This document shows positions 1 through 64,000 of a stretch of DNA of 64,000 nt, one piece after another; the first letter of the stretch is position 1, and each line of letters opens with the position of its first letter. The DNA is taken from the NCBI GenBank assembly GCA_030770425.1, contig JASJFT010000159.1, positions 16,650 to 80,649 on the forward strand. The letters run 5' to 3'. The position numbers were made by a program, and so were the translations under genes. The notes beneath the pieces are model-generated. The model ran no database searches. It had not been told where the DNA came from and saw only the letters and a list, made by a program, of their open reading frames with translations. The DNA is from Darksidea phi. Lineage: Eukaryota > Ascomycota > Dothideomycetes > Pleosporales > Lentitheciaceae.

Positions 1-60
1 CCCCACCCGCCCCCCCCCCCCCCCCCCCCCGCCCGCCCCCCCCCCCCGCCCCGCGCCCCC
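1..60. repeat. poly-C low-complexity contig end
   Basis: Almost pure cytosine with a few G and A. No telomeric CCCTAA units are present. It resembles the homopolymer runs beside the N gap near 33.1 kb, so it is probably an end-of-scaffold sequencing or assembly artefact and not a biological repeat. Confidence 0.7.
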
Positions 61-269
61 CCTGAGGCACGGTCCAAACGCCACAGACTTGGACGGTACA
101 GGGGGAAACGAGTGGCTTGACTCAGCCTCACTGCGCCGCGAGTTGGAGTACGCCCACAGTGGCGGAGCATATTTTAAAAGCGAGATGCCATCCGCTTCGA
201 TCGCTGTATAACAAGCACTCTTTCCATCATTCTCTTCAAATCATTACATCATTCAAAGCTCGATCAAGC

Positions 270-1421
270 ATGACCTGCCAATTCCCGTCCAATTTCACAA
301 TTGTCGAAAATGTCACGTTGGCCGACTTCGAAGCCTCCTTGAAACATTCCGTACGATGCTCGGATACCTACCTTCGAGCTAGTCCAGGCGGGACGATGAT
401 GCCTTGGGTCTATCTCTTGATTTTCTTGATCTGTCATATACCATCGGTTATCATCCGTGTTGTCAAATGGGACCCGGCACAACATATAGCAATGGGACTC
501 GCAGCATTCGGTATTGCAGTCACTATACAATCCTATACGAGCACAAAGATGGCACCAGATCAGATTCTAAGTTGGATGCCGGTGACCGTTATGTCGGACG
601 TCGGTACTATGCTGCAAATTGTTGTTTTGATCCTCGAAGAGCCTGGACACAGCGTCAATGCGCTGGCGAAAGCATTAGGAGACACGATTATGCGAATCGG
701 TGGCCGGCTGTACAAACGTCTGTTCGACCAAAGTGGGAATTTTCATGCCCAGAACCATCAGAGAGCCATGTTTCGACTTCGACCACACCCTGTTAACACG
801 AGGATGGCAAGACAGGCGCTTGTTGCGCTGACTGCATCAATTTTCGGTCTTACGCTCTTTGTTCTTCAGCTTTACGGTCTTGCCCACGCAGTTAATGGAA
901 TGAAACAACCCGATCTAGTCATAAGATGGTGCTCCCCAGCGTTCCGAGACTTTACATTGGCCGTGTTTACCGGAACCTGTCAAAAGTTCACCACTGTCAG
1001 TGGTGGTCGCAATGGGTTCGACTGTATCACGCTTCCTGCCGAGGAGCAATATCTTTGGTTAACGGGAACGGTCGTTCTACTATCATGTGCGGTAGTAGCT
1101 CAGGTTGCGGACCTGGCCTTGCTGTCACTTACTAGAACTGAACGTTTCCATGGTGTCAAGATGCGACGACCATGGCTCACAATGTTTGGTGGCGTCATAG
1201 TTCTCATTATTCTTATTTGCTATGGAGTCTTTACGAGTCGCCAGCTACCAGCCGGTATCACGGAATCGGTCTGGGTGTACAAAAAAGGTCCATACGACGC
1301 CCTCGGCCGAGTTTGTCAAGTTCGTTTGTGGAACTCGGGACTTAGAGGGATGATCGTAGGCTTCAGCGACGGGATCTTTCAAAGCTGGGGTTCCGCGTAT
1401 AATGGAAAGACGGAGCTATGA
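270..1421 (+). CDS. predicted six-span membrane protein, unknown function
   Basis: This single-exon frame gives 383 residues from the ATG at 270. The frame is open further upstream to 117, but that part reads like 5' leader. Six hydrophobic segments are visible: around residues 42-64, 74-92, 102-123, 178-203, 262-288 and 300-322. A short polar loop (about 124-177) lies between spans three and four, and a larger non-cytosolic-looking loop with several Cys and Trp lies between spans four and five. There is no cleavable signal peptide and no motif that I recognise as a transporter or enzyme. Proteins of this shape are common, poorly conserved fungal integral membrane proteins. The next gene lies 1 kb downstream on the same strand. 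The function is unknown; the coding call rests on length, hydrophobic periodicity and an uninterrupted frame. Confidence 0.65.
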   Translation: MTCQFPSNFTIVENVTLADFEASLKHSVRCSDTYLRASPGGTMMPWVYLLIFLICHIPSVIIRVVKWDPAQHIAMGLAAFGIAVTIQSYTSTKMAPDQILSWMPVTVMSDVGTMLQIVVLILEEPGHSVNALAKALGDTIMRIGGRLYKRLFDQSGNFHAQNHQRAMFRLRPHPVNTRMARQALVALTASIFGLTLFVLQLYGLAHAVNGMKQPDLVIRWCSPAFRDFTLAVFTGTCQKFTTVSGGRNGFDCITLPAEEQYLWLTGTVVLLSCAVVAQVADLALLSLTRTERFHGVKMRRPWLTMFGGVIVLIILICYGVFTSRQLPAGITESVWVYKKGPYDALGRVCQVRLWNSGLRGMIVGFSDGIFQSWGSAYNGKTEL

Positions 1422-2423
1422 GCTCATAGATAACATCTATGCGGGCTAGGCTATGGTTGTATATACCGATATGAGATACAAAACTTTACTGTGAGTTGCC
1501 AATGCTGGAACTGTGGCCGAAGAGCACGAACAGTTGGTTATCCAGATGCCACATATCTTCCCGGTCCAACAAGGTAGAATATCCAAATCATGGGCTAGGC
1601 AAAGCTAATAGCTGGTGATTGGCTACCGTAGAGCGAAGTGGCCCATGTAACGCTAAGGGTATGAGTTCAAAAGAAATGTCGCGCTTGCAAAAGGTGACAT
1701 TACTCTTTTAATCTACTCTGTTGTATTGTACGTATACTATGTATGTTTCTGAACTAGCTCCGTATATTAAGAAGAAAATCACGTGGGATTAGGAGTTTAA
1801 GTAAGAAAGTACTTAAACGTACTGTAAAATAGTGTGGCGTGTTATGTAGAAGCTAGAGATATATACTTATGTCCTGCTTTAACCTAAAGTGGACAGTACT
1901 ATACTAAGAAGATCGTGCGCTGGGAACAAATAAAAGTATAAACTGGAAACTAATTCTGCTCGCCAATATAATATAGTAATTATAAAAGAGATCTAATTAA
2001 GTATTAACGAACGTTAAGCGTTCCACTCTTTTCATGTACAGTTGAAATTTCAGTGCTGGTCTTCAGATGTATGTAGTTTATCGTTGAGTAGAAAAACTAC
2101 CCTACAATAGCATAGTTGCGCAATGCAGCTTTTCCTCAGGAAAAGAAAAATAAATCTTGATTTTATCCGACCAACGAACAGGGGTCTGTATTAGCGCGGT
2201 TGGTAGCCCGAGCTAAAATTATGGTGGGCCGAGCTGCTCCCTCATCTTATTTATTGGCGAACACGTGGCGAGTAACTGAGGCTCTGCAAAGACGCTGCTG
2301 CAATTCCCTTTTCTTCGCACCTGAACAGCCTCGAATTCCTCCACGTGTGAGCCGACCAGATTGGTTGGGGTGTATTCTTTCTTTCAAGCTCGCAAGAGGG
2401 AGAATTATTTTTCTTCATCAGCC
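1422..2423. other. AT-rich intergenic region, no gene seen
   Basis: About 1 kb between the membrane protein and the DUF4246 gene. Positions 1680-2160 are notably AT-rich. I see no coding frame, RNA gene or convincing repeat. The last 200 bp should contain the promoter of the downstream gene. Confidence 0.6.
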
Positions 2424-4701
2424 ATGCACGAATATCCCGGACTTGGCCTCCCATTACGGTACAATGGAATTAATAACGATGATTTCTATCCAATCGGAGC
2501 TCACAGGGGCTGTGAGGGTGCTACATCGGATCTTCTCCCAGTTCGCGAGGTTGCGATGATGAACATCATGGAAAAGCTCACAGACAAACGCAATTGGCAT
2601 GAAAAGGTTTTTGATGATTTGATTGTTTCCAAGTGGCGCGAGGAAGCCCTCAAAATATCAGATGAAGATCTTTGGGACCTGGCGACCAGTGGAAAGCAGC
2701 AGCTGTACAATGATGATGGCAGTGTCATAGTGCAGACTCGCTATAGCATGCAGGGTGTTGTGCCACTCAACGGTATACTGACAGAGAGAGTCTTCGACCA
2801 TGTATGTATCTGTTGCCTTGATAAACTCATACTAATCTTCTACTCGAGTGCATCAGTGAGCTTCGAAATAAGGCTCTCTATTATGAGAAAAGCAATATCA
2901 TACCTACACTTGATGCTTGTGCGAGCATAGCGAAGTCGGACAGATTAGTCGCGCCTAGCTTGCACCAGCGGCTTCGGCATGCTTTCGCAGTACTTCAGAA
3001 CGACCAGAAAATGTCTCCTGATTGGCATCCCCGTTCCAGCGATATGGTTCAAGATCTAGTACACCCGTCGTTGTATCCACTGGTGTATGGTCGCAGCAAA
3101 GTTCTACACACCGATTCGGTAGGGGTTCGGGATGCCATCAACAGATGGTCCGGTAAAGGTGATGTGCTCGAGTACGCCAGCTCGTCCCCACAATATCCTC
3201 TTCCCTTTGGCTATCGTTGGACCTATGTACCGAGGGACTACTGGTCCGAAACATATCAATGGCTACCAGCGAATGTGGCGTTCCAGGATGACGGCTCAGT
3301 GAAATTCACCAGCTACGTCAACAACCTCCATCCCGTCAAATATTCGGATATCTATCAAGCCATCGAGGAGTTGATTGAAATCGCTCTCCCGGCGTGGGAT
3401 CAATGCCTTGTGCTAAACACTGGCTCACATGAGATTGTCAAAGTGGGAGCAGGCCGCCTTCATTCCAGATTCGTAACGTCAATGCCCGAAAATATGGAGT
3501 AGGTCTTCTTCACCAATGATGTTCATCACATGGCAAAAGTTAACCTTAACAATAGCGACAACAATCCGGACATCTGGGATCCATCAGATCCGCAAGAACT
3601 CGCTAATGCGGTTGTCGACTGGGACCAGTTGAGAAACGATCGGACTTTCTTCTACGACCCGAAACGAGACGACGAGACTGAAAGCAAATGGAGGCTGTTA
3701 CGAAAGCCAAAGATTCCTGAACCTGTCACTGGGGGTGTCGTGTACGCTCCTAATCAAATGAGTCTCGCTGAGAGATTCCGCGAGTCCGGTTTGCAAGTCA
3801 TTGTGAAGATGGCTTCGATAGAATTGAGTCCCGAGAAGCCCGAGTTTCCCGTCGGAGGGTGGCATGTGAGATTGATCTTCAGTCCAATGTTCTGCTATAT
3901 CGTACTGAGTACCAAACAGATCGAAGGGCAGATGAACGAACACATCTGCGCTACCGCGCTTTACTACCTTGAGGGTGAAAATATTACACCCAGCCAACTT
4001 TCCTTCCGCATGCAGACTCGCGCAGACATCGACCAGGAGGAAGACAGATTCATGGTGGGTCAAGACAGCTACAAGTGGTTAGAGCGGATATACGGCACAA
4101 CCCTCGGCCCCGGTGATTCTCCGGCCTTGCAGAACTATGGCAGCATAGAGACCAGGGAAGGGAGGCTGCTTGCGTTTCCAAATGTTTTGTAAGTGGGCTC
4201 TAGGCAACGTGCTTTCACGTGTGACTGACGGCAAAAAGCCAACATCAAGTTTCATCGTTCAAGTTGGTCGATCCCACAAAACCAGGACACCGTCGCTTCA
4301 TCGCGCTCTGGCTCGTCGATCCAAATCTTCGCGTCATCTCCACCGCCAATGTTCCTCCCCAACAGCGCGACTGGTGGGCGGAAGCGATACTAGGTTCTAC
4401 CCCAAAAATGCGTGAGGAAGCGTTCTCTAAGCTCCCGCCAGATGTTCTCTCCCTGATCGAGAAAGACAGTGGAAGCACTTCCAGTTCAAACGCAACACTA
4501 ACGGGAGGAATGCCGGGCAAGCTACCAGTTGAGCTAGCGGACATGGTAGAGAAATACGTTCGAGAGGATCCGGATGGATCATTGATGGGCAAGGAAGAAG
4601 CCAATAACCACCGACAGAAACTCATGGCAGAGAGGAGCAGATTCTTCAGGACATCGGAAGATGGTTGGCAATCGGAAATGTACGGCTTCTGTGAGCATTA
4701 G
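2424..4701 (+). CDS. DUF4246 family protein (five exons), possible Fe/2OG oxygenase fold
   Basis: Exons 2424-2801, 2849-3498, 3556-3865, 3920-4188 and 4239-4701 join into one frame of 689 residues. All four introns (47-57 bp) are GT-AG. Family hallmarks of fungal DUF4246 (Pfam PF14033) are visible: the N-terminal YPGLGLPLRY start, CISELRNKA around residue 127, GLQVIVKMASIELSPEKPEF before 440, GGWHIEGQMNEHICATALYY around 443-462, LLAFPNVFQHQV around 529-540 and HRRFIALWLVDP around 553-564. The third intron has a length divisible by three and no stop, so a naive frame reads through it and splits the GGWH|IEG motif. The biochemical role of the family is not established to my knowledge. H446-x-E448, H538 and R554/R555 have the order expected of an Fe(II)/2-oxoglutarate oxygenase site; that is inference. 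The gene looks intact. Confidence 0.88.
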
Positions 4702-5877
4702 ACGGCTTTGTAGGTGGGTGTAATACATAAGTCCTGAGTGTGTCTTCTCACGGGCGTAGACTTTAGCACCATGGCGACGAGGGTACAGTTGCTCGGAGGC
4801 CTGAACTGGGATCCAGGGGTAGTTAATCTTTAGTTATAGTCAGAATATATTAACCGAGAGTCCGTACCATCTTCTTTCCTCTTACGCTTATTCAGTGCCT
4901 ACCTCCTTTACTAGGTTTTATTAATCTACTTCCCCTTTTTAACCATTTATCCCGTACCTGGTTAATAGATAGTCCTATCTTCTTCTCGACTAAGCTCTTT
5001 ATAAAATCTAATCTTAGTTTCCTATCTAGGGTACGAGGGTTAGCCTACGCGCGAGCGCGTACTACCAATATACTGGAAATACTATATTTAAGGCTATAAT
5101 AGGACTTAATATAGAGCTATCTAAGAAGCCTGTCTATAAAATTATAATACAAAATATTCTGGCGTTATAGCGCAATCAGGCAAAAACTGGCGTCATTTTT
5201 GGTAGGGTGCGCAGGGTACTGGGGTGCGCAGCTTGCTGGTGGAACACGTTATGGTCGAACATCTGCGCTCCTACACCAACGATCCGAGAAGGCTTGAGGA
5301 CGCAAAGTTGTTGAGAAAATGTTGAGCGGAGCACAACCGAATGTCAAACCGCTAAAGCTTGGTTGTGCGCAAAAAAGCGGTGATTCGTAGTTCGGTCCGA
5401 GGGCAAGCTAAACTGTGAATTCTAGGCTGACGAAGAATAGCAAACATTCAGCAGCCGAGGGAATTGCAATGGAATATTGACCGAAATGCACTCATTTGAG
5501 GAGAACAACATGCTGTCGCAATGGTGTGATTCCGAAAGTGCGATGCGATGCGATGCGAAACGCAGGCGCCATCTTCAACACAGGCATGGTTTCGAATGTG
5601 TCAAACGATGGCGTTCCTCCTTTTACCGGGTTACATTACTGTTTTGAGAGATTAGGCATACCTTGGCTAACGTACCCTCGAAAAGAGGTGTTTCTGCTCA
5701 TTCTCCATATCGTTCTGTGTCCTTGCCAACGGTCGCTCCTCCTGCGTATCGGGCCCATTATTGCTGCTTTTAGGTCACGTTCTGCTTTACTACTCTCGTT
5801 GTTTTTAGAGCGGACTGCGACTACGTTGCGCTTGTTATGTGTTCATCATTTTGAAGAGTTGCGCTTCGATTCTGGAT
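4702..5877. other. intergenic region with RIP-like AT-rich block
   Basis: About 1.2 kb. Positions 4840-5165 are TA-rich with very few CpA or TpG dinucleotides, consistent with an old repeat degraded by RIP; no transposon protein can be recognised. The remainder (5166-5877) is of ordinary composition and holds no convincing gene. A frame at 5496-5948 shows no coding features and overlaps the start of the ferric reductase. Confidence 0.5.
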
Positions 5878-5885
5878 TGACGTCA
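5878..5885. promoter_or_regulatory. TGACGTCA palindrome (CRE/bZIP type site)
   Basis: A perfect 8-bp CRE palindrome 15 bp upstream of the ferric reductase ATG. Fungal ATF/CREB-type bZIP factors bind this sequence. It would lie in the 5' leader or core promoter, so a regulatory role is plausible but unproven. Confidence 0.3.
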
Positions 5886-5899
5886 TTTACACGCGCGAC

Positions 5900-8234
5900 A
5901 TGGCCAACGTTGCTTCGCTTGGGGATGTGCGATACGAACACCATATGAGACATCGCGGCCGAGACAACCAGCATATGGTGGAACTGTTCTGGGTTGGAAT
6001 ATACACCATCACAGCTGTCTGCGCTACGGGGCGGATTCTCGTTTGGTGGGGACGACGATGGTGAGCCTTAGGCATCCGAGAGAAGAGCGCAACCTAACGA
6101 AAGTAGTAATCACAAGCAAACTGCGCGTGCAGGTACCACTCGGCTTCGTGTTCAGCTCGTTCGCTTGGTGGCATTCTTTAATGCCATCGGCCTGCTATCA
6201 ATCCACCTACCAAGAGGTCTATCCAGCATTTCTGTTGGGCGCGTCGTCACTATTCTAGCATACACGAGCGTAATCGCGGCTTTAATCGTTTCTGTCGATG
6301 CGCCCAGATTTTCCACTCATTTCATCGATGATGTGGCTTTTCGGGCTGCATGGGTTACCGTGACTCAAATCCCGCTCGTCTACTTCCTGTCCACGAAGCG
6401 CGGACCTTTGAACCTCCTTACTGGAATATCCTACGAACGGATCAACTGGCTACATCGATGGACTGGTTTTACACTGTTTCTCTGCGCCACTACTCACATG
6501 GCGATCATGATGTGCTCCGTATCCGTCGTGGAGCTAATGAAGTCGCCCGATGACGCGATGTCGATTGTTCGATATGGAGCGGCTGCATACGGTGCGCTTA
6601 CTTGGATCGCGCTTTCGAGTGTGCTCCCGTTGAGGCGATGGAGCTATCGGTTATTTTATATCAATCACTGCGCCTTCACATTGATGTTTCTGTGGCTCAT
6701 TGCGAGTCACGTCCCCAGCTACGCCCGGCTTCCAATCTACGCGTCAATCGCACTTGTTGCTACCGACAAGTGCCTGCGTGCATTCTGGTTTTTGTCAATC
6801 AACATCGCCGTCCGGCCGTTAAAGACAAAGTTATCCAAATCCACAAAGGGCTCAAGTCGACAGGTTTTGGGCATGGGACACCCTGTAAGAATGATGACAC
6901 CGTTCATTACTAATAGCAGTGTGTCTTCGGAAGAGACAACAACTATCATACGTATATCGGACGTCCCCTTTTCATGGAATCCGGGGCAGCATGTTCGGTT
7001 GTATCTGCCACAGCTAGGACTGGTTGGGATGCATCCATTCACGCCTGCAACTTGCTCAGATGTATTGAGCTCGCCATTCCCACCCGCGAAGGACAACGAT
7101 GCGGAGCACTACGGACTACTGCCCCACAATACAGCGCCATCAATTAACGACATGGTGCTGATGATAAAAGCGAAATCTGGCCTTACAAAACGACTTTCCC
7201 AATACCACTCCCAGTGGTTAGCCTTGCCCTGTCCGAATGCGACTCAGCCTTCGTCCACTTTGACGGCGTATATCGATGGCCCATACGGAAACCTGCCGGT
7301 TTGGGAAGAGTACGAAAACATCGTGCTCATCGCCACGTCGACAGGGGTTGCTTTTCTTTTGTCAATCTTGGACTACCTAGAGCAACTCTGTTTTGGTGGA
7401 CAAGAACGATTACGAACCCAGCAGATCACGTTTGTCTGGGCAAATCGACATATCGAACCTCAGTTGGAAGCTACTGTCACGGATATGCTATCAAGGCACA
7501 CAACGATACTACGAGAGTTTGATGTTACAGTAAAAGCAGAATTCTACGCAACATGTGAGCGCTCCAAGGATCTTCACAGCGGCGCAGAGATGCGCGAGCA
7601 TGATCCTTTTGCGCACTTACGGCGCCCACGTTCGAACTACTTTGCTGGAAGACCGCCTCTTCGCATCCGCAATCCAAACGCACTAGACGAGGAGGTGGAG
7701 GAGGAGGAGGAGGAGGAGGAGAAGGAGGAATGGTACGAGACAGCAGAAGAGGAGCACAATCTCAAGCAGATCTATCCAGGCGTGAACGAAATACGCAGCC
7801 GGTCGAGCTCCGAGACGTGCGTGTCATCTACGCTGATAGATGATGACTCGGATGGGTCTGAGCTTGGTTCGATGTTGGAGGAGCTCGAAGGTTCATGCTG
7901 GTCCCGGATGCCATCACTGCAGAGATCGCAATCCCACCAAGGTCTTGAAGTTAACAAGGTATGTGAGTGCGCGAAGCTTCGAAATGAGCAGAAGAAGTTC
8001 AAACAAAAGAAACTTCCTGGATATATATCGCGATTCTACGGCCAGCGACCGCCGATTGCCTCGGTCCTGTCAACGTCAATATCGCGAACGACTACAGCAA
8101 GGACCATGATCGCTGTCTGCTCGAATTACAGTGTAGTGACGGAAGCAAAGAGCGCGGTGTCCAAGATGAGCATGGATTTCGCTCGAGGGCGAACGGAAAG
8201 TAGGGTTACCCTATATACAGAAGGGTTTGGGTGA
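5900..8234 (+). CDS. ferric reductase family transmembrane flavocytochrome (FRE/NOX-type)
   Basis: Two exons, 5900-6060 and 6107-8234, joined by a 46-bp GT-AG intron with a CTAAC branch, give 762 residues. The ATG at 5900 is the first after an in-frame stop at 5852, and exon 1 supplies the first membrane span. The order is that of fungal ferric reductases: a ferric-reductase-like haem domain with the paired histidines of HRWTGFTLFLCATTH and INHCAFTLMFLWLIASH; an FAD-binding domain with the HPFT motif (GMHPFTPAT); and an NAD-binding domain with IDGPYGNLPVWEEYE and the nucleotide loop LIATSTGVAFLLSIL. The enzyme would move electrons from NADPH through FAD and haem to extracellular Fe(III) or Cu(II) at the plasma membrane. 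Between the NAD half-domains lies a long acidic insert with a near-pure Glu run (about 7694-7730) encoded by GAG/GAA repeats. An NADPH oxidase is less likely because the acidic insert and length fit FRE proteins. Confidence 0.9.
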
Positions 8235-8590
8235 GAACGGAAATTAGGGTTGATGATACCAGCGCTAGACGCGCATATAGATATACACGATTACCAATAA
8301 CTTTAACGTCCACTCTAAGCCATTAGACATCATCTTCGGACCTTGAAGCTTTCACAACAATGCAAGGCCCAATTTGCCTAATGCTTAGCATTCACATGCT
8401 TAATCACACTAACCGATTACATCAGCTCGCTAACGCGCTCTTTAGCCATCGTGCATGCTTCGTCAGCACGGCAACCCCGCCGATCATTCTTCGTCAGAAC
8501 ACTTTTTCTGCACCGGTCCTCCCATGTTGGATTGGCAGTCACCAATTCCTCAGAGCCTCAATTCCCGTCAGAGGATTCCGTTCTTTCAAG

Positions 8591-10563
8591 ATGTCGACAG
8601 CGCCAACACTAGGCTGCCAGATTGCGCCTCAATATCATAGAGACGCGCTCACAGATAGTGGAGAGTCAAGCTCGGAGGATGAAGATGAGATTACAGAGAC
8701 GGAGACGGATGAGAGAGGGGAGCGGGAAGCAGTTGTTGATTCACCGGATTTAGAGAAGGCGGAAACGCAGCGCGATGGCGCCACGACTGGACTTGCAACA
8801 AGACCCACGACCCTGCAGAAGGGGCGCACAAGAAGTAGTCGGAGGATGAAAGAAGATCCGCATCCCCCGGTAGGGTTTTGGCATTGGCAGATGGTAGGTG
8901 TCCATGGTAAAAGTTACTGGGGTTTAGCTGATGCAGTGTAGGCTGGCGTGAGGCTTCATGTGCTCAAGCTGTGGTTTCGGACGAGTACGACTTGCGCCTT
9001 GAGATACTAGAAACGAAACGTTGACCATGAGTTCAGATCTGATTCTCGCCATCGCCATCTTTGCCTTCCTCTGCCTCTTTTGGGGCGCCCTCTTCAACCA
9101 AGAAAAACGCGTCCACTCACTCAAGATCTGGGTCGTCGACTTCGATTCCCAACTATCCCCATACGACAACGTTGAGCCCTTCGTCGGCCCCTTCGTCACC
9201 CGCTCGGTTCAATCCCTACTCGATTCTGGGGCCCATCGTCCGGCTTACACGATCCGCTCACCCTCCGACTTCGGCAATGATCCACTCAAGGTACGACAAA
9301 GCGTATATGACTTTCATGCCTGGGCTGCTGTGATTATCAATGCGAATGCAACGGCTACGATAGACGCCGCTGTAAGAGATGGAAACGCAGACTACGATCC
9401 TCTTGGTGCATGCCAGATAATATACAACACCGCACGTGACCAAACAACCACCGCGTCATACATCAGTCCGAGCCTCACCGTCCTACAAAAAGCCGTCGTC
9501 TCGCAGTTTGGCCGCGAATGGCTCACGCACCTACTACGCACCACATCCCCAGCTAACCTCAATCTCGATGTCGCGCCACAAGCCATATCCCCCGGTATCG
9601 AATTTACCATGTATGATCTACGCCCCTTCGGGCCGCCGATCGCCACCCCAGCCGTGAGCATCGGCCTGATCTATTTGATCATTTTGTCTTTCTTCAGCTT
9701 CACTTTCTTCCTCCCAATCCACATGAAATATCTCAACCCTCGATCCCATCCACCCCTTCACTTCACACACCTTATTATCTGGCGGTATGTCGCCACGGTA
9801 GCATCCTACTTCTTCCTTTCGCTCGTCTACAGCCTTGTCTCTCTCGCTTTCCTCATGCCAATGAACCGGCAGCCCGCCTCCCACACCGACCCCGCCACCA
9901 ATCCCAATGCATATGGAAGAGGGACGTTCCCGGTATACTGGATGATTAACTGGGTAGGTATGACGGCGTTTGGCCTTGCAAGTGAGAATATGGCGATGAT
10001 ACTAGGGACGCCGTGGACCGCGCTTTGGTTGATTTTTTGGGTGATAAGTAATGTTGCAACGGGGTTTTACAGCTTGGAGCTGGCGAGCGATTTCTACCGG
10101 TGGGGTTATGCGTGGCCGATGCATAATAGTGAGTTACCACATCTTTCTGTTCCGGGTTGGGTGGTATCGGAAGGGCGTCAGCGCTTGGGCGCGGATACCT
10201 TCCAGCCGGTCCCATTCCGTCCCTACCAGACTCCCAGTTCGCGCTTCACGTCTCTACTATTGCCCCCGAGCAAAGCCTCCGCACCTACACACTAACAATC
10301 CCCCAGTCGCAGAATTAACCCGCCAAGTCCTCTTCAATCTACACCCCCGCACAGGTCTCAACTTCGGCATCCTCTTCGCTTGGGTCGCTATCGGCACCGC
10401 GCTGTTCCCAATATGCTGTTACTACATGCGATGGAATACGGCGCGGGTGAAGAAGAATGCGGAAAAGGCCGAGATGGCGTGGAAGGAAAAGATGGAGAAG
10501 GAGCGGGCGGAGCCAAGTTTGTTGGCGAGGGCTACCACGAGGGGGAGTCGGCCGGCGCGATAG
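8591..10563 (+). CDS. SNG1/DUF3533 family membrane protein
   Basis: Four exons, 8591-8893, 8942-8984, 9037-10128 and 10307-10563, give 564 residues. The 43-bp second exon is needed to bring the acidic N-terminus (ending GFWHWQM) into frame with VRLHVLKLWFRT and the first membrane span. All introns are GT-AG (48, 52 and 178 bp). The C-terminal segment AELTRQVLFNLHPRTGLNFGILFAW is typical of SNG1/DUF3533 (PF12051) proteins. Topology: one span near residues 116-133, a large external loop with the start of the family domain, then five spans toward the C-terminus and a basic, charged tail. Yeast SNG1 gives resistance to nitrosoguanidine and has been linked to plasma membrane lipid asymmetry; the exact role here is inferred. 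The start is set at 8591; an in-frame ATG at 8360 exists but precedes sequence that looks like leader. It lies 356 bp downstream of the ferric reductase, on the same strand. Confidence 0.87.
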
Positions 10564-11014
10564 CGCTGTGGAAATGCTTTGCTTGGGTTGCACAGGAGTG
10601 TATTTTGGTACGGTCTTTTGAAGATTTGGAAGGAGAACTTGTGATATTTGGTAAATATCTTGAAAGTCCTCGCGGAAGAGCGACGATCCGTGGTACAGAG
10701 CTTGAAGTGATCCTTGGTCCAAATCTCAAGTTGTGAAGAAAGAGTGGTTGACATGGTAGTAAGCTCGCTCGGTGCCAATGTGCACATGGAAAGCACCATG
10801 CACAGTACCAGTGAGCAAAATAAAAAAGACACAGGGGTGGCGCCTTTACTCTTGCTGCTCGAATGCACACCACACACAACTTCACTCTCACCGCAGTCTT
10901 TCATCTCACTACCTTCACCATTCATACATCCCATCCGTTGCGGGCGGCTCTCATTCCCACGGCTCTCACCTTCCCCAACTTTCTAACAACCACATCGCTA
11001 CCCTTTCACCCGCA

Positions 11015-11851
11015 ATGGACGATATGAAGCTCAGCTCTATCTTGAATCCCTACGACATTGAGCCCTGCCTCCGTTGCCACCCAGGCACCCGATCTAGCAT
11101 CATCCTCCCACCGCCACACCCTTCCCTCGAGCCCTACGCACAGTACTATCCGGAATGTGTGGAGCGCCTAAGAGAGATTATAGTCGAGGGATGCTCCTAT
11201 GGCCGATACGTTCCGATTCGACCTGCTCCAGTTTACGAGCCTAGACCGGCACGTGTTCATAACAAGAACCACAATAAAACGGACATTAAGACACCGGAGA
11301 AGCGGTGTATCAACTACGACCAGCGAGGCGACCTGGTATCAATTTTTGCGAACCCACATCCAGTCCGGGATGCGGTTGTACCGCGACGGGCGGGGCAGAC
11401 GCCTGTTCCAGTTGCCCATATGCACCACAGCCAGTACAAGGCCCCCACACCAGTTTACTCGGCGAAAAATCCCCACGACGTCGCTATAGTTGCCTCAGTC
11501 TGGCCTGAGTCTCGAGAAGAAACACCGTCGCTTACCGCCGATACAAGCCCCAGCGATGCATCCATAAACGACGATACTAGGTCATTCCCCCAGACGTTCG
11601 CGCAGCAACAATCGGGATCCACTTCACTTCCGACCAACCCATCTTTCAAGCAGTACAACAGTTGTCATAGGATGCCTTCAAAATGCACGGCTATCAACCA
11701 TGGAACGGAGGGCGCTAAAGAGGCCGCTAGAAAGGCGGCAAGGGATGCTTACGATGCTGAGAGAGAGGCCATAGTCGCTCGTAACTGCACATGTAGTAAG
11801 ACCACGCCGATGGATAGAGAGAAGCGCCAGAACAGTCCGGCAGGTCGCTAG
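11015..11851 (+). CDS. hypothetical protein, 278 residues
   Basis: A single-exon frame from the ATG at 11015 (context CGCAATGG); the frame is open further upstream but that part is pyrimidine-rich leader. The N-terminus (MDDMKLSSILNPYDIEPC) resembles the short start motif seen in many fungal nuclear regulators, but no zinc finger follows. The middle is Pro/His-rich and disordered. Near the C-terminus, residues about 230-256 form an Ala/Arg/Glu-rich segment likely to be a charged helix, followed by a Cys pair (CTCS). I do not recognise the family. It lies 450 bp downstream of the SNG1-like gene on the same strand. Confidence 0.5.
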   Translation: MDDMKLSSILNPYDIEPCLRCHPGTRSSIILPPPHPSLEPYAQYYPECVERLREIIVEGCSYGRYVPIRPAPVYEPRPARVHNKNHNKTDIKTPEKRCINYDQRGDLVSIFANPHPVRDAVVPRRAGQTPVPVAHMHHSQYKAPTPVYSAKNPHDVAIVASVWPESREETPSLTADTSPSDASINDDTRSFPQTFAQQQSGSTSLPTNPSFKQYNSCHRMPSKCTAINHGTEGAKEAARKAARDAYDAEREAIVARNCTCSKTTPMDREKRQNSPAGR

Positions 11852-12407
11852 GAGCGCTGTTAGGAAACTCCGCCTCCCACCCCAAAGTTGGAGCCGTACG
11901 CCAGGGTTTTCTAGTGGGATTCCGAGGAGTAGACGACGAAATGGACGCAGGTCTTCTCTGCGATTCATGAATTTCTATTATTGGATATGCTTGGGCGGGA
12001 GCCAAGGTTGCTTATCTGAGTGGACGCATGACGTTGGTATTGCATCTTAATCCTGATTCACATCAAGGCTTGGCATTTTATCGGTCGTTCATCGAAAACA
12101 TCTGCGCCTACGACGGGGTTGCACATACGCCTAGTTGGCGCGCCTTGATTGTTTATTGATAAGCGCGTTCCAATGTCAAGGAATATCTCCATTCGTCTTG
12201 GGATGACTGATGGAATGTTATTAGTCCGTGAGTGTTGCAAGCCTTACATAAGCCGTCTTCAGACCACTAATTCCGTTATTCACCCAGCTTTCCACGACAA
12301 CGTTTCCCCACCATGACGCGCAACAAACACATTGCACGGCGCTATTTAACAGCTTGCTGCAACCAGTTGCGCATGCATTGGTCACTTAGCAATTGCTACA
12401 ACGCAGA
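11852..12407. other. intergenic region, presumed promoter of chromodomain gene
   Basis: About 550 bp with no convincing frame on either strand. The downstream half presumably carries the promoter and leader of the chromodomain gene. No repeat was seen. Confidence 0.5.
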
Positions 12408-13911
12408 ATGTCCGTGAGAGGTGCCGGAAGCGGTCGTGGACGCGGTCGTGGACGTGGGCGTGGTAGAGGAGGGACAACGGTTGTGCGTCATACATAACGT
12501 CGATAGCGTCAAGGAGTGTATAAAGTTAACTAGGTACCAGTGGGAATGGGAAGCCTACAAACCCGGCCCCGAAGTCTACAACAATCTCCACCGCCTCCGT
12601 AGAGCGCCGCCCGTCATCACACATACACTCCCCGACACCTGTCCTATACCGAACGCGCAGTCGCGGATTGTAAATCGCAGACAGACCGAAGACGAGTACT
12701 GCCGGAACTACTACACTGTGCACGTCACCTACCTACCATCCAACGATGCATCGAGCGGAAACGAGGAAGGACGGGAAGAGACTGTGCATGTGGATCTCAG
12801 TAGCATACTGCAATACGTATCGCGGAAAGAGCTTTCCCGCTTCGAAACTGCCGAGACCAATGCGGAAGCCGAGGCCAAAGCTGTGGCAGCGCGGGCAGAA
12901 GCAGAAGAACTTGCTAAGCGGAGGCTGGCGAAGAACGCCAGACCGCGTGGGATGGGGAGGGGAGGTGGAATGCTCAGCGAATTCGGTTTGGATTCTGAGG
13001 TGCGGACAAGAGGCCGTCCAAGGGGTCGCGGACGGCCTAGGGGTAGGCCTAGGGGCAGCTGGCGGGGAAGAGGAAGCGGGCTGGCTGCTCAGGCTGGAAA
13101 CGAGATGGCTGAAGATTTGATGTCCGAGGATATGATAGACGTTGAGCCATCAGAAGAGCTACATCGCCATGACGAATATCTACAGCACATGATTGTGGAG
13201 CCCAGTGAGGAAGAGTCGGAAGAGAACCTGCTAGTGAAGCCACCGTCGCCCAATGTCCTACGCTCGTCTTATGTCGCCAATAGTGCATTGTCCTTGTCCC
13301 CTGTTGCAGCACACGGAACTTTTGCGAAACCATTACCCCTGCGCCGCGAAGTACCCTACGTCGACGAGTCGGATATGGAGGAAGATGCTAGGTCTGTTTC
13401 TAGCGCGACCGCACAACTGCAGTTCAATGGGGACATTAGGGGGAGACAGGTTTTACACTCGGACAAGAGCGAGGAAGACCGACATCGAGCGAAAAGGCAG
13501 AGAACAGAGAGCACATCCTCTTCTCGTCCACGGGGCGCAGTGCCGTCTTCGAAACAACCTTCCTCGTTGGCGCGCACTCCAGAAAACGATACTGTCCCGG
13601 TACAACGAGCAACAAAGGTTGCACACACGACGACGAAGCAACCCGCGCATCACTCGCACTCAACCGATCATGACGATGTCGAAGCGGTTGAGAATGACGA
13701 GAATTCAGAGTCAGAAGAGTACGTCATAGATGACATCCTCGATCACTCCTACGAAGACGACAAGAAGTACTACCTGGTTAGATGGCAGGGCTACGAGGAC
13801 TCAAGTGACTGGGTGTTAGCAGAGGATTTGGGTGGCGCTTCCGAGATAGTGGCTGGGTATGAAGAGAAGGTTAGGCGGCAGAAAGGCAAAGAGAGGATAG
13901 CTATACGGTGA
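12408..13911 (+). CDS. AT-hook and C-terminal chromodomain protein
   Basis: Two exons, 12408-12482 and 12541-13911, give 481 residues. The 58-bp intron begins GTGCGT and has a TTAAC branch ahead of CCAG. Exon 1 encodes an Arg-Gly repeat tail. Residues about 40-150 form a conserved-looking globular part. A GRPRG-rich stretch (about residues 185-206) reads as overlapping AT-hook cores. A long acidic/Ser-rich linker follows. The chromodomain is at about 416-468, with EYVIDDILDH, YYLVRWQGYEDSSDW and EDL. The Tyr, Trp and Tyr expected for the methyl-lysine cage are present, although the usual Trp-Glu-Pro after the last strand is Trp-Val-Leu. A role in binding methylated histone H3 in chromatin is inferred from the domain. 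No chromoshadow, integrase or helicase domain is present, so it is neither a canonical HP1 nor a retrotransposon fragment. Confidence 0.82.
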
Positions 13912-14135
13912 AAATACTCGAGAACCGGCTGTCTCTACGCATCCCGATTCTATACGCTATTGCTTGACGTAAGGAGCAGTTCGCAATGTTGGTTACTTGT
14001 CTAAATGGAACAGTGTCACGGCTATTTTACCACAAGATCGCCAATGAATGTAGATTACAACGGCATACTAGAGCCACCATAATACCCAAAATACGAACTA
14101 TTCAATAACCATTAAAATCTCAGTTATCTCTCATG

Positions 14136-14680
14136 TTATTCATGAACGCCAGTCTCATTATGACGATTCTTCAACCCACTGCAATCGGTGCAGTTCGAAC
14201 AACTAGTCCACATCAGCACCCACCTCTCCAACTTTTTCATTCCGAGATACTCACTTAATGCAGTCCGTGCAATTCGTGCAGTTCCGACACCCATCACATC
14301 CAGTGCAGTTGGTGCAATTCCGCGACCTGTCGCAGGAATCGCAACCGGTACAGTTCTTGCAGGATGTGCAATCTAAATGCGAGTAAGCAGGTGATTCTAG
14401 TTAGCGGTGTAAGATGGGGGGAAAGAGTGAGAGTAAGGAGTACCGTCACAGGCGGTGCAGTTTGCGCAATACGTGCAATCTATTTAGCGACCGATTAGAG
14501 CAGTAGGGGGAGGAATAGTAGTATGGGCGATATGAGCTATGGAGGAGAGAGAGAGATACCAATGCAGTCAGTGCAGTTTTTGCAGTCTTTGCAGTTTTTG
14601 CAGTTTCTGTTGTTTTGGGTTTTGGTAAGGGTCTTTTCGGAGGCGGGCATTGAGGTTTCGGAGGAAAGTGCGCAGCCCAT
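14136..14680 (-). CDS. cysteine-every-third-residue protein (CXX)n, four exons
   Basis: Reading 5' to 3' on the minus strand, exons 14680-14560, 14479-14444, 14372-14255 and 14202-14136 join to 113 residues. Every intron is GT-AG (80, 71 and 52 bp). From residue 27 to residue 99 every third residue is Cys, with a single exception at 69. The two residues between are mostly Thr/Lys/Ser then Asn/Asp/Gly, for example CKNCKDCKNCTDC. The triplet register is kept exactly across all three introns, and each intron interrupts the codon just before a Cys; this is strong evidence that the splicing is right. There is no signal peptide. The protein starts Met-Gly-Cys, which permits N-myristoylation plus palmitoylation at a membrane. 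I know no named family. Metal binding, metallothionein-like, is a reasonable inference from 24 regularly spaced Cys; a regular disulfide ladder is an alternative. The gene is intact, and a damaged relative lies upstream on the same strand. Confidence 0.78.
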
Positions 14681-14911
14681 TTTGATGGATGAAGGAGGAA
14701 ATGTTCAACAGAAGATTTAGTTATATTGGGGCTAGAGAAAAGGAGTTACAGGAGAGGCGGAGCTGGGTTTGGGTTTGGGTTCGGGTTTGGGAACTAAGGA
14801 TGAGTTGGTCAAGAGTGATACGGCGTGGTCGCGACGTCATCTCATGCAGACTGATAAGAGGACACGAATAGAGGGGCTCCATTTACGCCCCCCGAGGCCA
14901 CCTGCATATGG

Positions 14912-15025
14912 TATCGAATGAGTAGCAGCCATCGCGTCATCAAACTCGCGGAACAACCCAAATACGTGACATGAAAAGGTATTTCGTCCCGAATACCTTA
15001 AAACGCAAGAAGGTTATTAGTTGTA
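14912..15025 (+). repeat. dispersed repeat copy A
   Basis: Related to 62090-62207. Both copies share TATCGAATGAGTAG, CCATCGCGTC, AAACTCGC and TTTCGTCC in order. Differences are mainly C-to-T or G-to-A changes in the 62-kb copy, as expected from RIP. Confidence 0.7.
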
Positions 15026-15260
15026 GTTATTACCCAAGGCTCAGGTTACGGCATAACTACGAGGGTAACGGTCCAAGCCTTATAAAAGAGGGCGAGCCGT
15101 ATACCGCGGGTAACAGCTAGAGCCTTAGAGAGGGCGTAGCGCGTGCCGTAGCGCGTACCATGATATTAAGCGGTAGCGACAGTAGCCTACCAGACTCGAG
15201 AGTAGCTAGAAATGTAACATATTACCTACTCAACGTCCCATAAACAGAGCGTTGTACTCT

Positions 15261-15288
15261 ATCCTCCATCCTCCATCCTCCATCCTCT
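15261..15288 (+). repeat. 7-bp microsatellite, four units
   Basis: Four tandem copies of ATCCTCC, the last with one change. It lies inside the element bounded by the 15-bp direct repeats. Confidence 0.85.
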
Positions 15289-15728
15289 ATAGTCTTATCA
15301 ACGGCTCTACCCATCCACGCAACTAGCTCTTCCACCTACGACGTCACCTCCATCTCGCGACCCCACGAGTGCGCCGGCAGGGCCGTCTCAAAAGTCGTTT
15401 CGAAACTCGTCCGCCGCTATACATACCATCGATCCAAAGCCCCATGACTTACCTGCATATGGTATTCGTTTGTCTAGATACAGCTGCCTGATAATTTTCG
15501 GCCTTTTTTTTCGCAATGAAGGATGTCACATTATTGGGAAGTCAAAGAGGGACCTTCTCGGTACCGCCATGCGAATCCTTCGTCGGCAGAGGCGCTGGAC
15601 GAGTATCAAACAGTGAGCGTGTCGGTCCTTGCCAGAAGCTTTCCACCGCCTCCCAAATGCCATTGAAAAGCTCCCACGGGTCAAGCAACATCTCATCCGC
15701 CGGCTCTAAACTTTCTCAAAGCAACGGT

Positions 15729-16348
15729 TCAACGACCTATTCGCCCTGCTCGTTCCTCGCCCCGTTCCGATTGGCAAAACCGATGCACCCAACCTACACA
15801 GCCCGGGCAGTCCTTACAATCGATGCAATTAACGCAATTTGTGCAGTCCTGGCACGCCATACAGTTCTGGCAAGCTGTACAATCCGAACAATCGCGGCAC
15901 TGAACGCAATTCGTACAATCTTTGCAGTTGGTACGTTCTTTAGAGGAAGTACAGTCCCTGCATGAGCGGCATTCGAGACCGTGGGTGCAGTCAGAAGAGG
16001 ATGGGCAGCGGGTGCAGGCCGTGCAGTCGGAGCGGTTTGTGGAGTGGGATCAGCTCGTGCAGTCTTTGTAGCCTGGTCGGGTTAGTCGAGTCAGTTAGAA
16101 TCAAGGCTTCGTAGGCCTACAGTTGCAGCTGTTATATTCTAGGAGATTGAATACAATGGGTAAGCTGACTCAGTCGCGGAATGGCACGTACCGGTGCAGT
16201 CAATGCAGTCCTTATTTAGCCCAATTGCATTGCGCGGCAGTTGCGGAGGTTGTGGATTAGCTAATCCGTGTTGTTCAGGATCCTGCGGCTCGTTGAGATT
16301 CATTTGGTGGGGCGGTTGTGGACCAGAAATTCGAGAGTTCTGCTGCAT
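15729..16348 (-). pseudogene. second cysteine-every-third-residue gene, in-frame TGA in a Cys slot
   Basis: Exon 1 is 16348-16192: an uncharacterised Gln/Pro/Asn-rich N-terminus ending DCIDCT, with donor GTACGT. The likely exon 2 starts at 16072 after an acceptor with two TAAC-type branch points, and continues GYKDCTS. A TGA follows at 16052-16050. Counting from the start codon, all Cys fall on residue numbers divisible by three, and the TGA is residue 60, exactly a Cys slot. After it the frame stays open to 15729 with over 20 further Cys, all in register (69 to 144). So one third-base change (TGC or TGT to TGA) most simply explains the stop. It is a young pseudogene, a truncated allele, a sequencing error, or readthrough. 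The last codons after the final Cys may instead belong to a small intron (GTAGGT near 15805). It is a tandem relative of the gene at 14136-14680 on the same strand. Confidence 0.65.
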
Positions 16349-17952
16349 CTTGCCTGTTAATGAAGGAGCAGCTTATTAGCGTTCAGCTTTATTCAAGCTG
16401 GAAGTGGGAGCTGTAACAGCGACTGGCGGACGACGGGAGCAATTGCGGGTACACTAGTTTCGATATTGGGCAGTTGCACTAGGTTGTTGATGCGAGTTTC
16501 GGAGGCGATAGAGGGACTATATTGACATTGGGGAAGTCGCGCCAGAGAGCTGATGCTCTGTGCATAGAAAGGAGGATTGGAGCTGTTGCAGAATGAAAGA
16601 GAGAAAAATGGCTTTGAATATGATACAATATGTCGCCCGCACCACTTTCTGCTTCTGATATACCAGTTTTGGGAAGGCCATTACGGACCTGCTAGCCACT
16701 CCCTCCAGGATTACTGCAGGCGCGTAATTTGTAATTTCGTTATGGGTAGGCATTGATTTTTTTTTCTTTTAGATTTCAATGGTTTTTTCGACTACAATCA
16801 ATCGTCAGTACACACACATTTGAATAAGTATCTGCCCGCATTATTCCACTGCACGTCGAGCGTCTCCCTCTTTCGATAGGAATTTGGTAGCTACTTTCTT
16901 AACGTTAAGGAAGTCTTTGAAGTGAAATTCAGAGAAACGGAGTAAGATCGTTGCCTCGGTCTTTATTGTATGCGATTCAGTGCATAGCTATGTACATTAC
17001 GCGCATAGAGTATTATCGCTCGCAAAATAAATGTGTCACCCCTCCTAGTAACAAGGTAGAGAATTACTTGTTCAACGAAGCCACCTATGAGCTATCTCTC
17101 TTTTAATAAATATAATACACACTAAAGATTTGTTAACGAAACTAGCTGCAGTCTTTGGAGGCCTTGTATAAGATTTTACCAATACATGTGATAGTTAGCA
17201 TAGGTATGTTTGTGGCTCGCTACTAGGGGAGGATGGCAGATACTTTTGCAAGGTACCGATACCTTTCTAGGCTTCTTGCCTACGGAGGATGAGACATCGA
17301 TAACTAGAAAGACCCGTATTCTTCAGGAGTTGGATGGGATCCAATCTAGTGTCAGTGCATACTTTGCCTTCTCGGCGGAGCACTTTTTAGGAAAGCGCTA
17401 TTTTAGCGCAGAACAGAGCATCATATCGAAACTCGCACCGGACAAACAATGCTGCCTTAGATAATGAACTATGTTTTAGATCACGAACGACTTCCTGATC
17501 CTAATCTGTTCGACAGTGCTTGCACCCAAATTATTGTGGTTGGTGATGGACAACAATGGACTCGGGGGACGAAAAGTTCGTCCGGAGTCGGGCGTAGCGC
17601 GTGTGTGGCGTCATTTATGTCCTGTGGCTCATTCAGACTAGTTCAGCCCAGGCCTTAGCCATGATTGTCAACCGAGAGCGGACAAAACCCAGCCTATAGG
17701 CGAAGAAAATGCCTCTTAACGCCGATCTCTCGCGCGATGCTCGTCCGGAGGTCTATTTGACCTGCGCGAGACATAGAACAGAGCATGTAGGAGTATCGTG
17801 CATAAAGATGCACTTATATCTCTACCTTTCAACTACAACATCTCAACAAAGCTCATTCCTCCGGTATATTCATTGCACAGCTTCCTCGGAAAACGCATCG
17901 CTCCATCGCACACCTTCTATTTGCTTAACGGTCCGCATTAAACACTAATAAG
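16349..17952. other. intergenic region, no supported gene
   Basis: About 1.6 kb. Short frames at 17210-17658 show no recognisable domain or intron consensus and are not annotated. A 7-bp inverted repeat (GGACGAA/TTCGTCC around 17565-17581) could form a hairpin. The final ~150 bp, rich in CAACA and TCTC, look like the promoter and leader of the next gene. Confidence 0.45.
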
Positions 17953-18630
17953 ATGAAAGTACTCATCACAGGCGCAACCGGCACTATCGGCGGTGCCATC
18001 TTCCGCCACTGCCTCCAACATCCAGCTATTACCTCAATCGTCACACTTACGCGGCGGCCTTTTCTATCTTCGGATCCCAAATGCTCGAACATCGTTGTTG
18101 GCGACTTTAAAAACTGGGACAAGGATCTTCTCGCCCAAATTGCAGACGCCGATGCTATGATATGGGCGTTGGGTACGTCTGACGCCAACAAAGTGGTCAA
18201 TTACGATTTCATTATCGCGTTCCAGGAAGCTTTCCGTCAAGTCATGCCGGTTGCCAGGCCGAACCGTTTCCGATACATCCTTCTCTCCGGAGCTCTTGTC
18301 GAGCCTGATCAGGATAAAATGCTTTGCTTTATGTCAGCTGCGCGAAAGCTCAAGGGCGCGGCGGAGAATTGGAGTTTAGAGTTTGCACAGCAGCATAAGG
18401 AGACGTGGCAAACGTTCATCGTAAAACCGGGTGGAGTAGCCACGGCGAATACGTATTCTGTTTTCATCATGGCGGCTGGGATGTTTTTACCTGTGATTAG
18501 GGATGAACAGGTGGGCGCTTTTGTGACAAATTTGGTAGTGCACGGGAAGGAGCCGGAAGGGCGTGTGCTTCATGAGATGATGGCAACGAAGGGGACGGAG
18601 TTACTACAGGCGCAAAGAGATGCGATTTAA
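17953..18630 (+). CDS. NAD(P)-binding Rossmann-fold protein (atypical SDR)
   Basis: Single exon, 225 residues. It begins MKVLITGATGTIGG, the glycine-rich GxxGxxG dinucleotide loop of atypical or extended short-chain dehydrogenases. The strand-turn TLTRRPF follows as the probable NADP ribose-phosphate contact, then GDF around residue 55 and the ALG segment that normally contacts cofactor. A classical YxxxK catalytic pair is not evident; the segment near SGALVEPDQDKM is where it would sit. This suggests an HSCARG/SDR-a5-like redox sensor or reductase and not a classical dehydrogenase. Substrate unknown. The ATG at 17953 has a good context (TAAGATG) and directly precedes the Rossmann strand. It appears intact and stands alone between long intergenic regions. 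Confidence 0.8.
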   Translation: MKVLITGATGTIGGAIFRHCLQHPAITSIVTLTRRPFLSSDPKCSNIVVGDFKNWDKDLLAQIADADAMIWALGTSDANKVVNYDFIIAFQEAFRQVMPVARPNRFRYILLSGALVEPDQDKMLCFMSAARKLKGAAENWSLEFAQQHKETWQTFIVKPGGVATANTYSVFIMAAGMFLPVIRDEQVGAFVTNLVVHGKEPEGRVLHEMMATKGTELLQAQRDAI

Positions 18631-20109
18631 CCTCTTGAACGCGGTACAAGTCTGAATTTTCACAGCCAGTAAACCTGGTTGATAACATAGCGTGTTAAAT
18701 TTTGCTACTCTTCCCTCTTATCCGCTTATTGGCATCATGCATAGCATCAATATCATTAAAATTATTTTTAGTGGACTATCGTATTCCTCCTCTCCAAATG
18801 CCATGATCGAGTCGAGCGCGTAAACCGCTCATGCTTTGCGTCTTCCTCATTCAAGCCTCCTTCTCCCGACTCTTGCATGCGCGCCCAGAACGAGCTCTGC
18901 TCTGCGAGTTCAGTAAATTATTCAGAACGTCAGAACTCGTGGATCGTACACGATGGCAAATTCTTCTCATTCCAAGTATTTGATCCTTGCTTCGCCACCG
19001 AGACAATAGTGCGCATAGTGGCAGCTGCCTTGAAGCCACAGAATGAGAAGTTCTCCGCGTGGGTCCCGAATTTGCTCTCCATTAGAAAGCCGGACTGTAT
19101 TTTTTCATTTTCTCCAACGCGTCGCTCAAGGAGCATGTTGACGTACACTCAGGCCAAGGGCAGACCCGTAGCCAAGGTCGCATTCTGATATGCCGTATTA
19201 GTTAGGCAATTATGACAGAACAGAAAAAATTGATTCCACAGCCGCTGTTGGTCGCTCGCATTCTTCATATATCCTGTGCTGGCGCTCCTCATCCGCACCG
19301 GTAAGAGTATGCGCGGAGTGCCTTCACCAAACCAAAACTTCCCATAGGAGTCTTTAGTTAAATTTTTTATCTAGAAGTTCTATTCCTCCGGTATATCACT
19401 GCTGATATTTCAATTTTCAAACAGTGAATTGGTAGGCAGAAATTGTCGAAAGGTGAGGGGATGAATATAGGGTTACGACTAGGAATAGGGGATAAGTAGA
19501 TCAGAAGAGCATTGCGAGCGGGAATTTACGAGCTTCCATTTAAGAGACACGGAAAGTATGCCAGTAATATGATAATTCCTTCAACGGCATATGGGCTGCG
19601 CCAGTGCTGAGCGTACTGGTTACCAACGCGGCGGAAGATTGGTATAGTTATGAGTCGCTTGAAAAGTATACGGAGTAGAGGCATTGAAAACTCATGTGTC
19701 GATGTGAGACTTTCTGTTTCTAGTAATAAAGTAAGTAGGATGTCTTCTTCTGACCCAATCCACAACAACAAGAAAACATCCCGCGATCGGAGATTAGACA
19801 AAGGAGAATTCATCTCTCTACCGGAGAACTACATCAAATCATTTTTTTAGATATTGTATTAAAAAAGGATTTACCGTGGCTAGGTGAAGCCAGATGTGGC
19901 GCTCGAAACTGTAATATTGGAAGGCTATGATCAGCAAAAATAAACTAGACGAGACTAAGGCGGACAGTGCTAAAACAAGTTTAGAAATTTTCCAAGATAA
20001 ACGTTGCTACTACGTCATAGTTGCAGGGAAAGACTCACGCCTGCTATATAAATTGATCTGTGAGTGGTTGCTATAATTTCCGGGACGAACGATTTTATTC
20101 ATGGCCTAA
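18631..20109. other. intergenic region, no supported gene
   Basis: About 1.5 kb of mildly AT-rich DNA. Frames at 18877-19188 and 19526-19813 show no domain, no splice signals and no codon bias typical of neighbouring genes. No RNA gene was recognised. Confidence 0.45.
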
Positions 20110-21078
20110 CTAACACGGTAAGGCTCGTGTATGTTCACGACTAAAATGCGGACGAACCTTGGTTTCACGGCATGGTATTGATCGCGATGACGAAATTGTC
20201 TGAGGACCTGGGCGGCGATGAGCATCGGATAATCCCCCTGACTTAAGGGGTGTTGCATATTCCGTTGCATGGGCCGCCACCCATTGACTGCGCGTAAGTA
20301 TGGGCGCAGAATCGCTACGAGCAGGGGCTATGACAGTATTCCGTTTGGTTGGAACTATCGGAGTTGTTTGTTGCTCCTTGAGCTGAGGCCTCCCGATGAC
20401 AGAGCGATTCCGCTTCTTGACTGTCTCCTCTTGCAAGAGCCGGTTGGCAGTTCGCCTGCGACGTTCTGCGCTGGCGCGCATGAAACACTCTTCTGGGCAG
20501 GTGAGCCAGTCTGAGTTGTATCCGATGAAGAAGCGAGTCGAGAACACAACTGACGACTTGTGTCCGCAACTGCAACGACGGATGAAGTTCAACACAGTCT
20601 CTTCATCCTGCAGATTTATAGGACCTGGTTTTTCAAGACGAGCACGCCACGTTAGACCACACCCTTTCAAACCATTGCAGATGACTCCATACGGAATGAG
20701 TCTAGAGGCAAAGGCTGGTACAGGGTTGGGGCTTGAGCTAGCGAGAGGCAACTTCGTTAGAATATTTGTCGACTGGCACTGCTCGCAGAAAACGTGTTCG
20801 CACTCCCCACACTTCAGGATCCCAAAGGGGTGGTCGCCCTGGTAATGTATCAAGTCGTTCTCGTGCTTGCATTCACTGCACCACCAAGCACCATCTTTAG
20901 TGGCAGCGCTATAGCGTAGATGTGGATAATTACAGTGGTGGAACTCCTCCAGACGCGGAGCTTGCTCCGCACGGACGATTTCGTGGATTTTATTTCCCTC
21001 ATCTTCAGTCTCGCGAGCACCGAAGGGTAGAGCCCTTGTCGACAAGCAGGACTTCAACCTTTGTAGCAGTGAAGACAT
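20110..21078 (-). CDS. double zinc-ribbon-like protein, paralog 1
   Basis: Single exon, 322 residues. Cys pairs mark two zinc-ribbon-like modules. The first has WWCSECKHEND (about 66-75), a GDHPFG turn, then LKCGECEHVFCEQC (about 88-101). The second has YGVICNGLKGCGLTWRAR (about 128-145) and RCSCGHKS (about 167-174). The C-terminal 120 residues are basic, Ser/Thr-rich and disordered. The order of elements (aromatic-CxxC, GxHPFG, CxxC, VPYGVIC, CGL-W/H-RA, C-CG) recurs in the genes at 21600, 22876 and 29858. Pleosporales genomes hold many such genes, which I recall being labelled probable double zinc ribbon; that label is from memory. Binding partner unknown: nucleic acid or protein contact via zinc is inferred. 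No signal peptide. Confidence 0.72.
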   Translation of the reverse strand: MSSLLQRLKSCLSTRALPFGARETEDEGNKIHEIVRAEQAPRLEEFHHCNYPHLRYSAATKDGAWWCSECKHENDLIHYQGDHPFGILKCGECEHVFCEQCQSTNILTKLPLASSSPNPVPAFASRLIPYGVICNGLKGCGLTWRARLEKPGPINLQDEETVLNFIRRCSCGHKSSVVFSTRFFIGYNSDWLTCPEECFMRASAERRRRTANRLLQEETVKKRNRSVIGRPQLKEQQTTPIVPTKRNTVIAPARSDSAPILTRSQWVAAHATEYATPLKSGGLSDAHRRPGPQTISSSRSIPCRETKVRPHFSREHTRALPC

Positions 21079-21599
21079 TGCGCTGATCTTCAGTTTATAT
21101 AATGTTTGTACTGATGGATCGTACTAGGAAGGTTTGAAGTGCATAATATACTGGTTCTGTGAGACTTAATATAGCTGAACGTGTGAAGTTAACTAACGTC
21201 GTACATGAACGATGTGTTTTCCTATGGATGAGATAGGAGACAAGGAAGCTTTGTACCTGCACAATATCGTAAAGAATGGACTAGGGAATATGACATCATT
21301 TTCGTAGACAAATGAGGAAAATATTTACCTTCCCCGAGCTGTCCTAATTGTTCAAGACACCCAGCAAAACAATCGGAGGCCTCATCGCAAATTTCATATC
21401 TTTAGCTTAATCATACATTCCACGTTAGAGGACACGAAAGCAACTCTGCGAGCTTAACACATTAACTTGCTACTATTAAATATCCACCCTAAAGAGATTG
21501 TACTTTGCAGGACTTTTTCCAAACCTACTATCACGTCGTTTCGCACAGCGATTAGAATTGTCGTTCTAGAGACATTTTCTCAAGCAAAGAAATATCGGG
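21079..21599. other. intergenic region
   Basis: AT-rich, 520 bp, between two zinc-ribbon paralogs on the minus strand. It presumably holds the promoter of paralog 1 and the terminator of neither (paralog 2's 3' end abuts at 21600). No gene seen. Confidence 0.45.
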
Positions 21600-22319
21600 C
21601 TAGAGTCGTTCGCTGAACGCATATAAGACCTTGAGTATCCTGTGGAGTAGGCTCTTATTTTGCGTGAGGCCCTTTTCCTGGATAATTACCTTATTCGGGG
21701 CTGACGGTATGGCTGCAGCGACGACCTTCGGATGACGCTGCATTACCTTACCGGCCGCTTGGTCAACCTTGAGCTCCACAAGATGACTATATGCCTTGAT
21801 CGGATCGCGGTGATAGTCTTCGGGAGATCCGATGTAGAACGTAGTCCACGTCCTATTGAATCGATCACCGCAAGCGCACTTGGAGTCACTGAAATTTAGC
21901 ATTACTCTGCGCTTGCCGTTATGGCCAAGCTCGGTGCAGGCGACTACGGCTCGGTGCGTCAGGCCGCATTGACAAATAGATCCATATGGCACCTCAGTGC
22001 GACCGAAGCTAGACCACATGGGAACAATAGCACCTTGGTAAATTTTGGTACTCAGTGGGACGAGGACGTTTGAAACGCGAGAGCTCGAATTTAGAGTGCG
22101 TTCGCACGCACAATTTATACGCTTAAATGGGTGATCGCCCTTGTAAAGTGTCAGCACATACTCATGCTTGCACTCGCAGATCCACTGCCCATCTCCAATA
22201 TCATTTGGACAAGATCGCCGTACTAAGTGAGGGTACTCTGCCTTGCTAAAGTCGATGACTCGCGGGTAAACTCGCTCAGCCATCGCAAGGTTGTGTTCAA
22301 TATTTGTATAGCTTGACAT
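21600..22319 (-). CDS. double zinc-ribbon-like protein, paralog 2
   Basis: Single exon, 239 residues. It has the same architecture as the gene at 20110-21078: YPHLVRRSC, WICECKHEYVLTLYKGDHPF (about 67-86), INCACERT, then VPYGSICQCGLTHRAV (about 132-147) and SKCACGDRFNRTWTTFYIGSP (about 168-188). Several CxxC pairs are reduced to CxC, so at least part of the zinc site geometry differs from paralog 1. The C-terminal ~50 residues are basic. The start at MSSYTN is chosen because it is the first Met of the frame, although a second Met (MAERVYP) is only 12 residues in. Function unknown; tandem duplication with paralog 1 on the same strand is likely. Confidence 0.68.
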   Translation of the reverse strand: MSSYTNIEHNLAMAERVYPRVIDFSKAEYPHLVRRSCPNDIGDGQWICECKHEYVLTLYKGDHPFKRINCACERTLNSSSRVSNVLVPLSTKIYQGAIVPMWSSFGRTEVPYGSICQCGLTHRAVVACTELGHNGKRRVMLNFSDSKCACGDRFNRTWTTFYIGSPEDYHRDPIKAYSHLVELKVDQAAGKVMQRHPKVVAAAIPSAPNKVIIQEKGLTQNKSLLHRILKVLYAFSERL

Positions 22320-22875
22320 ATCTGACCCTGGATTTTCTTTTTAAGGTTGTTTTAAATGTTTGTAGGGTGGCTTAGTTGTTATGGTGAAATATGTATCTTC
22401 GGAAGAACTTGAATTGGTTCTATATAGTACTGTGAGACATACATTCACTGACAAGTCAATATATAGTATTGTGGAGATGGAGCTTGGCCGACAATGCCGT
22501 GCACCATCGTGATGGCACAATGCAACCATAGGGATCAAGAACATTCTGTACTGGCTATGGTGAAAATATTCCATGGTATGAGAGTGCATTAGTGCAAACA
22601 CATCACTTTAAATCTTTCTAGGCTCTGCTACGTTTAGATAGTAGAAGAAGTAGTGGGCACGCAAGGGTTGTAGACGATGAAATACAATGCAGCAACGTCA
22701 GTCTAACTGTAAACACTTTGTAAATGAATACCTTAGCTCCGTGTAGGCAGACAGAAGCATATTAATACACATTTTAGGTTCAAATATTCGATTTAGAAGA
22801 CCGATAATGATAAAATTGATATCAACCAATGAAACCCGATTACCTGGCTCTCATTATGAGCCCGAAAGCATTTAC
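22320..22875. other. intergenic region
   Basis: About 550 bp between zinc-ribbon paralogs 2 and 3. AT-rich, with no supported gene. Confidence 0.45.
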
Positions 22876-23580
22876 TCAACCCACACCACCATCCTGGATC
22901 CGCACGACCCATTCCTCCTCCTGGGGAACTGCGCTTCGAAAACAATTCTCACATACCTTGTGGTCACATTTACAGGTCGTGTTGAACTTTACTGTGTAAA
23001 GTCGCCGCTGGGTTTCAAGACCGTGACTCGCTGCCATCTCGGCTTCAGGCAGGGTAGTTGATGTATTTGAACGCCGTAAGCGGTTCCATAGCCGACCCCG
23101 TACGCTAGCTTTATGTGGCGGTGGAGGAGAAGGAGGTTCTTGGTAACAGCATAGTTGGACCGCGTACTGCTGGTGAGAGCGCCCGCAATCTGGACTGCAG
23201 CATACCCAAATGAACACCGTTCGTGGTGGGTATGGATAGGTAACGAAAGGCGGTATTGATAGTTTGTACTCGGTACCATGCAAAAGATTTAGTCGAGGGA
23301 AATCTTTGATTTCCACGTTAACATTTGCCACGTTACGACAGAGACTACACTTAAGCTGACCGAGGGGTTGCCTCGCGGAGGCGCCTTTGAAATCATTGAG
23401 CATGTTGCATTGAAGGCACACCCACTTGGCAGATCGAGGGATGTTAACCGGTGTTAGGTTCCTCAAGAGGCTCGACTCTTCAGTGGAAGTATGTGCTGAA
23501 GCACGACTAGAGTCTATGGAGGGCCGAGTCCCTGAGCTAAAGGTGCTCTGGGAATTACGCAAATGGTAAGGATGGTACAT
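22876..23580 (-). CDS. double zinc-ribbon-like protein, paralog 3 (divergent)
   Basis: Single exon, 234 residues, starting MYHPYHLRNSQ. A Ser/Thr-rich N-terminus of about 50 residues precedes KWVCLQCNMLND (about 52-63), then QPLGQLKCSLCRN (about 71-83), VFIWVCCSPDCGRSHQQY (about 122-139) and CKCDHKVCENC (about 204-214). Spacing follows the same two-module plan, but the second module carries a Pro-run insert (PPSPPPP) and the usual C-CG ending is replaced by CKC-x4-CENC. It is probably a diverged member of the local family. It is transcribed divergently from the thioesterase-like gene, sharing a 285-bp intergenic region. Function unknown. Confidence 0.6.
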   Translation of the reverse strand: MYHPYHLRNSQSTFSSGTRPSIDSSRASAHTSTEESSLLRNLTPVNIPRSAKWVCLQCNMLNDFKGASARQPLGQLKCSLCRNVANVNVEIKDFPRLNLLHGTEYKLSIPPFVTYPYPPRTVFIWVCCSPDCGRSHQQYAVQLCCYQEPPSPPPPHKASVRGRLWNRLRRSNTSTTLPEAEMAASHGLETQRRLYTVKFNTTCKCDHKVCENCFRSAVPQEEEWVVRIQDGGVG

Positions 23581-23865
23581 GTTTTACACACTATACTCAC
23601 GTTGAGTCTATGGATCTTGTTCTACCATTTGTTAAAGGATGTCAAGATCACGACTGGGCAGTATATATAGAGTAATAATTTGTCAGTACTACAACGTTGT
23701 GAAGAGACGCTACGCCTCAAAATCCTGGAGCGCACGTTTTCATTGTGAGAAAGATTCAACAATGTGTAGTTCCAGTCACAACGCAGAAACCGTGAATAAT
23801 TTTGTAGTAGATTAAAATAAATATTATCAAGGGAGAAAATAATAAGTATATCTCTTGACTGGTGC

Positions 23866-24568
23866 ATGCAGCTCATTCATTCGCGACCACTGAAACAATC
23901 CCATGACCTTCGCGGCCGGACCCCACACCCGAAGATCATCCATGTTCCTTGTTCGCGCGGACTGAATACGCCTACCGGTGTACGCGCCGGCTATGCTCTG
24001 TGGCAATCGGTGGCTGGACAAGAGGATGCGGGCGCGGGTGAGGCTTTGCTCCTTATTTCGTTAGGCGCAAGGATGAACTACTACCCGCAGACCTTACATG
24101 GAGGAATGTGCGCGGGATTGGTCGATGGTAAGAAGATGCCCAGCAATGCTTATAGTTCCGCATGCAACCCATACACCTCTCTAATTATGAACAAAGACGA
24201 ACTCGATATTCGAAAGAAGTCACCGCGCATTAATCTGCAAGTTATGTGACTATGGAATATACGCTAACGAGCTTGCCTTTCGTAGAGGGGATAGGTCTTC
24301 TCGTATTTCGAAAGATGGGGTGGGCGACAGGCGTAGGGTCGGACACCCTTACAGCCAACATCGAGATCAAACTTCGTGGCCGAATTCAAACACCTGGTGT
24401 GTACCTCATTCGGGCATGGATCGACGAAGAAGAGGCAAAGAAGCAGAGAGGAAGTGGACCGACATGAGAAAACTATGGGCTAGAGCAGCGATCGAGAACG
24501 GAAACCGAAATATTCTGATGGAGGCGCGGTATCTTTTCATCCAGCGGAAAAAGACTGAGAAGTTGTGA
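23866..24568 (+). pseudogene. hotdog-fold thioesterase (4HBT/PaaI-like), frameshifted
   Basis: Exon 1, 23866-24127, encodes IIHVPCSR, SLGARMNYYPQTLHGG and AGLVD. A 158-bp GT-AG intron with a CTAAC branch follows (24128-24285). Exon 2 resumes EGIGLLVFRKMGW, then SDTLTANIEIKLRGRIQTPG and VYLIRAWIDEEE. Across the splice the hotdog signature HGG-x-x-AGLVDE is rebuilt. In the purine-rich stretch about 24425-24465 the frame shifts: the first frame stops at 24467, while the expected continuation RKLWARAAIENGNRNILMEARYLF lies in another frame to 24568. A short intron cannot explain this. Active members hydrolyse acyl-CoA thioesters. It is either a young pseudogene or a sequence error in a purine tract. 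Confidence 0.72.
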
Positions 24569-24682
24569 TAGATTAGATTGGTTGAAACCCAAAGGCTTTG
24601 GGGTCGGTCCTTCAACCTTTGTTGCGGCACAGCTTGTGTGTAGCCTCACTAGAGCGTGCGGGGGCAAAATGCCGAAGATACT

Positions 24683-24805
24683 GAGCTCTGCATCAGCCAG
24701 CTACTGAACTCTATATAGGCCAGCTTCTGAGCTCTATATCAGCTAGTTACTGAGCCTGATACTGGGCCTGATACTATGCCTGATACTGTACCTGATACGA
24801 TACCC
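24683..24805 (+). repeat. degenerate tandem repeats (23-bp x3, then ~11-bp x4)
   Basis: Three 23-bp units beginning GAGCTCTGCATCAGCCAGCT run from 24683 to 24751. They are followed by four ~11-bp units of the form CCTGATACTG (24754-24805). A further pair of GTCCTNATCAAGGAT units lies at about 24825-24880. None is coding. Confidence 0.75.
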
Positions 24806-25128
24806 CGATTCTTAATAAGGCTGTCCTAATCAAGGATAGGGGTTGTCCCATCCAGGATCTGGCGTCCTCATCAAGGATGGGGGCATGGTACCATAGTAAT
24901 ATTAGTAGTGAGCACTGTCGAGGACTGGACAGTGGTGAACTTCCATCCTAGCTCTTCGTCCAGCTTAGCGGTTCAGTATCTGTGAAGTGATGAATTAGTA
25001 AATGGTGGCCAGATTTTCCTATCGTCCTGCCAACCACGCTCGCTTTCGATAACCGTTCCCAATGCATTTTATTTCGCGCCCCTTTTCGCGCCCCTTTCTC
25101 TAGCTTCACACATCAACACATCCCTTCT

Positions 25129-25407
25129 ATGCATACCTCTGGACACGACTTCAAACAGCGGCTCTTTCGCCCTGCTGCCACATTCACCATAAAAAGGCGC
25201 ATCCAGTGTCTGTTCGCAGATATTTTCCGGAAACGGGAAAGCATAAACGAGCTGGCCGCGAAATCAGCCAACACTTCCGTATATCATCCTTACACCATCC
25301 GAAGATGGCAGGGAATGAGTGAAAGAACCGCTACTAAACAGCACATTCTTGGCACTCAGGGTGACTCAAAGAAGGAAGATTCCAGGAAAATCGATGACAA
25401 CTGGTGA
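25129..25407 (+). CDS. possible small hypothetical protein, 92 residues
   Basis: The frame begins at an ATG preceded by a typical fungal leader (CACATCAACACATCCC), with a direct repeat TTCGCGCCCC twice just upstream (about 25073-25095). The product is basic at first, charged at the end, with no known motif, no signal peptide and no membrane segment. No splice partner was found. Leader-like context is the main support. Confidence 0.3.
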   Translation: MHTSGHDFKQRLFRPAATFTIKRRIQCLFADIFRKRESINELAAKSANTSVYHPYTIRRWQGMSERTATKQHILGTQGDSKKEDSRKIDDNW

Positions 25408-25568
25408 AGACGAAGGAATACCAAGATTTGAAGACTTCTTCGACGCAAACGCAATGAGCAGAAATTCACTGTTCATTTTGACCTTTACCGTTTCTACCAC
25501 TTTATTCAATAATCTTGCGTTCTAAATTTTTCGCTCAAACACAGCCAACTCGTAGCATCGCAACTTTC

Positions 25569-25862
25569 ATGGGTTGTCCATTTTCTAAGATCGACGCGGG
25601 CAGAAAGAAGGAAGTGGAATTTGAGGAGAGGGGACCAGCAAAGTCACGTCCAACTTCTTCGGATATACTCTCTAATGCCGAAATTGACGTGCTCGCTGCG
25701 GTACCATGCGAAGAATTCGTGGTTACAACTCAAAGGGGAATAAAGCAGAAAGAAAATACACCGCCCCCTAGCCGCGAACATAACAAGGACTCCGAAATAC
25801 CGACAATACTCATTACACCATCCACTACGACCAACAAAAATTCAATAACTGACCCCTCGTAA
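25569..25862 (+). CDS. possible small hypothetical protein, 97 residues
   Basis: Starts Met-Gly-Cys (MGCPFSKI), a possible N-myristoylation/palmitoylation signal, and runs as a charged, Ser/Thr/Pro-rich chain without Cys-rich or membrane features. The frame is open upstream to 25515 but without a convincing start. Unknown family. The MGC start is shared with the Cys-repeat protein at 14.1-14.7 kb, with no other resemblance. Confidence 0.35.
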   Translation: MGCPFSKIDAGRKKEVEFEERGPAKSRPTSSDILSNAEIDVLAAVPCEEFVVTTQRGIKQKENTPPPSREHNKDSEIPTILITPSTTTNKNSITDPS

Positions 25863-26545
25863 TTGGATAGGCCGGAGTGAGTTCTCATAAATATCACCTA
25901 CGAGTTATCCTAGCAAATTGTCACTGCTTCTTCCGTTCGAAGTTGCTGTCAAATGAGGCTAGCTTGATACCGAGCCCGAGACGAAATGTGGTCCGATTAA
26001 AGCAACCCCGGCTGATGCTAATACTCTTGCAAACTTTGAGGCAGATCGAATAATGTGCCTCAACTAGCATACATGTGCTCGCGTAGTTGTGGTGCGATGT
26101 TTGCGTAGAGTGGGTAAAGGTGTGGAATGTATAATGAAAATGTCGCGTTTAGATCAGCGCGAGAGGGCAAGTAGCGCTAGTGTATGGTGTCATCGCCAAA
26201 AACACGTATCTAGGCAGATATAGCTCAGAAGAATAGTAACGCTCAATCATGGACAAGAGTGCTATCAAATGTATCTTACTATCACATCACAAATCTCTGT
26301 CGCTTCTCCAGAAACGCATCCTAACAGAATACAGAAATTTTTTCATCTTGATCATCTCTATGTATTAAAACAGGGCGTAGGATAATTCACTCACAATGTT
26401 TACATTCTTCGCCACTCTCAAGATTGTACACTCATATTAAGACAATTCCTTATTCTCCCTTGATTCTATATAGTTTCGGCAGCCCAAGTCATTGCTTCTC
26501 ACCAGAACGTCAGCACAGGTTTATCACAACCTCGACGTATCGACA
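25863..26545. other. intergenic region
   Basis: About 680 bp; no supported gene, RNA or repeat. Confidence 0.4.
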
Positions 26546-26761
26546 ATGCCTACCTATGCTACGCAATGCCCATCCCCTGCGCGTAGGCCAGTGGTCTTAA
26601 AGCAAGCTCCAAGAATTGCCTCATATTCTTGCTCCCTCGAGAACGTCGCTGTGAAAGACGGCTGTGAATCTACTACGGGCGATGTTCTGAACCCATATTC
26701 TTCATCGTTGACCGAATCTAGCAACGGCCAGCACACTACATACCTCCAATCTCCTCAGTAA
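26546..26761 (+). CDS. possible small hypothetical protein, 71 residues
   Basis: ATG in good context (CGACAATGCC) after a leader-like stretch. The product has four Cys but no signal peptide and no recognisable motif. Weak support. Confidence 0.25.
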   Translation: MPTYATQCPSPARRPVVLKQAPRIASYSCSLENVAVKDGCESTTGDVLNPYSSSLTESSNGQHTTYLQSPQ

Positions 26762-27260
26762 TCTAATCAAGCTGCCGACCCGAAGAAATCCAATATCATC
26801 CGAAAAGAAGCATCCCGTAGCGTTGTAGCTCAAAAGTTTCCGTAAGGTAAGCCTAAAAACGCGGACTCTACGAGTGAATGTGCAGATGCTCTGCTCAGCC
26901 GCATATCGTTCAGACCTATTCTCACGTTCTGATGAGGTGATGCTACTATTGATGCGGAAACTTGATTCAATGCAACGAAGTGACGAGCTCCGCCTCCTAT
27001 CCCAATTATAAAATTCAATCTCGAGATCAATGCCCCAGAACTTAATGAAAAGAAACTTGTACCGTCAATGAGCTTACCAATCACCATAAACTGCGACTCC
27101 AGAATGCTATGCCGTAAATTTCTTGCATGAGAGCAAGCATTGTACCACCACATAAACAAATACAATCAGTCTTCGTTTTTTCTCATCAGCCCTTACGTCA
27201 CAACCTCACATACAACGACGTGCGATCACAACCCTTCTCATCCATCTCACCTCCTCGAAC

Positions 27261-27267
27261 TATAAAG
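27261..27267 (+). promoter_or_regulatory. TATA-like box
   Basis: TATAAAG after a pyrimidine-rich stretch, about 200 bp upstream of the 27461 start codon; a plausible core promoter element for that gene. Confidence 0.35.
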
Positions 27268-27460
27268 CCTTCCATCATCTCAAACTATCCGAATCATCAG
27301 CTTGCCTCAAGCTAACGTCTCCAGCATTGCAGTGGTGTTTGGAAGTTTCTTCACGACTTTCTCCCGCAACGTTAACATGCTCGAATAGCTTACAGTGGGG
27401 TCCAATATCTCGGACTCACAATCAGCTATCCACCCCAACAACAAAAATACGAACGGGAGC

Positions 27461-28093
27461 ATGGATGAGCAGAAGATTGCGGGCCTAGAGCGGCATGCTG
27501 ATGTTCGACGTATGTCTATATCTTCAAGCGCTCATAGCATCGCGTTATCATCTAGATCCGCTACGCCCACTGCTACTTGGGACGTATATCCAACCCCCCA
27601 CTCCTCTAATGAGTGCATGGATGGAATTAAGAATATGCACTTAGGGACAGGCGATAAGTCTATGGAGTATGTTAGTCCTCGTGAAAGCCTAGTTGTCGAT
27701 GATAGTAGTAGCGTCTATTCTCGTCGGACTTACGAATCCTACGAAGAGGAAGACATTCATACATTGACACGGGCTTCACAAATGCTTCCACGACGTTACT
27801 CTTTCTACTCTGATACTGGACCAATAACCTTTGTATCGAACCGGTCAACTTACAGCGAAGAGGTTACTACTGAAGTTCATGAAGACAACATTACACCGCT
27901 TGACACTGCCGAGCCGCTTGCCGATGATTTCGTTCCCCCAAAACTAAGACGCCAAGATGCATGGCATCACACCGAGCACCAACAGAAGCCTTCTAAGCAT
28001 TCCATTGCTCACAGGAAGGCGAAGTCTGTTATTAGCCTTGCGTTGAACGTCGCTAAATCCTATCTACGAACGCTTTCCCGTCGGAACTACTAG
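27461..28093 (+). CDS. hypothetical Ser-rich protein, 210 residues
   Basis: ATG at 27461 (MDEQKIAGLERHADVRR). The same frame is open back to 27395 without an ATG, and a possible acceptor TTACAG sits at 27394, so a spliced 5' exon cannot be excluded. The chain is rich in Ser, Arg and Tyr (SSVYSRRTYESYEEED), resembling disordered phosphorylation-prone proteins. It ends with a basic amphipathic segment (KAKSVISLALNVAKSYLRTLSRR, read in two parts around residues 188-208). No known domain. It sits among other short lineage-restricted genes. Confidence 0.5.
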   Translation: MDEQKIAGLERHADVRRMSISSSAHSIALSSRSATPTATWDVYPTPHSSNECMDGIKNMHLGTGDKSMEYVSPRESLVVDDSSSVYSRRTYESYEEEDIHTLTRASQMLPRRYSFYSDTGPITFVSNRSTYSEEVTTEVHEDNITPLDTAEPLADDFVPPKLRRQDAWHHTEHQQKPSKHSIAHRKAKSVISLALNVAKSYLRTLSRRNY

Positions 28094-28542
28094 TCGTGTA
28101 TCGGATCCGCATCCCGAACACGTATGTTGACGCGACACGTCGATGATGGTAACATGAGAATCATTCGTAAGAGTGCTACGTATGAAGCGGATGACTATTA
28201 ATGAACTAGTAAATAAAAAAAAAAGGTTATTTTTAAACAAAAACACAACGAAGCATGCTTCAATGACCCCGAAATCCAATTATTCACGGCCAGCCAGCAG
28301 GTTCATAAGAGACACAAAATGTCTATCACAATTTCAATCTGCTCCAACATTGTGCAGTCACAACCGTTCTCCTCTTCCACGATACTCACCTTCCACTCAC
28401 GATGTATACGCACAGAAAACCTATCCACCTGAGTATATATCCTCTACAAATGTCCGTATATAATACTTCCACAACAATAACCGAAAGGGATCACACTCTC
28501 ATTGGATACGCTCGTTAAACACGCTCGTTACAGCCCGTAAAC
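28094..28542. other. intergenic region
   Basis: About 450 bp with an A-run at 28215-28224. A frame at 28173-28463 has no coding hallmarks. No supported gene. Confidence 0.4.
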
Positions 28543-29289
28543 ATGCAGTCTCTACTATGCTTCGCTTTCACTCATCGTAACCGACGATCGCCCAAGGCGG
28601 AGCGGCCACGTCCAAAACGTCCACGTATGCGCGCTCCAGGGGAAATTCATAGAAAAGTCAACAAAAAATCTGTGACTGTGCCGGGGGCGTCAAAAAATGC
28701 ATCTAGAAAATCCAAAAATAGACTACGCCACTCTGAGAAGCGACGAGGGGATCTTGGCAACAATGATAGAATTGGTGATAATGCTACCGCCACTGTAATT
28801 CCAGTGCAGCCTAAACGTGTACCACTAGAGCAGGTCTATAATCATAACCGACGAGTGAACTCGGGTCCGTCAAACTTATCGCGAGATACAGTGTCGAATA
28901 TCGGTGTAGCTGTGCCCATCTCAGCTTCTAAGGGGGCAGTTCAGCAGGAGGTGAGAGATGTGCGGCGGAAATCACGCATCATCAATTTTTCGCGGAAGGT
29001 GCTATACGGGAAAGGGCGATCAGGTGCGGCCCAATGCAAGCAGCCTAATGAATTTGACGGGGCGTATCAAACGATAGATCGTTTCCCAATGATTGCGTCC
29101 GGCAGCGAGGGTTCGCCATCGCAGGCACAGCATCGACGTCAGACCAATCGTGTGCAGGACTTAGGCTTGTACACTTGCGGGAGTCCCCTCGGGGACGGTG
29201 GAGCGAACCCGCATCCGTCTGAAAGTGCCATAGTTCCTCAGCCATTGAACATTCGGAAGGTGCGTAGCATCACCTTGGCACGTCGGTGA
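28543..29289 (+). CDS. hypothetical basic protein, 248 residues
   Basis: Single exon from ATG 28543. The chain is strongly basic: residues 12-70 are dense in Arg/Lys (PKAERPRPKRPRMR, RKSKNRLRHSEKRR), giving several possible nuclear localisation signals. The rest is disordered. No domain is recognised. Length and absence of stops in GC-balanced DNA favour a real gene. Confidence 0.5.
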   Translation: MQSLLCFAFTHRNRRSPKAERPRPKRPRMRAPGEIHRKVNKKSVTVPGASKNASRKSKNRLRHSEKRRGDLGNNDRIGDNATATVIPVQPKRVPLEQVYNHNRRVNSGPSNLSRDTVSNIGVAVPISASKGAVQQEVRDVRRKSRIINFSRKVLYGKGRSGAAQCKQPNEFDGAYQTIDRFPMIASGSEGSPSQAQHRRQTNRVQDLGLYTCGSPLGDGGANPHPSESAIVPQPLNIRKVRSITLARR

Positions 29290-29857
29290 GGAAGTTGGAG
29301 ATAGCGAAGTGAGACCGTGAGCAAGCTGAAGTTAACAGAGCAAATGCCGGAACCCAAACAAGAGTAAAACTCTTAACCCTAAACCTATGATCCACCGTAG
29401 TAACAGAATAATATAAAAAGCTTAATTAAATCTATGAAAAGCAACATTCCCAACGATGAAGTGATGAAGAAGACGAAGACGCGTTGATAGGGAGAGCCAT
29501 GAGCAACCACCAGGGAGGACCCGCCTGAACACAACTGAGCTTAGCTTTCGGGTGCTCTACGGTGACTCGAATCCACTACCCCGTCAGCAACTGGACAGAA
29601 TCAGGCAAAGACTAGTAACTATTTCCTTCACACTACGAAAGGGCCGTCTAGGATTAGGTGTTATTACTGTCATGTTTTAAGTCTGCTATCCAAGATTGTC
29701 AACAGTGTCAGTGAACTATGCCTTACTTTCACCTCAGCGACCAGCGCTCTGGAACGTGCCGTTGCCTGCGCAAACTTTCAATAAAAAAACACCCCGCCAT
29801 CCTTGCAGCAGCTTCACCACGCCAAAGATTACCACTCTCACACTCGTCTCAACTACC
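29290..29857. other. intergenic region with presumed promoter of paralog 4
   Basis: About 570 bp. No supported gene; the last ~100 bp are CT- and CA-rich leader-like sequence. Confidence 0.45.
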
Positions 29858-30808
29858 ATGGCCACCCTCCCTCTCCCATTCGCTCTCAAAAACCCGCGCA
29901 GCTCAAAACTGAGCCTAGACGAACAGCGAACTCGCAACATTACATTCAGTTTATATCAGCAGCGCTCCCGTGCCATGTTCAGCGGCATGTCGCCTCCCGT
30001 GTTGCACGTGCAGCGACCCTCAGACGACTCGGACAGCCTCTTCAATATCGGCAACAATGGCGATGGGAAGGATGCTGAGGACTCGAGATGGCACTGCTGC
30101 AAGTGTGACAAGAGTGCCCCGATCTACATCCGTGCCGGCCCACATCCTCTTGGTGCCCTCGCATGCGAATGCCCTCATAAGCCCTGCAGTAGCTGTAAGA
30201 CAGTTGGGCTCGTCAAACTCTTCCTACCTATGGAAGAGCCAGCCATTGTCCCGGTGTCTGAGGTAAAGAAGAACATTCCATTCGGCGTCCTTTGTCCCTG
30301 CTGCGGTCTATCTTGGCGCGCAAAAGAGACGGGTCGATATAAGTCGACACTACGCAAAATGCCCAGTCTCGGTCTATCGATGGCACAAATTCACCAGAAG
30401 CGTCGCGCTCCTCTGAACTGTTGCCTTCGCAAATCGAAATCGACGTTGGTTTTGGGCAACAAGCGTATCATTACGCCTCCGGGGCAAGCGATGGGAAAGC
30501 AGGCCGAGTATGCGAAGGTCAAGTTCAGCGAGCTTGGATGTACATGTGGGATGGTGATCGATCTGTCATCAGCATTATGCTTTCAAGTCGTGAGACCATT
30601 GGTGGACGAGTATGAGAAGCGGTTTGGGGAGGTCTCCGCAGAGGAGAGCAAGGTCGGATGGAGTACGACGCCAGAGCTGCAGGCAATGGGGCATGGACAG
30701 ACGCTTGTTAATGTTGGCGGGATTGAACATGCGAATCCGCTGCGTTCCTGTCCAATCACGAAAGAGGACCTTTCGGCGGTCAACTGTATTCGGGTGGTTT
30801 GCGGTTAG
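29858..30808 (+). CDS. double zinc-ribbon-like protein, paralog 4
   Basis: Single exon, 316 residues from the ATG at 29858 (ACCATGGCC, near-ideal context); the frame is open upstream without an ATG. Elements in order: RWHCCKCDKSAPIYIRAGPHPLG (read in two parts, about 78-100), LACECPHKPCSSC (about 101-113), IPFGVLCPCCGLSWRAKE (about 143-160), and SELGCTCGMVIDLS (about 225-238). The layout matches the three minus-strand paralogs at 20-23.6 kb, here on the plus strand. The inserted Lys/Arg-rich stretch before the last Cys pair is longer than in the others. Zinc binding is inferred from the Cys pattern; function unknown. Confidence 0.7.
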   Translation: MATLPLPFALKNPRSSKLSLDEQRTRNITFSLYQQRSRAMFSGMSPPVLHVQRPSDDSDSLFNIGNNGDGKDAEDSRWHCCKCDKSAPIYIRAGPHPLGALACECPHKPCSSCKTVGLVKLFLPMEEPAIVPVSEVKKNIPFGVLCPCCGLSWRAKETGRYKSTLRKMPSLGLSMAQIHQKRRAPLNCCLRKSKSTLVLGNKRIITPPGQAMGKQAEYAKVKFSELGCTCGMVIDLSSALCFQVVRPLVDEYEKRFGEVSAEESKVGWSTTPELQAMGHGQTLVNVGGIEHANPLRSCPITKEDLSAVNCIRVVCG

Positions 30809-32107
30809 TCTTGGGAACGGGCGTTGCGCTGAACGATAGCTGATGAATTGCTTAGGCGCTTAGGCCCAGCTGAGGCATTCTGTTCGGAAATCGGCGTCGC
30901 GAGCTAGCGTCCTGAAGTGTTGTACGGCAAGATGAGCATGGCGGTGACTAGTAGGTTGGTAATGGTTGGATACCTATTCTAAAGTCATCTGAGTGATGTT
31001 ACCACGCGACTACTCACCGGTCCGTTATCCCAGTGCTGTGAAGCGAAGAGGCTATGAAAGATGAACCATGGTTTCTACCAGGCGCGAGTAATTCAGGCAT
31101 GCACAATAATATCAGTTTTCTCTCGTAAATGTTCACATGAGGAGCCATGCCCCGGATGAACATATGACCGATCTGACTTCATACGAAATAAGGATCATGA
31201 TGCGCCACCGGGCGCAATTCTGCCGCACGCCGCAGACCCGTCGGAGTCGCCCGAAACGGCATATGGACATGTAGTCTCAGTCAACTGGAACAGGGCGACC
31301 TGAGCTCTCATCAGCAGCCAGCTTCAGCCCTGCCCTCTAACTCAGGCCTCGCAGTCGTCGCAACGCAACGTGACCGGACCTCTGCTTAGAACTCACCATA
31401 GACCCACCGGACCATGCAATGCTTGTCCATCACGTCACAAATGTAGAAGTCGTTTCGATGCAGATAGCACTGCTGGTCGGTACCTCATTAAGCCGATAAG
31501 CGCAAAGTCGCTAGGTACCGCGCCTCAGGCAAACGCCTAGCAATCAACATCAGAGGCGCCAGTACGGGTCAGGCGGCCGGGAAAAGGGCTAGCCCACAGG
31601 CACCACCCAAACAAAGAGTCGGTGAATGCTTGAGCTATGAGCTCGTGGCGTTGGACGAATGATGGACGATCAAAGAGGGTAGCACGGCCACATCGTGGGG
31701 CTGAGCCTACCTAGATAGCACGCTTTTCCTTTTCCGGACCATCGCCTGCCACGCGCGCGCCTGTGAACCCGCAAACATATATTTTGATGAACGCATGCAG
31801 GACCACCGTTTGTCCTTCATTCCAGTGTATTAAGCTCTTTCACATTGTGTGTCTTTGTTCCTACTGTTTGTGGCCGAACAACGTCTGCCCAGCCTTCCTA
31901 GATGATCCCTGCGTATGGCGCTCCCCCACTTATAAAAACCACAGACCCCCCACTGACTCCAAGCAAAGCATCGACTCCCAGTTGTCTCACACCATCTCTC
32001 TCTCTCGAACATCAACCTTCTCTCTCTCTAGAACATCAACCTTTGACAACTACATTGCTCAAGAACGAGTGCAGCAACTGTGCAATCACTTATCACGGTC
32101 AAACACC
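30809..32107. other. intergenic region and promoter of the deoxyribosyltransferase-like gene
   Basis: About 1.3 kb. A TATA-like TATAAAA lies at 31931-31937, 170 bp before the next start codon. Just after it a 24-bp unit (CT-run followed by GAACATCAACCTT) is duplicated in tandem at 31996-32019 and 32020-32043 with one mismatch, in the presumed leader. No other feature seen. Confidence 0.5.
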
Positions 32108-32938
32108 ATGGCATCGAATACGGCACAGGGTAAACCGGTGATCGATCATTGCCGCTTCTGCAAAAGGCCCTCACATTGCCCAAACTGCGACCACTCCCTC
32201 GATCCCGAGAAGCCAAAGGGCAAGGATGGCACAGTCAACATTGACGCCGATGTCCCAGACATCCACAACCAGCTTCCTCCTTATCCAGAACTGGCACCTA
32301 AAAAGCACAAGGATAACTTTCATTGCATGCCTCCTGAGAATCCCATATACCAGGAGTACTCCGTCTTCCTTGCCGGCAGCATAGAAATGGGCAACGCCAT
32401 CCAGTGGCAGAAACAAATGGCCGTTCTTCTACAAGACCTGCCTATTTCAATATACAACCCGCGCCGAGGCCAGTGGGATCCGACTGCGACACCAGAAGCT
32501 AAGAACGCCGCATTTCGGCATCAGGTTGAGTGGGAGTTGGAGGCACTGACTCAAGCAAAGGTTATCTGCTTTTTCTTCGACTACGACACGATGAGTCCAG
32601 TGACGCTGTGTGAGCTCGGACTATGGGCGCACAGCGGCAAAGTCGTGGTGTGCTGCAACAAGCAGTTTTGGAAAGGAGGAAATATCCACATCGTTTGCGA
32701 GCGGTACGGCATTCCAATGGTGCAGGATTTTGCGGAGCTAGAGCCGTTGATACGGGCGATGCTGCGACAGAAGGGGATGATGCTCGACAAGGACGGCAAT
32801 CTGACCAGGGACCCTAAGAAAGCGGATCTTTCGAAGCTTCCGGAGGAGTCGGTATTGAGGGCTGCTGGGCAGAAGCCGCCAGCGGTAAAGAATGCACAGC
32901 TAGGAACGGCGCCTCCTCCGGCTCCGGAAACCTCTTAG
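32108..32938 (+). CDS. nucleoside 2-deoxyribosyltransferase-like protein with N-terminal Cys knuckle
   Basis: Single exon, 276 residues from ATG 32108 (ACCATGG). The core, about residues 80-220, reads VFLAGSIEMGNAIQWQKQM, SIYNPRRGQWDP, HQVEWELEALTQAKVICFFF and SPVTLCELGLWAHSGKVVVCC. These are the signature blocks of the nucleoside 2-deoxyribosyltransferase-like domain (PF15891). The family can cleave N-glycosidic bonds of nucleosides; the Glu of LCELGLW is the candidate nucleophile. Many fungal members have unknown substrates. The N-terminus adds CRFCKRPSHCPNC (C15, C18, C24, C27), a compact CxxC-x5-CxxC that could bind one zinc, which I do not expect in the bacterial enzymes. The C-terminal 40 residues are Pro-rich. 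Probably intact and cytosolic. Confidence 0.83.
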   Translation: MASNTAQGKPVIDHCRFCKRPSHCPNCDHSLDPEKPKGKDGTVNIDADVPDIHNQLPPYPELAPKKHKDNFHCMPPENPIYQEYSVFLAGSIEMGNAIQWQKQMAVLLQDLPISIYNPRRGQWDPTATPEAKNAAFRHQVEWELEALTQAKVICFFFDYDTMSPVTLCELGLWAHSGKVVVCCNKQFWKGGNIHIVCERYGIPMVQDFAELEPLIRAMLRQKGMMLDKDGNLTRDPKKADLSKLPEESVLRAAGQKPPAVKNAQLGTAPPPAPETS

Positions 32939-33078
32939 GCTCCTATGGCTCCAACGGAGAAATAGATGTGTACCAGGTTGGTGTATGTATGTGGTGAGTA
33001 TTTGCAGGGATTGTCAATGGCTGCAGATAGCACTTCATGTATACCCATAGAATACATCATAGGATTGTTTCTTCTACC

Positions 33079-33318
33079 GGGGGGGGGCCCGGGGGGGGGG
33101 GGGGGGGGGGCGTGGTGGTGTATTGGTGGGGGGGGTGTTTAATGTGTTTGTTGTATTTTTGGTGTNNNNNNNNNNGTTAAATTTATTTGTTACAGGGTGG
33201 GGTTTGGTTTTGGGGCGTTTTTTGCGGGTTTTTCAATTGGGGGAGATATCACTTTATTTATAACCCTTTAATACATCATATGCTTTTTTTTTTTTTCTCC
33301 CCCCCCCCCCCCCCCCCC
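33079..33318. other. assembly gap with flanking homopolymers
   Basis: A G-run (33079-33110), ten N (33166-33175), a T/G-rich low-quality stretch, then a T-run followed by a C-run (about 33282-33318). The sequence here should not be trusted, and distances across it are uncertain. The whole interval 32939-33844 otherwise holds no supported gene. Confidence 0.85.
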
Positions 33319-33844
33319 TTCCCTAGTTGTATCTTTAGTATATTTAATATTCGCTATTACTGTATAATTAACTTTAATTATTTTACGTTTGGATTTATAT
33401 TCTTATCCTTTCCTAATCACCCGAGGTGGTTGGCAAGGCTGAGCGCCGCACGGGGGCAGTGCTTCAGCAGTCATAAGTACCTAGCCAGCTCCCAAGAATA
33501 CAAATCCCCTTCTATGTCTTTCCTACCCATAGTGAACCGATGAACACAGTTCCAGCAGTTATAAGCTATTATAGACGTGACCACTCGCTATTCACCACCA
33601 CTTTCTCTACCTCTTTATTGCCGGTCAGACATTGTGCATACGTCACACGTCACAGCTTCGCCCACGCGCCGCTTCCGTATCTTAACCGCCTATTGGATAT
33701 TACATTGAAGTAAAGCGGAACGAGGGTAATCTACTTTCGACGCTAGACATATACTCCCACGCTCGCTTCCAACTTCATACCTCAAGAACGCTCCATCGCT
33801 CCGCCACATCCATACGCGTCCGCGCAACTTCGTGTACCAATATC

Positions 33845-34568
33845 ATGTCAACCCCCACCATGACTCCCTCTTTTCAACACATCAAAGACGATCCAGCCAC
33901 GTTATCCATTGAAAACCTCGCGCTTGGACTCCACTACCGCGCAAAGGAACCAGGCGACCTCGCCGTCTTCCTGCGGAGTCTTCTGGAGCAACCCAACCTC
34001 GCGCTCGAAGTGGAGTTTATCAAGTTAGATGACGAGCTCGATGGACAGAAGTTTTCAGGGGTGCTAGAGTTAGCGGAGCAGTGGGGTGTAGAGATGGCGA
34101 AGGAATGGGAGATGAACGTATGTCGTATTGGGTTTACTTGCTAGTTTGAAAAGCGCTAATACTGGGTAGGCAAGTAATGGAGAGTACGAATCAGAAGAGG
34201 AAGAAGTCTGCGATGTGAAGATTGTACGTCCCACCCTTTCCTTCTCGTCACTATGACAGCCTAATATTGACCCATAGCAGCCTACAATCACCAACACCGC
34301 AATGACCACACCACCCCTCACCCCTTCCAAAACTGACCACAGAACTACCATTCCCACCATAAATCCCATTTACGCCACTTTCACCACCGCATTCGAAGAC
34401 CTCGCCGCTGCGAAACGCCTCGCCTGCATAAGCGACAGCGAGGAGCTACCAACACAAATGTACATCGACCTCCTCTCCACTCTTCTCTCAGTATGTGGAA
34501 ACGTGGAGATGCTAATGCTACCGGAGGAGTGGTATGATATTTTCGACGAAGAGATGTTCCGAGGTTAA
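33845..34568 (+). CDS. hypothetical acidic protein, three exons
   Basis: Exons 33845-34117, 34170-34223 and 34281-34568 give 204 residues. Introns are 52 and 57 bp, GT-AG, with good branch points. The second intron ends in CATAGCAG, a tandem NAG-NAG acceptor, so a form with one extra Gln (exon from 34278) is possible. The product is acidic, largely helical by composition, with a Glu-run in exon 2 (ESEEEEVCD) and a Thr/Pro-rich linker at the start of exon 3. No domain recognised. It looks like an intact, small, lineage-restricted gene. Confidence 0.6.
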
Positions 34569-35667
34569 GCATGGTGAGCGATCGCGTCAACTGCTTCTAC
34601 AGCGAGAGAGTAATTTTCTTTGTGAGTGTGCGTATGTGCGGCTCAAGAGCGTCATGCTCTGTGGATGACTTTGGCTCGCTACCAAGCTTGGCAGTGACTC
34701 TTTTCATAATAACTGACCATGGGGAATGGGAGGAAGTGGAATCGTTGGGCTGGCTAGGTTCACCGGGTTTAAAATAGATGGTTGTAAGAACAATGTTTTG
34801 ACAGAGTAGCTTCGTATGTGTCCATGGTAGCTGGGAGGTTGAGCTGATACTTCGTGAAGTAAAGGTAGAAAGTTAAGGTGCAATCTTGCTAGCCGGCAAT
34901 CTTATAGCGCACTGAAGGCTATCTACATGGGTCGTATGCAGGGCCACGTTTAGTCGTTTCAGAGCACCCGGCTTATGCATTCTCGTTCAGCTTTACTTAC
35001 GCCAACCTTGTATTATCTACCAAGCTTTCTCGCAATTTGCCCGACCTAGCTCTTTATTGTATCAAGAATGGTAACACCAATACCATGCTAGTAGCACGAA
35101 GGCCATGCCAGGCTCTGTTTAGGCACTCCTTGAAGACTGTCAGCATGAGAAATAAACACTTCTATCGAAGCGGCAGAAGCTCATCTAGGGCGCACCGCAG
35201 AGATCACTTGAGTAGCATGCTACCTTGTTATCACCAATATGTAGAACCACTCTCAGAAACCATCGTTGCACAGCATAGTGTTGTCCACATAGCAAGTTTT
35301 GCAAAGTCAATGCTTAGCCACATATTATCGGGCAAGATACCAGGATGAAGGCATATCTTCGTGGATTTAGCATCGTCAAAATTGCCCATAGGATTACTGC
35401 GACCTTGCATGCAGCTCCTTTGTATGATATCCCAAACCTGAGATTGTGTTCCAAATTGATCATCTTGCTCTTTTTCATTTCGAAACGATGCCGCTGTATA
35501 GACGGCCTCGGAGTATCTGCAAAGCGTCAGCCTCACTTCTACCAGTACTCGGTCGAAGAACAGACATTCGTGACGATCTTTCCTCATATGCCGCCTCAAT
35601 GATGACTACCAAGCGCTTTTCTCAGCCCGTCCTAAACTGTCGTGGATATCGTATCCTCTTCACATGT
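34569..35667. other. intergenic region
   Basis: About 1.1 kb. Several overlapping short frames exist but none shows domain or splice evidence. The 3' end abuts the convergent snRNP gene. Confidence 0.4.
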
Positions 35668-36329
35668 CTAGTCCGAATCGCTCTCTGACATCTGCATCTC
35701 TGCGTCTTCGTCCTCACTCTCTTCGTCCTCATCCCTTCCTCTCTTCGTGCCCTTCTCTAGGTCCGCCTCATTGACCGGCACCGCCTTCGTAGGCGCACTA
35801 CCAAAGACAGCTGCAGCCGCACCCGTTTGCTCCGGCTCCCGGTCCCGGTCTACGATCTCCTTCGGTAATTCAAATGTGCCAGCGAGTTTCGCAAAGGTGT
35901 TAGATTTGCCTTTTGCGTACGATATAGACTGCGCAGATTAGCTTCCACTCATCAATGTGTTGAATGGGGTTTCGACACACCATTTCCTTGCCAAAGAAAG
36001 TGAAGTGCTCCAACGCGCGCATCGCCTGCGTCGCGGAATCAATATCACGGAACACGATGTGCGCCTGCCCCCGCATCTTCATCGTCTTGAGTGCTATGAC
36101 GTCCAGAATAACTCCATATGTGGCGAATAGCATGTAGAGATTCCGCTTGAGGTCCTCTTTGGGGAGCTTGTCAGGGAGGTTTCGCACATAGAGCCTATAC
36201 CGGTATATCAGTAAATCGGAATACGACAGGATGGCTGGCGAGGGAGGAAGAGACGGACGTCTTATTTGGTGGCAGAGAATCTATCTTTACAGGCACGCCT
36301 GGTGGTCCCGAATGCGCGATAGTAGCCAT
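35668..36329 (-). CDS. U1A/U2B''-type snRNP RRM protein
   Basis: Three exons on the minus strand, 36329-36259, 36194-35981 and 35928-35668, give 181 residues. Introns are 64 and 52 bp with GT-AG ends. The single RRM has RNP2 LYVRNL (about 26-31) and RNP1 RGQAHIVF (about 63-70). LPDKLPKEDLKRNLYMLF and TYGVILDVIALKT are characteristic of the U1A/U2B'' (Mud1/Msl1) group, and ISYAKGKSNTFAKL closes the domain. It should bind the stem-loop of U1 or U2 snRNA in the nucleus. Human U1A/U2B'' have two RRMs; the second is absent here and replaced by an acidic tail, as in other fungal members. At the exon 2/3 junction the protein reads MSISYAK where relatives usually have MRISYAK. It forms a divergent pair with the CDK7-like kinase. 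Confidence 0.87.
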
Positions 36330-36667
36330 TATCGTGTCGGTGCGATGTAGTTACGGTGGTGGTGAGGCTCCCCGCAGAAGGCTTGCGGAAAATCACTTGG
36401 TCTGTGCGTATCCTTGTTCGCCGCATTATGAGAGGCCTCTACTCCACCTCACTTGTTCAAACTCTAAACGGCGCATGGAGTAGAGAAGGAGGTGGTATGG
36501 AAGTAAGAGCCTCTTGGAAATGAGAGTTGCACCACGAAACCTCGAAAAGGTCTCATCGCCAACAACGCGCACCGAACGATAGCTCCGAAAGCTCCTCAAG
36601 CCTGAACAACGGTCAATCCTTCATACCTCTGCCCCAGGCGAACCGATTTCTCGCGCCGTAGCCCATT
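36330..36667. promoter_or_regulatory. bidirectional promoter region
   Basis: The 338 bp between the divergent start codons of the snRNP protein and the CDK7-like kinase must contain both promoters. No TATA box is obvious, as is common for housekeeping fungal genes. Confidence 0.5.
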
Positions 36668-37945
36668 ATGGCTGTCTCCCCCGTCCTTAGCCCGAAGCCT
36701 AACCCACCCGGCACCAAGGCGACCACAAACGCCTCCAAAGCCAAAGCACTCGCCATCCTCAACCACAGCCGAAACGTACCCAGCCCGACAGTTCCCAGTG
36801 CGGAGGCAACGCCCGGAGATGGAGGACAAGACCTCGCGGAGCAGATGAATGATGAGGTGCGGCGGCAGTTCGTGTCTGGTATGGCCTTGCTCCTACACCA
36901 CCCTTCAGAGACACAATCTAACACTTGATCAGGCTCCCGCCTCGGTGAAGGAACATACGCCATCGTCTACCGCGGCCACTTCCGAGACTCTCCCAATAAA
37001 CTCGTCGCCATCAAGAAGATGAAACTGAACGCAGAATTCAAAGACGGCATAACCCTCGACTCGATCCGCGAAATGCGCCACCTCTGCGAGCTCGACCACC
37101 CCAACATAATAAAGCTGTACGCCGTCTTCACCACCAAAGACCAAAACATATCACTGGTTCTAGAACACCTACCCCGCGGCGACTTGGAGGGGCTGTGGAA
37201 GGATCACAGTATCATGTATGGAGGAGCCGATATCAAGAGTTGGAGCAATATGCTTTGTCAGGCGGTGTGGTTCTGCCATGAAAGTCGTGTGCTGCATAGG
37301 GATATAAAAGGGAACAACTTATTGATTGCGGCGGATAACACACTCAAGTTAGCCGATTTTGGTCTTGCGAGGGGGTTTGCGGATCCGGGACGGCCTATGA
37401 CTTACAACGTCATCACACGGTTCTACCGGCCTCCGGAACTACTTCTTGGATCGCAACACTACGGCGGCTGCGTCGATATCTGGAGTACGGCATGTGTGAT
37501 AGCCGAACTTGCACTCCGCGAGTTCTTCCTACCCTCCGAGACCGACCTTGCGCAGCTCAGCGTCATCACTGACGTCTTCGGTATCCCTACAGAGCAAGAC
37601 TGGCCCGGCATATCGAGCCTGCGTCACTGGGAGGTAAACTTCAAGTCCGCAGCGCCAAAACGACCCCAGCCGATGAGTTTTTGGCGACAACGATTACCAC
37701 TCATGGGCGATGACGGCATCGATCTCCTTCGCGGGATGATGGTTATGGATCCCGCGAAGCGCCTCAATGCAGAGCAAGTGCTCAAACATCCGTACTGGAC
37801 CAACCATCCTAGACCAACAAAGAAGGAGGATCTGCCGAAGCAAGGGGAGGGCGAAAAGAAGATGGGGGAGGATTTGAAGAGGCCGGGTGGTGAGCTTGAG
37901 AGTGGGAGGACGGACAAGGTGGCGCGGAAGCTCAACTTTGGATGA
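36668..37945 (+). CDS. CDK7/Kin28-like cyclin-dependent kinase
   Basis: Exons 36668-36878 and 36933-37945 (54-bp intron, GT-AG) give 407 residues. The intron separates a disordered N-terminus from the glycine loop SRLGEGTYAIVYRG. Kinase landmarks: VAIKKMKL with the catalytic Lys near 98; DGITLDSIREMRHL in place of PSTAIRE; HRDIKGNN; LADFGLARGF; T-loop RPMTYNVITRFYRPPELLLG; and DIWSTACVIAEL. The spacing and C-terminal KxLP-rich, basic tail fit CDK7/Kin28, the TFIIH subunit that phosphorylates the RNA polymerase II C-terminal domain and acts as a CDK-activating kinase. RFYRPPE differs from the usual RWYRAPE. A related CDK cannot be fully excluded. Looks intact and is probably nuclear with a cyclin H partner. 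Confidence 0.85.
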
Positions 37946-38424
37946 ACTTTGGATGAGCTTCTAGAGATGAGGCTTGGTGTACGATACTATTGGACTGTTG
38001 AGCAGCACGGTGTTTCCGGGGGGGAAAAAGGACTTTGCATCTCACGGCGTGGACCATTCGCATTGGGGAAACATGAAGACAGATGTGTCAAGCTCGCTGG
38101 AGATAGCTAGTTAGTCTCTTCGATCACCATTTTGGAGAGGCATTGCTACAGTTTAAGAATCTACAGGCTCTAAGTTAAAGAGCTTTGCGAGATATGTGTA
38201 CGGAAGACGTGCAAGTTGAATCTCTGTTTATTCGGCGTGATATAGTACTATTGCCTGGACATCATCCGGAGTGATGGCAAACAAATACTGCTGGCTAGCA
38301 GTAGCAAAGAAGATTTCTCTATTACATACGGTATTCCTACTTGGTACGGACAATGACACAAGAGAAGGATGTGCTCATGTATGAGCGGTAAAAAGAAAAA
38401 CCTGAAGCATCGAGTTCAGTTCTT
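37946..38424. other. intergenic region
   Basis: About 480 bp after the CDK7-like gene. No supported complete gene; the end of the decayed minus-strand gene that follows may extend into 38337-38424. Confidence 0.4.
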
Positions 38425-38836
38425 TCAACCTGTCGTGCACCTTCTTTGTCGAAATGGATTGGTAGAGCCAACGCATCCGACGCACCTTGAAAAACTCGAG
38501 GCAGAAATGTTCTGTAGCCGCGCTTCAAGTTGGATCACGATGAGTGACGAGTCCACGAGCATTGACTCGATGTGTTGTATGGCGGCTTCGCAAGACGCAC
38601 TTGAAACCACCAAAAACCTCGACAAAAAGCTACGGATCGCTCGAGAACGTGAGCAAGTCGGCCTCCCCCTCGCTGAACCGGTCGATGAGACGGAGCGCAG
38701 GCTTGCTGGCATGGACGAGGTTGGCGATGGAGGCGAGTAGGCCGATGGTAGTAACCCTGGCATGCAGTGGCGCAAAACGCACACCTAGTAGGGTAGCCAA
38801 ATGGACAGGCGGCTTGGCGGCTGGCGAGAGGAGCAA
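38425..38836 (-). pseudogene. remnant of fungal N-terminal (STAND-type) domain gene, frameshifted
   Basis: On the minus strand, VTTIGLLASIANLVHASKP and LRLIDRFSEGEADLLTFSSD match the opening helices of the fungal N-terminal domain (PF17111-like) that heads many STAND, ankyrin and heterokaryon-incompatibility proteins. Just after SSD (about 38632-38640) the frame stops, and the natural continuation SFLSRFLVVSSASCEAAIQH and VDSSLIVIQLEARLQNI appears in a neighbouring frame. No effector or repeat domain follows. This looks like a truncated and frameshifted fragment; a base-calling error is possible. Family assignment is by pattern only. Confidence 0.5.
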
Positions 38837-39210
38837 AGAATAGTAATAGGTATCTAAAATCGAAGGCTCAGCTAGGCCTGCCTTCCCACCGTCCGATTAC
38901 CCCGCCTAACACTTTCCTGCGTTACCTACAGATGCGCTTCGTCGTGTCACGGCATCACCACAGCATAATCATTCCTTAGGCTCCCACAGACGGATTGGTT
39001 CTTATCGGCCGCGGCGTCTTATGCTCACCGAATTCTTATCTCGGGCTGTAGACGGCCGGCGGTTGAGAGTGTTTTACACGAATCAAATATTCACACGGGC
39101 AGTAACGCATTCCAGCAGCTGCCCGAGCCTACAGACGCCTGGCGCTGCCTTGGAGTATTTTATTTCACCAACTCAAGCATTTATCAGGCAACCCGGAAAG
39201 CAAAGTCGCC

Positions 39211-40001
39211 ATGGCCGCACTTTCAGGCGGCGATTTGCCCGACTCTAACAGCCGTGATCTAGTCCTACGACATCCAACCATGGGTGAGTGTGTCACAATC
39301 TGGAACAACACCTCGGCTGCATGGATCGATTCACTTACATTTTCTCTCTATCCGAAGAAGTCATCGTTTCTCACCACCGTTCCCTTAGCCAAAAATGGGG
39401 GGATGACTACCTGGGAACTCGTTCGCAAATACTTACCCCCTGGCAGGCGTCAGATTCTGTGTTCTTGCGAAAGCTTTCTGAAGCACTCTCTCACCAGTAA
39501 CGCTGGTGGAAAAGTTAGCGATAATGTCTTTCATGGCATTGCTAGTGTCTTTCGCCGAGTCTCGTACCGCCATCGAGGCTACGTAGGTCGCACGATGCGA
39601 GAGTTGGTCAAGGAGCTGTACAACTGGCAGACAAACGAACTGCCATGCATGGGAACTGCACTATATTCCGACATGGGGAAAGAGTACTACACTAAGCTGG
39701 GGTGGCTCGCAAACATCACTAACGCACGAGTCGAGATTCAGCCGAAAGCTGACACATCGCCAAAGCAGTCCTGGAAAGCGACCTTGGGGATCTGTGTGCA
39801 AGGGACGAAGTCATCATATGATCCCGGATGGCATTGCCTACAAATGAATTCGAAACTCGCTTCACAACCATCTCTGACTTGGACCATATGGGTTGACATA
39901 TAGGAGAGGAAAATTTCGCCACCGAATATCTCTTTCGCAAGACACCTAGCGCAAAAGGCGCTATGGCTGCAGCACTAGGAAACCAGATATGGGCAACTTA
40001 G
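39211..40001 (+). pseudogene. LYC1-like GNAT acetyltransferase, decayed
   Basis: The first frame (39211-39903) encodes LRHPTMGECVTIWNNTSAAW, TTWELVRKYLPPG, RQILCSCESFLKHSLTS, GIASVF and YRHRGYVGRTMRELVKEL, the acetyl-CoA loop (R-x-G-Y-x-G), then ALYSDMGKEYYTKLGW. This is the order of fungal LYC1-type lysine N-acetyltransferases. About 39755-39790 the frame shifts. The continuation LESDLGDLCARDEVII, PTNEFETRFTTISDLDHMG and EENFATEYLFRKTPSAKGA lies in another frame and is broken by TGA at 39819-39821 (where Arg CGA is expected) and 39894-39896 (where Trp TGG is expected). Both stops need only one C-to-T or G-to-A change, as RIP makes. So it is most likely a dead copy. Confidence 0.7.
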
Positions 40002-40624
40002 GTACACCGATATTAGTCGTCACGACGCTCAGACAACAAGCAACGTGTTCTATATCCCGATTGGGGGAAGGAAGCCCAAACGCGCAAGAGTATAACGAAG
40101 TGGGAATTATTTATAGGCGTAAGAGGACGTCAGAGACAGGCAGGAGGAGTCGAATCTATAGTTAATATACTAGCAGGGTAGAGCGCTCACACCACTCGAC
40201 CATCCCTCCTAAAGAGTGGATATAAACTATCAAGGAGGTAGAAATAAATCTGAGCTTTAGCGCTCTATTCGTCATCGTATCGAAGTATATTCTCACTGAT
40301 TGGCCGAAAAGGCATATTTAGAATCTTGCGATCAAATTTTCTGAGTATTAAAGATATGATTCGGATTAGAAGCATCACCTGAGATTGGTGGTAATATCCC
40401 AAAGATATCCAGCCATATCCTCCCTTAGAACCCTAGGGATGCTCGTTCAATGAGTAGAAAACCACGCCCCAGACGAGTCGATACCCCTTTGAGGATTCTT
40501 TTCACGTATTCCGTGCCTCGGCCGAATCTTGCTCATTGATGTGCCGCTTGATGGACTTCACTCCTGCCTATTTTCATGCTGAGGTTGTATCGAACTTAAT
40601 CACCGGGGTGAGAAGACGAGCATA
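40002..40624. other. intergenic region
   Basis: About 620 bp between the decayed acetyltransferase and a minus-strand gene. No supported gene. Confidence 0.4.
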
Positions 40625-41158
40625 TCAGGGGCGGACTGGCGCAGAAGGTAGCTCGTAGAGGGAAGTAGGATGCGCATCCTCCCTCTTCCTCTTCCTCCCT
40701 GCTGCCACCTCACCAGCCCCAAAGTGCAACAGCCACAGCTCAACATCCACCGCCGACATAGTTCTCGTGGCGCGAAGCCCACCAGCTCTATTGAAGTTGA
40801 ATGGCCAGTAGCGAAAGAGAACATGCAATGGCTTAAGCAATGGCCGCCGTGAAAGAGCCGCCTTATAGGCCTCTTCAAAGTTTGGAGATGTATCGAGACA
40901 GCGTTGCATAAATGTTCGGGTGTATGCCACGCCAGTCGGGATATCGCCTAGGGTCGGTATGTAGGCCGGTCCTTGGACTGTCTCGATAGTATGCGCGTAT
41001 ATAACGGGCCAGGTACGGGGATCGTTGGCGGAATAGGTGGGGAAGTCCTTCGCGATGTTAGTGTGGAGGTCGCGTTCGTTGGCGCTGAAGGTTCCGCTGA
41101 ATGGTGCGATGTCTTGGCATCTGATGGGTTCGAAGTGAACTCGGTCAGGGTTTGCCAT
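40625..41158 (-). CDS. hypothetical protein, 177 residues
   Basis: Single exon, start codon 41158-41156 in good context (TCACCATGGC on the minus strand). The chain is compact-looking and aromatic-rich to about residue 150, then has a basic GRKRKRED cluster (about 153-160) that could be a nuclear localisation signal, and a short Pro-rich end. No domain recognised. The even composition and absence of low complexity suggest a real globular protein. A CRE-type palindrome lies 138 bp upstream. Confidence 0.6.
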   Translation of the reverse strand: MANPDRVHFEPIRCQDIAPFSGTFSANERDLHTNIAKDFPTYSANDPRTWPVIYAHTIETVQGPAYIPTLGDIPTGVAYTRTFMQRCLDTSPNFEEAYKAALSRRPLLKPLHVLFRYWPFNFNRAGGLRATRTMSAVDVELWLLHFGAGEVAAGRKRKREDAHPTSLYELPSAPVRP

Positions 41159-41295
41159 GGTGATGGAGGCTTGAGGTATGCGCTATGCTAGTTGTTAGTG
41201 TTGATAGGTTGCGGAGACAGGGCTTGGAGGTTTTCACTTACACTGATAATATAGACACGACCAACCCTCCCCCAGGAGCTTGGGCCACTACCCGG

Positions 41296-41307
41296 CGTGA
41301 CGTCACG
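41296..41307. promoter_or_regulatory. 12-bp CRE-type palindrome
   Basis: CGTGACGTCACG is a perfect palindrome containing TGACGTCA, a bZIP (ATF/CREB) binding core, upstream of the minus-strand gene at 40625-41158. Functional role inferred from position. Confidence 0.35.
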
Positions 41308-41439
41308 TTGGCTCCTGGGCTGGCTGTGTTTTTCGTAACTCTACTCACCTCATTATGTTTTAATATTTCGATATCTTACGTAATAGACAGTTCAACGCGC
41401 CAACAACGCCGAACCACTTACTAATAATAATAGTAAGGT

Positions 41440-42420
41440 AGCCTACGCCAGGCTACTTCTCTGTCCTCTACTTACCGGTAGCCTCCCTAGCTAGGTATCC
41501 CCGTCGTCCTCCGTCTTACCTATCCCTACCGGTTCCTCCGTATTCGGCGTAAGGCCCTACGCTATCGTTCGTATTATATCTACTATAGCTACCAGCTCTA
41601 TCTTCTACAGTAGGTATTTACTCGCTTGATAGCCTATTAAGAAGGCTATTTACTCCCTTATTAACTCGAGTTTCTATATTAGGCTCTCCTCTAGGTCGCG
41701 TAAACGGAATAATTAGTTCTCGATAAAACGCCTCTCCCTATTATATAGGTCCTCGGATAGGAATATATTATAGGTAACTACTAATAACTATAGAAGGATT
41801 CTATCGTCGCTTATTCTCTTAAATATATCTAGCGTATAGTTAGTTTTATATTAATAGTTATTCTAATCGAGAAGCCCTATCGATAATATCTCCCGTCTAT
41901 AGTATTAAGGGTACTCTACTACGATATTTAAAAGGTTAGTAGTACTATATTCGAATACCAGGTTATAGTCTAGTTTACTATCCTACTAAAGGACTAAGCG
42001 AACGATCGTTGGCGAAGATATAATATAGTAAGTTCGAGAAAGAGTATATTAGAACTACTACCCTCGCTATTACTAGAAGACTAAGGATATATAGTAAGGA
42101 AGCTGGCTAGGTATAAGAGATAGATATACTAAGTAGAATACTAGTATCATCGCGGGTACTTTTTATACTATAGATGGTAGTATATATTATTTCTCGTCGT
42201 CTTAATATTCGAAATATTACCTCGTCGTACTATATATAGCTCTATAGCTCTATCGTATATAAGGTATAGGTATAGTACCTCTACTATATATAAACTCCTA
42301 CTATATTTCGTACGAACCTTATAAAGAGACTTCTACTATATAAATCCAAATTAAATAGATACGACCAAGTAAATAGATTGGTAAGAAACTAAGAGGAAGT
42401 AGGGCAACTAAGGGGAAGTA
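41440..42420. repeat. RIP-degraded AT-rich block, former repeat
   Basis: About 1 kb very rich in TA and almost devoid of CpA and TpG; several 60-base stretches (for example 41821-41940) contain none. CpG steps survive. This is the dinucleotide signature of repeat-induced point mutation. No reading frame or transposon motif remains. It separates the 40.6-kb gene from the sphingolipid methyltransferase. Confidence 0.8.
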
Positions 42421-43225
42421 GGTTGGAGAAGAAGGTTATATCCTATACTTCTATAGAGGTAGGTAGCCACTTTATTTATACCAGAACTTAGATAAGAGAC
42501 GATAGCTAGCGGCTTTTTCGGTCGATGGCGAGCGACCTTTTCACTACAATCTTTGGCGCGGACGAGGAGGTGTACCGGTGAAGCGTAGACAAGCCTAAAC
42601 CTAATCAGTTCTACGTGTTCTCTACCATCTACACGCCACATTTTACACTCCAATCGTTAGCGCAGTCGGAGGTTTTGTTGAGCACACAAAGGCACCTTAA
42701 TGTAACCGGTGAAAGATGCCCCCAATTACCACAACCGGCGACTCCTCCATTTTCACTGTAATCTCTAGCGCAGACGACAAGAGGTCCGCGGCCACAGCTA
42801 CGCACCTTTCCATATGGATTAGTAGCAACAACGCCATAGCGTATTACATATGGAGCCTCAGAATACAGACCTCAACAATGATAGAGCTTATAAACAAGGT
42901 TATAAAGCACAAACAAAAAAGTAATGTATAGCTTTTCTCTACCATTCGTCCAACATACCAAGCAAGACAACGTCAGAAACTCCCAACGATCTCTATTAAA
43001 CTAAACTAACCTCATATTCACAGACTCTACACCACCAAAAAAGCGATACAGCGAAACGCGAAACGACTAATCCACCAATGCAGTCCTCAAATTTTCGTAA
43101 ACAGCGAAACCACCATGCTCGAAGAAGAGGTCTAAACGCCTAAGAGGACTAATCGTCGAATGTTGCGGGCTCTCCAAGCCTACCTCGTCATTCTGTTCAT
43201 ATTCACAAGGCCTTCTGTTCACCCT
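42421..43225. other. intergenic region with degenerate ~20-bp repeats
   Basis: Three imperfect copies of CAATCTTTGGCGCGGACGAG occur at 42547, 42651 and 42759, spaced 104-108 bp. Frames at 42408-42653 and 42716-42931 overlap these repeats and are not considered genes. Confidence 0.4.
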
Positions 43226-44912
43226 TTAAAAGCCCTTGATACCCTTGCTCTTGCTAGCGGCCAGGGCCGCAGAAAGGGAGAATTGGGTATTGACGCCTTC
43301 AATACGGTGCGTCGCGTTCAAGTTCTTGACGAGCGTAATCTGGTAGCACGAAGCGGTACCCTGGCGCGAAGCAATCGTCGAAATGGCTAGGAAATATTCC
43401 CAGATGCGGAACCAGCGCTCGCCGTACTTAGCAACCACCTTATCTTTATTGCCGATCCAGTTGCGATACCACCTCCACAGAGTAGCTGAGTAGTGGACCC
43501 CAATGGTGTCGACCATCTTGACTTCGAATCCAGCACCTTCGAGCTTGTCGATGACCCAGCCAAGAGGCGTGGACGCATCGGCGCCGGGGAAGACGTACTT
43601 ATTCATGAAGAGACCCCAGGTCAGATCCTCGAATTGCCAAGCCTTGCGCAGACCGGCGATCTGGAGGAAGAAGACACCATCATCGTCGAGCATGTCGTAG
43701 ACCTGGCGACAGAAGGAAGGGAAGTGGCGGATACCGACGTGCTCAGCCATTTCGAGACAGGTAATCTTGTTGTAGCCGCCCGAAGGCACAGGAATGTCAC
43801 GGTAATCCATGCACAAGATCTTGGACTGTTCTTCACCAACGCCGAGTTTGCGAAGTCCGCTGTTTCCCCAAGCGGTCTGGTTGCGACCGAGTGTGACGCC
43901 AGTGACGTGGGCACCGTATCTACTTGAGGCGAACTTGGCGAGGGTACCCCAGCCGCAACCAATGTCAAGCATCTTCTCACCCTTCTGCAGGCCAATCTTC
44001 TCGCAGACGATGGCCAACTTGTTGTCCTGGAGCTGCTCGAGTGTCTCCTCTTTGTGAATATCGGAAATGATGCCGGAGGTATAGATCATACGTGGGCCTA
44101 GGAACCAGCCGTAGAAGTCGTCGCCACGGTCGTAGTGGTCACGAACTTGCTCTTCATCTGTACCATCGTCAGCTATGATCGAAGCAGAACTAAAGGAACC
44201 AGAGTAGAAGAAAGGCTTACCTTGAGACCTCGTGTGCATGATCATCTCAGGTATGAAGCCGAACAAGAAATGCCTGATATTTCCAATCGTGAAGCGAAAG
44301 TTCGCCCAGTCATGGCGCATCTCCAGAATCTCCAGGCAGTCGCCCTTGAAGCTAACCTCGCCATCGAAGTACTTCTCCTGGAAAGTCTCCAGAGGAATTT
44401 TGTGTTTGCCATAGTAACTGTCACGGTCTTCCTCCTTATGGAAGTTGAGGTAGTGTTCGATGGGCTTGTCGGGAAGCCTAGCCCTCTCTGTCTTGCGGGG
44501 TGCGATCTCAGACGTGATGATCCAGAAAGCTGCGAGGATCGGTAGATCCAGAATCAGCGCGAAGAAGGTCCATGTCTTCCAGCCTCCTCCGAAGCTCCAG
44601 GTAATGTAGCCAGGTACGCCCACCAGGAGCGAAATGAGCAGCGTGTTCGAAAAGTGTTCGGAACTGGGCCCTTCTGAGGGCAGCGGGGCATTGGCTATGG
44701 CCGGGTACTATCGAGGGCTTAATGTCAGCTTATTATCCGGTCATGGTGAGGATCAATGGCTGGCGGGGCATTTTTTAGTGCCTGTGAACCTTTGTACGTA
44801 CCGATGTAGTCTTCACACCGCAGTCGAAGGAAGGCGTGGTGGGTGAGGGCGCCGGCGGCGTCTCAATCCACTCGAAGTTCTCCTCGGACGTGGATCTGCT
44901 CATTTTGCTCAT
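43226..44912 (-). CDS. sphingolipid C9-methyltransferase
   Basis: Three exons on the minus strand, 44912-44802, 44707-44221 and 44157-43226, give 509 residues, the usual length of the family. Introns are 94 and 63 bp. The 63-bp intron lacks a stop and keeps frame, so an unspliced reading inserts 21 false residues after HTRSQ. Two membrane spans (about 60-100: LLISLLVGVPGYITW and TWTFFALILDLPILAAFWI) precede a cyclopropane-synthase-like methyltransferase domain. The SAM loop is LDIGCGWGTLAKF near 263, with YNKITCLEMAEHVG and the GDDFYGWFLG block. The enzyme uses S-adenosylmethionine to put the C9 methyl branch on the sphingoid base of fungal glucosylceramide in the ER. This modification affects hyphal growth and plant-defensin sensitivity in other fungi. 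Confidence 0.93.
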
Positions 44913-45207
44913 GGTGGTTGAATTTTGCAAAGGGAGGAGTGCGAAACGGGAGTGGAGCAATGCAGCCAAGCCGAATCGGTGTAGGTAGAGAGCTATGACG
45001 CTTGAGCGAGCTGTGCGCAAGCTACAGCAGTCGGTAAACCCTTCAGACGACAATCCACTTGCACCGGCTTCTCCCGCCTAACAAAACATCATTTAGGAAG
45101 TGTTACCCTTGAAAGCGAATCATACACGAAACAAATTGGATCGCATAACTAATCCAAAAAGTGGTTCATCGGAGGTGGAAGACCGGTGCAGCGACTGGCA
45201 AACTTGC

Positions 45208-46233
45208 TCAAACTGCATCTGCCTGGAGAATCTGCTTCACCCGCTCCGACATCTCCTGCGTCACCCCTACGCCGCGCAAGTACCCCTCCACGCCCCCGTA
45301 CTTCTCTTCAATATGGCCATGCACCCTCTTGATCAAATCGGGAGGACAGAGCGCAAACTGCTCCGAAAGGCCAATGCTCGCAATCTCTTTCACGCGCCCC
45401 GGCCGTTCTGCTTCAAGCTCCGGTTCTGATAGCAGGTAGTCTTTCTCTATAGCATCAATTTCCACCTTGAGTAGAAATAGTAGCAGCATGACGATCAAAC
45501 CAGTCCTATCCTTTCCTTGCGTGCAATGGATTAGAGTAGGCCAATTCACCTCATCCGCGAGAACATCAAAGACCTGTTTTACTTCTTTCGTGCATACATC
45601 AAGTGAAGAAGTGGCGAGGCCGACTAAGCCCATTGCCTCCATGGACGGTGCCAGGATCTTGATGGCGTCAAGTCGGTAACCGAAAACCATTAGTCCGATG
45701 AGTCGAAAGAACTCCATCCAGGTCAATTTCGAAATGAGCATGCGAGAAAAGGCGGAGCCGTTGAAGTTGATTTCATGGTAGGTGATTCCGGGAATCTTCA
45801 ATGGTTCTGCCACGTCGTCGTTGGTCTGAGGAACAGCCGCTGACGCTTTGATCTTTGCATCTCGTTTCTGAGCTTGCTCTATGTGCTCGGTCCTAGGTCG
45901 CGTCAACCTTTAGTATTCTTAGCGGCGGATAGACATACTTCGTCCGTAGGTCAATGATGCTCTTCACGCCGTAGTCCTTGATCAGCCTCTGTCTGTCCTG
46001 GAAAGATGCCTCGTCTAGCATCGTTAGCAAAATTCTTTGCTTATAAGAACTTCAACTACCTGGCCGAGCTCCCCGAAACAGCAGTCCGGGCTTGGCACAC
46101 CTGCAGCATCTCAGTATTAGGGACAGAGGCGATACCAGTAGCGAAGGTACCTTGAGCCCACCGCGTCATTGACAAACACGCCGACGTCCCGAAAGTTTGG
46201 TATACTTGCTAAGGGTGAATATATAGGTGCCAT
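45208..46233 (-). CDS. tyrosine phosphatase family protein (PF13350 type)
   Basis: Four exons on the minus strand, 46233-46151, 46100-46060, 46014-45939 and 45892-45208, give 294 residues; introns are 50, 45 and 46 bp. Exon 1 begins MAPIYSPLASIPNFRDVG, the standard NFRD opening of this phosphatase family. Small exons 2 and 3 supply CAKPGLLFRGARPDEASFQD and YGVKSIIDLRTKTEH. The active site is HCTQGKDRTG with Cys190 and Arg196 (CX5R). Such proteins dephosphorylate phosphotyrosine or phosphoinositides; the substrate here is unknown. The ATG is supported by the conserved NFRDVG just downstream. It lies 295 bp downstream of the sphingolipid methyltransferase start codon, in the same orientation. 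Confidence 0.88.
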
Positions 46234-46665
46234 AGTGAGTCGTTTCAATCCTTGGGTCTGGGTCGTTCAAAAACGGCTCTCAAAGATAAAGGTTCGAGTC
46301 GGACGCCATGATGCCTCTATGCTGACGTCGTTAGGAAACTCATGGCACTAACCGAATGAGGTCTTTTGTTTCACTTAGCGAGTTTATTTACTATGATTGC
46401 TAGAGTGAGTAATTGATAGTAGGGCTGCTCCAAAGGTGATTAGCGTAGGTTGTGACTAGAGTTGCTACTATTGTATCGGAAACGAACACCTTACGGGGAC
46501 TAACATTAGAAGGTATATGTTTGGTCATGTGACCAATCAATTAATTACAACTGTTTACAGATAAAGAATGTAGAGAAAATGGGCCATTTTCTAGTTGACA
46601 GGTAGATATCCAGCCTCCTATGTTCCAAAACAGTACGCCCTAACCTTCGGCAATCTTTTCCTACT

Positions 46666-47612
46666 CTAGGGACCCTCTTGTTTCATCTCTGGCGGTAGGG
46701 AAAACACAACACGATTGATGCCGTACCAGCAACTCTCCAACTGCGCCAGCTCGTCGGCATCGTTGTAAATCAGCGGCAGCAGTTGCTGCGCAAAACTCGG
46801 AAACTGTCCTTGGTGCTTCACAGAAGCAGCCTCAAAAATGGGAGGGTAGAATCCTGCGCAACCCCAGTCGATTAGCCAAACTTGGTTATCTGCATCTAAA
46901 ACTAGGTTCCGTGGGCTAAGATCTCCATGGATGAGGACGAAGTAGTAACATTCGATTTGTGGAACATCTAGCGCCGCGCGCTTGAATAGTTTGCTGAGAC
47001 CGAGTTTCCAGTTGATCCATTTCTCAAACACTTCTTTAGTTGGAAACGGTCCTGCGCCGTAATCGCTGAACCATATACCCCGAGATATACCGCCGCCGAT
47101 AATACCTGGGCTGTCGGACCGTATAGATTGTAACTGATTAACCATAGCCGCGACCTGCGTGACGACATTCTGTTGGTCCTCAGGACTAAGTTCGTCCCAG
47201 CAGCTGTCTAGAGAACGACCATCCACGTAGTCCATGACTATGTAGCCTTTTACGCCGAAGTATGAGGAGTCGTCGATGCTAAAGGAGCGGTATATCCTGG
47301 GAAGCCTTACTCGCGGAAAAGTCGTCATAACGTATCTCATAGTTTCGGCTTCCGAGACAAGGACGCCACTACCGAACTTAAGGACAAGGTTACGGGAGAG
47401 CCGTACGATGTTTACTCCCCCAAGCGAATGGAGAACCGGGGCGGCTTCGCCATAGGCTATGAGTGTCTCTTGGGGCATTGAAGAGATGTCGAAGCTTAGA
47501 CCGTCCAGTGGGAATTTGGTGGAAGGGTTCCGAGCAGCGGGCTATAGTAGCTATTAGTACATAGGACCGAGAGCAGAATTAGCACACTCACATCGACAAT
47601 CGGTTCAAACAT
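46666..47612 (-). CDS. APH/kinase-like phosphotransferase
   Basis: Two exons on the minus strand, a 21-bp first exon 47612-47592 (MFEPIVD) and 47541-46666, give 298 residues; the 50-bp intron is GT-AG. The protein-kinase-like fold of the aminoglycoside phosphotransferase (PF01636) superfamily is marked by LVLKFG (ATP Lys), the catalytic loop LIHGDLSPRNLVL (Asp214) and the metal-binding segment VWLIDWGCAGFYPP (Asp232). Fungi carry many such genes, mostly of unknown substrate; drug resistance should not be assumed. An alternative start inside exon 2 (MPQETL, 47478) would drop 28 residues. Confidence 0.82.
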
Positions 47613-48554
47613 GGTGCGTTGCACGATGATCCTATCAAGTGTCACCGCAGTTGAGTTTAAGAGCTAGGTTGAGTGGCGGCTTGGCACTCCGCCTAAACCA
47701 TGGTACCTAAGTAGATTTGTAAGATACCGACCTTAAAGTGTTCGATTCTAGCACACAATCCCTCATGAATATTGCATATGACCTGTGTGTCGCTGAAGGA
47801 CGTCTGGTTGTAGGTTGAGGCTGTAGAGGAGTATGCAAAAGTCTATATACTGGTTTTGTGTGTGTTAAGGCTTGAGGGCAGGAGCTGTCTAATGTCCAGT
47901 ACCCTGACACCAGTCAAGATACGCTTTACGACACACAACGAGCAGGAGTGTCCACAATTTTTTGTCCTAGTGTTGTACTTGGGCTATGGTATTTGGGCGA
48001 GCGGTAGCGCACGGATGTCGTACAGTACTTTTGTATCAGGACTAACCGTAGCTTCACATTGTACAGTCGTCATGCTGGTCCGACAGTACAGCTAGGATTT
48101 CAGATCATTACATGGACTACGTATCCTGAGATCCTTCAAGAGCTCATCCAGTGGATTGACAAGGCTATAGTCTCCGCCCCCATGAGATGGAGCCTCAATA
48201 CGCTCAGCCGTTTTATTGCATTGCTGGATTTGAAAACTCTTGTCCAATCATGGGCAGGATGAGGTTGGATTAATGTCGTGATCCCCAGGCCGATCACCAG
48301 TTGGCGTGCCTAGAAGAGCAAGGGCGGGCGCGAACGCCGATCAGTTAGGTTCGCTCGTAACACGCAGTGTGATGTCATGAACCGCTGAGGCCATACACCA
48401 ACACCATCATCATTAGCCATGTCTCTGCCTGCTCCTGCTGTTGCTGTCTGCCTCTTGCGAATTACCTCACAGAGTTGTAAATTTTCTTCCGCTCCAACTG
48501 TTGATTTTCCCGACTGAAGTACTACGATTCCCATCTCGTGGAGCTTAGCCCACC
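47613..48554. other. divergent promoter region
   Basis: About 940 bp between the divergent APH-type kinase and EIS1 genes. Short frames on either strand lack support. The 120 bp before 48555 are pyrimidine-rich leader. Confidence 0.45.
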
Positions 48555-51219
48555 ATGGCCACCCAAACACTTACATCACCAAACGACGGCGACACCGGAT
48601 GTCTGGCGGGCGGCGCAGATTCAACGACGACAGCCGGGGGCGCTATACGTTGTCCGGACCCGCCCGCGCACAAGACAAAGGATGCAGCACTTCAAAGCCA
48701 CGCGTCGGCGGCAGCCTTGCATAACGCCAACACGCTGAAAGGTGCCTCGCGAAACCCCCTGGGAACTGATGGGAAATTATCCTCCACAAGTATGTCTACA
48801 TGTGTCTTTGTGTAGATTCACAGGCCGCTAAGTCTTTCGCACAGGCGCCGCTACCAGCCTCAAACACGCACAAGCTCACGACCTCCCGGGCTTCCCTGTA
48901 GTCGGAATCGATACTCGAACGTCTGCCGGGACCGCGGCACACCTCGCAAGCGTAAACACAAAGAGCACGGAGTCGTGGAAGCCTGAGCACTCCGCTGCGG
49001 CGGGTAAGGCCGCGTTGCTGGCAAACGAGTACAAGACGAAACCAGTGTGGCAGCCAGAGGCGAGCGCTGCAGGCTCAAAGGCAGCATTGCTCGCCCACAA
49101 GGACGGCGCGAAGGTGACCCTTCGGACTCCCGAGGCTAGTGCTTACGGGAATTCTGCAGCAACCATTGCTATGGGCAAGAAAGGCCTTGGCCCGCAAATC
49201 AACTACGACAATGCGGAAGACAGGAACAGGAAGGCTTTGATTGCAGCCACAGGTGCTGTCTCAAGCTCTGGACGAAGACGAGCTCACTCGACACCCGCGC
49301 TCCCATTGTATCCTGATGCTGGGAACTCCGCCAGAAACGCCCTCAGTGCTGCCACAATAGCGAGCAGCCCTTCGATGAGGGTGTCAAAAACCAAGTCTAC
49401 CCCTATTACCGCAGGGTCCAACCGATTGGCATCACCTGCCATGGAAGCAGCTCGAATCCAGCATGCAAGAACGTCAAGAGATATGTATACAGACCGTCCG
49501 CCTGTCGCAATAGAAGTAGAGGAGAAGAAGCGGCAGGATGCGCTCAGAGCTTCGGCAATCTCTATGGCGAAGAAGATGTACGACGTTCAACAACAGCACA
49601 TTGATCAAGCCTCCGGTAGGGCGCAACGATCACATGCTCAGACAGGAGCTACGGCAGCCCACGGCCAGCAACAACACGCGACCGACGCCGACATCAAAGA
49701 GCAAGCAATGCGCTACATCGGTATTCAGGAGACTGCTCAGAAGCTCGCCGCTGAACGTTTGGCCAAGATCGGGCCTGACAAGAATGCCCAATATCGCAGC
49801 TACTATGGCTACGATAAGCCAACCCGCTCCAAGCTATCTATACGTCGTGGCCGAAACCGGGCCTCCAGCAACCCCGAGATGGCTGATTCGGACGATGACG
49901 AGTTTCAATCTCGGCGGATACGCTCACAAATGTCACAGTTGAACAAGGCACTCGCTGAAGTCGATGCACAGAAGCGAGATCAGGACCGCAAATACCTGCT
50001 AGCAGCGGCAGAACGTAAAGTCCAAGCTCAAATGCTTGGTCTTGACAAGAAGGTCTTCGACGAAACCGGCAAGATGTCACCCGCAATGATTGATGAGTGG
50101 GATACCAAAGCACGCGCAAAGGCGGCTGCAAACAGCGAGGCTCGCATGGAGAATCATGGCAGGGTACATATTGGGCACGGCAAGTATGTAGACCAAGCCG
50201 AGATTGATGCGGTAGCCCACGCTAGAATTCAGCCTACGCTAGATGACATCACGGAGAAGACTGAGAAGAGACGAGCAGAGGAGGAGGAGCAACGGCTTGA
50301 GCTGGAGGAGAAGAAGCGCGAAGCTCAGATTGAGAAGGAGCGTACAGCCGAGATTAAAGCAGAGGAGAAGCGTGGCAAAGGTAAGCATTGTTAAGACACT
50401 AGGTAGTGCAGAGTCTAACAATTTCCAGATGAGGAGAAGAGGGTTCAAAAAGCTCGGGAAGCGGAAGACAAGGCCGCTGCCAAGCAAGAAAAGGAAGCTA
50501 GAAAGGAGAAGGAGGCCGAGGAAAAGAGAATGGCAAAGGAGGAGAAGCGCAAGTCTAGGGAGGCTCCCAGAGCTGCACTAGTGGATACGACGGGTACAAC
50601 AGCTGATGCGGTTGCTAACGACAACCACGACGCAGGCATCCAAGGCCAGCAGACCACGGAACACGAGACTTCTCCCACTTCTCCAACATCCTCAAAGGGC
50701 ATCAAGTCCTTACTCAACAAGCTCAAGCGCCGTTCCAAGCACTCCTCTGCCACGGCCGAGGCTGATAAACCAGGCTTCATCGGAGGAGTGGCTCTTCGAA
50801 ATTCAGTGTCTCAGTCTCAGTCTCAGTCTCAGTCGCAACCTCTTCAAGACTCAGCGCCTACTGGTCCATCAGTCAACCCAACACATATTCCGGTTCGCCG
50901 CGACTCTGAGGTATCTTCCATCTCTAGTGATGATCGCCGTCGTTCGCCTGAGCCGACATCGACTGGAATCAGCGCAGCAGCTGCATCTGAACGCACAATG
51001 ACGGGGCTGGGTGAAGCCTCTGAGGTGTCAAGGATCTCTCCCGAGCGCACAATGACTGGACAGAGTGGAGCGTGGTCAGACGTATCGGAGTATGAGGAAG
51101 CTAGAGACGACTTCAATGAGGCTCTAGCACCGCCACCGAACTTTACGACTATGGATGCGAGCACCGCGAGGAAGGGAAGCCCGAGCCGCGATTCCAAGTT
51201 CCGTGAGGTTGGTATCTAG
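48555..51219 (+). CDS. EIS1: eisosome protein 1
   Basis: Exons 48555-48789, 48845-50380 and 50429-51219 give 853 residues; introns are 55 and 48 bp. The N-terminal domain (PF12757) shows LPGFPVVGIDTRTSAGTAA, SWKPEHSAAAGKAALLA, VWQPEASAAGSKAALLAHKD and the repeated PEASAYGNSAATIAMGKKGL. The central part has YRSYYGY and long Glu/Lys/Arg coiled-coil stretches, especially across the last intron. Then follow KGIKSLLNKLKRRSKHS, a Ser-Gln repeat (SQSQSQSQSQ, about 50809-50836) and the conserved end SKFREVGI. EIS1 is a structural protein of eisosomes, the furrow-like plasma membrane domains built by Pil1/Lsp1. Looks intact. Confidence 0.93.
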
Positions 51220-52133
51220 GCTTGACATTGGATTTGACTGCGTTGAGCGTAGTGCAATGACCTATGAGTGGATTGGGAAGGCTTTCCATGGCGTCTCTTT
51301 TGTTATGTACTGTATATGGTTCTGCGTTTTTTTACGACTGTGTGCGAGGCTTGGATTTACGTTCTTCGGTTTGGGCAGGCAGGGAGCGGATATATATGGG
51401 ATCATGGAAAAGGTTAATATGGTGGTTATGGCTGCTTCTACAATTTCCTGGTATCTGCAATGGCAGCGGTAGTCTGGGGCAATGGATCAATGCAATTCTT
51501 TGTCACAAGTTCCACACGCGCATTGGCAGTTTGCATGACCGGTGCAGTGGAGGTGAAGCGTTCACTCAGGCACAAGGAGTGGCGGTAATGCCGGCCAGCG
51601 AAGCATATGCAGCCGCTCAGGCATATTCCCGAGAGCCCCACGGATCACTAGCCAAGGGGCCGCAGCGAGACATTACGACGGCGCAGTGAATATGGCGGTG
51701 ATGCCTAACAACTGTCGTAACCGGACTCGAGTATTTTCCATTGTGGGTTGTTCGTGATTGTCAAGATTCTTTTGGAAGCCTGTTGCAGTTAAGCCGCGAG
51801 GGCGCCATCCCGAAACGAGCAGGCCATCTCCACGTCACCTGCAGATGGGCAGACCACGACAACCTTGGAAGCCATCAACCCGCACCGATAGGCCGCTCTC
51901 GCCCACCAACCTACATCATCCAACATAGCACCGCATAGCACATCCAGCACGCCGCCCAAATGGATGGCTGCCTCCCCCGCTAATAGGCCCATCTTTCCTC
52001 CGCCCATGGGAAACGAGCCCAATCGCACGACCTTGTAGCCGCTCCGTGCAGCTCGACTCGTAGAATTTTGCTCCGAGTTCCCGACGGCGTAGCACACCCA
52101 CACACCCAGCTTCCCCGCCGCAAGGAACAAGAT
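51220..52133. other. intergenic region
   Basis: About 900 bp. Frames at 51155-51689 lie in the 3' flank of EIS1 and lack domain features. The final 100 bp are the leader of the next gene. Confidence 0.45.
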
Positions 52134-54833
52134 ATGATGAGCTCGTCGGAGCCCCGTCGCCGGAAGAAGGAGAGCAGCAGCCCCAAATCGAAGGACAAGG
52201 AGCGCGACAGGGAGAAGGACAGGGAGCGTCACAAATCAAAGTCGTCGCGGTCCGGCACCCGCAGAACCCGCTCTTCCACGTCCAAGGAGGACGACGGCGA
52301 GCGCCTCCGTGAACATTCGTCGAGAGAGCGCATTCGGACGTCGTCGACGTCGGTACCGAAGTCGCAGAAGATGGCCGTAGTGCCCGAGATGGAGCGAAGG
52401 GGTTCTGTGGGCACAGCCTCGTCGATGAACGGCTCCCGCATAAGCTTGTCATACCCAAATTTCTCCAAAACGCACAGCAAAGAGAACATTTATTCGCGCG
52501 GAGACCCTGTAGAGACGGCGAAGCCGCCGTACACACCGGAGCCAACCGACCTCGGAGACGAACAGGACCAAGAGAAGGAGAACACGCGAAATCCACAGGC
52601 TCCAACGCGAGAACCACCGACCCCTCCACCCGCTCGAGCGCCGCCGAGTCCCCCGCTCACAGCAACCACTGCAGCAGATCTTAGGAAGACCGCTAGCACG
52701 AACAGTATGCGGCGGAAAAATGTCGACACGGTACGAGAGATGGAAGGGGGGAGGCGGAGCGCCGAGAGCGGCACCCGTGTGACCTCTAAGCTCAGAGGTA
52801 CAGCGTCACGGTCGAGCGTAAGAGTTGGCGAAGTGGATGGAACCGATTTGACTTCTACAACAAGCAGCGCACCCAGCACCGTGCGTGGAAAGACGCCACA
52901 AAATGCACCTGTGAGGGTCCAGACTGGCAGTCCATCCAACGCTCGACCGCTTAGCAAAGCACCGTCTACAACTATTCGAGCCGCCTCCGACGTCACTCAA
53001 TCAACGGATTCAGATGCCACATCAGTCCCTCCAGACCATCAGCCTTCCCGTAAGGTTGAGACGTCACCCACGAACTCTGACGCTTCGCGGGGCTCGGTGG
53101 TCGATTCATCGCCGCGGACGCCCACTCAGCACTCGGTGCTTCCCTCTGTCTTGAACGTGCAGAAAGGGCCGAGGCCGCCCACTGTTGAGATTGTCACCGA
53201 TCCTACCTCTCGTTCACAATCAGTCGATTCTGCGTACGATGCTCCTCTGACCCCGCCTCCACCTCCTCCTCCACCTGCCATGATGGAACCGCCAAGGGTG
53301 GACTACCTACTTCAGAATGGAGGTCTGAGCCGACCAGTTCCTCGCACTCTATTAGCCGCCCTTGAAGGCGAGCCCGTGGCCGCTTACAATCAGTACACGT
53401 CGCCGCGCGTCGCTGGGCCGCAAGTTCATGATGCCCGGACCTTCTTCAAACCAATGCAGAAGCTCCTTGATGACTACAATGCCGTCATGGATACCAACGG
53501 TTCGCTGGCAGTTGCAACAGGTTACCGTTCCGTTGCACGTCGCTTGCTCGATCGCCTAGAGGCAGTGTTCGCACGCAATATCTCCTCCGAGCAGTGTCAA
53601 TGCATCATGTGCGTAGGACAGCCCATTATTGAAGATCAAGCCGGAGTGAACTGGGGCGAAATCTTGGAGCTAGTTTCCGGCCGGTGCGATCTACCAAGCT
53701 GGCCACCGTTAGAGCCCAGCTCGGCCAATGGCCTGGGAATAGCTGACCTTGAGGATCCCTGCCAGCGCATTGATGTCGATGTCCCAGAAAAGTTCCGCGA
53801 GCACTATGCTCAGCAATCACGAAAAACCAAGGTTGCAGTACAGTCCTGGTTATCCAACCAACAAGACACAGTGCCTGAAGATGCTGACGACGAAACGTTA
53901 ACTTTCGCTATGCTCACTCGGCTCGAGCAGCCACAGCGCCCCTTATTCTACGCCATACTATACGGCATGGAAGAGATACCTACCCCTCGTTCTCGACCAG
54001 ACACCAAGGTCACGCCACCCTATCTTACCAAGGCCGCACTTGCACTACAACGACTTTATCGTTTATATTCACCTCCACGAAATCAGCTTGTGGTAATGTA
54101 CCTCATCCGCCACCCCGACATGCATAACACTCTAGCTACTTTGTCTGCCGTGACCAAGCATGAATGGGAGATTCTCATTTCAGGCCGCTTCGATGGCTTC
54201 TTGTGGTCTGGGGCAGAAACAATTCCGAGTATTAACTCTCCAAGCCCATCGCGTGGACCGTCTCGTGGGCCGTCGGGCGACATACCCACACTGGGTGGTC
54301 CTCAGCGGTTTTCCTCGCCCTTCGTTGCCACCCCATATGCCCCATTCAGCCCAGGACTCTCATCCCGCCCCGGATCCACCCGCCCAGGCTCAACGCGTCC
54401 GCAAGGCCCCGCGCCTGTCCAAATCGATGAAGAGACCGAAGTTGCCGTCCTCGCCGAAGTAGAGCGCGAAATTTTCCTCGGTATGGAAGCCATGGAAGAT
54501 GCATTTGAACAGCTACATGTCGCCGCTGAAAACGTACGGCGACGACTTCGGGAACGTGGCGCTGCGCTGTCGATGGTCGCACAGGCAAGAAGGGGTTCGG
54601 GTATGGGTGGCATTGAGGTGCGCATGGATACGCCGGCTAATGCAAGGGGAGATGCGGATGAGGGGTTGGAGGACTTGAGGAGCGAGATCGGGCCCGATGA
54701 CAGCGCGAGTAATGTTAGTCATAATCGAAAGAGGAGGGGCCATCGCGCGCGGGAGAGGAGGACACCAGCACCAGTAGAGGAGGAAAACGAGGAAGGGAGT
54801 AGCCTTGCAGAGAGGGTGAGGCGGAAATATTGA
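52134..54833 (+). CDS. large conserved fungal protein, unknown function
   Basis: Single exon, 899 residues from the ATG at 52134; the frame is open upstream to 52068 without ATG. The first ~400 residues are disordered: RS/KE-rich at the start (KDKERDREKDRER), then Ser/Thr/Pro-rich with a Pro run (TPPPPPPPP, about 375-385). A folded, mostly helical domain spans about 430-700: ARTFFKPMQKLLDDYNAVMD, GYRSVARRLLDRLEAVFA, a Cys cluster CQCIMCVGQPI, EILELVSGRCDLPSWPP, VPEKFREHYAQQSRKTKVAV and HEWEILISGRFDGFLW. A coiled coil (about 775-830) and a basic tail follow. I do not recognise a characterised family. The CxCxxC suggests a metal or disulfide site. It appears intact. Confidence 0.75.
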   Translation: MMSSSEPRRRKKESSSPKSKDKERDREKDRERHKSKSSRSGTRRTRSSTSKEDDGERLREHSSRERIRTSSTSVPKSQKMAVVPEMERRGSVGTASSMNGSRISLSYPNFSKTHSKENIYSRGDPVETAKPPYTPEPTDLGDEQDQEKENTRNPQAPTREPPTPPPARAPPSPPLTATTAADLRKTASTNSMRRKNVDTVREMEGGRRSAESGTRVTSKLRGTASRSSVRVGEVDGTDLTSTTSSAPSTVRGKTPQNAPVRVQTGSPSNARPLSKAPSTTIRAASDVTQSTDSDATSVPPDHQPSRKVETSPTNSDASRGSVVDSSPRTPTQHSVLPSVLNVQKGPRPPTVEIVTDPTSRSQSVDSAYDAPLTPPPPPPPPAMMEPPRVDYLLQNGGLSRPVPRTLLAALEGEPVAAYNQYTSPRVAGPQVHDARTFFKPMQKLLDDYNAVMDTNGSLAVATGYRSVARRLLDRLEAVFARNISSEQCQCIMCVGQPIIEDQAGVNWGEILELVSGRCDLPSWPPLEPSSANGLGIADLEDPCQRIDVDVPEKFREHYAQQSRKTKVAVQSWLSNQQDTVPEDADDETLTFAMLTRLEQPQRPLFYAILYGMEEIPTPRSRPDTKVTPPYLTKAALALQRLYRLYSPPRNQLVVMYLIRHPDMHNTLATLSAVTKHEWEILISGRFDGFLWSGAETIPSINSPSPSRGPSRGPSGDIPTLGGPQRFSSPFVATPYAPFSPGLSSRPGSTRPGSTRPQGPAPVQIDEETEVAVLAEVEREIFLGMEAMEDAFEQLHVAAENVRRRLRERGAALSMVAQARRGSGMGGIEVRMDTPANARGDADEGLEDLRSEIGPDDSASNVSHNRKRRGHRARERRTPAPVEEENEEGSSLAERVRRKY

Positions 54834-55798
54834 GCTTCAGGTTCTAGGATAGGCAAACGATTTACGGCGTACGACGATATGCACTGGAGGAATGATGCGT
54901 AATGAGTGAATGCACAAAGGTGGATTTGCATTAGGGGAGTTTTTCGGTTTTCTCCTCTGTTCGTACCTGCCTGGGTGCTTGGCATATTGTGGGTTCTGCT
55001 ATTTAAGTCTTCTTTCTTGTTCTTTCTTCTCTCTGTTCCTTTTTCTCTCTCTTCTCTTTCTTTCTTTTTTCTTCTTTTACTAGGGATTTGAGCATGGATA
55101 TGGCCATGGATATGGATAGTGATTTGATGATTGAGGCTCTTTTTTCATTCGAAATATGGATACCCCTTAACTAAGTAAGGTCTTGCACACTCTGTGCATG
55201 CGCCTTTTGAGCTTTTTAAGTACAATGAAGAGATTTCTTTTTACTTTGGTTGCCTGGAGATGTGTTATGGGGATTGTGGAGGGAGTGGGTTAAGATGATG
55301 TGAATGTGGTTGGTGATATTGTGGGTCTTTGTGCGTTGAGGTCATGCTTTGAGGGAGTGATGGAAATGTTATTGCGAACGGTCGGATATATCTTGTTGGC
55401 TACTTTGATGGTTTGCAAAAGTGGTTCGGTCAACGCTGAAAGAGTATGTTATGTGTGAACACGATAGCTTTTGGGTAAAATGTTTAGTAAAGAATAGCAG
55501 AACAAGCGCTACACAAGCGCTACTGTTCTGAAGCGATACACGAACGCAACTCTGTTCTTTATGTGATGGACCCCCTACTATATTGTAAAGAACTGGGTAG
55601 TAGTTTGACGCTGAAGTTACCTAATTCTAGGAATGCGCTATTGTTTTGTATAGAAGTCTTGATGTAATATGATCCTGACCCCGACTTCCTCGTTAGTCCG
55701 CCCTTGAACTTTTACGTCTAGTCAAAGCGCTCGAGACAGAAGGAGATGCGAGATGCCTTCAAAGATTTCTAGGGTTCTGCACTTTCATATTCGGTAAA
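54834..55798. other. intergenic region with long pyrimidine tract
   Basis: The interval between the convergent 52.1-kb and 55.8-kb genes. A nearly pure C/T tract of about 75 bases lies at 55005-55080. No supported gene. Confidence 0.5.
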
Positions 55799-56980
55799 CT
55801 AGCGAAGTACGTCAGCTGCAGCTACGAAGCCAAGGCCACTGCACTTTGCTTCGAGCAAACTAGCATCCTCCAACCGTTGATATTTCCGATACACTCTAGC
55901 AAGCGTAAGCCCCGCTCCTTTCGCCTGATACTTCAAAACAGTATCGTCAGGACAGCGGGACAGCTGACCACTGATAGCTGTCCAAGCAGTTAGACAGACA
56001 GCAATAGCGTCCTCAGGTCTTCCAGCGGCTTCGTACAGTTCACTGAGCTGCGTTGTCCATGGCCTGTACCATTTGGATTCGGGTTGAAGATGGCGCCAGA
56101 CTTCTTCCGTGACTGTCAGGGCTTCGGCATGCTGTTTTGCTCGCTGGTGCATGCGGATCAATTGGCGCGACCAAGCGACATACTGCGCCGTCCGTGGTTT
56201 GAGTAGACCCCTGACACGCTGATGGAACTTGATGGCCTCTTGGTCGTCGCCATTGAGCTGGTATTCGCAGACAATGGATCGAGCCCAGTCCAGGGAAATT
56301 TCGCTTCCGGGCCCCTCGATCTTTCTGTAACGTTCCCAGCACTCAAGCTGCAGTCGTAGTATGCGGTCTGAATGCCCAGTGCTTCGGTAGGTGGCGACGA
56401 GTTGTTTGGCCCATGGACTGTGCTCGAGCGGCCGCGCTCTAAGACACTTTAGAACTTTTCCTTGGAGCTCTATCGCCTCCGGAAAGCGCTGGGCGGTCAT
56501 GTACATGCGGATGACAGCTCGAATAAAAGTGCGAGTCTCTGAACAAAGGCGTCGTGATGATTCTAGGATAAGATCCATGGTACGCTTCGCGAACCTAAGA
56601 GCATCATCGCTGAGCTCTGCCTTTTGGTAGCAAGCGAGGAGCGACGTTGCCCATTTCGAGGGCAGTTTGGCTGCTAAGAGGCCCTCGATTTCCGGCCAGA
56701 TAGCCTCACGGAAGGCGACGCTGTCGATAGGGTTTTTGGGCTCAAGGCGAAGGATAAATTCATCGGCCGCCGCGATATCTTCGTCCCTGGGGTGAAGGAA
56801 GCGGATGTTGTTTTGTGTCTTGAAGACTGCTCTGAGGATTAGACGGCGGCGGCCATTGAAGGCGTGGTAAAGAGCGGGATGGGTGAGGATCAAGCAGCGT
56901 AGAGAATCAAGATCCGGGCAAAGAGTCAAGAGTTCATAAATAATGTCGTTATCAAGCGTGTGGAGGTTGACAACGGCCAT
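55799..56980 (-). CDS. F-box-like, TPR-like repeat protein
   Basis: Single exon, 393 residues, start codon 56980-56978. The first 50 residues (LDNDIIYELLTLCPDLDSLRC through HPALYHAF) have the helical pattern of fungal F-box-like domains. The rest is built of helix pairs of about 40-45 residues, each with a motif like W-x-x-QL-x-x-Y-x-x-x-G-x-x-x-x-A (for example WAKQLVATYRSTGHSDRILRL, WTTQLSELYEAAGRPEDAIAV), resembling tetratricopeptide repeats. A role as a substrate adaptor for an SCF ubiquitin ligase would follow if the F-box is real; the helix repeats would bind the target. Looks intact. Confidence 0.7.
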   Translation of the reverse strand: MAVVNLHTLDNDIIYELLTLCPDLDSLRCLILTHPALYHAFNGRRRLILRAVFKTQNNIRFLHPRDEDIAAADEFILRLEPKNPIDSVAFREAIWPEIEGLLAAKLPSKWATSLLACYQKAELSDDALRFAKRTMDLILESSRRLCSETRTFIRAVIRMYMTAQRFPEAIELQGKVLKCLRARPLEHSPWAKQLVATYRSTGHSDRILRLQLECWERYRKIEGPGSEISLDWARSIVCEYQLNGDDQEAIKFHQRVRGLLKPRTAQYVAWSRQLIRMHQRAKQHAEALTVTEEVWRHLQPESKWYRPWTTQLSELYEAAGRPEDAIAVCLTAWTAISGQLSRCPDDTVLKYQAKGAGLTLARVYRKYQRLEDASLLEAKCSGLGFVAAADVLR

Positions 56981-59391
56981 GTTTTGTTGTGGTGGTCTGC
57001 GCTAGGCTGCCAGTTTTTGGTGATGGTTTGAGATGGATTGTTTATGCTTACCCTGTTGGAGCACCTGAGGCTAGACGAAACAGGCTTAGCGTCTATCCGT
57101 CATACCACGTCCCGTACTATAACAAACAGTGTCCCTTTCAAATAATCGCATGTTGCAGTATGGATGCTTGCAAAGAACCGTAGATTTCTAGTGCTTGTCA
57201 TATTGTAGCGACAGCTGTAGAGCTACGAGGAAGATTGTGATGATAGGCTTGCTTGCGACACAAGAATAAGTAACAAAGAATCCCACAAACCTATTCTTTA
57301 TAGGAATACCGATGTGACTGGTTCCTCCAGAATTTCGGGTTCCCATCGCGGTACCATTGCTTTCCTTCACCCAACAAAACACATACTCGTGCTCATCTAT
57401 ACTTCGACAAAGTCGCTATCAGGCGTGTTCCGCCCATCACAACAGACCAAGTGGTCTCTTTCCCAGCAAATCTCGCCATCCACCACGGCCTTCGCTCTCC
57501 TGATCTGCAAATAGGTACTAGGACACTACCGTTCATCACTTGTTGAGAATAGATCCTTGGCAGCGCTAAGTTGCTTATGGATGCTATGGATGAGATGTTT
57601 GTAGCCTGGATGATCCTTCGATATTGGTCGGACGTCAGAGTTCTAGGAAACCGTGGAAGCCCAGTTCTTCTAAGCAGTAGCTTGGCTGTGATATGTTGAT
57701 GACTAGGTCGTCGATAATGAGTGGAGCAACGTCATGTCCACAGCGCCTCTCTATCGTCGATTCAAAACGTTAAAGCAGAACGGCGAGAATTGAAAATAGT
57801 GCTCGATCAGTTTAGCCGACCGGTGTCTCCTATTATATTGCTTTTGTTGTAACTTGAAGTGCACATCGAGTTGATCTGATTGATGTGTAGTCGCAGGGCA
57901 GGAAGGAGATTCCAGGTCAACGCCGGAGTTTTTGAAGGCCAACCGGGCGGGCGAACGGGCTATATCACACTGAATATGAATATGAGCTACTTACTTTGGC
58001 CTAGGAAACGAATAGCGTCATTGAACTCGGCGTATACAGTTGAGGATTAGCGAGTTGGATGCTGTGATGATATGCCTCGGACGGACGCGGAATTCAGCAT
58101 ACTTCCGGTGATTAATGCTGCTCGTTTCCTCGTACAACTCCCGTGAGTGGGATGAGGAGGGACTTGAATGCAGTATGATGTTATAGATCTGATAGCGAAG
58201 CTCGAGAGGGAGCTTATCGGGAAGCGGTGTAGGCTGTGAGAGGTTTTATCACGAGGACGACATGATCGGCTTGATGGTGTTAGAACTACAAGCAATATAG
58301 GATGAATCATCGGGTGGACGATATGCTGAGTCACGCTAACAGACGAATCCAGACTAGCGTTCCATGGACGCCAGTACATGGGAAATCAGAAATCGCATCG
58401 CCCTAGGAGTAAGTCCACAGCATTGATCCTCAGAAGCGGCCGCTGACTTTGAGTTGCATGGCATGAAGAACGTCTACCCGCCCATTTCGAAGTCGCAAGG
58501 CATTGCGGCATGTCAGCGAATCATTCATCTCGAGTGCGGAAAGACGAAACGAATTACCCCTCTATCCCACCACCGTTCCGAGGCCATGCCGCTCGTGCGA
58601 CGTGAGGCATTGGGCGTGCGTCGCGCAGAGTTCCAATCGTCACGAACCATGAGGCTGCCTCCAGTAATTTTATTTCGATAATCTCGTGTCGAAGACGCGG
58701 TCGTCTAGGGACGGGGCCCCGCGGTATATACCCCTGCAACACCTCGACGCGCCGTGGCATGCCAGCCCATCCATGACAACGGAGGGTAAACAGGCCGTGC
58801 CCAAGCTGGCAATTCACCTCTCGACAAAACGAGTCGCCCGGCCACCCCAAACAACTCTTTGCAGCAATTCGCCCGGACGACTGGCTGCTGGCGTTGGGCT
58901 TGCAGCGACGACCAGGTTGCTATCGCGATATTTGTTTACGACAACACACCGAAGCGAGCATCGGCAGTGAAGGCTCGGGCTGGGGCAATTGGATGTTCAG
59001 CGGCATAAGCGGACAGACGTAGGTTGTAGCCTTTGGGCCCTTTGAACGTCTACCAGCTTGAGCGTAGGAATTTTTATTTTTATTTTTCGGTATGTCAGGA
59101 ATGGAGCGCAACTGCGTCCGAGCTGGTGCTAATTCCGCCGAAAAGCAGTGACACCCTCACGCACACCTTCCCCCAGCCCTCCCCGCAGTGCGTACTCTAG
59201 CAGAGAACACGTGCGCAGTCACCGCGCTTTGTTCACTGCGGCCGCTTCGAAGACCCCGAGTCACCTACTCTCCCTACCCACGTTCCCCCCACCCGCGAGC
59301 AACGCGACCGACACCTAGCCTAAGACACGGCTACTTTCAAATCGCTCGCGCAATTCAAGACATACCTAGAAGTAGAGAGAACAGAAGCAGC
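56981..59391. other. long intergenic region, no supported gene
   Basis: About 2.4 kb of ordinary composition. Frames at 58047-58379 (minus) and 58686-58970 (plus) have no domains, and I found no splice partners. It holds the divergent promoters of the F-box-like gene and the GCK-III type kinase. No tRNA or repeat recognised. Confidence 0.45.
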
Positions 59392-61748
59392 ATGGCGGAG
59401 GGACTAGGCTTGAGCGGATCGGTGGATCCTACGACGCTATACACGAAGCAGCAATGCATAGGCGGAGGCAGCTTCGGCAAGGTGTACAAAGGGTGGGTTG
59501 GATAGGTCCCTCTTTGAGCCATGTGGAATACTGATCCTCCATAGCATCGACAGGAAAACGGGTAAACTGGTCGCCATCAAGGTCATAGACGTCGAGAATG
59601 CCGAAGACGAGGTCGACGACATTATCACCGAGATTTCCATCCTGTCGGGCATGAGCTCGCCCTACGTCACGAAATATTATGGCTCGTACCTACACGGTTC
59701 AGATCTGTGGATCGTCATGGAGTTCTGCTCGGGAGGGAGCTGTGCGGATTTGATGAAGCCGGGTCCGATTGGGGAGAACGAGATCGCCATCATACTCAAG
59801 GAGCTACTCATGGGCTTGAGCTATTTGCATGACGACAACAAGCTGCACCGCGATATCAAGGGCAAGTCTTATGGATCATTATTAGTATGCATGGTGCTGA
59901 TGACCCGTAGCTGCAAACATCCTCGTAGGATCTAATGGCCAGGTGAAGCTCGCCGACTTTGGTGTCTCGGGGCAGCTATCGGCAACTATGACCAAAAAGA
60001 ACACCTTTGTCGGCACTCCATTTTGGATGGCCCCGGAAGTTATCAAGCAGTCTGGCTACGACCACAAGGCCGACATCTGGTCTCTCGGCATCACAGCGTT
60101 GGAACTTGCAATGGGCGAACCTCCGTATGCGGATATCCATCCCATGAAGGTGCTCTTCTTGATTCCTAAAAACCCGTCACCAGAACTGACCGGCAATTTC
60201 TCGCAACATTTCAAGGAATTTGTCAACCTCTGTCTACGCAAAGACCCCCGGGAGCGACCGTCGGCAAAGCAGCTTCTTCAAACAAACTTCATTCGGAAAG
60301 CTGGCAAGCCGGCGCGCTTGCAGGAGCTGATAGCAAGATATCAGGACTTCCAGCTCAGACACCCGAGAGAAAGGGACGAGGACACATCGGACGAAGCCAC
60401 TCCACAGAAGACGAGGGGGCCGGTTAATGAGGAGCTTTGGGATTTCGGTACTGTTCGTCCAGTAAACGGCCAGCGAGGCCTGGGGCTCAAGCCTATGAGC
60501 GATGCCGGGGCAAATGCCCGTAACGCATCCCCGCAGAGGAAACCTGTCCCAGGCCAACGCGGTGGTGGTGGCGACGAAAACGACACAGAAAATGGAGATA
60601 CTATCAAAGCGTCAAGCCCGCCCCCTTCTCCGACGAAGCGCCTGGCGAAGCTCGACATCCCACACTCTCCAGGAACACTTAGAACTGCGTTGCGAGTTCC
60701 CTTACCACCGTCACCAGATAAGAAGTCGATTCCACCTTTACCCTTACCTACCGCCCAGGAACCAATACGAAAGTCACCTGTACCTGCAGTCTTCTCTCCA
60801 CATCCCCCAGTTCGCGGGTTAGTGACGCCTACAAAACCCACTCCGCAACAGCCGAGGAGGCAGACGCCGTTGGCTCGGGATTATGACGATTACCTTCAGC
60901 GCTCTATTGCCGCTGACATGGCTAAACTGGAGGTAACACCACAGCGCATTCCTACGCCGACACGAGCATCCGTACTTCCACAGATGACTATTCCTGAGAT
61001 ACCTCCCTTCAGAGGTGATGCTGCTAATGCATCAAAGATTAGTGCTGCGCCAGCAACTCAGACCAAACCGTTACAAAGCCCTACCCAGAACCAAAACCAA
61101 AAGCCGCTCCCATCTTTAGTTGGACAACAGCCGCTTCCACCTCTGTCAGGCCAAAAGCCCTTGCCATCACCACAGCAGCAACAAGCGTTTCCAGCCTTCA
61201 CTGCTACCTCAGCACCACGACCTGATTCCTCAAATTCCAATGATCCATTCGGCGGACCTTTAATCAGCGATTGGAGCAACCGATCTGGCCCCCACACACC
61301 TAGCACCGCATCCTTTCAACCTACCTCCAACGCATCCAGTAAACCATCTCCCTTTTCGCGAGGCTCCTTCGGCCGGCCTAAGCCCGCATCGCAAAACCAA
61401 CCCGCCCCCACTTCACCAACGGCACCAGTCGAGATCACTGCTCTAACCGGCGTCGTGGTTCCTGCACTTGAAGCCGCCCTCAATCGCCGCTCTTATCACC
61501 TCAGTCTCAAGAATAAACAGGAGAGTGCACGATATATGCAAGATCCACAAGTCTACGTTGATCGCAGGAAGCATCGACAGGATTGCCACGAGCAGGTTAA
61601 AAGGCTGGTGGGCGAGCTTGCGGATCGGTTTAAGGAGCTCGATAGCTGGGACGAGAGGGGTGAAGTGGGCATGGGTGGGGAAGTGGCAGGCTTCTTGGAG
61701 GGGTTTCTGGAGGAGGTGCTTGTCAGGGTCGAGCCAGCTGATGATTAA
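59392..61748 (+). CDS. STE20-family (GCK-III type) serine/threonine kinase
   Basis: Exons 59392-59492, 59545-59861 and 59911-61748 give 751 residues. The second intron (49 bp) is a GC-AG intron (AAGG|GCAAGT) that splits the catalytic loop HRDIKA|ANIL; without it the frame runs into a false end. Kinase landmarks: [19 protein letters not shown] (Lys46), [50 protein letters not shown] and [20 protein letters not shown]. These match GCK-III kinases (Mst3/YSK, yeast Kic1/Sps1, Sid1). A Pro/Ser-rich tail of 350 residues ends in a helical segment ([14 protein letters not shown] and onward) typical of the fungal proteins. A role in septation, polarity or cell integrity is inferred from relatives. Likely intact and cytoplasmic. 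Confidence 0.9.
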
Positions 61749-62089
61749 GTCAAGTCGCAGAGGGATTGCCTGGAAGCAGTTTCGTCTCGGGGAGGGCGTT
61801 TGGTGTATGGTGAGATTATGGAGTTCATGTGCTATGAGTGTGGGTATGGAGTCCGATAGGGGTGGGACAGGGCGTAGCAACTGTCACTGTACCGTTGCTC
61901 AGCGGGAGGCGTTCCTGGACGTGTATTATATATCCTCGTCGTACCCTATCTTGAATATGCTCGTTCTTCTCTATCTCGTTGTTTGCCCTGGTCGACGCGC
62001 AGGTAACTTGGCATTATGGATACAGAAAGCGAATAAGTTCCGATCAGCTCGCCGGTATAGAAGTTATTGATTGGATAAGGCTGTATAAT
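61749..62089. other. 3' flank of the kinase gene
   Basis: About 340 bp with no supported gene, running into the RIP-mutated repeat copy. Confidence 0.4.
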
Positions 62090-62207
62090 ATCGAATGAGT
62101 AGGAGCGGAGCCATCGCGTCGTTAAACTCGCAGAATAATCTAAAAAGGTAATATAAAAGATGTTTCGTCCTAAACATCTTGAAATATAAGAAGACTATTA
62201 ACAATAA
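62090..62207 (+). repeat. dispersed repeat copy B, RIP-mutated
   Basis: Relative of 14912-15025. Conserved words TATCGAATGAGTAG, CCATCGCGTC and TTTCGTCC anchor the match. Against copy A, most changes are C-to-T or G-to-A (CGCGGAACAACCC becomes CGCAGAATAATCT). Confidence 0.7.
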
Positions 62208-62244
62208 TATGAGGCACGATAGGGCAGGTCGGCACAAACACTGA

Positions 62245-62505
62245 GGCAGCAAAAGGATTGTCAAACTGCTTTTAGGGAGCGGCAGGGTCAATGTCAGTTT
62301 CATCGATCAGTATATGATGACGCCTCTTTACCTTGCTACGGCATTCGAACATGTGGAACTTTGTAGGATGTTGTTGAAGCATGGCGCAAGCGTTGAGCCG
62401 AAAACGTTCGACGGGGACACGGCTTTGCAGTGGGCAAGGCGAATGGGAGATAGTGCTACATTGCTGGAGGTTTTCGAGCCTACTATGCAGGGAAAGAGTG
62501 GGTGA
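62245..62505 (+). pseudogene. ankyrin repeat gene fragment
   Basis: The frame after an in-frame TGA (62242-62244) reads IVKLLLGSGRVNVSFIDQYM, TPLYLATAFEHVELCRMLLK, HGASVEPKTFDGDTALQWA and RRMGD before a stop at 62503-62505. This is two to three ankyrin repeats (TPLxLA, LLLxHGA) and nothing else; normal ankyrin proteins are far longer. It lies 37 bp after the RIP-mutated repeat, suggesting that a larger ankyrin gene was cut and lost its 5' part. A small independent ankyrin protein starting at 62311-62314 (MMTPLYL) is possible but less likely. Confidence 0.6.
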
Positions 62506-62579
62506 GCATTGATTTGATACATTTCCTAAGGCTAGGCGGACATACGCTTGGAAGTCGCTCGCACTGAGTCCATGCTCCG

Positions 62580-63476
62580 CTACTCGACGCTCTCATTGCG
62601 TCTCAGATCACCGCCCTTCCTCATCAACTCAACCTTCTCTTCGTCGCGGACCAGCCTCTCGCCAAGCGCAGCATCGCTCTCGCCAACCCCAGCGCACTTC
62701 AAAATGAACTCGCCTATCAAGCGCTCCGCCTCCAACGAGTTCCTCGTCAAAGCGTGGTCATCCCGATCGAAGAGCTTCAACCCCCGGTCTCCCTTCGCAC
62801 CATACTGCGCGTACAATCTCTCAGAACAGACTGGGCTCAACGTCCGATCGCCTGTCCCATGAAGCAGCAAGACGGGCCTCGGTGCTAGCGACCTTATGCC
62901 CTCCGTCTCCGCCGTCTGGCTCGCCACAGTCGCGCACCCCACCACTCTCGCATCTTGTCCACCAACAGTAAACACTGGCGCCCCTCCAAACGACCACCCA
63001 ACAAGCACAAACTTGCTGATTTGATACTGCTCCTCCAACTCCTTCATAGCCGCCAGCACATCCTTAACACAATACCGATTCCGGGCTGGATACCGATAGT
63101 CCAACCGTAAAGCGGGAACGGGCCGCTTCAGCGACGCCAGCTTATCCGCCAGGGAGAGGTATATGGATGATGGACCGACAACGCCGCCGCCTGCACCGGA
63201 TAAGAGAATTGCGGCGGTGCCGCTGGCAGATGCGGACCGGGAGGGTGGTAGATGAAGAAAGCCGGAGACTGCGCCATCGGGGCCGTCGTCGACTTTGATG
63301 GAGAGCGGTTTGACGAAGCAAGGTTTTGCGGCGGAGGGCGGGTGCGAGAGGCCGAGGTAGTCGTCGAGCTTAGCAGGTTTTGACGGGGTGTTTGGGCGTG
63401 AGGCGGTGGAGAGCGAGGTGGTTGATGGTGCCATTTTGGTTGCGAGCGTTCGGAAGGTAGAGATCAGTTTGTTCAT
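62580..63476 (-). CDS. alpha/beta hydrolase (KANL3/TEX30-like)
   Basis: Single exon, 298 residues on the minus strand; an internal Met at residue 15 (MAPSTTSL) could be the real start. The fold is shown by AILLSGAGGGVVGPSSIYLS, LRLDYRYPARNRYCVKDVLA, the nucleophile elbow VGWSFGGAPVF (Ser162), VLLLHGTGDRTLSP (Asp210) and FDRDDHAL (His241). The order Ser-Asp-His and the RLDYRYPAR motif match the dienelactone-hydrolase-like TEX30/KANL3 group. Substrate unknown. The N-terminus is basic and Ser/Thr-rich and could be a mitochondrial targeting sequence (MNKLISTFRTLATKM), which is speculative. Looks intact. Confidence 0.83.
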   Translation of the reverse strand: MNKLISTFRTLATKMAPSTTSLSTASRPNTPSKPAKLDDYLGLSHPPSAAKPCFVKPLSIKVDDGPDGAVSGFLHLPPSRSASASGTAAILLSGAGGGVVGPSSIYLSLADKLASLKRPVPALRLDYRYPARNRYCVKDVLAAMKELEEQYQISKFVLVGWSFGGAPVFTVGGQDARVVGCATVASQTAETEGIRSLAPRPVLLLHGTGDRTLSPVCSERLYAQYGAKGDRGLKLFDRDDHALTRNSLEAERLIGEFILKCAGVGESDAALGERLVRDEEKVELMRKGGDLRRNESVE

Positions 63477-64000
63477 GTGTGCCGTGAATAGGCAAATGAG
63501 CGTCGAAGTCGACTTCGTCCTCCTAACTCGCCACTGCCTTCATTGTGATAAGCTTGCTCGTCAGCATGATGTCACGCAGAGATAACACGAAAGGTTGAGG
63601 CGGGAAACATGCACCTTGACGTATGGGTTTCATAGTACGTGATATTCGAAAGTATGAAGTTTTTGCACCAGTCATTAGTAGCTATCCGTTAGGCATATCC
63701 CCTATGAGGCTGGTTCATCACTGATCCGGGATTTAACATCGCACACAGATACAGGGCCGCTGTATTACTGAAAACTCATATGTCAGAAACGAGACGATAC
63801 CGCCTAGAATTACAGAATAACCTAGCATTGAGCGGACATGAGAATGCCACTGGCCTGAAGTTGAAGTTCCGGAGGCCCATAGGATATAAGGGCGTGTGAC
63901 GTCATAGGATATACGGTCCAGCAAGCACAAGCGACCGTAAGAATGTTTCGGAAGGTCATCTTGCGGAATGCGAGAACGACCATGTAGAAGGGCAGCTTAT
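63477..64000. other. right end of window, no gene seen
   Basis: Promoter side of the alpha/beta hydrolase. A TGACGTCA palindrome lies at 63897-63904. No coding region is supported up to the window edge. Confidence 0.4.

Follow-up and report, generated by a model that had tools for sequence, protein, structure and literature searches.

A gene on the minus strand of Darksidea phi, within the window (the whole 64,000-nucleotide stretch of DNA that was analysed), is very probably a real spliced gene, judged from its sequence, and encodes a protein with Cys at every third residue. The best explanation, which we hold tentatively, is that the four exons form a genuine gene whose product is a cytosolic β-solenoid with a Cys core, tethered to a membrane by lipid, and that this protein may serve as a soft-metal sink.

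Gene model

The minus strand was rebuilt with the four exons proposed in the first-pass annotation, and it yields 113 residues and a stop codon (Table 1). The C-x-x register claimed there is borne out by the rebuilt splice model, with 24 array Cys over residues 27–99 (27, 30 ... 66 and 72 ... 99), Ser in slot 69, and a further Cys at residue 3. The filler residues are restricted as described, but the first filler is mainly T, K, or D, not T, K, or S. All three introns are GT-AG, and intron 2 contains GCTAACT, which we take to be a branch-like site.

Table 1 Features of the Cys gene and its surroundings in the window
Feature	Position	Strand	Description
MGCALSS start	14660..14680	minus	Predicted N-myristoylation (Gly2, Ser6) and palmitoylation (Cys3), from sequence and fit to the consensus
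Exon 1, 121 bp	14560..14680	minus	MGCALSSET N-terminus and first CxxC triplets; donor G|GTATCT
Intron 1, 80 nt	14480..14559	minus	Phase 1, offset 5 of the 12-residue unit
Exon 2, 36 bp	14444..14479	minus	Exactly one 12-residue unit
Intron 2, 71 nt	14373..14443	minus	Phase 1, same offset as intron 1 in the next unit
Exon 3, 118 bp	14255..14372	minus	CxxC array with a single non-Cys slot, Ser69
Intron 3, 52 nt	14203..14254	minus	Donor GTGAGT, acceptor CTAG
Exon 4, 67 bp	14136..14202	minus	Array end, C-cap CTDCSGLKNRHNETGVHE, and stop; cap common to P0001, P0003, and P0028
Cys array, residues 27-99	14181..14602	minus	Broken up by three introns
Tandem CxxC paralogue	15729..16348	minus	Adjoining Cys gene, upstream on the same strand
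Paralogue parts	16348; to 16192; 16072-15729	minus	Possible ATG; end of first exon; CxxC exon
Paralogue intron	16191-16073	minus	Single apparent intron, GT-AG, read by eye
Ferric-reductase-like gene	6072-8231	plus	PF01794, PF08022, PF08030
497-codon open frame	12418-13911	plus	C-terminal chromodomain, RGRPRG repeats; adjoins 3′ end of the Cys gene (opposite strand)

Splice combinations were enumerated from GT-AG introns of 40–120 nt within set ranges near the three proposed ones, which gave 1, 9, and 14 candidates; any of the three introns could also be left out. Among the 300 combinations tried, the proposed set alone gives 24 in-register Cys, and the runner-up gives 21. The relative P0001 has 22 uninterrupted triplet Cys spanning the places where introns 2 and 3 align, and P0003 apparently reads into an intron at the equivalent of intron 1, as judged from the protein alone. 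These two proteins lend the splice model independent support.

N-C-T recurs every 12 residues (35, 47, 59, 71, 83, and 95), and off that period at residues 74 and 86. A dodecapeptide of roughly CTxCxxCxxC[AKRS]N forms the repeat unit, and in rows of 12 from Cys36 the protein reads CTDCIDCTYCAN, CTACDDCTSCKN, CTGCDSCDRSRN, CTNCTGCDGCRN, CTNCTDCINCSN, and CTDCSGLKNRHN. With filler pairs shuffled per array, the window protein has a z score of 3.6 at a lag of four triplets; the paralogue has 3.3 and P0001 has 2.9. The test was applied to proteins only, and 130 of 137 sequences had the required 12 triplets. A 12-residue period (P ≤ 0.05, lags 4 and 8) was found in 13 of 16 testable fungal-like sequences vs 17 of 114 others; the sequences are related, so the 13 positives are not 13 independent tests, and the fungal-like group was picked by eye on N- and C-terminal resemblance, with 7 of its 17 members added after their period was visible. 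Fungal-like P0058, P0085, and P0088 have no such period, and P0100 was too short for the test.

Because introns 1 and 2 lie at equal offsets of successive units, exon 2 spans one unit. The two introns were compared for signs of exon duplication, and their similarity is insignificant (z 1.1). Array codons are varied, with all four used for Thr and both for Cys, Asn, and Asp. Tandem Repeats Finder reported only rows of 9 and 18 bp, located in exon 1, in exon 3 (a short row), and in the paralogue; no array of 36-bp units was found. Given this synonymous variety and the absence of a 36-bp array, the 12-residue pattern is no young 36-bp DNA satellite.

The paralogue has D-C-T every 12 residues after an in-frame TGA (16052–16050) that falls on the Cys register, and it has no MGC start. 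It is probably decaying, unless a base of the TGA is an assembly error. A reading of the TGA as selenocysteine was set aside, as an inactivating mutation is simpler. Three protein queries of the 51.35-Mb genome found no further credible copy among the best-scoring candidates. One weak match (L041) reads as antisense low-complexity DNA, and another (L043) has an E value of 0.09 and 25% identity. Ten of the 27 open frames of at least 220 codons were scanned in the neighborhood; they include genes for a chromodomain protein, a DUF3533 protein, and a ferric-reductase-like protein, and give no firm clue to the Cys gene. A TGGGTT hexamer array (4.7 copies, 14764–14791) lies just upstream of the Cys gene start codon.

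Relatives and family assignment

The first-pass annotation overlooked the dodecapeptide unit, the paralogue in tandem, the C-cap held in common, and how widely relatives occur. Searching 5.8 billion proteins turned up 54 relatives, and a profile search gave 182, of which the best 120 were covered. Labels such as fungal or giant-virus were given to proteins of this collection by the look of their sequences. P0001, P0003, and P0028 are apparent close relatives or orthologues of the window protein. Their arrays end in C-S-[GN]-L-[KE]-N-A-x-N-x-x-G-V-H, with CSGLKNRHNETGVHE as the window counterpart. P0003 and P0028 continue after the C-cap with an acidic tail containing PPPY, a possible Rsp5/NEDD4 docking site by its sequence; the window protein has no such tail. 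Other N-termini occur in the fungal-looking groups P0005/P0060, P0020/P0048/P0055/P0057/P0065, P0058/P0085, and P0061/P0063, and a hydrophobic, transmembrane-like stretch precedes the array in P0062 and P0088, among others.

Many further relatives look like phage or bacterial proteins. When bacterial and archaeal genomes were scanned, arrays came up at 27 loci, some of them degenerate; from their titles, we take 15 of the 27 to be from Patescibacteria-type lineages. Six loci (L011, L016, L017, L024, L026, and L032) encode bacterial proteins of ~317–581 aa with degenerate Cys-slot arrays, some of Patescibacteria type, and in most of the six the block ends in C-x-G-C-x-G-[LM]-[RK], reminiscent of the fungal C-cap. 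P0075 and P0109 are probable giant-virus proteins that combine U-box or basic modules with an array, the U-box being that of P0075. The phage search gave a single match, in Flavobacterium phage FL-1 (L045:1433–1777), where the annotated frame reads (A-P-V/I)n and the alternative frame matches the C-x-x array. Phage searches with P0059 and P0075 gave no match, and for P0049 the matches to two phage records lay wholly outside the array. The plasmid search gave no match, P0028 as a query found itself alone, and viral contigs searched with P0001 yielded nothing.

By sequence, the window array belongs with PHROG 15341, a phage CxxC-array family, which it matches over residues 13–101 (E 1.6e-14); the match covers the array alone and is thus partly compositional. 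The same family was matched by 6 of 6 fungal-looking relatives and 10 of 10 phage- or bacterial-type ones. As far as tested, it does not include the MGC start, the GVH cap, or the 12-residue period of the fungal proteins. Pfam has no family for the window protein or ten relatives, and NCBIfam gave no match for the window protein and eight relatives. Seven more proteins were run against Pfam, and just P0136 (pentapeptide) and P0075 (U-box) scored above the cut-off. A literature search by title and abstract start, with preprints and most subscription papers outside its coverage, found no paper on fungal (CXX)n proteins, and the heterocycloanthracin precursors were the sole printed Cys-Xaa-Xaa repeat family recognized. 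We rate the window protein as a putative β-solenoid with an all-thiol core that has no described function in the libraries and papers searched.

Membrane anchor

The MGCALS start of the window protein is presumably a myristoylation-plus-palmitoylation signal. The M-G-C-x-x-S form is also present in P0001 (MGCFPS, preceded by 44 residues of upstream reading) and P0003 (MGCAQS), which agrees with the earlier suggestion that the Met-Gly-Cys start suits membrane anchoring. The Darksidea phi genome has an N-myristoyltransferase family match above the cut-off. A hydrophobic stretch of signal-peptide type was sought in residues 1–26 by inspection and is absent, in keeping with an intracellular Cys-rich protein as first described. 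A lipid anchor is predicted with good confidence. Gly2 would probably be myristoylated and Cys3 palmitoylated, and the rod would be held on the cytosolic face of a membrane.

Fold

Of the fold first proposed, the regularity stands, and a β-solenoid of 12-residue coils fits better than a polyproline-like fibre. That preference is based on the 12-residue period, the DSSP bridge pattern, and the buried-type Cys slots. Two relatives were modelled by AlphaFold as solenoids, in which DSSP assigns one bridge residue to each triplet. Foldseek found no significant match in the PDB, a result that excludes no fold.

Across 133 arrays, Cys occupies 2806 of 2906 slots. The 100 non-Cys slots include 38 Ser and 23 L, I, V, M, or F, the latter set making up 522 of 5546 filler positions (P = 9e-5). 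These slots hold one Asp, one Glu, and no Lys, vs 1552 Asp, Lys, and Glu among the 5546 fillers; mutation explains part of the slot bias, as a single base separates Cys codons from those of Ser, Tyr, Gly, and Arg. A hydrophobic residue (L, I, V, M, or F) fills the first slot past the final Cys in 48 of 129 arrays vs 64 of 516 neighboring positions (P = 6e-10). In Rheinheimera phage Barba17S, P0136 (L044:2027–2704) has a pentapeptide array (PF00805) followed by a C-terminal domain that is 52% identical over 60 columns to the domain after the CxxC array of P0006. One repeat array has been swapped for another ahead of a common domain. Together, the slot residues, the hydrophobic cap slot, and the array swap make a solenoid with inward Cys preferable to a free chain.

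The window protein is probably a tiny coiled rod with its sulfurs inward instead of a loose chain, and a β-solenoid fold is likely. Its body would be a miniature right-handed β-solenoid of about six stacked coils of 12 residues, with four Cys per coil pointing inward. The N-C-T motifs would set parallel Asn and Thr ranks on one face, and the Leu of the last unit, CTDCSGLKNRHN, would close the core.

Two known solenoids are comparable. The hyperactive antifreeze protein of the Tenebrio/Dorcus beetles (TmAFP; 1EZG) is described as a right-handed β-helix of 12-residue coils (PMC8038014). The window protein resembles it in the 12-residue repeat, in a small inward residue at every third position (inward in the window protein as read from its slots), in C-T at the corresponding place, and in Cys in the core; no homology is claimed. 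However, TmAFP core slots are C, S, C, and A, whereas all four are Cys in the window protein; the T-C-T ice-binding ranks are absent, with N-C-T at the six periodic places; and TmAFP is secreted, whereas the window protein has a lipid-anchor start and no signal peptide by inspection. Its predicted geometry is that of a TmAFP-type 12-residue β-helix minus the ice-face and secretion features of that family. Pentapeptide-repeat β-helices (PF00805) are likewise short-period solenoids, and a phage member shares its C-terminal domain with a CxxC-array protein. However, their A(D/N)LXX repeat has a period of five and a Leu/Ala core, whereas the window protein has periods of 3 and 12, a Cys core, and no Pfam match.

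Function

Chemically, 24 array thiols in the cytosol make metal uptake likely. The thiol-filled core would most likely take up Cu(I), Zn, or Cd with about four thiolates per coil, as a metal sink on the membrane side. Metal binding is put forward as a real possibility, at somewhat less than even odds. Plant metallothioneins placed behind MGCTVSTQTI-GFP in yeast are described as reaching the inner plasma membrane and causing metal accumulation (PMC5451056), and the window protein looks like a natural version of this engineered design. An extended form is speculative and rather unlikely: a membrane-bound metal column, in which four Cys per coil surround one soft metal ion or cluster and coils ~5 Å apart align the metals along the core, with the thiol-core solenoid common to fungi, bacteria, phages, and probably giant viruses.

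A pure packing or scaffold role is almost as likely as metal binding, because several relatives of fungal appearance have coils with fewer than the full set of Cys. The same membrane-tethered β-solenoid would then use Cys merely as small core packing, and its Asn/Thr face, or PPPY in the tailed relatives P0003 and P0028, would bind a partner such as a Rsp5/NEDD4-type ligase. N95, C96, and T97 are among six invariant columns of a seven-sequence alignment (A5), whereas at other Cys slots relatives have G, T, S, E, N, or L; the module swap with a pentapeptide array also suits a structural role. However, Cys is kept in nearly all slots although the beetle AFP coil geometry works with Ser and Ala, and the window protein itself has no PPxY tail.

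The metal sink could also do without a preformed fold, as an unstructured metallothionein-like chelator in which CxxC pairs wrap the metals. We consider this improbable. The protein is small, shows no signal peptide by inspection, and has CxxC pairs along its length, with 25 Cys and a single aromatic residue, and fungal metallothioneins are likewise small, Cys-rich, and intracellular. Agaricus metallothioneins and characterized fungal homologues are described as carrying C-x-C (PMC12508003), whereas the window protein has zero C-x-C or CC, a strict register, a cap, and a predicted fold. Its 12-residue period, Leu cap, and nearly charge-free slots would be unexpected in a free chain.

Ice binding by flat Asn and Thr ranks, acting like the Thr ranks of Tenebrio AFP, is very unlikely. 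The 12-residue coil is shared, and 1ezg is the best sequence match among solved structures (E 0.006), but that E value is weak and composition-driven, the motif is N-C-T instead of T-C-T, and a lipid-anchor start is combined with the absence, by inspection, of a secretion signal.

Still less probable is an artefact, with the frame hand-picked from a low-complexity locus. In FL-1, the DNA that matches in the CxxC frame is annotated in a frame reading A-P-V/I, and the L041 match resembles the antisense of a low-complexity stretch; however, the start and cap are common to relatives in the same frame, a single splice set gives the best register, and synonymous codons are varied.

YcaO is the enzyme family of Cys-heterocyclizing pathways. 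Least credible of all is a Cys-heterocyclized peptide precursor as proposed for the Bacillus CXX-repeat heterocycloanthracin precursors (TIGR03601): these share the repeated Cys-Xaa-Xaa, and a family of this kind is in print, but they have a bacterial leader peptide and go with modification enzymes that form heterocycles (PMC2674419), whereas the window protein has no NCBIfam match, a shared cap and lipid signal, and an array that differs from the Gly-rich make-up described there, and its genome gave no YcaO match (control positive in 5 of 14).

Significance

The window protein would add a repeat class with no described function, a 12-residue β-solenoid with an all-thiol core. The CxxC array class is widespread in bacteria and phages and also occurs in proteins of fungal appearance, yet the Pfam and NCBIfam searches run here gave it no match. 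Should the window protein bind metal, it would be nature's counterpart to the metallothioneins that were engineered onto the yeast membrane and may offer a genetically simple scaffold for linear metal arrays.
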